Origin: Owenia fusiformis
Lineage: Eukaryota; Annelida; Polychaeta; Sabellida; Oweniidae
Direction of reading: 5' to 3'
Length of the DNA: 64,000 nucleotides
Assembly (NCBI GenBank): GCA_903813345.2
Contig: CAIIXF020000001.1
Coordinates: forward strand, 1,426,001 to 1,490,000
The notes below the pieces were generated by a model that did not search any database, had not been told where the DNA came from, and saw only the letters and a program-made list of their open reading frames with translations. The translations under genes and the position numbers were made by a program. Positions 1 through 64,000 of the stretch are shown here, in pieces; within the stretch, counting starts at the first letter, position 1, and each line of letters starts with the position of its first letter.

Positions 1-59
1 TTTTATTAGCTAATTAAAATTAAATAAAATTGAAAGGAAGTCCCATTTGAGAGTTACAC

Positions 60-310
60 ATATTTTGTCTTATTTAAATACAAACCCTAACGTGATATGT
101 TTTCATGAAATCCAATCCAAGGCTCAAGATACAACGAGTTAATTTAAGTGAAATCATAACGTGAAGACGGGTTTTTATGAATTTATTCATAAAATCCCAT
201 CCAAGGGTCAAGATAAAACGATAAAATGTCAGTGCAAATCCTAATGCGATGATATTTTTTCATGAATATTTTTATAAAATCTCATCCAAGGGTCAAGGTA
301 AAATTTTGGT
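60..310. repeat. Three diverged tandem copies of a short unit
   Basis: The phrase CATCCAAGGGTCAAG and its variants recur near 115, 190 and 284, each preceded by a TTTTCATGAA-like or TTTATGAA-like stretch. The period is roughly 75-95 bp. No coding potential is seen. Confidence 0.5.
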
Positions 311-419
311 TTTGATTTGATTAGTATTGGGTCACGTGAATGTCCATGTGATAGATCCATAAAAGGCTCAAATAGATATAAATATACGTAGTATAAATAT
401 TTACGCGTTTGCTGGTTAA

Positions 420-900
420 GGAGTTAACAATATACTAAGACAATTTAAGCTAATTAATAAGGAACACACAAATAAAAACAAATAACGCAATCATTACTAA
501 TAAGCCAAATGGTTTGCTCGTGAACACTAAATGCAAGGTATAATAGTAGAGTGTAGGTACACGCGTATAATGCTACTTAGCAAAACCTACAAGAAACATA
601 GATACATATACGCCTATTCATATGGCCTTCGCATTGTATCCATTCCGTTGCAATAATTCTTTCACAGTTCCTATGTTTATTGGATATACAAAATCAATCA
701 TATTAGAATGCGTTGGATGATGAATTGCAATATCTTGACCACTCATTGAGTGAACGTTTTCGATATCGCATATTTGTCGGGTCTCCTGGGGAGGGCAGTA
801 ACAACTTTTGTCGTTTGATTCCGAGGAGATCCAGAGGCACTGGTCAGACCATATTTCACTGAAACAATAACTGTAAAAAATTGGTATTTTTTATAAAACT
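420..900. other. Stretch without recognisable features
   Basis: AT-rich sequence with no long open frame, no RNA-gene boxes and no clear internal repeat. Confidence 0.5.
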
Positions 901-904
901 GAAA

Positions 905-1215
905 ATAATTGAAACTAAATTAATTCTTGTTCTTTATTTTATGCGTTCGAAAAATATAACGCCTTTATCTGATATCCGTCAGCATATTTTTTGCTCGTTC
1001 CTGTTGTTAATAGATTCGATCAAAGATTATCAATTATGGGTATTTGCTAATGTAACAGTACAACACGCCCATCAAGACATGTCATATCTCAATAATAAGT
1101 AGTCATCTTTTAATTTTGGTTCATTGTATATAGGAATATTCATTCAGAGTTAGTCCATGGTATGACTTCCGAATATGAAGGATCCGTAGCACACTATAGC
1201 GCAGCAACATTTGAA
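905..1215. repeat. Dispersed repeat, uninterrupted copy
   Basis: This stretch (from CCTTTATCTGATATCCGTC to the CACACTATAGCGCAGC phrase) matches 27240-27905. There the same sequence is split by a 430-bp element, so this copy keeps the empty site (around 1090). The TAGTCCATGGTATGA and CACACTATAGCGCAGC phrases also occur near 48825-48895 and, inverted, near 4870-4945. Confidence 0.6.
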
Positions 1216-1320
1216 GCAATATTTATGGAGGTGCATATGTCTTGATTCTTTTAAAATACCATTTGATGAAAAAACTTACGGCTTTCGGGTCGAAAAATGT
1301 CTTTCATCACAAGGGATCCA

Positions 1321-3490
1321 ACAAGGCATTAACATGACAAAATGTCACTACCTAGTTGCTCACCATAAATTCAAATCTGACTTAAGTCAGATTTGAATTT
1401 CTGAGAACTTGTAAAGTCAAATTTGAACTTTTGAAAAGATGTAGATGATTTTGAAAAAAAAATTGGGTCAATTTGAAGCAAGTTGAAAACAGACCTTTTT
1501 GACTTTTTTTGACCTTGAGAAGGTCATTAAAGGTCAAATGTCAAATCTAAAGTCAGATTTGAATTTCTTAGAACATGTAGATGATTTTGAAAAAAAAAAT
1601 TAGTCAATTTGAAGCAAGTTGAAAAAAGACCTTTTTGACCCTTTTTGACCTTTTTTAACCTTGAGGTGATTGAAGGTAAAATGTCAAATCTAAAGTCAAA
1701 TCTAAAGTCATATTTGAATTTCTGAGAACATGTAGATGATTTTGAAAAAAAATTTAGTCAATTTGAAGCAAGATGAAAAAATACCTTTTTGACCTTTTTT
1801 GACAAAGAGAAGGTCATTGAAGGTCAAATGTCAAATCTAAAGTCATATTTGAATTTCTGAGAACATGTAGATGATTTTGAAAAAAAATTTAGTCAATTTG
1901 AAGCAAGATGAAAAAATACCTTTTTGACCTTTTTTGACAAAGAGAAGGTCATTGAAGGTCAAATGTCAAATCTAAAGTCAGATTTGAATTTCTGAGAACA
2001 TGTAGATGATTTTGAAAAAAAAAATTAGTCAATTTGAAGCAAGTTGAAAAAAGACCTTTTTGACCCTTTTTGACCTTTTTTAACCTTGAGGTGATTGAAG
2101 GTAAAATGTCAAATCTAAAGTCAAATCTAAAGTCATATTTGAATTTCTGAGAACATGTAGATGATTTTGAAAAAAAATTTAGTCAATTTGAAGCAAGATG
2201 AAAAAATACCTTTTTGACCTTTTTTGACAAAGAGAAGGTCATTGAAGGTCAAATGTCAAATCTAAAGTCAGATTTGAATTTCTGAGAACATGTAGATGAT
2301 TTTGAAAAAAAAATTTAGTCAATTTGAAGCAAGTTGAAAAAAGACCTTTTTGACCTTTTTTGACTTTGTGAAGGTCATTGAAGGTCAAATGTGAAATCTT
2401 AAGTCAAATCTAAAGTCAAATCTAAAGTCAGATTTGAATTTCTGAGAACACGTAGATGATTTTGAACATTTTTTTTAGTCAATTTGAAGCAAGTCGAAAA
2501 CAGACCTTTTTGACCTTTTTTGACCTTGAGAAGGTCATTGAAGGTCAAATGTCAAATCTTACGTCAAATCTTAAGTCAGATTTGAATTTCTGAGAACACG
2601 TAGATGATTTTGAAAAAAAAATTTAGTCAATTTGAAGCAAGTTGAAAACAGACCTTTTTGACCTTTTTTGACCTCGAAAAGGTCATTGAAGGTCAAATGT
2701 CAAATCTAAAGTCAGATTTGAATTTCTGAGAACATGTAGATGATTTTGAAAAAAAAAATTAGTCAATTTGAAGCAAGTTGAAAAAAGACCTTTTTGACCT
2801 TTTTTGACTTTGAGAAGGTCATTGAAGGTCAAATGTCAAATCTTAAGTCAAATCTAAAGTCAGATTTGAATTTCTGAGAACACGTAGATGATTTTGAAAA
2901 TTTTTTTTAGTCAATTTGAAGCAAGTTGAAAACAGACCTTTTTGACCTTTTTTGACCTTGAGAAGGTCATTGAAGGTCAAATGTCAAATCTTAAGTCAAA
3001 TCTTAAGTCAGATTTGAATTTCTGAGAACATGTAGATGATTTTGAAAAAAAAATTTAGTCAATTTCAAGCAAGTTGAAAACAGACCTTTTTGACCTTTTT
3101 TGACCTTGAGAAGGTCATTGAAGGTCAAATGTCAAATCTTAAGTCAGATTTGAAGGTCAAATGTCAAATCTAAAGTCAGATTTGAATTTCTGAGAACATG
3201 TAGATGATTTTGAAAAAAAATTTAGTCAATGTGAAGCAAGTTGAAAAAAGACCTTTTTGACCTTGAGAAGGTCATTGAAGGTCAAATGTCAAATCTAAAG
3301 TCAGATTTGAACTTCTGAGAACATGTAGATGATTTAGAAAAAAATTGAAGTCAGTCTAAACAGTATTTGTTAAGTTATAGGAAGTTGTAAGAAATTGTTA
3401 CAGACGCCGGACGCCAACCGCCGGACGCCAACCGCCGTCGCAAAAAAACGGAGACCATAACAAAATGTCACCACTTTTGGTGGTGACATA
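1321..3490 (+). repeat. Satellite-cored repetitive element, copy 1
   Basis: A left leader (from ACAAGGCATTAACATGAC), about 14 tandem monomers of 135-160 bp from about 1370 to 3345, and a right tail with GACGCCGGACGCC-type GC-rich direct repeats. It ends in a hairpin. Each monomer has a run of seven to nine A, and a TGACCT/AGGTCA cluster. The leader carries ATGTCACYACC and the tail ends GTGGTGACAT, so the element also has short terminal inverted repeats. Tandem cores inside MITE-like or Helitron-like elements are known from bivalves. Which class this is cannot be settled, because no target duplication was identified. Confidence 0.75.
3465..3489. other. Terminal hairpin of satellite element copy 1
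   Basis: ATGTCACCAC and GTGGTGACAT are perfect 10-bp inverted arms around a TTTTG loop at the right end of the element. The same hairpin ends copy 2 at 6627-6651. Confidence 0.75.
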
Positions 3491-3719
3491 AAAACGTAAA
3501 TATTTTGATTCGAACTTTTATACATTTTATAAGACTCTGGGAATATATTAGTTTTCTTACCATTTAAAACATTTTATTACCAGATGTTTTCCATATAATC
3601 GCAAGGGGTCAAACAACAAATTATTGTTCATGTTTTATAGAACATAATACAATAATAAATAGGTACGATTTATATCAAATTAAATGTTACAGAGATATTG
3701 GAATGTTCATATATTCCAA

Positions 3720-4960
3720 GGGCATGTCTAATAATCAATTAGAGTTATATGCAATCGAACGCCTTACAATTCTTCCTCGGCGTTACTGCTGGCTATCATC
3801 AAGTTTTTTGATGGTTGTTTCTTCTTTGACCTTACCGATGGATATAAGCAGATTTTAGGAAGATAATGATAACCATTTTTCTCAATTATTCAGGATTTCG
3901 ACCAAGTATTGGTGTTTTTTTATAAGCAACTGAGCTATATCTAACTACGAGAAATATAATTTCCAGCTGTAGTCCCAATTAGGCAAGGAAGAGCAATAGG
4001 CTCTCCTTTATTTTTGAATGTTCACTGCTGAATAAATAGAGGATATCCTATGATTTATGAGTGATATGATTTTTATCCACGAATGGATATGATATCTGCA
4101 CGAGCGAGCGTAGCGAGAGAGTGCAGATATCAATATCCATGAGTGGATTAAAATCATATCACGAGTAAATCATAGGATGTTCTTTTTATTCCATAGTTAA
4201 AGTAATCATCAGAATCGTCGGAAATTAAGTTATTTAATTCGAATTTCCAAACGATCCGGCGATGTTGACACTTAGCCTCGTTTTGAGTCTGAAGTAGCAA
4301 AAATCCATAAACCATCGCATACGACGTCGTATGTCATGGTTAAAAAACCGTATGTTACGGTTAAGTGAAAATTTGTCAAAAATATCATATTTTACCACTG
4401 ATTACAAAAATACCGTTTTTATTTTCACATGTTATCCTATGAATATCATGCTAACTATGGAATAAAAGTCAATATCTCAAAACGTATTGAGACCCATTTT
4501 GTGAAAAACTAACATAATTTAAGCATTTGTCATTCTAATATAAAAGTGATTAATTTCTAGCATTAATCTTATTAATACCTGAGAAACAATACAAAACGTC
4601 GATGCACTGATTACATAATGTTTTGGTATTGATAAGAAAAATAACCTCAAACGTATAGCTTAGAAACCTAGATCATATATTTAAAATATTTTTGTATTAT
4701 TTGCTGTTGCATTGTGTTCTCCAAACTGTGAAAAATTGGGATTTTATTTTTGGGTAATTTTTTGACCTCTGTTAATGGCAGGCATAATTCACCCTAAAAG
4801 CCGGAAGTATATTAAATGGTTATAATAAAAATTATTAGGGAACATATGTAGGTATGTTAATGTAAGGTCAAATATCGCTGCGCTATAGTGTGCTACCATC
4901 TCCTTTATTAGACGTCCTAGATATTTCATACCATGGACTAAGTGTGATGAAAGCATTGTA
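3720..4960 (-). repeat. Dispersed repeat, inverted relative to 48780-49200
   Basis: Segments at 3760-3985 and 4770-4945 match, in reverse complement, the interior of the foldback element at 48018-49464 (for example the TAAGCAACTGAGCTATATCTAA phrase region and the CTATAGCGCAGC phrase). The middle (about 3985-4770) is absent from that copy and contains the palindrome described separately, so it is probably an insertion. Confidence 0.6.
4030..4191. mobile_element. Foldback MITE (palindrome)
   Basis: Left arm ATCCTATGATTTATGAGTGA... and right arm ...ATCACGAGTAAATCATAGGAT are near-perfect inverted repeats. The loop is GAGCGAGCGTAGCGAGAGA, flanked by TGCAC/GTGCA. Nearby TTATTCCATAGTTA (4186) and TAACTATGGAATAA (4454) form a second inverted pair, so this may be part of a slightly larger element. 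Confidence 0.7.
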
Positions 4961-5209
4961 TACTCCTCAAAAAAAGTTAAGGACCAGTGGTTTTCCTCAT
5001 AGGTTTACATGTTAACCCCCATATTTGTTTGAACGACTATTTTCTAAGCGGGGAACAAAAGAAATCCAAATAAAGTAAATAAATCTGTATCTTGATTATA
5101 TTCCCTATAAAGTCCGCAACGTTTCAATGTTATATGCATTGGGTCAAAATTTGATGTCAAAATTGATGAATTTCATGAAATTTAACAAAAATGGCAGATC
5201 CCATGTTAA

Positions 5210-6652
5210 ACAAGGCATTAACATGACAAAATGTCACCACCTAGTTGCTCACAATATTATGAGTTCAAACTTAAGTCAGATTTGAATTTCTGAGAACTTG
5301 TAAAGTCAAATTTGAACTTCTGAAAAGATGTAGATGTAGATGATTTTGAAAAAAAAATTTGGTCAATTTGAAGCAAGTTGAAAAAATACCTTTTTGACCT
5401 TTTTTGACCTTGAGAAGGTCATTAAAGGTCAAATGTCAAATCTAAAGTCAGATTTGAATTTCTGAGAACATGTAGATGATTTTGAAAAAAAAATTTAGTC
5501 AATTTGAAGCAAGTTGAAAAAAGACCTTTTTGACCTTTTTTGACTTTGAGAAGGTCATTGAAGGTCAAATCTCAAATCTTAAGTCAAATCTAAAGTCAGA
5601 TTTGAATTTCTGAGAACACGTAGATGATTTTGAAATTTTTTTAGTCAATTTGAAGCACGTTGAAAACAGACCTTTTTGACCTTTTTTGACCTTGAGAAGG
5701 TCATTGAAGGTCAAATGTCAAATCTAAAGTCAGATTTGAATTTTTGAGAACATGTAGATGATTTTGAAAAAAAGATTTAGTCAATTTGAAGCAAGTTGAA
5801 AAAAGACCTTTTTGACCTTTTTTGACTTTGAGAAGGTCATTGAAGGTCAAATGTCAAATCTTAAGTCAAATCTAAAGTCAGATTTGAATTTCTGAGAACA
5901 CGTAGATGGTTTTGAAATTTTTTTTTAGTCAATTTGAAGCAAGTTGAAAACAGACCTTTTTGACCTTTTTTGACCTTGAGAAGGTCATTGAAGGTCAAAT
6001 GTCAAATCTTAAGTCAGATTTGAATTTCTGAGAACACGTAGATGATTTTGAAAAAAAATTTAGTCAATTTGAAGCAAGTTGAAAACAGACCTTTTTGACC
6101 TTTTTTGACCTTGAGAAGGTCATTGAAGGTCAAATGTCAAATCTTAAGTCAGATTTGAATTTCTGAGAACATGTAGATGATTTTGAAAAAAAAATTTAGC
6201 CAATTTGAAGCAAGTTGAAAAAAGACCTTTTTGACCTTTTTTGACCTTGAGAAGGTCATTGAAGGTCAAATGTCAAATCTAAAGTCAGATTTGAAGGTCA
6301 AATGTCAAATCTAAAGTCAGATTTGAATTTCTGAGAACATGTAGATGATTTTGAAAAAAGATTTAGTCAATGTGAAGCAAGTTGAAAAAAGACCTTTTTT
6401 ACCTTGAGAAGGTCATTGAAGGTCAAATGTCAAATCTAAAGTCAGATTTGAACTTCTGAGAACATGTAGATGATTTAGAAAAATATTGAAGTCAGTCTAA
6501 ACAGTATTTGTTAAGTTATAGGAAGTTGTAAGAAATTGTTACAGACGCCGGACGCCAACCGCCAGACGCCGGACGCCAACCACCAACCGCCGGACGCCGT
6601 CACAAAAAAACGGAGACCATAACAATATGTCACCACTTTTGGTGGTGACATA
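5210..6652 (+). repeat. Satellite-cored repetitive element, copy 2
   Basis: Same leader, monomer family, GC-rich tail and terminal hairpin as copy 1, in the same orientation and about 1.7 kb downstream. It holds about nine monomers (5265-6480). The tail adds an extra GACGCCGGACGCC-type unit relative to copy 1. Confidence 0.75.
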
Positions 6653-6659
6653 ACAAATG

Positions 6660-7860
6660 GGGAATGGTTGGGTTGCCATAAGTCATATGAGGAACGATCC
6701 ATCCATCCGATTGCTCTCAAAATTGAAATTGTAAGAGATAATTAAATTTGCTAAATTGTCCACAAAAATATTATTTAATTGTCCAGGCTTTACAAAAGTT
6801 AATGGTTTCAAATTCAATAATTTTTTAATGATCCTCTTATTGAAATAACACAGGTGGTTCAGTGAGGTGGTCAAAATTACTTTAACGCTCCGTATCGCTA
6901 ATTTTAACAACATAAGCGAGACATTTAGCATGTAAAATGTAAAATCATTCAATTTTCTACTTAAAAAGTATTTTTAATAAAAGTTTTACTGAATAGATAT
7001 TCCAAAATCTGAGTTGCCCCTAAGCAACCATTCACTCGAAGACAGAGCCAGAAACCCCTCCTTCGAGGAAGAATTACATAACGCACAAACAAACTTGTCT
7101 GTTCTGCTTACTCTGTATTATTTTACTGTTACTGGTACAATTGATGATACACAACACATTTAATGCTTGACCATTTTACTGTCTGAATCATGAATAGAAT
7201 TAAAATTTGGCCTGAAGTGCCTATCTAAACTTGAATAACCACAGCAATACTTGCATTTAACCTTCTACAAAATAGACATGCAGAATGTCCAAGTATGTCA
7301 GTAACTTCTTAATCTATATTGATGGGTCGTTTTCAAACAATTGTTCTAAAATCATAAAATTACCTGAATCTATCACAGTTGAACACTCTTTGTCAGCCAT
7401 ATTTCTTTTGGTTTAAAAAGAGCGGGAATCTTTAACCATGGGCAACTCTAGTTGAAAGCCCATGCTTTAACCAATCATTGATGACCATGCAAATACCATG
7501 CAATATTGCATGGACATGCATGGATGCCAATCTCTTTATGCTATAAGTGAAACCAAGTGCCAACATTGCGTTGTGAGCATATGATTTTCACTGCGATTGT
7601 AAATGAATAGTTCGCAGTCGCAGACACTCCGACATCGCACGATGGTCGCAATGACTGCGACGTCGCAGTTACTGCGATACGTTGATGAAAGACCCCTCAG
7701 GTCAAGTATGGTCTAATGATTTAGCGGTTAATTGATCATGGAGTGCCTTCTGCAAGAGTTACTCAGGCCGAATGATATCCAAATGAGAACACCGTGGTTC
7801 CAGACAGTTTGAGCCCCTCCATGTATAGCAAGGGCCATACAAAAATTTCTTCTCTCCATA
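6660..7860. other. Anonymous AT-rich stretch
   Basis: No supported gene. Around 7610-7680 there is a small CpG-rich patch with repeated TCGCAG/CTGCGA words, including the palindrome CTGCGACGTCGCAG. Confidence 0.45.
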
Positions 7861-8429
7861 TAAAGACATTTAGACAGGTTCCAATTTCAGAATATCTCAA
7901 GGGAAAGGGTTTTTGAGGCATTTTTTAGAAAAAGCAACAGACCTATTTCTTCTGGATCAGTTTTTCATGCTGATAAAGATATTAAAAGATGACAGCTCAA
8001 CGGGGTGGTCATGACACTGAATTTTAGCGTTTTTACCCCCCTAGGAAAATATTCTAGGGGGTACTATGAAACTAGTTCATAACTCAAAGGATATATAAAC
8101 TATTGTTCTGAGTTCTACAGCATACATTGTTAGTACAGAGATGAATACTACCCTAAAGTTATAGGTTGATATCTTTGTTGGTTTCGGAAAAATACAATTA
8201 ATTAGAAAAAAATATGCAATTTTTGTCATTTTTTCTTGCTTATTTTATATTTGTAGCTTCAAGCAAAATATGATAACTTAAACAGCTCAAAGTAGTATTC
8301 TAACAACATTCCTAAGCTATGTGTGATATTGTAATACATCTATTATAGTGATGAATCCAAATTTCTAATTTTAATATGACTTTATAGTGCCCTACCCCTG
8401 GTAAATAGAAGAAAGTTGGTGAAGTTTTC

Positions 8430-10140
8430 TTCTGGTTTTATAACATTTTATTGTCTTCTTAGTTGAAGATACAATCAATTCTGTCAGTTAACCATGAGAA
8501 GCTTTACAATGGTTAACTATTCCCATGAATAGAGGGTTGGGACCTCAAAAATACTGCTAAGTGGCATCCTTGGGCAACCCTCTTCAGAGCATTTTCCTTA
8601 TACTCCGATAAAATCTGCAGGGGATACTATAAGAAACCTATATATCTAAGATACTAATGAAGATACTGAATTCAAATTTTCAGGATTTGGTCCTGGTATG
8701 ATAGGTAATCTGTATGACAAAAAGAAAAAACTCTGTTGCCATAGTAACAAGAATACGACACTATTTGTTTCCTAAGAAATGTGTTTTAAGAGGTTTTGTC
8801 ATTCTCTTCATATTTTTAATTCTAAATATGTCTACAATGTGGGATGATTAAAATTATGGTAAAGTAATCTTTTCTTTTGTTCTATTGTTCTCTAAAACAG
8901 AAGTTGCTAGGGCGACACATAGATCATAGAAAAAATCCTGAGATGATCACTCTATTTGTCAGGAAATTGAAATGGAAACTGAAAAATGAGTTTCTTCCTA
9001 CTGAATAGCAATTTGGTAGACCATGGCTGACACGCACAAGAGAAAACGTCTATCAGTTCTATGTCATTTTGTTGTTATTTTTATTTATTTATCGTGCTCT
9101 GGGACTTATAACACCTAATGCTGAATCTTTCCCAACTGCAAAGGAAGGCAAGATTTTAATAATGAACATTCATATATCTCAACAAATATGGCCTAAGATT
9201 TGGACAATGATGATGAAACTCTGAGGGAAAATTAGACGAAACATTAATGTGAGTGGTCCAAAAATAACACTTACATGTTTTGAAAAAGCTATGCTCTCGG
9301 GTGAATCAGTGCTCATTTAAGGATAGTCTGAATCCGGTGAATTTTTTAACCTAATTGTACCCCTCCCCCAAAACCCCCAAATTTTGACAATTGTCGAAAA
9401 ATGGCAAACAACAATTAAACAAACATCATTAAAGTTCAATATGGCTATTTCGCTTCTATGTCATAATGATATGGTACGATCTCAGGTCAATCAATAAAGT
9501 TCACAAGTGACACTCTATCTTATGAAGAAAATATTATTGTATTTGAAGAGATGACAAAAATTTGGTGGAAATAATTTTGTCACTCCTGATTTGACTTGGA
9601 AAGGTTCAGGTAAGTAATCACAAACAATTTCAGACAGTTATATCTTTGATTATGACTATTTTCTGACCATGAAGACAGGTATACAGGGATAATAAAGTCA
9701 ATCGGACTCCGAGATATTTCACTAGCAATCAACCCATCAATATATTTTTTCAAAGTTGTTGACCTCATTTTCACCAAAAATGACATCATTTTAACAATGT
9801 TAACAATTCGGTGTCTTTAAAGTCCCTGGAGCAATCCACTTTTCTTCTTAGGAAATAGAACATGTCTCAAAGCATATTCTAATTATGCATTCAACAATAT
9901 AATTAAAGGTTGCATCTTTGGTAAAAATTAGGTCAACATTTTTAGTAAAAAGTATGTTGATTGGGCCATTCCCTTTAATATCACTTAGGTCTGATTTGAA
10001 TCATAATATTTACTTTTCTTGAAGATAATGAATAGATCTAAAAGATACACCCATGTTCATGGTCAGAAAATATTCATAATTCAAGTTAGAATTGTCTGAA
10101 GTTGTTTGCGATAACCTACATGCTCCTTTATAACATTATT
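8430..10140. other. Interior of the IR1 inverted repeat, left part
   Basis: AT-rich sequence lacking any open frame with protein-like composition. No RNA gene or internal repeat is evident. Confidence 0.4.
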
Positions 10141-10149
10141 ATGTAAATA

Positions 10150-10997
10150 CAGTAGAACCTGTGTAAGTGGAACACTCTCCGTTCTGCCACAAAGCGTTCC
10201 ATTTAGAAGGTGTTCCACTTATGGAGGTTTTGGGTTCGCAGGGAACATACAAGATCAAATATAGGATTTATATGTATCATTGAAAATATGATTCTCCCTT
10301 CATTACAGGGCAGGTATATACCATTAATAATCCATTTATTTTACTCAAAAAGGAATCTGACATTCTTAATCCTCCTCATTCTGCCAAAAATGTTTTCTGA
10401 CATTCTTAATCCTCCTAATTGTGCCAGTCTCGGGTACAAAGATTAGGCAATTAAGTTTTAAAGACTTGTTCCTACTGCTAATAATTCAATTGTTTTTAAA
10501 TGACATTTTTAATCTTACTTATTAAGTTTGAAACAAACAGCAAGGGATATTAATTAGTGGTAGCATCACGTGTCCAGTTCTACAGGAGGTTAATCCAATT
10601 TTCTGAATGATAATCTTATGAAATCCTAATTTGCTGATTATCAAATTAATTATTAGTTGCATCACATGTTGACCTCTACAGGAGGTTAATCCATTAAAAT
10701 CCATTAAAGTCCTAATTTGCCAATTATCACAGTATTACCTGTTTTCATACCCAGATATCATTGAAGGAGATTAATTCTGTTTACATATATCAATATTGAA
10801 ACCTATGGAAATTGACTGTTCCACTTAGCAGGTTAATTTTTCAATATGGGGTGTTCACTGTTCAAGTTTGGAGGTGTTCCACATACAGAGGTTCAATTAA
10901 CATTAAGTCAATGGGTTTTTAAAACAGGACTTTGAAAAGGCGTTCCACTTGGGAGGTGTTCCACTTACAGAGGTGTTCCACTTAGCAGGTTCTACTG
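10150..10997. mobile_element. Non-autonomous Tc1/pogo-like element with TA duplication
   Basis: The ends CAGTAGAACCTG and, inverted, CAGGTTCTACTG are flanked by TA on both sides (10148-10149 and 10998-10999). Inside both ends GTGTTCCACTT/AAGTGGAACAC words are repeated, as in subterminal transposase-binding repeats. Length 848 bp. It has no transposase. TA duplication and CAGTAGAACC-type termini fit the Tc1/mariner/pogo group. Confidence 0.75.
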
Positions 10998-11859
10998 TAC
11001 ATTACTTGTGCATGATGACCACCATAGTCTAGTTGCTCAAATGAGATCAATTGATGATGATGATAATGTTTAGACTTTATGTCAATGTCCAGACTGTATG
11101 CCAACCTCTCTAGTATGTGATTACACTAGATTTCATTATGATACATGTACTAAATTGAAAACTTAATTACATATAAAATATCTTAAGTCCTATATTCTAG
11201 TAATAAATGAATTAGAATGTCACCTAACATTTGATGATGGTATGAATTTATTGATTTGGTGTCTATCAATACACGTTTCTAACTTAATGCTGCAAAATGA
11301 TAAAATTCACCACATCCACTTTCTTCAATTTTCCAGGGGTAGGGCACTATAAAGTCATATTAAAATTACAAAATAGTACTTCATAACTAAAATAGATGTA
11401 TTACAATACCACACATAGCTTGGAAATGTTTTTAGAATACTACTATGAGCTGTTAAAGCTGTCATATTGTGCTTGAAGCTACAAATATAAAATTGGCAAG
11501 ACAAAAATTGCGTATATTTTTCCTGTTTTTTGTATTTTTCTGAGACCAATAAGGGTATCAATCTATAACTTTAGGATAGTATTCATATTTGTACTAGCAA
11601 TGTATGGTGTACAACTCAGAACAATAGCTCATATATCCTTTGAGTTATGAACTAGTTTCATAGTACCCCCTAGAATATTTTCCTAGGGGGGTAAAAATGC
11701 CAAAATTTAGTGTCGTGACCACCCCGTTAAGCTGTCATCTTTTAATATCTTTATCAGCATGAAAAACTGATCTAGTAAAAATAGGTCTGTTGCTTTTTCT
11801 AAAAAATGCCTCAAAAACTTGAATTATTTGAATTGGAACCTGTCTAATTGTGAGGGCCT

Positions 11860-12940
11860 CACTATTCAACAGATTTAACATCACAAACATTTTCATGTTT
11901 ATGCTTATCCGAAGTCAAGAGACATAGAACAACGTGTGAGGTCAACATGTGAAATGAAATTCAAAACATTCCACTGGAAACATTATCAAAACAATGTAGC
12001 AGAAGGATGCAGGCTTTCATTGAAATGTAATGAGGTTAAATTAAACGCATGGGATAAAAAGGGTTAAAGCATCAAAAAGGCAAGACTGAACTAAAAATTT
12101 GGTATTGGAGAGAAAACTGACATGCTTTTCCTTTCCTAAATGACCATGCAAAAAATATCTAAAAGTTTTGATTGATTTATCTGCTGTTGATATATTATAT
12201 AATATACTATATATATAATATAATATTATACCTATATATTAATTTCTTCAGAAAGCATATAGTATGGTAAAATCAGTTAGGTTTAGGTGTAAGAATTGCG
12301 CACAGTCACCAGCGTGCAAAAAGTCAATCTTTTTGCAATAAATAATAAGTGGAGGTCTAAATGACCTGTAATAAATGCAAAGAGATGACGTTATCATCAC
12401 AAAATGAATGTTCATGCTGTTTTTTTAAATGAGGTTTTTAAAAATATATCATTTTGATATTTTTATAACATTTTGTAAACGATACGATAGAGGCATGGGT
12501 TTCTGACTAGGAGATGTGGAGACCTACTACAAGCACATCAATCTGTCTGTCATTTTGTCTGCCTGTTCGGACATCTCCTTCTACACCATTTAACCTTATA
12601 GTAAGTGGGTTTGTGGGTTTTCTCCGAAAAAGTCAAGGTCATTCAAACGTAAACGATCAATGTCTAATGTATTTGGCGTTTACTGATACTATTGTTGGCG
12701 AATCATGATTAGGTGACCCGAGGTCAACATTTATGTCTTTGGGACAAGTTCATCTCAAGGTCAAAGATGAATATCTAGGTATTTTGCGTTTCAAGGCCTT
12801 TGGACGTTTCACCCTTATCATGTTAAGTACATTCACAATATATATATATACAAAATATGTTTAATTTTTCTGAGTGGTGGGGGGAATTTGCTGGAAAATA
12901 TTTCAATTGGTGATACAAGCAAATTTAATGGCTTTATCTG
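11860..12940. other. Anonymous stretch with an AT microsatellite
   Basis: A TA-rich microsatellite lies at about 12185-12240. The rest has no open frame with protein-like character and no recognised repeat. Confidence 0.45.
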
Positions 12941-12944
12941 TTAT

Positions 12945-14220
12945 TTATGTCATTAGGAAAAATTCCATCCCTGTGATCAATAAAACCGAACACTATTTCA
13001 AGAAAAATTCAAGATGGCCGCCATATAGGCATAATTTGGTACAAATAACACTCTAGATTCATATATAGAGATAAATATGGTTTAAAAATAATATTGGAAC
13101 AGGAGTAAAGCATGTTGTTTACATCTAGAAATACAGTCACATTCATTAATGATTTGAATTTGGACAAAATGATTTTATATAGGGATTCTACAAGGTTCTA
13201 TTTTGGGAGGGCTCTTATTTTGCAACAACTGAAGTCTGTATTTGTAAGTCCTGACTTTTTACATCTCTTATTATGCTATTAGGAAAAATTCCATCCCTGT
13301 GATCGATAAAACCAAACACTATTTCAAGAAAAATCCAAAATGGCCGCCATATATGCATAATTTGGTAAAAATAACATTATAGATTCATATATAGAGATAA
13401 ATGTGGTTTAAAAATAATACTGTTTCAGTAGTAAAGCATGTTGTTTACATCTAGAAATACAGTAACATTCATTAATGATTTGAATTTGGACAAAATGACT
13501 TTATATAGGGATTCTACAAGGTTCTATTTTGGGAGGGCTCTTATTTTGCAACAATTGAAGTGAATGAACCTGTTTTCTTAAATACGATAATATTTCACAC
13601 ATCTTTTCAATCTAATATTTCAAGTTCAAGTTAAATTATTGTCTTACAAGTATAAAATAGCCTTTAAAGGAGTTCCACATGGTTCCTTTTTACTCAGTTA
13701 TAATCACAATCTCATATATACTGTCATAAAATGTTAATGACTTATACAGAATTGCATGTGCAATTGCACAAGTCTGTACATGTAAGTCCTGACTTTTTAC
13801 ATCTGTTATTATGCTATTAGGAAAAATTCCATCCCTGTGATCGATAAAATCGAACAGTATTTCAAGAAAAATTCAAAATGGCCGCCATATACGCATAATT
13901 TTGTACAAATAACACTGTAGATTCATATATAGAGATAAATGTGGTTTAAAAATAATACTGTTTCAGGAGTAAAGCATGTAGTTTACATCTAGTATTTTGG
14001 GAGGGCTCTTATTTTGCAACAACTTAAGCGAATGACCCTGTTTTCTTGAATAAAGATAATATTTCAAACATCATTTTATCTTATATTTCAGGTTCAAATT
14101 AAATTATTGTCTTCCAAATACAAAATAGCCTTTGAAGGAGTTCCACATGGATGTTTTTTACTCTGTTATAATTTCAATCTCATAAATACTGTCACAAAAT
14201 GTAAGTCCTGGCTTTTTACA
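12945..14220. repeat. Tandem triplication, about 540-bp unit
   Basis: Three copies begin near 12945, 13262 and 13800. Each contains GGAAAAATTCCATCCCTGTG, AAAATGGCCGCCATATA-like and GGGAGGGCTCTTATTTTGC phrases. Copies 2 and 3 share a tail (CAAAATAGCC...GGAGTTCCACATGG) that copy 1 lacks, and copy 3 lacks part of the middle. No coding sequence is seen. Confidence 0.75.
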
Positions 14221-14470
14221 AGTGCATACAGAACATAGCTTTTTATATGAACATTGTACAAGAGCTTGGCAGGCTTTGGAGGACTGTGTCTGGATTGTCC
14301 ACAGTGGGGTAACAGTTTCATTATTGTCCCATCCCCAGTTGATGTAGTCGTAAAGGCCAGGTGGTGAAGCATTTAGCATTTGTCCCCAAACTACACCAGC
14401 CTGGTAAGCTATTCCTTTAATGTGCTATTCCAAGGCATGTGAGTTGGTGGAATTCTCTCGATTGGTCTTT
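14158..14470 (-). pseudogene. Cysteine-rich CXC-type C-terminal ORF remnant
   Basis: The minus-strand reading contains HIKGIAYQAGVVWGQML, then YINWGWDNN, TPLWT, and a cysteine block CSYKKLCSVCTCKKPGLTFC. This layout (HxKRAAYQAG, WGW, PxWT, CxCKKxCxxxCxCxKxxLxC) is a tail I recognise from many uncharacterised, often transposon-associated, invertebrate proteins; it resembles tesmin/TSO1-type CXC cysteine spacing. Here the first CxC is CS instead, and an in-frame TAG precedes HIK. No upstream domain is found, so it reads as a decayed fragment. The family name is from memory and should be confirmed. Confidence 0.5.
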
Positions 14471-14479
14471 CTTTTTTGC

Positions 14480-15200
14480 AAAATAAGCACTTTCTGGGTG
14501 TATTTATATCAATTGTTTCACTTGTTCTGTATATGGAAAACACCCACATATGAGTTGGGCTGTTGCCCTAGTACATGTAGTTGTTCCAGATATGTCATGT
14601 TTGCAAAATGTTAGAATATATTTTTTACCATATTTTATATTCATTTTTGTTTATTCTTAAAAAACCATCCATGGCCTTAGCTCGAGACATTACAAAATTA
14701 ATTGTTCATTAAATATTATTTAGAAATTGTGATAATTTAATAATTCAAAATAATTGTAGAATATTGGAAGATTTAATTTCTAATTAGCAAATTCCTACCC
14801 AAATTTTAAATTATCTTCCCTCCAATCGTTTCCTTCCTCTTTACTGAGGAGTCATGACATCCCACATATTTGATTTTCACAATTAAAGGACACGGTGTCC
14901 AATAGGGTGGTCCAAAATATGGCGAAAAACCAACTTTGTTTCAGATCATCTTCCTCATTTCACTTACTGTTGTCCATGACCTAAAACACCTGCACACCAA
15001 ATTTTAAGACCCAAATCACATGGGAAATTTACCCACGCTTCGACTGAAAATTCGGTTATTTCATGATTTTTTGCTATTTTCGATAAATTGTCATCTCCCT
15101 TTTCCTGGTATAATGTGTTTCTATTTTTTCATAATAAAAATTTTTGTAGGACTCTTTATTACTTCATAATACTAGGAACCCATACACCAAATGTTGAGAC
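14480..15200. other. Non-coding stretch with a weak duplicated phrase
   Basis: AGACCCAAATCaCATGGGaAATTT at about 15008 and AGACCCAAATCCCATGGGGA at about 15199 are diverged copies of one phrase, each after an ACACCAAATkTT motif. Nothing else is recognised. Confidence 0.35.
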
Positions 15201-15229
15201 CCAAATCCCATGGGGAATTTGTTTTGATT

Positions 15230-17210
15230 TAAGTATGCTTCTTCTAAGTTCGAACTGGGTACTCTGTTAAGATTGGAAGGGGCCCATATTTCAGCCCCAT
15301 ATAGACAAATTGGTTTTATCATTTGATCAAACAAAGCTGTGGTTTTATATCACTCTGTTGGAGGCATCTTTTAAGTTTAAGAATCGCCTTACTAGCCTTT
15401 TCATGGAGGTGTGTTTGGGCTGATATAAAGCTGCCTGATGCTCGAAATATCACACCAAGGTACTTGTATCCTTTGAACTTGGAGTCTACCATATGAGATA
15501 TAGTCAGTACAAAGATGCCAATTCTTTTGGAATTTAATCATCTTGGTTTTATTTATGTTAATATTAAGTTTTCACCAGTCACAATATTCTTTTAAAGAAT
15601 CTAAAGATCTTTGTAATCCATGTTTAGAAGTTGAGAATAAGACAATTTCATCAGCGTACATAAGCATGTTAATAATTTCTTCTCCAATAGATGGACAATC
15701 ATTTGTAAAGCCAATAGTATCGGGTAAGTCATTTAGGAATAAATTGAAAAGACAGGGGGACATCGGATCCCCTTGTTTTACACCAATATTTGCTACTTTG
15801 AATATAGTTCTCTTCCCAAGGTTATTGTTTGTGATGCAAAATTTATTATTATCATACATGTGTTCAATGATATTTAATGTTCTACCACGAATTCCCGAGT
15901 TTAAAAGCTTAAATACTAGTCCCCTGTGCAAGATCGGGTCAAACGCTTTTTAAAAATCAATGAAACAAGCATAGATATGTTCTTTACAGTTGTTTGATAA
16001 GTGTTTATCAATTAACGTTCAAAACACAAACTTGTGATCGGATGTATGTGTTTTTTGCTTGAAGCCGATAATACACTTATAATAGATAATTACTGTTGAG
16101 TAGAAATGATTTAATTCTATTATTAAGAATAGTGTTAAACACCTTGCCTAGGCAGTTACAATTTTGTATTAATGGTTATTCCTCTATAGTTGCTCATATC
16201 TGAAGGTTTACCAGATTTTAGAATGGATGATATGTAACCTTCATTCCATGTTTTTGGATATTCGCCGCAATTAAGAATTTCGTTAAAAATGCTATTTAAG
16301 AATTTCAAGGATTGAGTAATACTGTGCTTCAGTTGCTGTGTGAAGAAGCGATTCATAATAAAGTAATTGCTCGGATTTCAATTTCATGTTATATTTATTC
16401 ATAGTCTATAAAAATTACAATTCTAAATGAGCTGACAATCGCTTCTTAGCATTATAGGCTAGCTTTTACTTAATTAATTACAAAATATAGTTACATAAAA
16501 TGATTCAATTGCTCGGATGAGGAGATATGATTTGTATTTGGTGCCTGACTTGGAACTGTTGACACTGATTTTAGTTGTTCAACTAATTTCCAATATTCTG
16601 AAGGGTTATTATCACTCATAATATGTAACTGATTAATTATGTTTGTTTTTTGTTGTTTTTTACTGCTTACACTTCTTTTTAAAAAAAATTTTAAGCTTGA
16701 AATAATTCAGCCTCTTTTTATTATTGCTATGATCGCGGGCTAACAAATTTCCTAATTTATTCACCTCTTTCTTCATTTGACTACATGACTTATAGAACCA
16801 TGGAGTGGTTCTTCTAATCAATGGTTTATTTGACATGATTTTCCGTTTAATGAGACATTCATTTGCCGATAATCTATAAGCGTTAGTCAAAAGTTCTGTT
16901 GCTTCATCGGTGTCTAGTTCATTGATACTTTTTGAACTGAATGCCTGGTTCAGATTATTCAATAATGAATTTTTAAAGCTCTCTATTCTGTTTATACCAC
17001 TTATATGTGCAAGGTAATTCTTTATGTAAGACCCCCGTGTCGTTATTGCAATGAGTAGTGCACAGAGTATTAAGAGATACCTTGATACTTAGGGATATTA
17101 GACAGTGGTATGATAAGGTACCCATGAAATCATGAACTCTGAAATATCTAATTTTGTTTACTAAATCCTGTTGCACTAAAGCATAGTTCATTTTTTGGTT
17201 CATTATACAT
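15230..17210 (-). mobile_element. Decayed non-LTR retrotransposon (LINE-1 of this window)
   Basis: Reading the minus strand from 17210, the order is: the end of an APE-type endonuclease (GTLSYHCLISLSI, where SDH is expected, so the Asp is replaced by Tyr); a Lys-rich linker (YWKLVEQL near 16590); reverse transcriptase motifs (NYRGITI near 16180; GVKQGDPMSPCLFNLFLNDL near 15760; MYADEIVL near 15655, a variant of FADD); and a thumb-like stretch (LFDQMIKPICLYGAEIW near 15290). Several frameshifts and stops break it and the 5' end is missing. The NYRGIT plus GVKQGD signature fits RTE/Ingi-like clades, but the clade is not resolved. A 131-bp insertion interrupts it at 16376-16506. Confidence 0.85.
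16376..16506 (-). mobile_element. Tiny LINE 3'-end insertion with 11-bp target duplication
   Basis: AATTGCTCGGA stands on both sides (16365-16375 and 16507-16517). The insert reads on the minus strand as a 3' UTR-like tail containing GCTAGCCTATAATGC and AATAAA. It resembles the 3' end of the neighbouring LINE at 17212-17400 (GCTAGCCTGTAATGC, AATAAA). This is a severely 5'-truncated retrotransposition into the older LINE. Confidence 0.75.
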
Positions 17211-17211
17211 T

Positions 17212-19550
17212 TATTTCAATCATATTGCAGTCAAAAGAGTTACACAGGTCGCTGCCTAGCGCAATGTGCATTACAGGCTAGCGTTTTGAAATGAATATAA
17301 ATTAAATTAATTTAATTAGTTGAGTGAGTTATACATATAAATGTGCTAACTAGTTGCCTACACCTAATGGTGAAAAGTAAATCAAAATAAAATAGGTTAG
17401 GTTAGGTTAAGCTAAGAATAAAATCAACGAACCTTCCTTTTAGTTGAGAATCTTGTTGAATTGAGAATGAATTTTTGAAAATTAAAAATTCAATTTTGTC
17501 TTGTCCACTGAGATGGGTCTCAAGGTTTTGCTGCTCAAGGGTTTCTTCAAGGTTTTTCCTTTGTGTTGAATGGCGCTTACATTGCAGAATCAGGTGTTTA
17601 GGGGTTGCACTCTTACCACAGACACAAAGATTAGTTGTGTTGGGAAAATTATGAGCAAACTTTTGTGATTCAAAATAGAGTCCGCATCTAATTCTGTTCA
17701 AGGTAATTTCTTGTTTTCGAGAAAGATTGAGTTTAGAAGTTGTATTGAAGTCATTAAACTTTGAAGATTTCTTTTTGATTTTACTTTTGAACAAAGAGAT
17801 GGTGGGAGTAGACCTCTCTTCTAGTGATAACTTATTCCATTCAGAGATCAATCTTAGCACTGGTCCATTAATTAGTCGTGCACTTGATTTAACCGGTATT
17901 TGGAAAGGTCTATGGGTTCTGAGAACCCTTCTTTGCTCAGATTTATAATGGTCAAAACATTCAACAATATAATCGGGTGCCATATTTCTACAAATTTTAA
18001 ACATAATAATGAGATTTTTGTCTCTCCTTCTGGACTCAAGTGGTTTCCACTTCAGGCAATCAAGAGTTTTAAGAGTACTTGATCCATGTAATGCCCCAGA
18101 GCAGCTGAGTGCTGCTGCTCTATAGTGCAATCTGTCTAGTTTTATCAAATTTTGAGCTGTGCTTGAGCCATAGATTGAACTACAATAGTCCAGGTGTGGT
18201 AAAATAAAGGAGTTATATATAAGTTCAAGGTGCCTAGATTTTAATTTATAAGATAGTGATTTCAGTGGATTGAGTTGTTTTTGCACCTTGCTGGCAAGTT
18301 CACTTATATGTACATCAAATTTTAAGCGGTGGTCAAAAGTGAATCCCAGGTGTTTATGGGAAGTTTTGTATGGGATTTCAACACCTTCAAAGAATAAGGG
18401 CATAATGTCAAAATTATTAATATTCTTGGGTTGGAATATCATGTGAGCACTTTTTGATGCTTTAAATTGTAAATGCCATTTAATAGACCACTGTTCAATT
18501 ATGTTCAGATCATGTTGCAGGTCAAAGGTTTGGTTATCATCGATATTGAAAGAGGCATAGGCTGACGTGTCGTCCGCATAAATATAACATTCTGATCTGA
18601 GGTTGTCAGGAAGATCGTTTATGTAGATGAGAAATAGGAGTGGCCCAAGGACAGATCCCTGAGGTACTCCTGTGTTAATGTATCCGATATTTGAAAAGTT
18701 GGATTTTACATCATCAACTGTTACACAGATTTTTCTTTCTGAGAGGTAGGATTTAAGAAGTGTTAGGGTCATACCAGAAATTCCGTAAGATTCTAGTTTA
18801 TGGAGAAGTAGAGAGTGCGGAACAGAATAAAACGCAGAACTGATATCAAGGAAACAGGCATTTACACATTTCCCTTTTTCGAATTCATTCAAAATAAAGT
18901 CAATGATAGCCGTAATTTGGAGTTCAGTATAATGACCAGCTAAGAATCCGGATTGTTTTGCAAAGAGTAGTTTGTTTCTAAAAATATGCTCGGTAATTTG
19001 AGAGTGGACAACTGTCTCCAGGATTTTTGAAAATCCTTGAAGTAAAGTTATAGGTCTATAATTTTCAATAGCTGATCTGTCGGTTTTTTTTTGAAGATGG
19101 GGATGGTGTTGCCTTCCTTCCATATAGTTGGAAATTCTCCAGTCTTGAAGATAAGATTAAAGAGGTCAGCAAGCTTAACTGATAGTGATGGGGAAGCTAA
19201 TTTGATCATATCATTGGTTACATTATCTAAGCCAGCTGCTTTATTCTTTTTTAGTGATTTAATAATAAGGTCAAGGTCTTCTGATGATGTGCTTAAGTTA
19301 TCCATTTTGATATGGGTTCTTTTATTAAATTGTGGGAGTGAATGGTCAAAATTGTGGTCAGTGTGATATTTTGATGTAAAAAAAGATAGAAACAAATTTG
19401 CCTTTTCAAGGCTTGTAGTTGCAAGTAGATTCCCAAAAATCAAAGAGGGAAATCCAGTATATACTAAAGCATAGTCAACTAAGCTACTACCATTCCACTG
19501 ATGGCAAGTTAATGACCCAGTAAGGTCGCCCAAAGTTCTGCCATTAAAGG
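17212..19550 (-). mobile_element. 5'-truncated non-LTR retrotransposon (LINE-2 of this window)
   Basis: The minus strand encodes the end of an endonuclease domain (LTCHQWNGSSLVDYALV, near 19500), then KSLKKNKAAGLDNV. A frameshift in a T/A run near 19085 leads into a 573-residue frame with reverse transcriptase motifs: NYRPITLLQGFSKILE, DISSAFYSVPH, GVPQGSVLGPLLFLIYINDL and YADD (near 18570). The C-terminus carries a CxC-x8-H-x4-C cluster (CVCGKSATPKHLILQC, near 17610). This is jockey/CR1-like in layout. Between the endonuclease end and the linker the sequence jumps (VYTGF to LLATTSLEKA), suggesting an internal deletion. The 3' UTR ends near 17212 with AATAAATG and abuts the older LINE directly. 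Confidence 0.9.
17402..19123 (-). pseudogene. Reverse transcriptase ORF of LINE-2
   Basis: A 573-codon open frame covering most of the RT domain (palm with YADD), thumb and the C-terminal CCHC-like cysteine cluster. The N-terminal part of ORF2 continues in another frame at 19533-19048, so the element cannot make a full ORF2 product. The long surviving frame implies a fairly recent insertion compared with the LINE next to it. Confidence 0.9.
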
Positions 19551-19554
19551 TTCA

Positions 19555-19800
19555 ATAAAGACCATAGAAGAAATTTGGGAATCATTTTACCTTCCCCGAG
19601 CTATTAGTGCAACTTTTAGCCTAATGTCTTCTTTGCCATACCTATTTTCTTAAAATGTATGCACTTGTCGACGAATACCACCATTCAGACTTGCAAATAG
19701 ACTTCTAAATAAGCAATTGAAAGGATGGACGTCCCGCATTTTGTTTTTTGAAACATTTCTGAATCTCCGCCATTTAAAATTCTAACTGCAGCTGAGATTA
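19555..19800. repeat. Dispersed repeat shared with 36170-36300
   Basis: GCCATACCTATTTTCTTAAA with its flanks (CTATTAGTGCAACTTTTAGC... and ATGTATG) matches GACATACCTATTTTCTTAAA near 36255 in the same orientation. No gene is seen. Confidence 0.5.
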
Positions 19801-19804
19801 AGTA

Positions 19805-21020
19805 AAGCTACGTTCACACCAACGGCGAATGTTACGCTTTAAATCGGCGAGCAAAGCGGCATCAAAGCATGGCGCTTTAAAGCGACTTGTAAAGCGGCAC
19901 CAAAGCGTAACAAAGCTTGATTAAAGCGTCGGGGTCGTAATAGGTCGTAGAAAAGCTCGGAGTAAAGCGGGATGTTCGGCAAGAGCGCCAAAATTTTTTA
20001 AACTGTTTAAAAATTTTGGGCGCTCCGTTACGAATTGATTAAAGCGCTGAGAGCGTATCAAAGCTTAACAAACCATAACAAAGCTCAGCAAATCTTGACC
20101 CAAAGCGTAGGAAAGCTTAACAGAGCTTGGTTCAAAGCGGGGACCCCAAACTCTTCACGGTGTGTTACCACTTGACACGCTTCGTTTAGATGACTCAAGC
20201 TTTGCTACGATCTGGCATGAAGATCTGACACGAGGTCAGACGCTTTCATCAATATCTGACACTCTTTGTTACGCTTTCATGAAGGACTCTCAAGCTTTTT
20301 AACGAATTGAGACTTTTTAATCAAGGTGAAACGCTTTGTTAAGCTTTGTTACGCTTGACAAGCTTCCTTGTGCTCTCTCACGCTCTTTCACGCCGTGCGT
20401 CAAACATCATGTCTTCTTCAGATAGGTCATGATCTGGTCCATCTGGAATTGCTGGACCTTGTTGTTCTGCCATCGTCTTCTCGAGTCAAAGATGCAATGG
20501 TTTTATGGATCTTCTGCATCTTTATACAGCCATTTGATCAAACGCGTCATGATAAAGGCGATCTCGAAAATGCACAACAGAGCTTGGCAATCGTATCAGA
20601 GCCTGATTAAAGCGTCATAATCGCATCAAAGCGTAATAATGCTTACCAAAGCTTATCAAAGCGTGATTTTAAGCGTAACAAAGCCTGGTCGAAGCGGGAT
20701 CATAGCGTGAGGAACTCTGATACAAGCGTATCAGAGCTTATCAGAGCGTAACATTACTTAGGAGATCATGATATTTTTGGAAAAGTAAACAAAAATGTCG
20801 GAGCTTTGCTCGCCGATTTAAAGCGATTTAAAGCATTCGCCGTTGGTGTGAACGTAGCTTTAAAAATGTTTGGCGCTCTTGCCGAATATCCCGCTTTACT
20901 CCGAGCTTTTCTACGACCTATTACGACCCCGACGCTTTAATCAAGCTTTGTTACGCTTTGGTGCCGCTTTACAAGCCACTTTAAAGCGCCATCAAAGCGC
21001 CGTTGGTGTGAACGTAGCTT
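19805..21020. mobile_element. Long-TIR non-autonomous element built of AAAGCG words
   Basis: The left end AAGCTACGTTCACACCAACG is repeated inverted at the right end (...CGTTGGTGTGAACGTAGCTT, ending 21020). The inverted arms run about 150-200 bp (19805-20010 against 20868-21020). A second, internal copy of the same terminus lies at 20838-20862. Throughout, AAAGCG, AAAGCTT and their complements recur every 10-20 bp. No transposase is present. The target duplication could not be fixed. Superfamily unknown. Confidence 0.75.
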
Positions 21021-21039
21021 AAGGCCGCATGTCAGCATG

Positions 21040-21343
21040 CAAGGAGGATTGGCTCCCAGAGTGCAACATCGATATTCTGTCCCATATATGGGCATGTCGT
21101 GCTACAAAATTTGAATTCCAACAGCCGCCATTTTGTTCACTTCAACATTTGAATCGTAAATTTTGGTCTTATTTCCTAACGAAAAATTCCAAAACTCACA
21201 GGAAATGATCGAGATATTGGTTCGAATCTTTTGAACTGTTTATTTTGAATTTATAATCGGTTATAATTTCAGAAAATTACGACATCTCGGCGTTTTCATT
21301 GTTGGAAAATATCGACTTCGATTCTGGGAGCCAATCCTCCTTG
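21040..21343. mobile_element. Mutator-like MITE with 9-bp target duplication
   Basis: The terminal inverted repeat CAAGGAGGATTGGCTCCCAG (with the next A, 21 bp) opens the element, and its complement closes it. GTCAGCATG is directly repeated on both sides (21031-21039 and 21344-21352). Length 304 bp, no ORF. A 9-bp duplication is typical of Mutator-like elements. It sits only 19 bp from the neighbouring AAAGCG element. Confidence 0.85.
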
Positions 21344-21349
21344 GTCAGC

Positions 21350-21960
21350 ATGTTTACAGTATAACCGCGGTTGTCTTATATAACCGTATGCATGGTACAC
21401 GATATGACCGCCGTTGACGGTCTATTACCGGCGACTCTTGCAGTTAGCCTGGTCCACTGACGAAGAAAAATCAAAAAAAAATCGAAGACTAAAACACCTC
21501 AAATCCGCCCATATTCAAGGTCTTCTTGACACGCGCATGGTCTATCACAAACAGAATGTTGGATAGAACGTTAGGTGCAAACGGGGCTGGAATCCAATGA
21601 CAATATCACCGGGAAATCATTAAAAGGTACGTGAGCATTTTTCTGTCGATGTCGGGAGAAGATTCCCGGGGATGCCAGTGATTGTGAATATGAAATTCCT
21701 CGTTTAATGTTGGAAAAGGGCAAGCTGCTCACCTTCTTCCGATAGGTGACACTTGTCCCTTGCTTGAGTATAATCTTGGTACGATTGTACCTCTTGATGC
21801 AAGATTATTGTTTTTAATTGTTATAATGTTGTTATACCCACTATATAACTGAGCCAGTTTGTCGTCATTTAGATCCCTGTAGTCCCCCCTATTTGTGGGA
21901 AGTGACATTTTAACCATATCAATATTACATGTTTGTACATCGTACCTAAATTACTGTAAA
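21350..21960. other. Anonymous stretch
   Basis: No gene or repeat could be supported here. Confidence 0.4.
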
Positions 21961-21964
21961 ATCG

Positions 21965-22180
21965 GCACTAAAATGGCCGCCATTTTTAAATAAGTGGCCA
22001 TTTTGAAACTCGGCTTTGGAGCAGAATTTCTACCCCAATAAGGTATATGCGTATAAAATATGAACAAAATCGGGCCAACGGTATTTGAGTTAGCGCCCTA
22101 ACGGACGTACGCACGGACGGACGGACGGAGGCGTTCCCTATATAATACCCCTGTGGACTTCGCTCAATGGGATAATAAAT
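21965..22180. repeat. Dispersed short element with GGAC microsatellite
   Basis: AATGGCCGCCATTTTT and TGGCCATTTTGAAACTCGG are followed by ACGCACGGACGGACGGACGG and CCCCTGTGGACTTCGCTCAA. The layout of a GGAC microsatellite followed by a short CTTCG-type tail resembles high-copy short elements I associate with mollusc genomes. The boundaries are not resolved. Confidence 0.45.
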
Positions 22181-22199
22181 GAATGTATTCATCTTGTAT

Positions 22200-23050
22200 G
22201 GAAAAGTTTAGTATTGACTGAGTTTGTGTTTATATGAAAAAAGCGAAAAGGCCTGACAACATTGTTTCAAAACATTGAACAAAAACATGTACACTTGGTC
22301 TCTTGGGAACTCATCCATTTAGCAACAGACCCAAGCTTCAAAAGGTATCGTTGTATCAAATATAATGGTTTGTGTGAAAGTATTATATTATTGTACATAT
22401 TTTGCACTTCATGGGAATATTTTCTTCGAAAATATTATTGACATGTTACCAATAGAAACTAGAGTAAGAATATGTGATTTAAAAGATGATGCATTCACAC
22501 AAGCAAATCAGAGTTACATATAATTAAAAGTCATATACATATGCATACATATGTATATGGCTTAAATGATATAAGGATTCTTCAAAAACACTACAAACAT
22601 TTTAATTACATACAATATTAGGTATCTTTATCGCAGCCTTTGGTGCTATATTGTTAATCTTGAACTTAGTAGCTTTTGGGCATTATGGGTAAATGTTAAG
22701 GCGGCCATTTTTTTCTTTCCGTCCTGAAAATCCTCAATTTTTGTGAAGTCCATCCTTCATTCAAAGGGCTTAATTTATTCCTATTTATTATTGATAAAAT
22801 CAAACTTACCAAAATAACTTAGCATATCTTTTTTCAAAAATGTTGTTCTATAACTGAAAACATAAGCAACCTGTACAAGACGACCCGACATCACTATCTG
22901 AATATATCTCAGCGAAATGACAATCCAAAACATGTCACTTCAGCCAAATGAAAAATGTTTTTAAAGGGTTACGATGAGCTTCTCGTATAAAAACAATATG
23001 GCGTCCCCAGGCGAGTCTACTGGATCAGTCTATTTATGAGAAATTAGGGT
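22200..23050. other. Anonymous AT-rich stretch
   Basis: No gene is supported. A short dyad, ATATGCATACATATGTATAT, lies near 22536. Confidence 0.4.
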
Positions 23051-23055
23051 AATTT

Positions 23056-23167
23056 ATTGAAATCGTCTTGAAAATAAGATAATCCGTTTACAATCCTTTG
23101 GATAATTCACTCTCCCGATCTTTACAGCATTGTAAACGGATTATCTTATTTTCAAGACGATTTCAAT
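23056..23167. repeat. Perfect 39-bp inverted repeat
   Basis: Positions 23056-23094 are exactly the reverse complement of 23129-23167, with a 34-bp spacer. The arms begin ATTGAAATCGTCTTG. A perfect match of this length implies a recent origin or ongoing correction. Confidence 0.9.
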
Positions 23168-23203
23168 ATTTGTCTGAACAAATGTTAGAGCCATACATAT
23201 ACC

Positions 23204-23430
23204 TAAATCGATGGAGAGTAGGATCATACTTTGATAGGACCTCCTACCCTTTTACACCTGGTGTGAAAGAAATTATGGTCCCCTGGGGATTATGGTCCCT
23301 TTCTTAAAGGCCCTTACTGGCCCTGATTGTGGATACGATAATAAGGGAAGGAGGTGTATTTAGGTCACCATATAAATCAATGGAAAGTAGGATCATAATT
23401 TGATAGGACCTCCCACCCTTTTACACCGGA
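23204..23430 (+). repeat. Direct repeat of about 55 bp
   Basis: AGTAGGATCATACTTTGATA...CCTTTTACACC at 23217 and AGTAGGATCATAATTTGATA...CCTTTTACACC at 23385 are two direct copies, 168 bp apart. Confidence 0.75.
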
Positions 23431-23527
23431 ATCGCGCCTTTTATACTAAACGGTGAGCAACACCAAAAACGAGCGTTCGATTTACTAATCGATATGCGTC
23501 ACCCTTTAAATGTGTCACGAAATGTAG

Positions 23528-24016
23528 TTGAGGTATCAGTCAATCATGTCTGGAAATAAAGTTATTGAAATCCTTCACGCGTGTTTATGGACGAGTCTGT
23601 CAGAGGAGGGAAGAGTTAAGGTACAGCTGGAAAATAACATTTTGGTAAAAAATTGCTATATACCTGCACATGTTATTTTCTGGTACAAAACAAAGTATGA
23701 AGACATGTGTCAATTTCCTTGCTTTTTCAGGAAAGTATCTTTACATTGTCTTCTTTTAGAATATCTGGAAGGAGTTCAATGGAAACTCAAGGAAATTCTT
23801 ATATTTCACACTTTCTATTTTTCCAAAGTTTCCAGACAACACAGGAGCTACCATTTACCTGTTTCTAAGTTTACTAAAAATAGACAGGTTAATGACACTT
23901 TCCTGAAAAAAGCAAGGAAATACACACATGCCTTCATACTTAACTTTGTACCAGAAAATAACATGTGCAAGTATAGCAATTGTTCACCAAAATGTTACTT
24001 TCCAGCTGAACCTTAA
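23528..24016 (+). CDS. Hypothetical ORF or possible first exon (unrecognised)
   Basis: An uninterrupted 162-codon frame. The internal ATG at 23546 begins MSGNKVIEILHACLWTSLSE and could instead be a first exon ending at the AAG|GTACAG donor near 23622, giving about 25 residues. I recognise no domain. The later part (lysine-, phenylalanine- and tyrosine-rich) looks less protein-like than the first 25 residues. No partner exon with matching phase was found downstream, where a palindrome and a LINE fragment follow. Treat as unproven. Confidence 0.2.
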   Translation: MRYQSIMSGNKVIEILHACLWTSLSEEGRVKVQLENNILVKNCYIPAHVIFWYKTKYEDMCQFPCFFRKVSLHCLLLEYLEGVQWKLKEILIFHTFYFSKVSRQHRSYHLPVSKFTKNRQVNDTFLKKARKYTHAFILNFVPENNMCKYSNCSPKCYFPAEP

Positions 24017-24083
24017 CTATTACTGTAATACAGGTAATTCACTATGAAAGGTTAATTGATGAGGGGGATACCGGTGTAACAGA

Positions 24084-24187
24084 AATAATGGTCCCCTAGG
24101 AATGAATATCCCCCGGACCTATATCCCTAGGAACCCCGGTCCAGGACCGGGGTTTCTAGGGATTTAGGTCCAAGGGGGACCATTATT
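24084..24187. mobile_element. Foldback palindrome
   Basis: The outer arms AATAATGGTCCCC and GGGGACCATTATT and the inner arms CTAGGAACCCCGGTCC and GGACCGGGGTTTCTAG are symmetric about 24142. A related partial GGTCCCCTGGGGATTATGG sequence lies at 23277. Probably a MITE remnant. Confidence 0.7.
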
Positions 24188-24318
24188 AAAATGCAGTACT
24201 AGGACCTTTATCCCTAGTATTCATTGTCCTATGTTATATATAGTGTCCCTAGGACAATTCACACTGGGGGGACAACCACTTCTGTCACATCAGAAGCAGG
24301 TTTAATTGTCCTCTACAT

Positions 24319-24383
24319 TATAAAACTATATACTAGTATAAACATTATAATATACTATATACTAGTATAAACATTATAATATA
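24319..24383 (+). repeat. Two direct copies of an AT-rich 27-bp unit
   Basis: ATATACTAGTATAAACATTA occurs twice in direct succession. Confidence 0.7.
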
Positions 24384-24420
24384 CGTATAGTAATAATCAA
24401 AATCAGCTTTCTGCATCCCA

Positions 24421-24516
24421 ACTGCTGTGGCTGAATGGATAGAGGCGCTGCTAAGTACTGTATATAATTATTTGTAAGATTTTACATTGTTCTAGGTTCG
24501 AATCCCCGTCGAAACG
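24421..24516 (+). repeat. tRNA-derived SINE head or tRNA pseudogene
   Basis: TGGCTGAATGG (24428-24438) fits the Pol III A box and GGTTCGAATCC (24495-24505) fits the B box exactly. The D-arm and start of the anticodon stem resemble a Leu/Ser-type tRNA. The 5' seven bases do not pair with the 3' TCGAAAC, so this is not a functional tRNA. A 5'-truncated LINE begins within about 20 bp downstream. Confidence 0.6.
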
Positions 24517-25860
24517 TATTTATTCTTGTGTATATATATGATTATTGATGAACATAAAGAACTCTCAGTTGGTAGTGATCACAATGTCATTACTATAAAT
24601 AGTAAGTTTGTCCCTGTTTACAAACCTGACTCAGAGGCCCCTTCTTCAAATGATAATATTGCCTATACCAAATGGAATTTTAATGACCAAACTGACTGGG
24701 GGATGTTTAAGTCAGAATTGAGTTCTGAATATAAAAATTGGTCAATTGATGGGTTAAATGTTGAAGAGATTTGGAACTGTTTTAAGGTTAAATTAATAAA
24801 TATTGGTAACAAAGCAATTGGTATGAAGAAAGTTTCTAAAAATAGCAGAGATTTTTGGGATTCTGAATTGAAGCAATTGATTAAAAATAGGAAAGAGGCC
24901 AGCCGTTTTCATAGAATTTGGCAAAAGTCAAAATCAGCGGACCCAACTGTTATTAAGGAACTTTGGGAGATTTATCAAGATCTTAAACATCAAGTTGCAA
25001 CAAAAATTAAAGAAAACCATATAAAGAATCACATTAGAATAATTACCAACAACGCCCGTAATAAGTCGAAATCTTCAAAAAGTTATTGGAAAGCGCTGAA
25101 GAAATTCAATACAAAGAGCAATTTCCCCATTAGAATGAAAGACCCAAATGACCCCAACCATATTATATGTGACCCAAAAGAAGTTAACGAAACACTTAAA
25201 GAATATTGGAAAAATGTTGGTTCTAAAAGTAAAAACCCCGAAACCCTCCCAAATCAAGCTTCAGACACCCTCAATAATATTAAGCTTGATAACATTGTAA
25301 GTGATAGAGCACTCAGTCATATTACTTTTGATCTAGCAAGTTTATCAAAACATATATCTGGTCTTTCAAATGGAAAGGCAGTCGGTATAGATCAAATTCC
25401 CAATGAATTCTTGAAAAATGGTAAAGAAGTTCTCTCGCAGCCTATTTTAGATCTTTTTAATGCTATCAGAATGTTTGAAAAAATTCCATTTGATTGGCAA
25501 CAAGGTATTGTCAAACCCCTCCATAAGGAAGGTGATCCAGAAGTTTTCAGTAATTATCGTGGAATAACGATTACATCCAATATGTATAAATTATTCTCGA
25601 GTCTGTTGGAAAACCAGATAATGGACTTTCTTCGTGAAAACAATCTTTTAGGTGACCTTCAAGGCGCATTTCAAAAAGGCAAAAGATTAGAAAATCATAT
25701 ATTTTCCCTTAAAGGACTATGTAGCCTTCGTAAAGATAAGAAACTCAAATCCTATTTAGCTTTTATTGACATTTCTAAGGCATTTGACGTTTGAGATCGT
25801 GATTTGCTATTTCTAAAACTTTGGGAAAATGGAATCCAAGGTAAAACTTGGTAAAACACA
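24515..25860 (+). mobile_element. Non-LTR retrotransposon fragment (LINE-3 of this window)
   Basis: A 422-codon frame from 24526 starts inside the endonuclease C-terminus (VGSDHNVITI), passes through a Lys-rich linker (SYWKALKKFN) and enters the reverse transcriptase: NGKAVGIDQIPNEFLKNG, VKPLHKEGDPEVFSNYRGIT, and FIDISKAFDV. An in-frame TGA follows FDV, where the continuation DRDLLFLKLWENGIQG shows the stop replaces a sense codon (probably Trp). The similarity ends near 25850, before the catalytic YADD box. It is truncated at both ends and dead. Confidence 0.9.
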
Positions 25861-25869
25861 AGCAATTGA

Positions 25870-27230
25870 TCGAATATTATCCATCACTTTTTAAGGAAAA
25901 ATAAATCCATTGCGAAAAAATCAGTTTTCTATTCAAATGCCCGTTTATCTCGGAGATTATATTAAGTTTAGATTGTTGCTGTTTCGGTGTATTTAGTATA
26001 CGCTCTATTTTCACGAATATCAAACTTTAGTCATTCTGATACTCATAGCATCTCTGTTGCATCGCAGATCCTCCAGAAGGATAGAGATGGAGAGGGCGTG
26101 GCTTACCACGATAAACTTTAGTGGATCGTGTTAATGTCATTCATTATAAATGTTTAGCAAATAAATGGATTAAGGGAGGGAATTAGGTAATGTCTCTGGT
26201 ACTTAATACAAGTGTAAGCTAAAAAGGTACACACATTACACATTACGTGCAGTGGAAAGTTCTGTCAAATAAAAAAGAAAAATGCAGTCATCTTTTGCTG
26301 AGGAAAGCAAAGGCATAAGAAGGATTGTATCAAATAAGTCTAGATTTATTATTTCGAATGAGTATTTAATTGTCACAGTTAAAAAATATAAAAGATCACG
26401 TGGTGTACCCATATGCATTGCTTCCTGATAATCACTTTTTATTTTCTAAAAATAACGGATCCACTGATAATCGTCAACGGATTATCGAGATTTTTAAACT
26501 CCAAAGACCTAATTTCAGATGGCCTGCGGTTGAATCTAATCTACTAATTAAATATAAAGCTCATTGGTTCCCCTTGGTTTACATTTAAAAAAATGGGAAA
26601 ATTTGTGGCATTGGAAATGAAGTCAAGATACATTTCCATCAATATTATTATCCTCGCAGGTTATGTAAATAAAAATTCAAAATAAAGAGGAGGGAGCTAA
26701 GGTTGCCAAACTTATTTTCAATTCAAAGAAAGGACGAATAGGTTTTTCAGGAGTAGTTGTTCTTTGTTGCAAGGCATTAAAATTTAAAAGAAATGTTTAA
26801 TGTTACAGAGCACAGTTGATCAATTGTTATTTTAATTTGGTCTTTTTGGAATTTCAGACTGTTTCATTCCATTCAATTTACTATTTTTCATCTGTCAATG
26901 TGCGCCATGATTAAATAAGTATTATTAATTCTCAAAAATATTTGCTATTGAATATACTAGTATTCAGTAAGTTACTGTAAGTTCATGAGGTTATTAGGAA
27001 CTCCTCTATTACAAAATGAAATAAACATCTTTTGATTTGGAATCTTTTCAAAAATCAGCTAAAAGTGTGGGAATCGCATGTTTCAGAATTTGACATATCT
27101 GTAATTGAACTCTAACTAAAGAATGAATTGTATGTATGACAAATACAGAAAATGCTTTTCAGTGAAAACAAATAAGTGTTAAAAATAGGCATTTTTCATG
27201 TAATTGAACATAGCTGAAACAAAACGTATT
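25870..27230. other. Anonymous stretch with one dispersed-repeat arm
   Basis: 26590-26710 matches one arm of the foldback element at 49300-49450 (AAGTCAAGATACATTTCCATC, AAATAAAAATTCAAA, GGTTGCCAAACTT). No gene is seen in the remainder. Confidence 0.5.
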
Positions 27231-27408
27231 TTTGCTCAACATTTTATGTATTCTAAAATAGAATGCCTTTATCTGAAGTACGTCAGCATACTTTTTGATC
27301 GTTTCGATTGTAAGTAGCGTTGATATCTGGCTCCAAAATTGTGAATTTCGATGAAATTGTCAATGTAACAGGACAACACGCTTTTGAAAACATGTCATAT
27401 CTCAATTA

Positions 27409-27838
27409 CCCAAATGCGAGTAGGTAGTTACCAGTTTCACCACCAGGTGGCTGATTCGGGTCAATTAACATGGCAGGTATATAAGAAAGTTCCCTTAAAC
27501 TTCAATATTATCAATTTAAGTGGCTCAATTTTCATGTAACCCTTATGTGTCTGATTCTTATACTAATAAAAATATGTCCAGTAAAGCAAAATATTATCTG
27601 TCTACTAAAGGAAAATATATTTCATTTTTTGTGATTTTATAACATGGGGTCTATGGGGAATCTCCCCGAGCTAGAAGTCAGATTTTCAAAGAAAATTAAT
27701 TTTTCAAAGTTGATAAACACTTTTTAAAACCACATTTCTAGATGTGATTTTACATGTGGATTTCAAATATGATATTACTTTGACTGAATTTTGAAGTTTT
27801 AATGACATAAATCAAGATTATTTCTACTCGCATCTGGG
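27409..27838 (+). mobile_element. 430-bp TIR element, copy 1
   Basis: Begins CCCAAATGCGAGTAG and ends CTACTCGCATCTGGG. It splits a dispersed repeat whose unsplit form is at 905-1215, so its ends are constrained by the empty site. A second copy lies inverted at 36697-37126. It has no ORF. The exact target duplication (2-4 bp of TA-rich sequence) is ambiguous. Confidence 0.8.
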
Positions 27839-27909
27839 TTATTGGTCGCATCTTTTAATTTTGGTTATGCTGGCATAGAGAACATTCATTCAGAGTGTGA
27901 TGAGAGCAC

Positions 27910-30900
27910 CGGATTTGATCTCCACCTAATACCGAATATATAGACTCAATAAAGTAAATGTAAAATTTATTCTGTGAAAATCGACATGGTCGTTAAAACA
28001 CACCCACGGGGCATTAGGGGAATCCGAGAAAAATAGGTTATATGTGGTTAGCAAGTCCTTAATTCAGTTTATCAGACCATCGTATTCCAAATCGTGATAA
28101 TAAATGTGATTGAATTATAATGAGCATTATCTGATAATTTCTGAAAATTCACCATTTTTCTTGTGAAAAACGACCAAGATATAATTCAAACATGGGCAGC
28201 ATTCTTATGTAAAGATGGACACTGTTCAAGAAAACATTATATCCACTCTATCTTAACGAAAAGATTTTACGAAATAACCAGCACGACCCCATCTATGAGC
28301 GAATATGGTGTGAAACTGTGACAATCGACATGCGTGAAAATACCATTGAACTCAAAGCAGTAAATTAGTCATTTGTATAAATCACAGATGGATTAATTTG
28401 ATTTTATATGATTACCAATACTCTGATAACACATTTTTAACAGTTTTACGGTAATTTACGCATAACGATCAATTGATAGACATTGAAAAGATGACAGCTA
28501 AATAGTTTTCTCTTTGTTTAGTGTACCTTTTCCATTTTATACGTCTTTACAAAAATACGTTACATGCAAGCAGATGTGAAGTTATTTGGAACTTCCATAA
28601 GCATAATTTACCGAAAAAATTTACTACAAAAATCACTATGAAGACCATTATAGCCCAAACAGTGTCAACCTCTGTAAATAGCGTTTCGTTCAGTGCATTC
28701 CCGGGGATTGCTGACTGCAATCATAAAGTCTATTAACGTTTGGAATCAGTTTCCCTTTCAATGAATGCATCATTCTCAATGATGAACAGCATAAACAGGC
28801 ATCTCTAATTTGTATCATGAAAGATTTTATAGCTTTTCAACGATGTTTATTTGCTTATTACTTTTTAATTACGATCTTGGATCTACTACTCGATACATTA
28901 TTACGATCTAATGTACAATATTCAGTATCCCTTCGTGAAACGTAATTCTTTGCAAAACATACAAAGAAAAACAAAAAGTAAGCAATGCTCGAGAATAAAA
29001 AATCAAAAAATCAAGACATGTGGTGCATAAAATTACGTTCCTCATTGAAAAATATCGCCAATTGAACTAGCATTATAGAAACATAAAGCACAAGATGCGC
29101 ATGCAACGATAGAGGCAACAAAAGCAAGATGATTTTCCCCTCTTCGAAAAATAAAACCAGGGGTAGATCACTAAAAATATATAGACTTCAAGAGTTTCAA
29201 AGAAAAACAAAACATCAGAAGAAACAAGTTTGATAGCGAAAGTTATGAGATGCGAAATCAGAAATTCGAAAAAGGATCGAGTCTGACACGAAAGAAATTT
29301 GTTTCTCTAAACCGGAAATTTTAGCGACTAAAACAAAAATCTCAGAATAAACCAAAGCATAGTAATAAAAACACTTCCAGTTGGGTTCTTGGAGAGGGAG
29401 GGGGGGGGGTCATCGGCGAAGCGCTCCGCAGATAATGGTGTCAAGAGAAACGTCTCTACACCAGTGCAGATGATTTTTATGATTGAACTATAAGTCATCC
29501 TTAATGGACTAGACTCGACATCAATATCATGTTTCAATTGATAACGTAGACTCGACTAGAATAAGGACCGGCTTCTTGATTTGGAATATGTTAAAGGGAC
29601 ATTTCAGATCATATCTCGATAGATGATGTTTGTACTCCAATATGACGTAAATGGTTGTCCTGTTGTGATACATGCAGGAAAAACGTCACTACGTCAACCT
29701 GCAACTGGTTTAAGCATGCATTAAAAGCTAAACCCAAAGGAAAAATTACTCAAATTGTAAAAACAAGTCAAAGAACCAAACCTGGTATGTGAGATAAAAA
29801 AAGAAAACATATGCCAAGGGTGTCAAAAAATTATTTTGACGACATGGCATATGTCATCCCATTGTCATTCAATCTAAAAATGTAGATCTTGGTTTCATGA
29901 ATCAGTGCGATGTTTTGGTAAAGTTGGTGTGAAAAGAATGTAGAAAAGGTGTGTTCAGTGCATATAAACTTTGCGGACGTACATGTAATACGTACATGTA
30001 CTTAGTTTATTCTCTTTGACGATATTTTAGAACAAAATATGAAACACGACAGGGTTTTGACGGAAAATTTTACATAAACGTGGTCATATTTGGATACAAA
30101 TACACACTGGTAGTTTCTCAGTTCAGCTTGTTATATCCTACATATCAAAAATGTCGATTCATGAAGTTAGCGGTCCCTAAAGTGAACTTTCTAACTCATT
30201 GTCATTTGTTTCTAATTGTCTTGTGAAAATCGACATGCGGATGAATAGTGAAATAGCCTAATGATCAATTCTTCCCAAATAAAACTGTTATCATTTTCTT
30301 ATCGTCTTAAGCATCATTTTTCATGATCGCATCAATTCATGTTTCATTAGAGTCGACTCTTTCAATTTTATTCAAATGAAAAACAAAGGGGAAGTTAAAA
30401 ATTGAGAAAGACATAGATTTTATTGGTTCATGTTGACAAAGTGTTGCACATGAAAAAGAAAAAACTTGCAGTCCAAATCCATTTGCGATTTTAAAGGACA
30501 ACTAAGTACCATGAGGAACGTTCTTGGTTTTTTGAAAATGATGCATTCTAATTTGAATAGCTCGACACATTAATCAGGGGGTCAAGGTGTGGAAATTGAC
30601 ATGTTTGAGACGGACCCTAATTTCAATTTGAAAATTCGCCTATTTTTCCTTGGAGTTTACTTTAATGCCTTGGGTAACGAATGTACAAATGTATGAAGAT
30701 ATATACTATATATCTATTTGACAAAAACATTTTAGGATTTTTTTCACTTTTTAACAAAATTAATTTTACACTTAAGCGGTTTTGAGTGTTTTATGTGAGG
30801 TACACCGATGAAGGGGGAGGGTTGTGGATAACATAAAAAATCGAACCCCTGGTCACCAATTTCTGGCTACGCCACTGTTGTAGCATTTAAGTAAATAATT

Positions 30901-30960
30901 AGCAGCACAGTAGACAGAAACATCCATACGTATAGCTAAATTAATCTACAATATAAAATA
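27910..30960. other. Long anonymous stretch downstream of the P450 gene
   Basis: No open frame of protein-like composition. A small dyad ATATGCCA...TGGCATAT lies at about 29809-29870. No known repeat was recognised. Confidence 0.4.
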
Positions 30961-30990
30961 ATAGCACGTACTTTTAAAACATTTTAAATT

Positions 30991-30996
30991 TTTATT
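30991..30996 (-). terminator. Candidate polyadenylation signal of the P450 gene
   Basis: AATAAA on the minus strand, about 590 bp beyond the stop codon of the P450 gene. Other signals closer to the stop were not seen, but the choice is inference. Confidence 0.4.
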
Positions 30997-31582
30997 TAAC
31001 ATAAACGGCAAAATACATACTCGTTAGATTACAGTTTGACTATACATAATCAAACAAGTGGAAGGAACAGTTGCCTATTTTACAACATTTGCAATCAATC
31101 AATCGGAATTAAAAATACATAATATTACAGCGTGTACAATACATAATCTAGTGGATAAGCAGTTATACCTGCCTTACATTTTCAAAAACTCAGAATTTAA
31201 TATACAGTCAACTAAAATGTTCTTATCCTGTTTACCAGTGATTATACAATTTTTAAGTCGCATTATTCTCTTGGATGCAGTCCTGGATAGTTAAATGTTG
31301 CCAAACAACATTCTATTACTCTCAATACATGGGAAATGCATATCCCATAAATGTTGAACCACTTTGCATTCATAGAAATAATGCATCTGTTTGTTTATAA
31401 AAGTTCTGTCAGACGAACTAAAAATGCTAAGACCAGCCATATCTTTAAACCCTTGAAAGATACCCTTTGCATTCGTTCGACTTCGTTTCTTAAAATAGAG
31501 CTTTGTCTCGGAAGTTTCTAACTGGACTGCGTATACCCTATACTATATACAGTGGTCGGAAATGTTCCATCTCTTCCTAGCT

Positions 31583-31793
31583 TCAACGAACTTTCGCTAT
31601 TATTTTAAACTTTGGTGCCATTAAAGCCATCGGTGTATTTACGAAGGACTTCATGTCAAATGGGATGACCCTTTCTGGGTCGTCGGGGAGGAATACAAAT
31701 TTGTGTAAGAGCTGGGTGAGTGTCAAGAAAATCCTGACTTTTGCCAATACTTCCCCCATGCAAACGCGACGTCCTGCTCCAAACGCAAGTACT
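31583..31793 (-). CDS. P450 exon 6
   Basis: Residues 427-496 and stop: haem-binding FGAGRRVCMGEVLAKVR, L helix, and the C-terminal strand MALMAPKFKIIAK. Confidence 0.93.
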
Positions 31794-34700
31794 CTAAAAA
31801 ACAATTTCAGTTTAACTCATTTGGTTTAAGTCAAGTATTTTAAGGCGTGTACTGTAAGTGACTGGGGAGGTCCAGACGGGGGGCTCCATGGGGCGTTTCC
31901 ATCGACATAAAGAAACGTTAGTTTCATAGAACATGTTTTATTACTGTAAGATAAAGAGATTCTTAAACTAGTATCGAATGGTTTCTAAAGATCATGAAAG
32001 GACTTATTTAGATCTCGTAATAACTCTCGTAATCGTGGCCTATTCCATGACATTTGCACATCAATATGTCTTTCAATTGATTAATTCTAAACAAACTGAG
32101 TATATATATTTTCGAATATGTACATTACAAATGAAATCAATTGTTGAAATGTTTTAAAATTATATTTACTTTTTTCTTTCTTCTTTTGAAACGAGATTGC
32201 CTTCTGAATCGAGGAATCTTCCTGGATTAAACACATTTGGGTCAAGTATAAAGTAACGGCTGTCGTGGTGCATGCCATACAAGTTCATCCAAACCTAAAA
32301 TATTTGAGTCGTGATTATGTCATGAAGCTTGCATGGTAAATTTATCTAGCATGAAACACGTATTTCATTATATTCGAGCTTGCAATTCAAGGTATGTAAA
32401 ATCGCGTAAGGGGGACTCAAGGCGTACATCACTACAGATCCGGCCCAATTAAATATATTTGAAAACGAATAAACAGACAGTGATATTATAAAACAAATAT
32501 TTCATTCTACTTTCGGTAAATACCCGTGTCAAGTTCACAACTTCGGGCTCCGTGGAATATCACTTGTGAAATATGCACAGGTATCGACCTTAATAGAAAT
32601 ATCTAAGTGTCATATTGTTTTAATAAAAGTAAACAGATTACTTGTGTTCCCTTTGGAAGATGACATCCAGATATTTTTGTGTCACGTGTAGTTTTATGAG
32701 GAATACCAAGAGGAACCATGGACATGTAACGTAGTGTTTCTAGAATTGCTGCTTCCATATATGGCATCTTCTCACGATCAGATAACGCAGGCTGCATATC
32801 GCGTCCTATTACCCGATCAATCTCTTTATGGAGTTTGTCTTGCACATCTGGGTAATTGATCAAGGCTATGAGGAAACCAGATATAGTCGTGAATGTTGTG
32901 AAGATTCCTGAATTAAAAGGGCATTGTGTGTATCACAAGAAACAAATAACATGGAAACATGTTCACAATCGAATATTATACATAGAGATTATCCTATATG
33001 AGGTTCAGGATATTGGGATTATCCCGAGGCTAATATAATATATTTGCCCGAGGGCCGCAGGTCCCGAGGGAAAATATATTATATTGGCCAAGGGATAATC
33101 CCAATATCCTGAACCGACTATAGGATAATATGTTTATCCCATACCAATCTTGGTCATCTGGTTCACATTGTTCAATCGTGGAAATATTTTAGAATATTCA
33201 TGTCCAGTTTTGTTTTCTTGGCCGTGAGCGGATTTTCCTGTTCTCTCAAATATTCCCACATTTATTTTCTCGAATTTTTGATTGATTAAGTGGATGCTCT
33301 TTCCCTTTTTAAACCATCAAACAGATCCCGATTGTCTGTGTTTTCTCCATTGGAGTTTACAGTCATTACGCGAACGTTACAAATTATGAACAAATATGCG
33401 ATTATGACGTAGCGGGCAGATATACTATATCTGCCCGCTCGGAGTGGGACGTAAAGCTATATCTGCCCGCTGATGAATATATAAGTTTTTACAAACCAGC
33501 TTTGTGTACCCGTAACACGTCCAAGTATGGGATAAAAAGCTTTATTCAATGTGTATAATCAAAGAAGAAAAAGTCACGTAGAAAACAGCATTTGAATTTC
33601 AGAGATCGTTCGCAGCAAGTAAACACTTCAGCAAGATGTTTTTAAATTACTTTTGATAAAGAGATGCATTTGGCATATGCGGTTGACACATACAGACCAA
33701 AAATGAATGACATGTGGGATATGAATATCTTTGTAACATATCTTGTACATCAATCGTCTTTTCATGGTTCTGTTTCTAGTGCTTATTGTTATTATAAAAC
33801 GTCTTAGCATGTTCCAGATTTGGTACAAAAGATGCATTCTGTTCTCTCTGTTTCATGTGATTGCTTGAGATGAGAATAATGATAGATTCTATTGCCTGAA
33901 TCAATGACAATACAAGTCGGATAGGGAGATGATTGCGATTGATGATAATTTGTACCAGTTCAAAAAAGTCATGTTTGGTAATATTTGTAACGAAATTTTC
34001 GTTATAGACAAGGACACTAAATGTATCGGAACATAAAGTTAAAGTTAAACTGAGTAATAGAGATATATAAGGTTAAATTGTATTACAAACATTCATTTGA
34101 CTTTCATATAATACAATTAACAAATCAACCTGTACCTGCGTTAAAACTATCTCCTAAAATTCCATAGATAGCTTCATTTGAAATTCTGCCCTCATCCTCA
34201 GCTCTCAGTAACTCCCCAAGAATACATCTCTCATATCTTTCTGATTCCTATCAAGGATAAGAATACGTTAATATGTTATGTAAGAGATCTCGCCAAGTGT
34301 CTCAAGTGTTTGTATCTTTGGCTTGTCTTGTGTTAGTGCAAATACCCCACTATCTTTGATATTAATATCATCCCGCGCGCTCAGAATCAAGTTAGAAACT
34401 ACCACCCTGCGCACGGAGTCAAGTTAGAAACTGCCACTCTGCGCGCTCAGAATCTAGTTAGAAACTGCAATCCTGCGTGCTCAGAGTCTAGTTAGAAACT
34501 ACCGCTCTTCATAATATCACTAGTTTAAAATCAATATCTGATTTTTGAATGAAATAAAACCAGACTATATAATTAGCCTTCAAAACATAACTTGTGACTC
34601 CATTGTCCATAAAGTTAAAAACACAGAAAAACACAGATCTTTAGATTAATGACGAAATATGAATGACTAACAACATTACGTGCAGATTTTACGATATAAA

Positions 34701-37700
34701 ATAGCGGGATTTAGAAATAGACTGTGGACTATTCTGTAGAAGTGCTCTAGAAATGCATCCTTCCTTTCATGGACGTCACACATTCCAACATATTTCAAAC
34801 AACAATCTGTATGACAATGCTGGACACTTTCTGGGTAGTTGGACTTCATGTAGGGGTGGCAGAAGACCCTCGGGCCAATTTATACCCCTACCCCAACAAA
34901 ACCTTGGGGGTACTTTAATACCACCCAATAAAAAGAATACTAATGCATATCAGATAGTCATTGTTTTATAGTGGGTAGGGCATGCCATGGTTAGTCAGTG
35001 CCAGAAATTTCCAATCTCTGACTTATATGGTTACCATGGAAACAGTATTTATATCTCACAATCTTCTCAATTTGACCCCGTCCCAAATGTGTCCTTTAGT
35101 TCTCAAAGTGAAATATTTGCAAATCTGTTTGGATTTTGTGGCTGCTACTTTATCAAAAGTTGAATTAACATGTATGTATTCACAATAAAGCGCTAAAAAC
35201 TTGGTATAATGATCCCATAAATTAATAATATTTATCAAATGTAGTCACACACAACTGCTTTAAGGGAAAAGTGGGCGTGGCATTAAATGAAAAATACATA
35301 TTACACTAACAACAATTGACATTTAATTAGCATCTACTAACATTGTGTAACATTGTAATATGTTCATTATCGTTATTAGATACTTAAAATATTTTGTGTT
35401 ATTTTGTTATAAAGTGTTATCATGATACTTCCCTATCATAGGTCACTGGTCCAATTAACTTTTAGTCTTAGACTTTTAGAGGTCCTTAGTCTTTTTAGTT
35501 TGTCAAAGTCGTATTCATTGACTTTTACCTAGAATATGAATGGTTCCATTGATCAAGAGCTATGAATTAAAATTGATTAATACATTTGTCAGGGTTAGAG
35601 CCATTTTATGCAATTGAAAAGTAATGGACCGTTCCATCCTTTGAGTATGATGTTTTCTCATGCTGGTGTGATTTGCATACTTGTAACAGTTATGACTTGG
35701 ATTAAGTTATATGAACATTTACAAAACAACCCTTCACTAGTATCTCTCATAATACATCTAAATCATCTTCATATTCATGGCCTTAATCGAGAAGGAGGGA
35801 GAGGTTACAAACAGAGGGCAATGAAAATTTGTAACAGAGCAAGGACACTGATCAGTACCAAGCGAAGGTAAAGGCCGTAACCTTCGCATCTAAGATGGCG
35901 GACGGTAATTGTTGATTTAGATATTTTTAATTTTCATTGAATTAAACTACTTTAGAGTTGACGTTATACTTTGACATATGTACCAAATCAGGCTGAAATG
36001 ACATTGGAACTATGGAGTATGATAATTTTTTCATATATCGTGCATGAGCGCCACAGTTCAATGATATCTCACTCCGCGTTAAAAGGGAAGGTAATACTAA
36101 CTAGTAAAGGGGATGTAGTAAACATAAATAAATGATAGGTGAAATGTAATGCCCTGCCTTAAAGGGGCAATAAGGACTGTAGAGAAAATAGGAAAGTTTT
36201 TTCATTTTTTCTGAGCTATCAAGGCAACATTTGGTTTAACATCTTCTTTGACATACCTATTTTCTTAAAATGTATGGATAAATTATCAATTTCAGCATTA
36301 AGAAGTGTAAATTCAGTTGAAAGCTTCAAAAAGGGGACTTCCACTTTTATATTTTTAAGATCCACCATGTTTCAAGAGGAATATCAGCTAAAATAATGTT
36401 TATCTAGGGGGTTTCTTTGAAGATAATAAAAATAGATGTTAGTCTTGATGAAATATCCAAACTTAAATATATTTTGACACTGGTCCACGATCGTTGAATG
36501 GCCCCTCTGCACTAATTATTGCACCTTTAATACATAACTAAGATTTTTTATTTTCTCGGACAAATTGTGTCTCACAATTGACTAACTGATTCTATTATCA
36601 ATACATCAACATCAGGTAATGCATGATCTATCCAATGGATTAAAGATAATACTTGATTCTAATATGGCAAAATAAATCATTCCATGTATGAATAGACTAG
36701 ATGCGAGTAGAAATAATCTTGATTTACGTCATCAAAAATTCTAACCTCAGTCAAACTGATGTCATATTTGGAATCTACATGTAGAATTACATCTAGAAAT
36801 GTGGTTTTGAAAAGAGTTTATCAACTTTGAAAATTTAATTTTCTTGGAAAATGGGACTTCTAGGTCGGGGGGATTCCCCATAGAGCCCATGTTGTAAAAT
36901 CACAAAAAGTGAAATATCTTTTCTTGTGTTGGGCAGATAATATTTTCTTTTACTGGGCATATTTTAATTTGTATAACTATCAGAAACAAAAGGGTAATAT
37001 GAAAGGTGAACCACTAAAACTGATGAATATTCAAGTTTAAGGGAATTTTGTAATACCTTGCCATGTTATTTCCCCCGACTCAGCCTCCTGGTGGCGAAAC
37101 TGGTAACTACCTACTCGCATCTGAGTAATTGCATAGTGCATCATTTTGCAGATATTATATGATGCATTCATTGACTCATGGTTAACAAGGTACGGGTATA
37201 ACTCCTTTTAGTATTTCGCAAAATGAGCCTGGCCATGTGAAAACAGGTCTTATCACAAAAATTAAAATTGTGCTACAGAGCCAAAAATGTGCTCAAGATT
37301 AAGATCAAAATATTGAAAACTATGTGATAAGACCCCTTTTCCTGTGGCCTGGCTCAAATAATGAAATATAAACAATTTACACATTTCTAAAATGCTGTAC
37401 CTTCAGTGATTCCTACAATTATGGATAGTGGTTTGTTATGTTAAAACTTAAAATAATATCTTAACAAATCTGTTTAGTGTATAAGAACAATATAAGTAAA
37501 TATGTTTAATATTAATTATTATTAGACATATGAATATTACCTAAAATAAGAAATCTTGTTATCGTATTCCATTTTAAAATTGGTTGAATGATTTTTGCAC
37601 AGTAGAAATGATGACGGTCATAATTTATAACATATACCTAAGTAACTTAATATTATACGTAATATGCCCTGATGATGTAACATAAATGGTCCTTTATAAT

Positions 37701-40700
37701 CAGGTATGACTGAAATTGGACAAGATCTTATAAGGTTACAGTTTCCATATAACGTATGTTCCATATTACTATCCCAAATCTCCATACCAGTAGTTAAGTT
37801 TATGAGTCATAATCCTTCATAGTTTATGATGGCAAATACCTATCCTTGCCTAGAATATGTCATTTTATCAATTTTATGAAATGATTGTTACATAAACAAG
37901 TATACAATTACATACCCCCGCCCCTCCCACATTAAAACTCCATTTTCTTTATCAATCTTTCTACTTCTGGTAATATTCTCTGTCCAGATTCCCCAATTCT
38001 ACATACTGTCAAGTAAACATCTAAATAGGATAGTTCTAGCTATTGCTGTTGTTTTGAAATGTTGACTTTTCTTCGGGAAATTTTTTTTCAATTCTGACAG
38101 AAGTTTTTTAGCCAATATCATTCAATTTATCAATATCCAAAAGCAGAGTTTCGAAATGCACTTTGTTTGTGCCTGTATTTTCATATTTTTTAAGAGAATC
38201 AGAATCTTATTCTACAAAACGGGTGTTCATGGAAGTAGCACTAATTATTACATCATTGCTATAAATCATGTGATTTGATTGGCTAATTCAGTACCATGTG
38301 ACTAAAAATACCATAGGGTATTTCACAGCTCTCTGAATTATTGGCATAGAAAATATGTATTGCCCTGCGTATTGTCTGCCTGGGGATTCTGACAACTGCA
38401 CTTTCAATGATTTTTGCAATATGTATTGCCCGCAGCGTGTAGGTGAACGGGTATTGCCCTCCATAGAATGAAATACTTGCTTAATATTTATTACTGTTCC
38501 GGGCTAAATATCAATTTTGTAACAAACTGAACAAAACGCCACCTTTAACATGCAGCTAATTCTCCCATCTAACCCACAGAGCCTCTTTTAACATATCAAA
38601 ATTTAAAAATTGCCACTGATTCAATTTATAATTATTCAATCAAATCTAAACTGGTAATACCTTTTTACTGCTTCGAACTTCCTTATATTTTATACCATAG
38701 GAGTAGGATGTTTGTCTCTTTCAATTGATGCTTTCACCAGAAACATGGATATCACTCATTTTGATTCATATTTAAAATGGTATGCATGATATATGTGTAT
38801 TTTATACCAAATAGAGACACTTCCCTGGAGAGTTCTAAATCGCTCTATGTAAACAGCCTAGTTTCCCACATCCTTTGTTGACTTTGCTCCCATATTTCCT
38901 TTGAAGCTGTGAAACAGTTCTCTTGTTCTGCATAATATTCCATTTTACTGTAAATCAATGAATAAGGCCAATTCATATCACTGGCTTCCCTAGGTCATTT
39001 AAATGCCTTGCAATTTTTAAATCAGCAATAAAGAATAATGGGTTAAATTATCAAATAATGAAAAAGTTGCAAATGATGAGATTTGCTATATAGCTTTGAA
39101 ATCTTGCTGAAGTATAGTTTAACTATAGGTTAACAGGCTAATTCCTCATTGACATAATTTTAAAGAATCTTAAACATTGACTTATTGTTTCAGTGGTCCT
39201 TTTAAAGTTCATATATACCCAATCTGAACAACATCCAGTCTCAAACACAATCTGATTATCATCAAGTTCAACAATGATTTCTTAAAAATATTTCATTTTG
39301 CCATAGATTGTTTTTGTCTATTTCCAGATGGACGTAATGTAATTTGGCCAGTCTGTCAGCATGATAATATTACTAGAATTATTGAATTAATAAATGGCAA
39401 CAAAATAGAATGTATAATAATAATTGCAATTTGTTTTATTGTTGTATAAAGCTTATGAAATGTAAATAAATAAATTATACAAAAAAAGGAAGGTTCATGA
39501 TAACACTTACATAAAATATCTTAAGTATCTAATAATGATAATGAACATATTACAATGTTACACAATGTTAGTAGATGATAATTAAATGTCAATTGTTGTT
39601 AGTGTAATATGTATTTTTCGCTTAATGCTGCAACAATTACGCAAGTACTAAAAAGTGCCACGCCCACTTTTCCCTAAATGTAGTTGTGTGTGACTATATT
39701 TGATAAATATTATTGATTTATTGGAGCATTATATCAACTCTTTAGTGCTTTAGTGTGAATATACTGTATACATATTTATACAACTTTTGACAAAGTGGTA
39801 GCCACAAATTCCGAACAAATTGCAAATGTTTCACTTTGAGAGCGAAGGGACATATTTGGGAGGAGGTCAAATTGAGAAGATTTTGAGATATAAATACTGT
39901 TTCCATGGTAACCATATAAGTTAGAAATTGGAAATTTCTGACACTAACTAACCATGGTATGCCCTACCTACTATAAAACTATGAATGTATGACGTGCATT
40001 ACTATTCCTTTTATTAGGTGGTATTAAAGTGCCCCCGAGGTTTTCTTGGGGTGGGGGTATTATTTGGCCTGGGGGCCTTCTGCCACCCCTTCATGAAGTC
40101 CAACTACCCAGAAAGTGCCCAGCATAATCATACAGACTGTTTGAAATATGTTGGAATGTATGACTTTCCATGAAAGGAAGAAGTTACAATTATCAGAGTA
40201 GTCCACAGTCTAAAACGCATTGAATGATACGGGGTGTCCAAAAAAACAGGACCGTAAGAAAGTTGAATAACTCGGTCAATTTCCTTGAAATTTTGGAATT
40301 ATTTAGTTTATTCAATTCGAATTTTGTTCTGAAAGTTTGATGATAATCTGTTTATTTTGTCAAAAACTACTGTACTTTACAAAACATGCTTAAAGTGGCC
40401 ACTTCTCCTCTCTATGCACAAACGAATCCTGCGAACAAAGTTGTTAATGACCCTGACCTATAGACATTAATGTTGATGGTAAATATTGGGGTAGTGATTG
40501 CCCTCTTAACATTGTTAGGGGCCTGCCAGTATACATATTGGCTTTGAGAAATCCTCAAAGATAAAAAAGTGGGGGATTTAGATCTGGCGAATGAATATGG
40601 CGAATGAATATGGTTTCCGTTCTGCAACTAATCAGCTGACCACCGAAGCATTGCCTAAACCATTTCAGCATATCATTTGCAGTGTTGGGGTGGTATTGGC

Positions 40701-43700
40701 TTGATGAAACCACTGCTTATTTCCCTTCTGGTGCTTAAGTGCCCTCTAAAACTTAGTGAACAACTTACTGGTCCTTGTTCATGGTGATAGCACGTCCCCA
40801 GTCACCTTCGAACCAAAAAGGACTGATGATTCCATGTTTCCTCATTGCCACCCAGGCAGTGCATTGTTCAGAATGCAATGGATGCTGTAACTCTTCACCA
40901 GGAGGATGTAAGCCCCAGTAGCAATTGTTCTTGGAACAAACTTGTCTATTCAGAAAGACATGTGTGTAGGAGGATCATCGACAACTTTGTTCGCCAGATT
41001 GAATTGTTCATAGAGAGGAGAGGAGAGCTGTTGTTTTTGACTCAATTGGTAGATTATTATCAAACTTTCACAACTAAATTCACATTGAATGAACTAAATA
41101 ATTATGAAATTCCAAGGCAAAATATGCAAAATTGACCGAGTTATTCAACTTTCTTACGGTCCTGTTTTTTTGGACACCCTGTAATAATAGATGACAAATA
41201 TTTTACAAAACGTTTACAGAATAATACACGAGTGTGCAAGCACCTTGGCGTAAAATAATTTATAATCCAAATTGCGATTTGTCAACAAAAAAAACATAGA
41301 CTCACATATCAGGTTAGCTCAAGTCTTAAATGTTGACTATGAAGATGAGTAAACAAAAACATCAACAATAACTATACTATGATTCCCACGAATCGATTTC
41401 TTTGACCCTCATTGATCTAAACCACACAATACGAGTCTATATATACTTGTTTGATTGCATTTTTGGTTCATCAAGCGCAGGATATTTTAGGATGCATTTG
41501 CAAATTGCATTTAAAATTCGCATGGGAATGAAAATGGGTCTTAAAATTTGACACTCGTGATTACTGGAAATAGCATGTTGTCTGAAAACAAGTATTGTAT
41601 AATGCAATCAAAAAAATCTTGCGTCCAGACAATGCCCCCCCCCCCCCCTCTATTTCACCCATGATTCATCCACTCATGGCGGGGCTTGTAGCTAGACTAT
41701 CATCATTAGTAAATTTGAATTTTTACTGGTTATAGCATTCATAACAATAGCAATTATCCTTTCAATAGCTTTAGCTTATAAAAAGAAGGGGATTCATCGT
41801 AATTCGTAATTCACGTTCATGCTTTGTTGAATACGCGTCTGTAAATTGCACCAATATGATAATCTCATGTAAAAACCTATTATGACGTGCACGGACCTGA
41901 GGACAATTCGGGAAATGCGGGGTAATCTCTTAATGCGCGTTAATCTCTGCCTTATTTGAAAAGCTAACTATGCGTTTTATATATTATTTTGAAGTATTTT
42001 TTATTCGTATTCCAGTGAAAATTTTTTTCTTTGAAAAGTTTGATGGGATCTACCAAATTTTTAAAGTTAAATGTATAAAGATCAGAATCCCACTAAAATT
42101 TCAAATTTTATTCAATGGAACGTGTGCATTTATGACGTCACAATTGCGTAACGGATCAAGTGGTCTAGATATGAAGCTTTTAAACTTTTCAAAATTATGT
42201 AAGGTTTTGAAGGCGAAGGGGACGAGCAATACACTTTAAGTTACCTTGACATTACCTTCTAATTTTGGTCTGATTCGAAAAAAAATTAACTGCACAATAT
42301 TGGCACGGTGACATTTACAAAACAATAACCGGTTTGTTTATTTCGCAAACAATATTAAAATAAGAGCTGATTTTTGAGACTTGAAAAAAAATGTGACGCA
42401 TCGATTTTTTACCACAAATTCCATGCGTATCAATTTTCACTAACGTCCCAATTGAATTTCCTGACCGTTTTTCAAAATTCGAAAACATTTAGAAATATTT
42501 CTACTTTGTGAATGTTATCATGATTAAATAAGGATAAAGCATTTTCTTCATGGGTTGACCAAACTTGAAGAAAATGTGACGCTCGTCGTTTTTGACGTTA
42601 TAAGGCCATTTGCGCCCTATACCGCTCATTGTTTGTTTTGGTATTTTGACGCTAAAATGTTACGCTAATTGTCCCCAGTTTCGTGCGACGTGTATGTAAA
42701 CTTCACGCTGGCCCACAAAAAATAGAGCCCAAATCTCAACTCATCTCAATTCTGCTATACATATTGTGTTAAACAACTAAATTAAGCAGCATTGAGACAA
42801 CATGGACATGGAAGACGACATTGGACTCTATTAATATGTTGTATTTTGTAAGATACAAGATGTCATAAAACACTGCCAGGCTGTGAAACATTTCCTTTGT
42901 TAAACACTTTCATCCGGGACTTCCATCAATTTGTAAATAAAGTAATATTTTTTTATACTTTTAAAATATAAAATAAAACGAAATGCCGCTAAGAAAAAGG
43001 AAAAAACATTTTGAGGTTTACGTTTACGTTACATCTTAAGTGCTCAGCTTAAAGCACTTTTTTTCATAATACGTAAACTGGAACGTAAAGGTTTACGTTT
43101 GCGGTTCACGTCATAAAAAATCGTCTTGCTTAACCTATGCGTGTAGCTTAACCTCTCTAGTGTCTGTCTAAATGGACGTGTTTACCTGTTTTCTGCCTCT
43201 AAACCTTTGTATCCATAAAGTAAAGAGTTCATTACGTTGTTTCATCAGGGACGTTAATATTTCAAAGGCAGGACAGGTCCATAGGTGACGAGTCCAAGGA
43301 AGAAAGGCCATGAGGTAAAATGATGGCGAAGTTGTCAACTTTTCCAAGTCCTCTATCCACCTTCGAGCAAAATTACGGTCATCCTCATATACTGGGGTAT
43401 CTTCCCCTATTATCTAAAGTATGGTAGACGTAGTTCAAAAGTATATGAAATCATAGACACATACTAATAATGGATACTTGAACAATATCGAAGCTTACTT
43501 TCAAACTGACAAATTGATGAAACATTTTTTGCTACTCACCAAACCTATAATAATCATAAACACTTGGTTCGTAATTTTCTCACTGGGGTCAAAAGCTTTT
43601 TCGTTTTCGTTTTTAAACTCCTTCACGATATTGTCAATGTGAAGATTGGACAGCCTGACTATCCTATTAATACCACCACCATGCTGATTCATCCCTCTAA

Positions 43701-44088
43701 GTCCAATTTTCTTGTATGTTTTGAATCTTGGTGTGAAATCTTGCGTGGAAACATTATGGGAAAACCATGTGTTAATGATATATGAATTATGAAATGGTCT
43801 TCCTGCAAAATCATTACCATTTGTTACCATCGCTTCATATATGCTATTGTAATCGCACAAAACAACAATTTCCTCCCCCATTACGTTCACCTTAAAAACA
43901 TCGCCATATTGTTTTGTCCATTTTTGAATTTGCCAAACTGGACCACCTTCCTTGATGACGCTTCCAATATTTCCCAAGAATGGTAATCCAGGAGGTCCTG
44001 GTAAGTCGATGCTTTTATTTTGGATTCGCTTGTATAATCTGACGGATAGACACACTAAGATTGATATTAATATAATTTGCAACCACAT
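31583..44088 (-). CDS. Cytochrome P450, CYP2-clan-like (complete, six exons)
   Basis: Joining 44088-43540, 43413-43186, 34247-34136, 32907-32642, 32294-32170 and 31793-31583 gives 1,491 nt, that is 496 residues, the usual P450 length. All junctions are GT-AG with phases 0,0,1,0,2 that match. The N-terminus has a hydrophobic microsomal anchor (LQIILISILVCLSVRLY) followed by the proline hinge DLPGPPGLPFLG. Core motifs: I-helix AGIFTT (296-301), ExxR as ETLR (353-356), PGRF (409-412) and haem loop FGAGRRVCMG with Cys438. IPHKTTRDTKISG and KGTQVWMNLYGMHHD resemble CYP1/2/17-type enzymes, so an ER-membrane mono-oxygenase is expected; substrate unknown. Oddities: the I-helix acidic residue is Phe (as Val in CYP2D-type AGMVTT), and the C-helix Trp is Phe (FKTYKK). 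Confidence 0.93.
32170..32294 (-). CDS. P450 exon 5
   Basis: Residues 386-426: VWMNLYGMHHDSRYF and the PGRF meander. Acceptor TTTTAG|GTTTGG, donor AAAAAA|GTAAAT, phase 2. Confidence 0.92.
32642..32907 (-). CDS. P450 exon 4
   Basis: Residues 297-385: I helix (GIFTTFTTISGFLIALI), J helix, K helix with ETLR. Acceptor TTCAG|GAATC, donor CAA|GTAATC. Confidence 0.92.
32988..33128. mobile_element. Foldback palindrome in P450 intron 3
   Basis: Left arm ATTATCCTATATGAGGTTCA and right arm TGAACCGACTATAGGATAAT are inverted copies continuing through GATATTGGGATTATCCC to a GGGCCGCAGGTCCC centre. Nearby GTATGGGATAAA (33522) is the inverse of TTTATCCCATAC (33133), so a larger structure is possible. Confidence 0.75.
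33414..33471. repeat. Repeated TATATCTGCCCGC dyad
   Basis: GCGGGCAGATATA and TATATCTGCCCGC form a near-perfect palindrome at 33412-33440, and a third TATATCTGCCCGC follows at 33459. It lies in P450 intron 3. Confidence 0.6.
34136..34247 (-). CDS. P450 exon 3
   Basis: Residues 260-296 (ESERYERCILGELLRAED... to SFNA), leading into the I helix. Acceptor ATAG|GAATCAG, donor GCAG|GTACAG, leaving phase 1. It is separated from exon 2 by an 8.9-kb intron filled with repeats. Confidence 0.88.
35420..36690. other. Interior of IR2, left part
   Basis: AT-rich, no protein-like frame. 36170-36300 matches 19555-19720. Otherwise nothing is recognised. Confidence 0.4.
36697..37126 (-). mobile_element. 430-bp TIR element, copy 2
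   Basis: Inverted copy of the element at 27409-27838, with ATGCGAGTAG and CTACTCGCAT at the ends and shared internal phrases (AAATAATCTTGATTTA, TCTAGAAATGTGGTTTT, CACAAAAAGTGAAATAT). Confidence 0.75.
37130..39490. other. Interior of IR2, right part
   Basis: No gene or known repeat could be supported in this AT-rich stretch. Confidence 0.4.
40230..41181 (-). mobile_element. Dead mariner-like transposon
   Basis: The terminal inverted repeats are about 53 bp: CGGGGTGTCCAAAAAAACAG at the left, the complement of CTGTTTTTTTGGACACCCTG at the right. They are flanked by TA on both sides (40228-40229 and 41182-41183). The minus strand retains scattered transposase remnants: ISPFWFEGDWGRAIT (about 40820), ANDMLKWFRQCFGGQLISCRT (about 40660, split by changes) and HSPDLNPP (about 40585), the last being part of the catalytic-region signature of mariner-type DDE transposases. 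Many stops and shifts make it non-functional. Located in P450 intron 2, just outside IR2. Confidence 0.88.
41190..43180. other. Rest of P450 intron 2
   Basis: No exon with matching phase or repeat of note was found. A C-run (41636-41648) and a dyad-rich TTTACGTT patch (43015-43105) are visible. Confidence 0.4.
43186..43413 (-). CDS. P450 exon 2
   Basis: Residues 184-259 (IIGEDTPVYEDDRNFARRW through FRGRKQ). Acceptor TTTAG|ATA, donor CAG|GTAAAC, phase 0 at both ends. It covers the F-G region including the FLPWTRHLW stretch typical of CYP2-clan enzymes. Confidence 0.9.
43540..44088 (-). CDS. P450 exon 1
   Basis: Residues 1-183: membrane anchor, proline hinge, helices A-F. It starts at the only ATG preceding the anchor (AAGATGTGG context) and ends at TTG|GTGAGT. 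Confidence 0.92.
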
Positions 44089-44395
44089 CTTGTACTGTGT
44101 GCATTAACTATTGCTTAGAAGCGGTCTTGAAGTCACGAAGTCGAAATAAAGTATAAATCGCGCATGCGTTCACATGTGGAAAACAAAAAAAACATCGACT
44201 AGCGTCGTCGACAAGTCAAGCAGGTGTGTTGATATTAAACGTATACATAACCACGTAAGTTTTATTCAGTTATTAAACTTGCGGATACTTTGTAGCTCGA
44301 GAATATCTACTTGATCAGTGTATATAAAGCAAATGGGAATGTTGTTTGTACACGATGAAAACCTCGTTGGCCTTTGATTGATAAACAACTAATCT

Positions 44396-46127
44396 CACGG
44401 TGTTATAGCATGACAGATACGCCACCTCTGAAAACGAGGTTAGTCGTATACGATCACTGATTTATCCAATAAAATGGCCACGATGAAACAGAAAGCTAAG
44501 GTAGGTGCATTATGTTCTACTACTGCGTATCAATAAAAGCATGAAAGATTTATGTAAGCGTCGCATTCGGGGATGCATTCAGTAATGTTTATTTTGATCG
44601 TAGTCTTTGCAAATCGACGCCCATGGATAACATGAAATAAGCGAAAAACTGTCGAGTTTGAAATTCAAAACTTCATAAAATTTAGTAATTTGTTTCTTTT
44701 CTTCGTTAGGACATGCTCTACATTGCGCAACAACCTTGGTGTATATAAATGTAACCTACATACGATCATACAAAGCCAATTAAGCATTGTAAACCACTTA
44801 ATATGTTCTACTCAAGCCATAATAATGTATTTTGAATTTGCGGATACGCCAAAAATTGATAGACAGTTACGCGAACCTCGTTCATATATGTAAAACCGAA
44901 TCATTTCATATCGCTTGTGATCCAAAATTGAAATGTTTTTCAACCGGATTTGAGTTTTGTAAGCTATAATAGATGAAATCGTATTATTACCACCTTGCAG
45001 GGCCTGTTCTAGGGGTTTTAGTACTAGTTGAGAAGGCATTTAAATTGCTATATTGACGTGAGCAATATTGTGTCGGGCGTTAATGACTTTAGTCGGGCAA
45101 TAATGATATTATTCGCCCGGCTATGTTTCCCGGGAAAAGTGATATCGTTCAGTGCGTAAGATTTTCTATTTCAAATTTGCTATTTCAGCCCTGGGCATTA
45201 ACGGTGGTAATAATGGTAATAACGTCATTTCTGCGGGCAAAATAGTGAAATATTGGACCTTGGGCCTGCGGCCCTTGGTCCAATATTTCATATTGCCCGC
45301 AGAAATGACGTTATTGTACTATTATGAAGATGGTGACATAAACAGCTGAATATGATTTGTAATAATGGTAATGTCTAATGTCACTTATGACATCATCAAT
45401 TAATTTGGAGTTGTTTTCTTCCGTCGCCTGTTCGTTGTTACTAATTTCTTCCTTTGCCTCTTCATTACAATCATTTTCACTTTCATTGGCTTTCGCTATT
45501 TTTTCCTTGCCCTATAGAGGCTCAAGCAAGAGCGTCTCTTGCGAGTCCTGAAAACAAATATAGGCAGTTCACACATAGAGAGCTATCCATCTAGGGACCT
45601 TGACTTGACAGGAACTTGCATGTAACCGTCCGCTAACATCTAATGTAAAACTAATACAATGCGTTGCTGTCCATAAAAAAGCATGCAATACATACGTATC
45701 TGTCTAACGACCTTGCGATTGAAACCTTATTATCTACAATATTTACCACATTTCTGTTCTGCATTTGTCATTTTATGGCTTGTTTATGCACAGTTTACGT
45801 ACAGTTAGTATTTTGAGTGGCTCTGAGGCACATATACTGAGAAAACACGAAAAAGGACTAAAAATTATGAACTTCGAAATCTCAGCTGGGTAGGTTTACA
45901 GCTTATATTCTGCTTCTTGTAGACCACACGACAGATTTAACTCAATCTTTAAAACCATTCACATATGCATCACCGAATGGAACTAGTTGAAAAGGAAAGC
46001 TTATCTGTGAATCTTGCCTACAGGCGAAAAAGAGGACATGCTGTCTTTCCCGTCCGCCATTTTTTGTTATCGTTACCGCATAATTTGGCCAATTGCCTTG
46101 TCGTATCTGTCATGCTATAACACCGTG
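44396..46127 (+). mobile_element. Transib-like non-autonomous element A
   Basis: Perfect terminal inverted repeats of 26 bp begin CACGGTGTTATAGCATGAC at both ends. The 5-bp direct repeat AATCT flanks the element (44391-44395 and 46128-46132). Length 1,732 bp. The CACnnTG terminal heptamer with 5-bp duplication is the hallmark of Transib/RAG-like transposons. No transposase frame remains, so superfamily assignment is inference. It lies about 300 bp upstream of the P450 start codon and contains a nested palindromic MITE (45218-45315). Confidence 0.8.
45218..45315. mobile_element. Palindromic MITE, copy 1 (within element A)
   Basis: AATAACGTCATTTCTGCGGG and its complement form the ends of a near-perfect 98-bp palindrome centred on GGGCCTGCGGCCC. 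A shorter relative lies at 50770-50855. Flanking sequence is also shared: GTTCTAGGGGTTTTAGTACTA (45007) has a counterpart, inverted, near 51000. The palindrome is therefore probably the core of a larger repeat. Confidence 0.8.
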
Positions 46128-46171
46128 AATCTACTAGAACTAATGATCGTTTCTAGCGTGCAAACTATTAC

Positions 46172-47911
46172 CACTATGCATTACCATGACGGTTACGTCA
46201 AGGCGATTTGCAAGATTTTGCGGTAACGATAACGGATGGGAAAGACAGCATGTCCTCTTTCTCGCATGTAGGCAAGATTCACAGGTAAGATTTCCTTTTA
46301 AACTAGTTCCATTTGGTGACGTATATATGGATGGTTATAAACTGAGGCCCGGGTATACTGTCATTAATAAGCCGTGTGGTCTACAAGAAGCAGAATATAA
46401 GCTGTAAACCTACAGACTGAGATATCCAATTTTTAGTTCATTCTCGTGTTTTCTCAGTATATGTGCCTCAGAGCCACTCAAAATACTAACTGTACATAAA
46501 CTGTGTATAAACAACCCATAAAATGACAAACCCAGACCAGGAATGTGGTGCATATTTACGGTGTTATAGCATGACGGTTACGGCAAGGCGATTTGCAAAA
46601 TTTTGCGGTAACAATAACAAAAAATGGCGGATGGGAAAGACAGCATGTCCTATTTCTCGCTTGTAGACAAGATTCACAGATAAGGTTTAAACGCAATATT
46701 GTTAGACGACTACGTATGAATTCTATGGACGGTAACGTATTGTATTAGTTATTAATTTCAAACTCAACAGTTTTTCGCTTATTTCATGTTATCCCCAGGC
46801 ATCAATTTGCAAAGACTACGTTCAAAATATACATTACTAAATGTATCACCGAATGCGATGCTTACATAAATCGTTCATCCTTTCATTGATACACAGTAGT
46901 AGAAAATAATGCATTAACCTTAGTTTTCTGTTCCATCGCGGCCATTTTTCAGAGGTGGTGTAACCGTCATGCTATAGCAGGGTGATGTTGTTAATAATAA
47001 AGTTTCAATCGCAAGGTCGTTAGACGACTACGTATGAATTACATGATTTTGTTATGGACGGTAACGTATTGTATTAGTTGTACATTAGCTTTAGCGGACG
47101 GTTACGTGCATGTGCACATATCTCCATGTTATTGTAATAACGGGTAACAAATGGAATATTGAATTACCTATATTTATTTTTCAATTAGGTTGAACAATAT
47201 CTAGTAATATTTCAATTTTGGATCACAAACGATATGAAATGAATCGGGGTTTCATATATGAACGAGGTTCGCGTAACCGTCTATCAATGATTTACGTTAC
47301 CGCAAATTCAAAATACATTATTATCGGTTAAGTAGAACATATTAGGTGGTTTCCAATGCTTAATTGACTTTTAATGATTGTATGTAGGTTATATTTATAT
47401 ACATCAAAGTTGCAGAAGATGTGAGTAGCTCCCATAATTCTTTCATATTCTATCGTATTCGGGGATTCCCCATTACGTCATCTCCCGCATCGTCTCCAAT
47501 CTAATTGTAGGATGCGATCACGTGAACATATCGTGGAAATGGCGTTAACATCAGTTCAACATCATCATTTTAAACCTACGGTAATACTATTGAAGTTACT
47601 CGATCCAAACTTGAAGAGAATACTCATAAAACTACAGCGAACATTGGGAGATTCAGTTCAATGGCAAATGAGACCTGTTTATAAAATTTGTTTTCGAACG
47701 TTCCAATATGATAGGTCATCTTTGGGAAATCCCCCCCCCCCTTGCCAAAGTTGGTAGGCAATGTAGACCATGCACTGACGAGGAAAATAAACAAATTACT
47801 AAATTTTATGTAGTTTTGAATTCCTAACTCGATAGTTTTTCGCTTATTTCATGTTATTCCCGGGCATCAATTTGCAAAGACTACGTTCAACCGTCATGGT
47901 AATACATGGTG
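46172..47911 (-). mobile_element. Transib-like non-autonomous element B
   Basis: The ends are CACTATGCATTACCATGACG and, inverted, CACCATGTATTACCATGACG. ATTAC is directly repeated on both sides (46167-46171 and 47912-47916). Its interior is the reverse complement of element A over several blocks (for example 46265-46540 against 45770-46030, and 47160-47400 against 44710-44960). It is interrupted by element C. Orientation is given relative to A. Confidence 0.8.
46557..46984 (-). mobile_element. Transib-like element C, nested in B
   Basis: Ends TACGGTGTTATAGCATGACG and, inverted, CACCCTGCTATAGCATGACG. Flanks are ATATT (46552-46556) and ATGTT (46985-46989), a 5-bp duplication with one change. 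Removing C and one flank restores a sequence collinear with element A at 45721-45765. Length 428 bp, an internally deleted relative of A. Confidence 0.8.
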
Positions 47912-48017
47912 ATTACACAGTAGGTCAACGATTTTTTGTGTGTATTTTTGAGTTGGATAGAATAAATAACTCTAAAACATATTCATATTCAATCAATTTG
48001 CTACTAAAGGATGCATA

Positions 48018-49464
48018 CACTCCCCTCCATAAGTTTGGCAACCTTAGCTCCCCCATTGAACTACATGTACGTGTAAAAGTTAAGTTTCTTTACGTTTGAA
48101 TTTTTATTTACTTAACAAGCGACGGAAATACTTAAAATATTAATGGAAACGTAACTTGACATTATTTCCAATACCTCCAAATTTTCTTAATTTTTTTCCT
48201 CAATTACAAAAGGTCGAAAATTGATGATAAATTTGATGAATTTTTTGACATTCTCATGTTAACCAATGGGAAATGGTTAAGGACCTTCAAAATGGTTGGG
48301 CCCAAATCAAACATCTTTATTGTTCTCTTGAACACATTTAAGGTACATCGAGATATAAGTCCAATAAAGCAATTATAACAAATAAAACATTCATGTACAT
48401 GCATGGTAAACATAGTAATCACAATCTTATTTTAACAATCACTAAGCACTAAGTAGCATGAAATGATTTCTCATCAATTTTGTTTAACAACTCTTTGGTA
48501 ATATTATGAACTCTGAATTTGCCTGGAGCATCATTTGGTCTATTGATGTTTTGCATAAACGGGCTTTTGTATTCTTTTTCTTTTGTTATTGTACAGGGCG
48601 TATCAAAAAAACGCAACAAGTAGTTATCTCGTAAAATCACAAAACTAGTGATGACTACATCAATTTCATTCAATGTACCATAAAGACACGTCTCTCCTCT
48701 TTGCAATGATATAACATGCATTAACATATTGTAATGGTTGGGTGAGAAGTCCTTCCATTTGCACAGTGGGTCAAAATCGGCTCTGCACCAAGTTTTAGAT
48801 ATTGCAAAAATCAGTGCAAGGGCTAATAGTCCATGGTATGAAATCTCTAGGACGTCTAATAAAGGAGTTGGTAGCACACTATAGCGCAGCGATATTTGAC
48901 CTTACATAACATACCTACATATGTCCCCTAATAATTTTTATTATAACCATTCAATACACTTCCGGCTAAACTAAAATTCTATTTCCCGTAGTTAGATATA
49001 GCTCAGTTGCTTATAAAACAACCATCAAGAATTGATCGCATTCATGAATAAATTCGAAAAATCGTTATCATTATCTTCCTAAAATTTGATTGTATCCAGC
49101 GGTAAGGTCAAAGAACAAACAGCCATCAGAAAACTTGATGATAGCCACAAGCAACGTCGAGGAATAATTTCAAGGCGTTCGGATTGGATTGTTCGGATTG
49201 GATTGCATGAAATTATCACATTGGATTACATGGGAATGACGATTTTCAAAAATTCATCAAATTTATCATCAATTTTCGACCTATTGTAATTGAGGAAAAA
49301 AATTTTTAAAAAATGGGAGGTATTGGAAATAAAGTCAAGTTACGTTTCCATCAATATTATAAGTTATTTTATCGCCGGTTAAGTAAATAAAAATTCAAAC
49401 GTAAAGAGGCTTTAACACGTAGTTCAATGGGGAAAAAAGGTTGCCAAACTTATGGAGGGGAGTG
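48018..49464. mobile_element. TA-flanked foldback element (Tc1-like termini)
   Basis: The ends CACTCCCCTCCATAAGTTTG and, inverted, CAAACTTATGGAGGGGAGTG are flanked by TA (48016-48017 and 49465-49466). The inverted arms are about 245 bp (48018-48262 and 49220-49464). The AAGTTTGG-type terminus and TA duplication suggest a Tc1-like origin. The interior shares sequence with 3720-4960 and holds a 142-codon frame. The right end is 170 bp upstream of the start codon of the dehydrogenase gene. Confidence 0.8.
48449..48877 (-). CDS. Hypothetical 142-codon ORF inside the foldback element
   Basis: Starts MLPTPLLDVLEISYHGLLAL; residues about 15-27 (GLLALALIFAIS) are hydrophobic and could serve as a signal peptide or anchor, followed by WCRADFDPLCKW. 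No domain is recognised. The first part is also readable at 4905-4945 (LPSPLLDVLDISYHGL), but the DNA there is nearly identical, so that alone does not prove coding. It may be a chance frame or a transposon passenger. Confidence 0.25.
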   Translation of the reverse strand: MLPTPLLDVLEISYHGLLALALIFAISKTWCRADFDPLCKWKDFSPNHYNMLMHVISLQRGETCLYGTLNEIDVVITSFVILRDNYLLRFFDTPCTITKEKEYKSPFMQNINRPNDAPGKFRVHNITKELLNKIDEKSFHAT

Positions 49465-49634
49465 TATACCAAGAGAACCTAATTTAAACTCAGATATTTC
49501 GTATCGAAGAAAATACGATTGTAACTGGTCTCTTCATAATGCGTGCCCTGTGCTACAATCGGACTTCATATATATTTTGAAGGTGTTGACGCGTCTAAAA
49601 TACTCCCATTTGCTCCATTACGCTAGATTTCGCG

Positions 49635-49727
49635 ATGAAGATTGCTGGACAGGTTGCTCTAATAACGGGTGGATGTGGTGGACTGGGGAAAGCATTCGCT
49701 GAGATCTTACTTAAGTGTGGAGCGAAG
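49635..49727 (+). CDS. Dehydrogenase exon 1
   Basis: Residues 1-31, [20 protein letters not shown] onward, first beta strand and glycine-rich loop. Donor AAG|GTATAT. Confidence 0.92.
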
Positions 49728-52700
49728 GTATATTTCGATTTTTCATCTGATGAATGTGCATTTTTGATTACTTGTAATTTGATTCTAATATTCGCCTATC
49801 GACCAATCATGCACATGACGCATCATCTTGTGCGTTTACAACCTGTTTTACAATACTCAATTGTTAAATTCTTACGCCATTCCCCTACCTTCTAGGTTTG
49901 TCTCGTTGACTTGAACCTGACGCAAGACTCTCAACAACAATTGAATGAAATGTATGGAAAATCAGTTGTCTTTAAACAATGTGATGTCACTAATAGACAA
50001 TCTCTAAAAGGTAATGCGTTCTAGAGGGGGAGACTACAAATGCATGAAATTATCACAAGTCTTAGTTTTAAACCGAAAATGTACATCGATTTTTAGTTTG
50101 GAACTAACAAGAATATCACCATCTTATATCAAATTCCTTGTCTGCTGTCAATTCACTCTGTAAATTCTAGGACTCGGTCATCATTTTTAACTTCAAAAAT
50201 CAGTTCATTGTGCATTTATTTCAATTATCATGTAGTAAAAAAGTTACTAAAAAAATTGACTTGTGAAGTTTTGAAATAATTTATTTCGGTGTGTATTTCA
50301 GATACATTCGAATTCACAAAATGCACATTTGGACGATTGGATATTGTGGCGAACAACGCTGGAATCTGCGATGAGGTCAACTGGGAAAAACAAATTTCCG
50401 TGAATCTAGTAAGTTTGCGTGTAGTTGAAGAGTTGTCTTATATCACTTTATTCAAATATTTTGTCTTTAATTTTATATTTTACTTTAAATGGATGAGAGA
50501 GGAAAAACTAAAATCACACATTTCTTAGGCCATTAACGCTCAGTAGCTCTTTTCGATTACAGGGCTGCTTTTTGTACCAAAATCTGATGCTTAAGATTCT
50601 CACAAATGATAGAATACTCATGTTTTTTGTAAATATGATATTGAGCTCTAGGAATTAATTATATATTTTCAAAATGTAATTCAAATGGTACTTCAAATGT
50701 AGAGACCAAAGCATAGCTTTATTTTATTTAAATACTATAGGAACATCTTATGGTTTTGAAAAATAGTACAATAACGTCATTTCGAAGGGCAATATAGTGA
50801 AACATCGGACCAAGGTCCAATATTTCACTATATTGCCCGCAGAAATGACGTTATTATTAGTATTATTATTATTATCTAATTTCCCGGGGGAAATTGACGG
50901 TCATTAATTGCATCATTGACTGCCATTATGGACCGCCACTATGACGGCACATATTGCTCAGGTCGATAAAGTAAAATGAATGCCTTCTAACCTAGCACTA
51001 AAGCCCCTAGAACTGGCCCGGCAGGGTGGTTATAATAGGGGATATAGATCTTCAAGTACTTGACTGTAGTCCAGTCAAAGTAACATTTGACCCAAAAGTT
51101 TTCAATTCATATATGAAATGACATACTAAAATCTACCAAATTTAGTGGAACATGTAAAAAATCATTTCTGGTACCCCCTCACCTTGAAAAATAGACCCCC
51201 CCCCCCTCCCAAGGGGAAAATTATTTTTCAAATGTATGGAATATTTTGAAAGTAATTTTACAATTTCTTAATTGTAATAAGGTATCCCAATCTGTGTATC
51301 TCTTTAACTTTGGTATTAAGAGTGAATGAGAATTTTTTTATTCATTTATTTTTATTTCATTCATGTAATATAATTATTATCAAGTGTTACATTTACACAC
51401 AGATACCCATAGGGTGTATATCAGTGCATTATCAAAAATTGGAAAAAATCATAAAGGTGTACAATTTATATGAGTTGAGCATTAGGACATACAATTTATA
51501 ATAAATATGGATAAGATGTAGTTGCTTGAATAATGGTAAACTTGCATGATATATATCTTTTAAAGATAATTTATAATTAACGAATTTCTTTTGAATTGCA
51601 TCATTTTTTCTAATAATTTCCCCATATAATATTGCATGAAATGTGAGAATATATAAGAGAGTAATAGATATCTAGCAAAGCTGTCAAATTTAATTTGTAA
51701 CGTACTTTATAAAGTATACCTAGTGTTTTTGATATTTTTGAAATAATATAAGATATATGTTCATTCCAATTGAGTTTATTGTCTCCAAGAAAATTTGTTT
51801 TTTTCGACACGTTCAATACTATTTTCATCAATCATTAACTGGTATTGTGGATCATTGAGTTTAGCTTTTGATTTGGTAAAGATCATTTAGTTAGTTTTAT
51901 CAATGTTGAGTGAAAAATTATTGTTCTTGGACCAGTTAGATGTATTAATCATTTCATTATTTACAATTTTAAATAAATTTTCTAAGTTATCATCTCCGAG
52001 GAATATATTGATATCATCAGCAAAAATAACTACTTTGAAAATATCTGATACTTTAAAAAGATCGTTTGTGTATAGTATAAATAATACTGGTCCCAAGACA
52101 GAGACTTGAGGGACTCCAAAAGTTAAGGTTTCATTCTTGTCTGAATAGGTACCATCAATAAAAGTTTTCAAGGGACAATTTTTCAAATAACTTCTGAACC
52201 AATCATTAGCAACACCGCGAAAACCTAGCATTTATACTAGTTTAGTATGACCACTTGCATCAAATGCCTTAGAAAGGTCTAAATATAAGCCAAGTACATG
52301 TTTATTATTATCTAAAGCAAATCGTATTTGTTCGGAAAAAGTAAAAATAGCCATATTTGTTGAATGTTTTTCTTGAAAGCCAAACTGCCTCTCATGCATT
52401 AAATGATTAGTTTTAAGGAATGAAGAAAAACTTTATGCATTGCCTTTGATAGATGTTTAGAAAAAACATTCAATAAAGAAATTGGGGTACAACGGTCTTA
52501 TTTGAAATTTGTACTTTTCACATGTCAACTTATATTTAAAACTACTTGATTGAGTATTTGTCACCTCTGTGCCATTCATCAGGTTGGCGACATGTCAACT
52601 CAACCCGGGTAAACTCAGCCTCGGAAAAACTCAAACCTTAAAGTACATTTATACAATAGCACTTTGGCATACGACATTAAAAAAACTATTTCTCAAAATT

Positions 52701-55700
52701 CAATAAACCTATGATTTCAATATTACATAGGAATAATAAGTGAATGTTGGGCCATCTTTATAAATCATAGGACAGAAGGTTCCATTAATATAAAACACAC
52801 ATTCCAATTAGTATATGTGTAATTTGAGATAATTTTTCTGTTTTTATGGGTTTGTAAGGGTTAAAAAGAAGACCAGATAACTTTTTCTTTGTTAAAACAA
52901 TTTTATTATTTAAGAAAAACAATATCCAATCGTGGTCAAGCTGAATTATGTAAAAATAAGACCTCAATTGTTTTTAGTTATACACTCATAAATTGAAGGG
53001 GTGGGGAAGGGGGTATCTTTGATTCAATCTTTAAAATTGTTCCACTACTTCGATTTTGGTAGATTTTTAGTATGTATTTCAAGGTTAATCAATGTAAACA
53101 ACTAACGTAATTTGAAATCTATTGCAATTTGTTTTAAAGCTAAGCTTATTTTTTCATTAGTTTGACTGGTCGGGCCGTTTGTGTTTTCTATAATACGAAT
53201 GGCGCAATACATTAAGACCATAAAACGAGGGCGAAGATGTACATAAATAAAAAGGGTATTGCAGAAGTAATGAATTTGAAAAAATCGAAACAACACAATG
53301 TCACTTTCGAAACCATCTAGATTCTAGTATCACTTTTGAAACTTGATAAACATTATTAATGCCTTGGTCACATTTGCTCCGATTTTCACTACGGCGCCCG
53401 GCCGATTGAGTATTTTGTTCAAAATTGAATTATACAGTATTGAGCAAAACACTCAATCGGCCGGGCACCGGCCGATAGATCGGAGCAAATGTGACCCAGG
53501 CATTAGATAATACATACTTGACCATTAATTTTGGCAGTCGGCCATTATTAGAGGGACCTATCTTGGGTTGGACTATATGAGGAAGGACAACGGCGGAAAT
53601 GGAGGGGTCATAATCAACATAGCTTCAATGACAGGTACGTTATATACAGTGTGTACATGTATGTATCTCATACTTGAGTGGGTTTGGAGATTATATATCA
53701 TATCTGAGGAATGGGCAAGATATATTGTATATGCCCCGCTCCAGGCCAAATGCCGCCAGATATAATATATCCATCCCGCTCCCGGGGATTTTTTGAAAGT
53801 TTAAAAGAGTTAAAAGTTTTAAATTCTAAATATCTAAAATTTAAGAAAAAGTTTAACTGTTACAATTTCATAGTATTGAACTAAAGGAATATTTCGAAAA
53901 TGTTAAATTTAAATTGTACTTTTACTATAGGCCTATCATGTCATTTGAAAAAGGTGGAAATGTTATATCTACCCCAAATCACTCTAGTATGAGATAGAAC
54001 AGTTATGTACGGTCGGTTTTGGATATAGGTTATATCCCTCAGCGAAATATTTATTTCTCCCCTTGGCCCCCATCGGTCCCTCGGGGAGTAACACTTATGT
54101 ATTGTGCGTACCATCTGCATTTTCTTTTCTTTTTTTGATTGAAAGCATATGTATGAGAAAACATTTGTGAGAGTTATCAACGAGATATCAAGGGGGGTCA
54201 AAGGCCACTCATTTGACAATAGTTCTCGACGTATTTCAATACCAGTTAATTATCCTTATTGACCACCACATATAGCCTATAGTCGTTCAGGACCATGAAT
54301 CAGAACAGATAATCACATGGCTTTTGTTATCACTGACCAATCAAAGTACTGTACTCCCAATTAATTTCGCGAGTTTTGATTTTTTTAAATACCGAGAGAC
54401 AGTAAATTATTTGTCTCCCTTTCGCCATATATAAAATTGATTGAGGCACAAACCTGGGGGCACAATATACCATTCACTATAGTTTGACTCTATGCTCGGC
54501 TTAGCACTCGCCATGTGCTTGTTGTACTATTGGTCAAATATCTATAACACTGTCGTGGTAGTAATAATATTATAAAATATTAATTTCCAGTATCGCCTGT
54601 TCCCAAAATGACCTTTCAGCACCTCATTTCGTTTGGCATAAGTTGAAGAGTCGTAAGAATTTTGAATTATTTTACAGAAATCATAGCCATACGCTTTCAA
54701 TTGGTATACGAAAGCAGGAACCCGAAAGATGGTATGATGCTCAATGCAGTAATTGCACAAATCGAAGAATATATATATATGAGAATTATTGATCATTGAA
54801 ATTGCAGGTCTGATACCATTATTCACCATACCAGTGTACACTGCCACCAAACATGGCGTCGTGGGATTCTCTCGGGCGATAGGGGTAAGATGCATTTTCA
54901 TCAATATTTTACTCGATTTGGCCTCATATCGATGAGTAGTTTTAATAGTTATAGTGGCGGCGTGGTACAAACTTGAATGGGGTGTAAAAGGGGTAAAATC
55001 AGATTTCCCTGAATATTGTCATGTCACAATCTATGAAACGAATAAATATCAATTAAGCCTTTCTCTTCTCTGTCTTTCTGCTTTAATTTAACATATTGAC
55101 TGTATGAACTGCGTGGACACATTGTCGCCACAAGGTGAACTGAACTTGAATAGCGATACTTGAACGAAACTAAAGACAGAATGAAGACGAGATGGGCGGA
55201 TTGAAGACTGTATGAATGGACTTGCATTTAAGGCCTGTCACATCAACATAGTTTCCATTAGCTTTATAATTATTCGCGAACATTTTGGACGCCGCGGTGT
55301 TGTCTTAAATGTTGATCTCTATTTTTCGTTTTACCTGTATTTTCCTTTCAGACCGATGCCAGATTTTCTGAACAACAAGTCAGGTGTAATGTATTATGTC
55401 CAAGTTTCACATATACCAATATACTCAAATATTTCGACAATGATGGTGAATTAAATGCCGTCTCACGAGCCATGATTTCTGCTGCAGATATTTTAGAGTT
55501 AGTATGCTTACAAAGCCTCATATTATTTGAATGTCCTTACCACTGTCTCATATTTACGATAGTGTGGGATTTGTATTTTGTATCTCGTCAAAGGCAGGGA
55601 GACAGAGACTACATATCAATACTGAATGCAACGTTGTCGTTTTGTACTTTGATTTTAAGAATTCAAGTATTGCAATGACTAATTCAGAAGAAACCAACCC

Positions 55701-55896
55701 TTGTTTTGAACAGTATACTGATTTCGTAATTCCTTGTAGACCCTCCACGGTTGCTAGGGGGTTCCTAAGACTGGTAGAAGATGACACATTGAATGGTGAA
55801 GTAATGAGGGTTACACCACATAAAGGTATTGACATCAAGTTATACCCACGTGCAGAGACTTTGAGATTGCCACCAGAGCTGATCAGCAAACTATAG
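49635..55896 (+). CDS. 15-hydroxyprostaglandin dehydrogenase-like SDR (complete, seven exons)
   Basis: Joining 49635-49727, 49896-50010, 50302-50408, 53538-53634, 54808-54884, 55352-55501 and 55714-55896 gives 822 nt, 273 residues, against about 266 for human 15-PGDH. Phases 0,1,0,1,0,0 all match and every junction is GT-AG. It is a classical short-chain dehydrogenase: TGGCGGLG (11-18) for dinucleotide binding, Asp36 (VCLVDLN) favouring NAD over NADP, NNAG (87-90), Ser135 and YTATK (148-152) as catalytic residues. [23 protein letters not shown], and [17 protein letters not shown] align with 15-PGDH. The position of human Gln148, which helps bind the substrate hydroxyl, appears to be Ile145 here, so prostaglandin as substrate is uncertain. 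Cytosolic; no signal peptide. Confidence 0.93.
49896..50010 (+). CDS. Dehydrogenase exon 2
   Basis: Residues 32-69, [16 protein letters not shown] to NRQSLK, with Asp36 at the end of the second strand. Acceptor TTCTAG|GTT, donor AAAG|GTAATG. Confidence 0.92.
50302..50408 (+). CDS. Dehydrogenase exon 3
   Basis: Residues 70-105, [20 protein letters not shown] to ISVNL. Acceptor TTTCAG|ATAC, donor CTA|GTAAGT. Confidence 0.92.
50770..50855. mobile_element. Palindromic MITE, copy 2 (dehydrogenase intron 3)
   Basis: AATAACGTCATTTC at the left and GAAATGACGTTATT at the right; the centre (GGACCAAGGTCC) is shorter than in the copy at 45218-45315. The adjoining 50960-51040 also matches, inverted, sequence next to that copy. 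Confidence 0.75.
51500..52505 (-). mobile_element. Decayed non-LTR retrotransposon in dehydrogenase intron 3 (LINE-4 of this window)
   Basis: Minus-strand fragments: [25 protein letters not shown], a 114-residue frame with [20 protein letters not shown] (Gly to Val in the PQG motif) and [10 protein letters not shown], then [18 protein letters not shown] and [15 protein letters not shown] from the thumb. Stops and shifts interrupt it. It lies antisense to the host gene. Jockey/CR1-like signature. Confidence 0.85.
53357..53505. mobile_element. Palindromic MITE, family with 60772-60916, copy 1
   Basis: TAATGCCTTGGTCACATTTG opens and CAAATGTGACCCAGGCATTA closes a foldback of about 149 bp, with internal GGCCGATTGAGTATTTTG and its complement. 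The TTA/TAA ends suggest a 3-bp target duplication. Confidence 0.85.
53538..53634 (+). CDS. Dehydrogenase exon 4
   Basis: Residues 106-137, [14 protein letters not shown] to NIASMT with catalytic Ser135. Acceptor TTTTGGCAG|TCG, donor ACAG|GTACGT. A MITE ends 32 bp upstream of the exon. Confidence 0.92.
53770..54800. other. Dehydrogenase intron 4
   Basis: No gene. Contains phrases such as CCCCTTGGCCCCCATCGG (54060) of unknown origin and a TA microsatellite at 54770-54780. Confidence 0.4.
54808..54884 (+). CDS. Dehydrogenase exon 5
   Basis: Residues 138-163, [20 protein letters not shown] to RAIG, with Tyr148 and Lys152. Acceptor TTGCAG|GTCTG, donor GGG|GTAAGA. Confidence 0.92.
55352..55501 (+). 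CDS. Dehydrogenase exon 6
   Basis: Residues 164-213, [20 protein letters not shown] to ADILEL. Acceptor CTTTCAG|ACC; the donor TTA|GTATGC is weak but keeps phase 0 into exon 7. Confidence 0.85.
55714..55896 (+). CDS. Dehydrogenase exon 7
   Basis: Residues 214-273 and stop: [33 protein letters not shown], then a variable tail. The acceptor GAACAG|TAT was chosen because it preserves the frame; the TTGTAG at 55739 would need phase 2. Confidence 0.85.
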   Translation, partial: YTDFVIPCRPSTVARGFLRLVEDDTLNGEVMRVTPHKGIDIKLYPRAETLRLPPELISKL

Positions 55897-55911
55897 ACAA
55901 CACTGTGTGAA

Positions 55912-55917
55912 ATAAAG
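55912..55917 (+). terminator. Polyadenylation signal of the dehydrogenase gene
   Basis: AATAAA begins only 16 bp after the stop codon, implying a very short 3' UTR. Confidence 0.6.
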
Positions 55918-55924
55918 TAAATAC

Positions 55925-56210
55925 CACTAAATCCCGCAAACCGTTAGTTGGTTATTAAACCCGAAAATCGCTTTAATGAACATTAATGGACACGTTTGTA
56001 TTTATACGTTTATATCTATTCGGTTATTTATGCGTATTTACCCGATTTATCAAAATATCATCGATGAGTTGGGTTATTCACTGCTTATTTCAACCATGCA
56101 ACAATACCTCGTGGTATTTATCTGATTTAGGGAATTCACTTAAATCCTTTTAATACCCCATTGGTTATTTATGATATATTTCGGTAAATAACCATTAATA
56201 AAGTACAAGC
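55925..56210. repeat. Cluster of GGTATTTAT/GGTTATTTAT words, left
   Basis: Words such as AATACCACTAAAT, GGTTATTTATG, GTGGTATTTATCTG and GGTAAATAACC recur. A similar cluster, in opposite general orientation, lies at 58970-59345. The two flank the minisatellite region. Confidence 0.4.
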
Positions 56211-56604
56211 GTATCAGTAGGTAGCAGTATCAGATTACAAGCGTCAGTCGGATGTCTAAGTAGGTCACAATGCTAATGTATGATACAGTCATATGAAGAT
56301 TTGAAATAGTTTCAGTTAAGATGGGGAGACGTTTTGTCTTGTTTTTCAGTTCCGAAAACGGTCATACACATAATATCAAACATTTAACATTACCACTTTA
56401 TAACCACACCATTCGTGCTTCGAAATCCGATGCTATGAAATATTTGAGGAATGATGTATACATGGAATTTATCTTCATCTTCTCCGTAAACAGTAAGTAT
56501 TACCATTTTATAAATCTGGACATTATAAATAAACCGTCTACAAAAAGTCGATTGCAGTTTGATGCTTCATTTGTATTTAGTTTAGTTTTATTCATGTATT
56601 AAGT

Positions 56605-57860
56605 TTGCTGGTACGATCCCGTGGCAATACGTAGGTACAATCCTGTGGCAATAAGTAGGTACAATCTTGTGGCAATTAGAAGGTACAAACCTACGGCAGC
56701 AAGTAGGTATAATCTTGTGGCAATAAGGAGGTACAAACCTATGACAATAAGAAGGTACAAACCAGTAAGTAGACAGTACGTAGATAAAATCTAAGAAGGT
56801 AATAAGAAGGAGAAGAAGCAATAAGAAGGTACAAACCTGTGGCAGTAAGTAGGAACAATCCCCTGGCAGTAAGTAGATACAATGTTGTGGCAGTAAGTTG
56901 GTACAAACCTGTGGCAATAAGTAGGTACAATCCTGTGGCTATACGTAGGTACAATCCTGTGGCTATACATAGGTACAATTCCTGTGGCTATACGTAGGTA
57001 CAATCCTGTGGCTATTCGTAGTCACAATCCTGTGGCTATACGTAGGTACAATTCTGTGGCTATACGTAGGTACAATCCTGTGGCAATAAGTAGGTACAAT
57101 CATGTGGCTATACGTAGGTACAATCCTGTGGCTATACGTAGGTACAATCTTGTGGCTATTCGTAGGTACAATCCTGTGACTATACGTAGGTACAATCCTG
57201 TGGCTATACGTAGGTTCAATCCTGTGGCTATACGTAGGTACAATCCTGTGGCTATACGTAGGTACAATTCTGTGGCAATAAGTAGGTACAATCCTGTGGC
57301 TATACGTAGGTACAATCCTGTGGCTATACGTAGGTACAATGCTGTGTCTATACGTAGGTACACTCCTGTGGCTATACGTAGGTACAATCCTGTGGCCAGA
57401 CGTAGGTACAATCCTTTGGCTATACGTAGGTACAATCCTGTGGCTATTCGTAGGTACAATCCTGTGGCTATACGTAGGTACAATCCTGTGGCTATACGTA
57501 GGTACAATGCTGTGGCTATACGTAGGTACAATCTTGTGGCTATTCGTAGGTACAATCCTGTGACTTTACGTAGGTACAATCCTATGGCAATAAGTAGGTA
57601 CAATCCTGTAGCTATACGTAGGTACACTCCTGTGGCAATTAGAAGGTACACTTATGACTGTAAGTAGGTACAGCCATGAGGCAGTAAGTAGGTACAATCC
57701 TGTGGCAGGAAGTAGGTAAATATTATGTGGCCGTAAGTAGGTACAACCCTGTGGCAATAAGTAGGTACAAACCTGTGGTAATAAGTAGGTACAAACCTGT
57801 GGCAATAAGTAGGTACAATCTTGTGGCAATAAGAAGGTACAATTCTACGGCAATTAATAA
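56605..57860 (+). repeat. 24-bp minisatellite
   Basis: About 50 tandem copies of a unit like GTAGGTACAATCCTGTGGCTATAC, with many single-base variants and scattered length variants at the edges. Since 24 is divisible by three, several frames stay open: plus strand 227 codons of VAIRRYNP repeats (56984-57667), minus strand 183 codons (57651-57100). No splice context or start context supports expression. Confidence 0.92.
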
Positions 57861-57879
57861 GTAGGTCAATAAGAATGTA

Positions 57880-58970
57880 CAGTCCTGTGACTACATTTTA
57901 TTGTAACGTTATTGCTATGCAAGCTTAAAGGTAAGGTACAATCTTGTGGTAATTATGTGGCATTAAGTACGTACAATTCTATGGCAACAAGTAGGTGCAC
58001 ACCTGTGTCAATAAATATTTACAATCCTGTGACTACATTTTATTGTAACGTTATTGCTATGCAAGCTTTTCCCCTTAGTTCAAGCATTTTATATAACTAT
58101 TAACCACCCATTTCATTACAGGGGTGGTAGTAGCTTCATTTTTGCCGATGCTCATGTAACGTATGCATTTTATTGTTTTAGACTTAACTATAGAGGGAAG
58201 ATGGTCAGTAAATGAGACATATGTGGAGTATTGGAGGAACAACCGAAATAGTGTCTGACGAGGAGTTCGAAAGTGAGACAAAGCCGGTCAACTTGAGAAC
58301 TCCACGATGGAGAACAGAAGGCTTTAATCAAGATCCTAGATAAAAGGATTCAGGACCGTAAACTTGGAGATTACGTCCATGCAGTCATGAGAGACCCTCT
58401 GATAGATCAAAGAACTGTTAAACGAAATACTCTGGTGTGGCCAAGTAGAGGAGAACGGACCGTTTGAATGAGAGACATGAAACTCAGGGAATTTGATTAC
58501 CTTAGCTTCATTATGGGTAAAATATTAACGTTAAGCAATAGTATTTATTGTTTTATTTATTTATTAACTGTGTTACGGGTTGCTCCTACTTTTAGTCACC
58601 CTGTAGTTAACGATATAATGAAGAGGTTTGGATTCAGTGAATCTGTAGATTCATAGTATAATTTTACATCATTCATATACAACATAATATGGACTGTAAA
58701 TGCCTGATTATATGTCCGGCCTATATGTCAATTAAAGCTTAATTAATGTAAAATCATGATATAGATTATTAATAAAGCTATTAAAAATAAATTGTACATT
58801 TTTGCCACATTTATGAAAGTGAAGCTAGGTCATATCGCATTAATATGCTTCAATATTATAACCAGGACAGAGTATATACCTCAGCGCCCCCCCCATCCAT
58901 TAAGAAATCCTGTTTTTATGCTATTAGTACCCTTAAATAAGCAATCTAAGCCAAAGTGATGATCGGACTA
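57880..58970. other. Stretch after the minisatellite
   Basis: A duplicated phrase, TCCTGTGACTACATTTTATT...GCTATGCAAGCTT, occurs at 57883 and 58025. At 58297-58467 a 57-codon open stretch (QKALIKILDKRIQDRKLGDY onward) has protein-like composition but no start or recognised domain. Confidence 0.35.
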
Positions 58971-59345
58971 ATAATTTGAAAATACCTCATAATCTAGCGC
59001 AAATGCGTTCAGGTATTTATATCATTGATCCAATAGCGTGACGAAACTGGGGCTAAATGACCATTGATACTCAATAAATCCAATCAGAGTATCAACATTA
59101 CGTTATAAATACCATAAATACTCATTGGTATCAAATAAGATGGATGACGTAACTCGGGTCAGATGGCATTAATACCCAAATGGATACCCCTGTGTATTTA
59201 CATGACATGATAAATACACGCTAATAAACTACAAATACATTCCAAGCAGTAAATAAATACATCATAAATAACCAACACTATTCATGGGTTATTTGAAAAA
59301 CGGTATATGACTTAAATACCTAGTTGGTATTTAGTGATATCTATC
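58970..59345. repeat. Cluster of AAATACC/GGTATT words, right
   Basis: AAATACC, ATACCAT, GGTATTTAG and GGTTATTTGA words recur through this stretch, resembling 55925-56210. The origin is unknown. Confidence 0.4.
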
Positions 59346-59349
59346 TAAA

Positions 59350-60070
59350 CGAAGGTCAACTATTTACGGTGATTGTTGAATTATTTTTCTTAATAATCGC
59401 TAAATAGTTTATAAATCCCATGGAGATTTAATTGCTTTTGACGCAGTGCAAACGAGTGATTACATTAAACTAGATGTCACTACATTCTTGAAAAGTATTG
59501 CCAAACAGGCTGAAACTGTATGCGAATGGATTTGAAGTATTTTGAACGATTTACAATATCTTATGAAGTTTATGGACTTGCTCATGTGATCCATAACTTC
59601 TGACCTCATCCCGCAATCAGACCGAGTGACAGGTAATCAAAAGGATCACGTACATGTAGTATATCGCGAACCATGTTGGACTGTTTTATTTTTGACTAGG
59701 AGTATTGTTAGACACATTCTTCTTTTTACATTTAAACAATATGTTATCATCAACTTAAGCACAAAAAATAATGATATTATCGTTTTGGATTATACCAATA
59801 GATATTGGATTTGTAGGCCATCTCCTCATCGTGCGCAATTTCCAGTTTCCAGTTGCGCACGGTCACTTAGTTTGAAGTTTCATGTTTTGCCCATTTTTGT
59901 CTTTTGTAGGTCTGAATCACAACCCCAAATAAACAGAAAATCTAAACAATTCGATTGCTGATCAAAATTACAATATCTTGGAGAGCACTATTCTACTTCT
60001 ATCTTTCAGTCAAAAAGTTATACTTTGGATTATATAACAAAACACAAATACAAATAATGATTCAATTCAA
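59350..60070. other. Anonymous stretch downstream of the LamG gene
   Basis: No gene supported. The short inverted phrase GTGCGCAATTTCCAG/CCAGTTGCGCAC lies near 59830-59860. No canonical AATAAA for the LamG gene was found on the minus strand close to its stop. Confidence 0.35.
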
Positions 60071-60075
60071 TTAAA

Positions 60076-60743
60076 TTAAATGTTGTCGACTGAATAAATC
60101 GCGGCTATTTCAGAAGAACTTAATTCTGCGTCGTAGAAACGGAATTCATCCAGCATTCCCTTGCCATATTTTCCGTTATGATTATTGGGTGTTCCTAATT
60201 TAAAATTGTTGTATGAAGTTGGCGAAGAGGTTTTAGAATATGAAGCAGTATTTGTGGCTTCAAGCACGCCATTGATGTATACATTCTGCCCGCCAGTCGC
60301 CCTCCACGTGACACTGACGTGATACCACGTGTTGACAGCAATATTGTTCAATTCCGTCGCCCATTGTTCATTTGCTGGTGTTGAGTGATAGAAACCCAAG
60401 GTATTGTCCAGATTAAAACGCACCGCTACCCCATGACTAGCTGCGCCGTTAGGTTGCCCTCCCGTCGATATATAGTAATACGTTGCAGATAAGGTCGTCG
60501 CGTGATAAAACCAAAATACCATTGTGTGTCCACTGGCACAATTGCCAAGATCTCCCAGGCAAGTACCACGCTGATTTCCAAAGTCGATCCGCTGGCCAGT
60601 TCCGCTGAAGGACACGGCGTTTCCTACCTTGCCTGATACGAAAGCAGGAGAAGACTGGAGAGTTCCAATGATTGTACCAACGGTTGACATGATTGTTGTT
60701 CCACTTACAGAATCAGCATCAAAGGTGATGTGCACATCTGGAA
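60076..60743 (-). CDS. LamG gene, terminal exon
   Basis: 222 codons including the stop; acceptor ATCGTAG|TTCC. It holds the whole LamG-like domain. Confidence 0.85.
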
Positions 60744-61579
60744 CTACGATGAAAAGAAATACTTAATAGCTTATGCCTTGGTCACATTTGCTCCGATTTT
60801 CACTAAGGCGCCCGGCCGATTGAGTATTTTGTTCAAAATTGAATACAATATTGAACAAAACACTCAATCGGCCGGGCGCCGGCCGATGGATCGGAGCAAA
60901 TGTGACCCAGGCATTAGTGATCGTTGTAAAAAATTGTATCTTCAAGATTTTAATTTAAACTTATGTATATAATATTTATTTTATCTAAATATTGGCTTTA
61001 TCGGCTAGACTATCTTTTTTATGTTCATTTATTTTTGGTTCACTATTATTTGGTAGAATTTTTCTTAAAGATTGCAGACAGACTGCTGACATGAATTAAA
61101 ATTGTTGGTTGGATAGGCTTAATATAAAAATGATTTACCCTAAAATAATATTTTGTCATCAAACTATTTAAACGATAAAGCTAGGATACCTGGGAGAGTC
61201 AGACTAGACGAAGTGGTTATTTCCTGAGTGGTCGGGAATTCAGTGGACGCCGCTGTAGTAACTGCGTCGGTGGTCGGGAATTCAGTGGACGTCGCTAGGG
61301 TAACTGAGTCAGTGGTCGGGATTTCAGTGGACGTTGCTGAAGTAACTAAGTCAGTGGTCGGGGATTCAGAAAACGTCGCTGTGGTTACTGAGTCAGTGGT
61401 CGGGAATCCAGTGGACGTCGCTATAGTAACTGGGTCAGTGGTCGGGGATTCAGTACACGTCGCTGTTGTAGCTGAGTCAGTGGTCAGGGATTCTGTGGAC
61501 GTTGCTGTGGTAACTAAGTCAGTGGTCGGGGATTCAGTGGACGTCGCCAAAGCTGCATCTGATGTTGTGGTAACAGAAT
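60076..61579 (-). CDS. LamG-like jellyroll protein with mucin-type repeat (3' part of gene)
   Basis: Two exons join: 61579-61190 and 60743-60076, both phase 1, GT-AG. The first encodes eight 14-residue repeats of the type ATSTESPTTDLVTT, rich in Thr and Ser and so likely O-glycosylated. The second encodes a concanavalin A-like/LamG-like domain: VHITFDADS, GNAVSFSGTGQRIDFG, a cysteine pair in TCLGDLGNCASGH, WYHVSVTW, VYINGVLEA, NFKLG and MLDEFRFYDAELSSSEI, ending 3 residues after YSV. This domain type binds carbohydrates or proteins in secreted and surface proteins. Upstream exons with the start and any signal peptide were not found before the window end. Confidence 0.82.
60772..60916. mobile_element. 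Palindromic MITE, family with 53357-53505, copy 2
   Basis: TTATGCCTTGGTCACATTTG opens and CAAATGTGACCCAGGCATTA closes a 145-bp foldback very similar to the copy in the dehydrogenase gene. It lies in the LamG intron and ends 28 bp before the terminal exon. Confidence 0.88.
61190..61579 (-). CDS. LamG gene, Thr/Ser repeat exon
   Basis: 130 codons; acceptor CTCTTGTAG|ATTC, donor CCCAG|GTATCC. The 42-bp DNA repeat makes the opposite strand open too (61228-61644), which is a shadow. Confidence 0.8.
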
Positions 61580-61599
61580 CTACAAGAGTTAGAATTGAT

Positions 61600-62200
61600 A
61601 GTTTTACAAGTACAATATCGATAACAACAGGAACTTGTGATTAGCGTTTCTTCCTGAATTCCCAGACACGACTGCTATTTTCATCATTTCTTTGATGCTC
61701 TAGCAGGATACATTACACCTTCACTCATTTAACAGTCAATATATTGATACGAAAATGTAGGTTGCATAACTTTCCTTTCTACATTACAAATTCTGGAACA
61801 ATTTAATATTTTCATTGATGCTGCGTTTTAGGATAAAAACTTATAGAAGCATAAAGCGTCAGATGTAGAAATTTTAGGTCTGCTATTTTCAAAAAACTGT
61901 CAAATCAATAATACTTTGACAATAACTTTTATAGCTATAAGCATTTTGTCTCCTTTGAATTTTTGACGTGTTTTAAGTTGAATCTGTTTAGTTAACGGCA
62001 TAATTATTATAATAATACCGTAATTTCGAATTATCGCGTTAATCATGACGTTTACTTATAACATTGTACCCCAGGTATGAACAACTGATAAGGGCGTTAC
62101 AAACAAAAACCAATTTTGAAATCAATTTCTAGAAGTAAACAGGATGTGAATGGCAAGTATCCACCGTGATAGCGAATTATGAAAATTATGAAAACACGTT
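61600..62200. other. Anonymous stretch upstream of the LamG repeat exon
   Basis: No exon with matching phase 1 donor and protein-like content was recognised. Confidence 0.35.
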
Positions 62201-62214
62201 TTTGACCTTTCTAA

Positions 62215-63485
62215 AGATAAATCATGTTCTTACAATATGACACAATCCGATAGAAAAAAACTTTTGTTTTCTTGTTGAGTTAGAGGCTAAAATTGACACC
62301 AGGGGTATCATGAGCGACCAGAACATTATCCACTGCAGGTTTCCAAATTGTGGAGAATGGAGGGAAATGAGTGGTATCGATATGGAGAACTGAATTCAAC
62401 AATGTTTTTCTCTTAAACCAATCATTGAAAACATTCTGTTAAAAAGCACGGTATTTTATGTAATGTTGACTGATTGACAACAATTTGATGCGAAAATTAT
62501 TTAGAAATATTTTATATAACAGTTTTTGTTAACATTTTTTGTTTTTTTTAGTGCAATTGTTTTTGCTCCTTTCTACCAATTCTTGAGAATGAAATAAAAT
62601 GTCTTTCCGAACCTTGTTGGAACAAAATAGCATATACAACATGTTTTTAGACCTCTCAATATTATAGTTATACAAAGGAATTTTTGGTTGATTTTAAAAA
62701 AGTATTCAAAAAATTAAAACAAAATCCCCCGAAAATAGATAAAAATCAAGATAAACCTTTTATTTCATTAACAAGATACTTTTTTTAAAATCAACCAAAA
62801 TTTCCTTTATACGAGAAAGATGTTTCATTTCACTCGTCAATTTATAAATGGTCATCTTTTGGATGGTAACATAATAATTTGAAATATATTCATATACTTT
62901 TCTCTATATTGTTTTAGAAAACACACGAGACACTTCTTTTGTTCTTGGTATCATATGTTCGAAATGAAATGAAACATCTATCCGAACCTCATTGGAACAA
63001 AACGACATAAACACAACGTGTTTAGGTCTCTCAATATTGTAAATGTACAAAGGAAAGTTTGGTTGATTTTAAAAAGATATCTTGTTAATGAAATAAGAGG
63101 TTAAACTTAATTTTTATCTATTTTGGGAGGTTTTGTTTTAAGTTTTTGCATACTTATTGTAAAATCAACCAAAATGTCCTGTGTATAACTATACTATTAT
63201 GAGAGGTCTTAGAAAATGTATGCTATTTTGTTCCAACAAGGTTCGGAAAGACTTTTTATTTCATTCTCAAGAATTGGTAGAAAGGAACAAAAACAATTGC
63301 ACTAAAAAACAAAAAAATGTTAACATTGATGAGTTCAGTTCATCATATCGATACCTATCCTTTGGGAATTTTCGTATTTTAAATTTTGGTCACTCATGAC
63401 ATCCCTGGTGTCAATTTTAGCCTCTGACTCCACAAGGAAAGAAACGTTTTTTAATCAAATTGTGTCATATTGTTAGGAAATGATC
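62215..63485. mobile_element. Inverted-repeat element near the right edge
   Basis: 62215-62420 and 62540-62720 reappear inverted at 63320-63485 and 63170-63310 (for example CAATATGACACAAT, AGAGGCTAAAATTGACACCA, CCTTTCTACCAATTCTTGAG, AACCTTGTTGGAACAAAATAG). A partial direct copy sits in the middle (62965-63075). The phrase GGCCCACCCTGTA at 63580 resembles a Tc1/mariner end, but its partner was not found. Confidence 0.65.
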
Positions 63486-63499
63486 AAAGCTTTTTCTTA

Positions 63500-64000
63500 C
63501 AAAATGATAGACAATACATGGCATCTGGTTCAGCATATATCATATAATATTCATCTTTAAACGTGTGTATTGTTTTTTGGCCCACCCTGTAAAATTGAAT
63601 AAATGTACACGGAAAATGAACTATAATTTGATGATGCGACATGATGACACCTACTACTAATTATAGGTGATGTCACTTAGTTTCATCGCACTGTAGACAC
63701 TAGTAGATATACAGTTTTATTGAAATTGAAATGATAAAAAGGACTCCTTTACCATCTCTAACATTTATGTAATTGGCAAATTATTATATTGGACGAAGCA
63801 AAAAATCAATGAAATTAGAGTATACATTGGGTTCTATTAAGCAAATTGCTTCTTACGTTTAATACTTGATGAAAATCTACCATGAATCAAGCAAATGGCA
63901 AAAGTGACTAATCAACAGAAGTTACATAATTTTAAAAGTTACGTCCCCAATCATCAAGCCAATATTTGACCAATAAGCCCAGAATAAAATATTATATGAT
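63500..64000. other. Window end, no recognised features
   Basis: AT-rich sequence without supported genes. Confidence 0.4.

What the first reader, a model, noticed from the sequence alone, without database searches (positions are those of the whole stretch)
44396..47911. Trio of Transib/RAG-like elements with CACnnTG ends and 5-bp target duplications
Seen: three related elements. A starts and ends with CACGGTG and is flanked by AATCT. B has CACTATG and CACCATG ends and is flanked by ATTAC. C has TACGGTG and CACCCTG ends and is flanked by ATATT/ATGTT. Known: Transib transposons, the superfamily from which RAG1 and V(D)J recombination derive, and ProtoRAG-type elements make 5-bp duplications and end in CACnnTG heptamers like recombination signals. 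Inference: these are non-autonomous Transib or RAG-like elements, with A and B in opposite orientations head to tail. The inner sequence GCATGAC(G/A)G(T/A)TACG is not a known RSS nonamer. A previously undescribed family is possible.
Basis: partly seen in the sequence, partly recalled or inferred. Interest (0 to 1): 0.82.

Follow-up and report, generated by a model that had tools for sequence, protein, structure and literature searches.

The report
Non-autonomous transposons with RAG-like ends
Three copies of a common gene-less 'jumping DNA' family sit here; their ends and 5-base target duplications look like those of the transposons from which the antibody-gene recombinase evolved, but the enzyme that moves them was not found.

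Summary
A (44396-46127, duplication AATCT), B (46172-47911, ATTAC) and C (46557-46984, ATATT/ATGTT) are related inverted-repeat elements with CACnnTG ends (TACGGTG at C's left end). C is nested inside B. The family is large: 422 + 425 near-exact 26-bp ends in the 498-Mb host genome, none for the reversed pattern. In 44 of 44 copies chosen without regard to the duplication it is exactly 5 bp. A is 0.12% from another copy, so movement was recent. No transposase was seen in the copies read: they look like non-autonomous cut-and-paste elements moved in trans. Ends plus 5-bp duplication match Transib/RAG best. Membership is not shown: RAG1 and HzTransib queries found no such gene (searches can miss), and the target, Y|ATNAT|R, is AT-rich whereas Transib, ProtoRAG and RAG favour G+C. 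The RAG1-related transposases found are mainly Chapaev-like, with 4-bp duplications and other ends. Verdict: a real, recently active family, not found described in my paper searches, Transib-like in ends; its enzyme is unknown.

The parts
44391..44395 (.). 5-bp target duplication AATCT, left of A
   Evidence: repeated at 46128-46132
44396..46127 (-). Element A, 1732 bp, non-autonomous; R-end at left, L-end at right; 26-bp inverted repeats CACGGTGTTATAGCATGACAGATACG
   Evidence: 22 full-length matches, this one included (40 candidates scored); 0.12% from L021
46128..46132 (.). 5-bp target duplication AATCT, right of A
46167..46171 (.). 5-bp target duplication ATTAC, left of B
46172..47911 (+). 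Element B, 1740 bp including nested C; L-end CACTATGCATTACCATGACGGTTACG at left; right end CACCATGTATTACCATGACGGTT only (R-type subterminal sequence missing)
   Evidence: (I16)
46557..46984 (+). Element C, 428 bp, nested in B; ends TACGGTG... and CACCCTG...; 5-bp duplication ATATT/ATGTT
   Evidence: empty site in A copies
47912..47916 (.). 5-bp target duplication ATTAC, right of B

Best explanation
A, B and C are members of one family of non-autonomous DNA transposons (0.4-1.75 kb when uninterrupted). Shown: 26-bp terminal inverted repeats with CACnnTG tips, exactly 5-bp target duplications, high copy number, nested insertion, recent movement, no transposase seen in the copies read. Inferred: a DDE transposase made elsewhere binds the 26-bp ends (heptamer CACnnTG plus the block CATGACRGNTACG), cuts the element out beside CAC, and joins it 5 bp staggered into a palindromic AT-rich target (Y|ATNAT|R); host repair fills the gaps and leaves the duplication. 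The most likely enzyme is of the Transib/RAG type, because that combination of ends and duplication is otherwise unknown to me, but my searches of this assembly did not find it.
For: 5-bp duplication exact in 44 of 44 copies and in 36 of 36 distinct target sites; 4-, 6-, 7- and 8-bp repeats 0 of 36. Ends: 422 + 425 genome matches with up to 2 mismatches against 0 + 0 for the reversed pattern. Bases 4-5 of the tip vary in 95 further matches (CACCCTG, CACTCTG, CACTATG, CACAGTG and others; that pattern fixed CAC and TG, so only the variation is informative); B and C, found without a pattern, show CACTATG, CACCATG, CACCCTG and TACGGTG. Empty site of C. Recent movement: window A differs from L021 at 0.12% of sites; median pairwise difference of 21 copies 1.4%. 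Transib in flies: 5-bp duplication in 532 of 533 hopper sites (PMC3276498, passages). Protostome and deuterostome RAG-like and Transib ends begin CAC with 5-bp duplications (PMC7204232, section 6 read).
Against: No Transib or RAG1-like gene found: Pfam RAG1 0 matches (its controls also silent, so uninformative); RAG1 catalytic region, best E 0.51, all four hits in one other element family; Transib motif, one hit read as chance; HzTransib residues 271-460, none (no positive control for that query). Target is AT-rich (79% against 65% in flanks; CANTG 0 of 36), whereas fly Transib prefers CCANTGG and ProtoRAG, Transib and RAG are said to be G+C-biased (PMC8289069, passages). All 108 exact A-type ends in the genome were listed; they form 49 pairs, and the long pairs that I read hold no transposase of their own that I could see. 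One locus with two ends, L092, shows no 5-bp repeat; its right tip is degraded.
Confidence: 0.55

Rival explanations
1. The family is moved by another CMCT-type enzyme (a relative of EnSpm, Mirage, Chapaev, Plavaka, ESTA or Lanisha), or by an undescribed lineage, that makes 5-bp duplications at AT-rich sites. It would work like Transib without being one.
For: CMCT lineages mostly end in CA..TG and make 2-5 bp duplications (PMC12730594, passages). This genome holds several divergent RAG1-related, Chapaev-like transposases with CAC ends and no Transib was found. The target motif differs from Transib.
Against: Each of the five such families whose ends I could place has a 4-bp duplication (L104, L106, L108, L113, L114) and different ends; for L105 and L107 no ends were placed. 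None of 31 RAG1-like/Chapaev places (the 43 matches less 12 nearby pieces) lies within 12 kb of 199 listed places of the family; those are only part of the family.
Confidence: 0.3
2. The family belongs to hAT5, hAT transposons with 5-bp duplications. The T at position 2 and A at the next-to-last position of the duplication would then parallel the nTnnnnAn of 8-bp hAT targets.
For: hAT families with 5-bp duplications are named hAT5 in PMC12730594 (passages). hobo's earlier published target is NTNNNNAN. Here T at 2 and A at 4 each occur in 45 of 72 symmetrised positions. hAT dimerisation domains are common: 138 matches.
Against: Both T2 and A4 occur in only 14 of 36 sites. The third base of the ends is C, not a purine as in the usual hAT end (recalled, no call). 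None of 138 hAT matches lies within 8 kb of 199 listed family places; that list is only part of the family.
Confidence: 0.1
3. The repeats are chance or assembly artefact.
For: None found.
Against: Shuffles give 0 matches; 847 near-exact ends in the genome against 0; 44 of 44 exact duplications.
Confidence: 0.01

Closest known systems
Transib superfamily (HzTransib, Drosophila hopper and transib2)
   Same: CAC-tipped heptamer-like ends, 5-bp duplications, non-autonomous copies known (Transib MITEs are counted in Helicoverpa, PMC9033116, passages). I recall, from no call, that HzTransib also begins CACGGTG.
   Different: No Transib transposase found in this genome; target Y|ATNAT|R, not CCANTGG; the 26-bp end has its own inner block CATGACRGNTACG.
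RAG-like transposons / ProtoRAG
   Same: CACTATG is the ProtoRAG tip (PMC8289069, passages) and also B's left tip; 5-bp duplications.
   Different: No RAG1L found; protostome consensus CACTWMCAAACKTYKBB with AAA at 8-10 does not fit CACGGTGTTATAGCATGAC.
Chapaev (CMCT clade)
   Same: CAC ends; RAG1-related transposase; present in this genome.
   Different: 4-bp duplications in the five families whose ends I could place; other ends.
hAT5
   Same: 5-bp duplication.
   Different: End sequence (recalled rule) and target pattern fit poorly; no hAT gene within 8 kb of any listed copy.

Membership tests
Non-autonomous TIR transposon (MITE-like) | Terminal inverted repeats, constant-length target duplication, many copies, no transposase gene | tested here: met
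   no transposase frame seen by eye; three representative frames have no Pfam domain
Transib | Ends beginning CAC, heptamer-like CACnnTG | tested here: met
Transib | 5-bp target duplication | tested here: met
   44 of 44 copies, 36 of 36 distinct sites
Transib | Transib-type DDE transposase encoded by the family's autonomous copy | tested here: inconclusive
   No autonomous copy found; HzTransib fragment and motif queries found none; no positive control for these queries; searches of G000 can miss matches
Transib | G+C-biased target (typical, not strictly defining) | tested here: not met
   A+T 142 of 180 positions of the duplication against 65% in flanks, p 3e-5; CANTG 0 of 36
RAG-like transposon / ProtoRAG | RAG1L (with RAG2L) gene pair between the ends | tested here: inconclusive
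   RAG1 query: best E 0.51, to another element family; RAG2L not searched
RAG-like transposon (protostome) | End consensus CACTWMCAAACKTYKBB, AAA at positions 8-10 | tested here: not met
   Positions 8-10 are mostly T-T-A here (155, 166 and 167 of 174 matches); consensus from PMC7204232
Chapaev | 4-bp target duplication | tested here: not met
   4-bp repeat 0 of 36 sites; Chapaev-like families of this genome show 4 bp
hAT5 | 5-bp target duplication | tested here: met
hAT5 | hAT transposase between the ends | tested here: inconclusive
   0 of 138 hAT matches within 8 kb of 199 listed places; many family places on C3-C12 were not listed

The most novel reading that the evidence does not exclude
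The family is served by an undescribed RAG/Transib-clade (or other CMCT) transposase that keeps the CACnnTG tip and 5-bp stagger but uses a different inner binding block and an AT-rich palindromic target, in an animal genome where searches found no ordinary Transib or RAG1L gene.
Probability: 0.25. Interest if true: 0.6.

Novelty: new member of a known kind. Interest (0 to 1): 0.36.

Why it matters
If the enzyme were found and proved RAG/Transib-related, it would add a natural RAG-type end and target code outside the known ones and show which parts of the recombination signal are fixed (CAC..TG, 5-bp stagger) and which drift. If it proves to be another enzyme, it warns that CACnnTG plus 5 bp alone does not identify Transib. 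As it stands it is a good case of an abundant, recently active non-autonomous family without a visible source.

Tried and rejected
Autonomous copy: I read inward from 34 termini on C1 and C2 that I took as unpaired (33 loci, plus two extensions; several proved to have a partner) and from 22 of the 95 variant ends (20 loci). The longest open frame in L001-L075, L084-L103 and L116-L118 was 197 aa, and none of the frames listed looked like a transposase by eye; only three representative frames of the family were put to Pfam (none). All 108 exact A-type ends of the genome form 49 pairs with 10 left over. Of the ten longest pairs, seven were read whole or in part: L012 (3.0 kb), L013 (3.9), L116 (5.4), L117 (2.8), L118 (2.8), L119 (inner part of 11.6 kb), L120 (inner part of 10.6 kb). 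I read all seven as A copies with other repeats inserted (L119 holds a Gypsy-like frame of 1331 aa, L120 a LINE-like frame of 914 aa, by eye). Not read: C3:26992407-27007332 (14.9 kb), C12:9410094-9413705 (3.6 kb), and the 2.6-kb pair at C8:8409597 except its 1-kb insert (L112).

Other leads: long inserts at A position 780 in two copies (L110, L111) have no frame of 120 aa. The 5.4-kb RAG1-like element (L080, L081) has other ends. The Transib-motif hit L083 is read as chance. Viral contigs hold no exact match to the end pattern. tblastn of seven Chapaev-like or RAG1-like frames and the HzTransib fragment against 98 family loci plus A and B gave no hit at E 1, while the Chapaev-like frames found each other; the HzTransib fragment hit nothing there either. 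Paper searches for the end sequence or for a 5-bp Transib MITE in such an animal (listings only) showed nothing like it; Repbase could not be searched.

Limits: the pairing kept only pairs with at most one mismatch in the duplication (67 records, 52 sites, 47 exact) and left out 34 ends. Two loci among these hold two ends: L057 has an exact ATAAG repeat once a 2-base deletion in its end is allowed, L092 has no repeat and a degraded tip. I therefore rest, where copies were chosen by position: 20 of the 32 convergent pairs that I counted in the list, 20 of the 21 other full-length hits, L116-L118, and A. Eight of the 44 share one site inside another repeat, and two share another. End-position counts come from matches chosen with a similar pattern and overstate conservation. 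The 4-bp duplications of L104, L106 and L113 rest on single copies whose ends I chose by searching for CAC ends with a 3-6-bp repeat; those of L108/L109 and L114/L115 rest on two copies each.

Full report
WHAT IS THERE. Reading the window confirms A at 44396-46127 between AATCT copies, B at 46172-47911 between ATTAC copies, and C at 46557-46984 between ATATT and ATGTT. A fuzzy search for the end pattern finds 5 of the 6 ends in the window and none in 100 shuffles; the sixth, B's right end, is a 23-bp inverted match to its left end (I16). C lies inside B. A query joining B's halves with one ATATT aligns through the joint to many A copies, so C inserted into B and duplicated ATATT.

THE FAMILY. 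The window lies in a 498-Mb genome of 525 contigs. The eleven of C1-C12 whose lengths I saw are 32 to 62 Mb. That fits the 505.8 Mb and 12 chromosomes reported for the annelid Owenia fusiformis (PMC9977687, passages), but the host was not established. A has 22 full-length matches, this one included, at 93-100% identity (only 40 candidates were scored). The 26-bp end with up to 2 mismatches occurs 422 + 425 times, and the reversed control 0 + 0. A pattern with other bases at position 4 (CACCCTG, CACTCTG, CACCATG, CACTATG, CACAGTG and others) has 95 matches, some already counted. Lengths run from 428 bp (C) through about 600, 800, 1000 and 1265 to about 1740 bp. Behind the shared 26 bp the two ends differ (L-end and R-end).

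TARGET DUPLICATION. In 44 copies chosen by position, 44 have an exact 5-bp direct repeat. They reduce to 36 distinct sites, all exact, and 0 of 36 fit 4, 6, 7 or 8 bp. In a wider set that includes B, C and older copies, with at most one mismatch allowed, 47 of 52 distinct sites are exact; one locus with two ends, L092, has no repeat and a degraded tip. The duplication is 79% A+T against 65% in the flanks (p 3e-5, treating positions as independent). The symmetrised motif is Y|ATNAT|R, with G at the first outside base in only 2 of 72. Fly Transib elements prefer CCANTGG (PMC3276498, passages), and ProtoRAG, Transib and RAG are described as G+C-biased (PMC8289069, passages); 0 of 36 sites here are CANTG.

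AGE. Window A differs from L021 at 0.12% and from L022 at 0.17% of sites; the 21 copies have a median pairwise difference of 1.4% and a maximum of 3.7%. B and C look older: their blocks match A at about 80-94%.

NO ENZYME FOUND. No copy read shows a transposase frame by eye; three representative frames have no Pfam domain. All 108 exact A-type ends were listed: 49 pairs, ten of them from 2.6 to 14.9 kb. Seven of those ten were read whole or in part, and I read them as A copies with nested insertions; three were not, or only at the insert (see Tried and rejected). A 354-aa RAG1 query found only four weak places, all in one other element family. A Transib motif that retrieves HzTransib from PDB at 8e-16, used in a mixed form, found in the genome only a hit that I read as chance. 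HzTransib residues 271-460 (read) found nothing. These are negative searches of a tool that can miss matches. The sensitivity check is indirect: the same tool found Chapaev-like relatives of the L077 protein at 26-44% identity.

WHAT RAG1 RELATIVES THE GENOME HAS. The RAG1 query led to a multi-copy 5.4-kb element (L080, L081) coding a frame of 726-729 aa, with a weak match to Pfam RAG1 (E 0.0013, below cut-off) and to RAG1 chains in PDB in two stretches (best E 4e-4; the entry named mouse RAG1 1.6e-3; HzTransib not matched). With that protein I found 43 matches, including long frames from several divergent families. One of these, L108's main frame, has no PDB match at E 10 and matches Pfam DUF1280 instead. 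Aligned, eight proteins from eight of these loci keep two aspartates, a CxxC and a histidine (D198, D278, C297, C300 and H357 of L077). CMCT transposases, Transib and RAG1 included, are described as sharing C(2)C and H(3-4)H motifs (PMC12730594, passages); I did not verify the histidine pair. Five families have CAC ends that I could place, with 4-bp duplications (L104, L106, L108, L113, L114; L108 and its 98.9% copy L109 at different sites), which I read as Chapaev; L105 and L107 could not be placed. None of 31 such places lies within 12 kb of 199 listed places of the present family.

HOW IT MOST LIKELY WORKS. Shown: ends, 5-bp duplication, nesting, recent movement, no gene seen in the copies read. 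Inferred: a transposase supplied in trans recognises the 26-bp ends, cuts at CAC, and inserts with a 5-bp stagger into a palindromic AT-rich site. Among families known to me Transib/RAG fits the ends and the stagger best (0.55). Another CMCT or unknown lineage (0.3) and hAT5 (0.1) remain. I do not file the family under Transib: the defining enzyme was not found, and its usual target bias was tested and not met.

NOVELTY. It is a new member of a known kind (non-autonomous elements with TIRs). I found no description in the paper searches (listings seen), and could not search Repbase. The open and more interesting question is the missing enzyme.

Noticed in passing
L080:1260-6625 (G000 C1:15857759-15863124), L081: 5.4-kb multi-copy element with ends CATATCGAGATTTTAGCGTC, no evident target duplication in two copies, coding a frame of 726-729 aa with weak RAG1 matches.
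   Followed up: partly
L104, L106, L108/L109, L113, L114/L115: At least five divergent Chapaev-like families, 3.8-4.5 kb, CAC ends, 4-bp duplications, with a first frame carrying a CRxCG...HPxxxCxxCY zinc-like region that resembles RAG1's N-terminus (resemblance recalled; Pfam gives only weak zf-AD).
   Followed up: partly
L001, L004, L007, L009, L015, L016, L017, L020, L042, L044, L053, L054, L066, L069: These loci share one target site (TGGTCCCCTATT / CTATTGACTATT): a family member inserted in another dispersed repeat that seems to have multiplied with it.
   Followed up: no
window 45218-45315: Foldback sequence inside A (26-bp and 21-bp inverted repeats) where many A copies break or carry inserts (A positions about 780-880).
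   Followed up: partly
window 43501-44088 (-): N-terminal cytochrome P450 exon (Pfam p450 E 2.5e-16) starts about 307 bp from A, so A lies just upstream of a P450 gene, as HzTransib does at CYP6B8 (PMC1852546, passages).
   Followed up: no
L108 ends versus L091:588-1287: L091 carries the empty site of the Chapaev-like element L108: flank matches overlap by 4 bp, which supports its 4-bp duplication.
   Followed up: yes
window 56984-57667: Open frames on both strands made of a repeated unit (VAIRRYNP...), a minisatellite that reads through.
   Followed up: no
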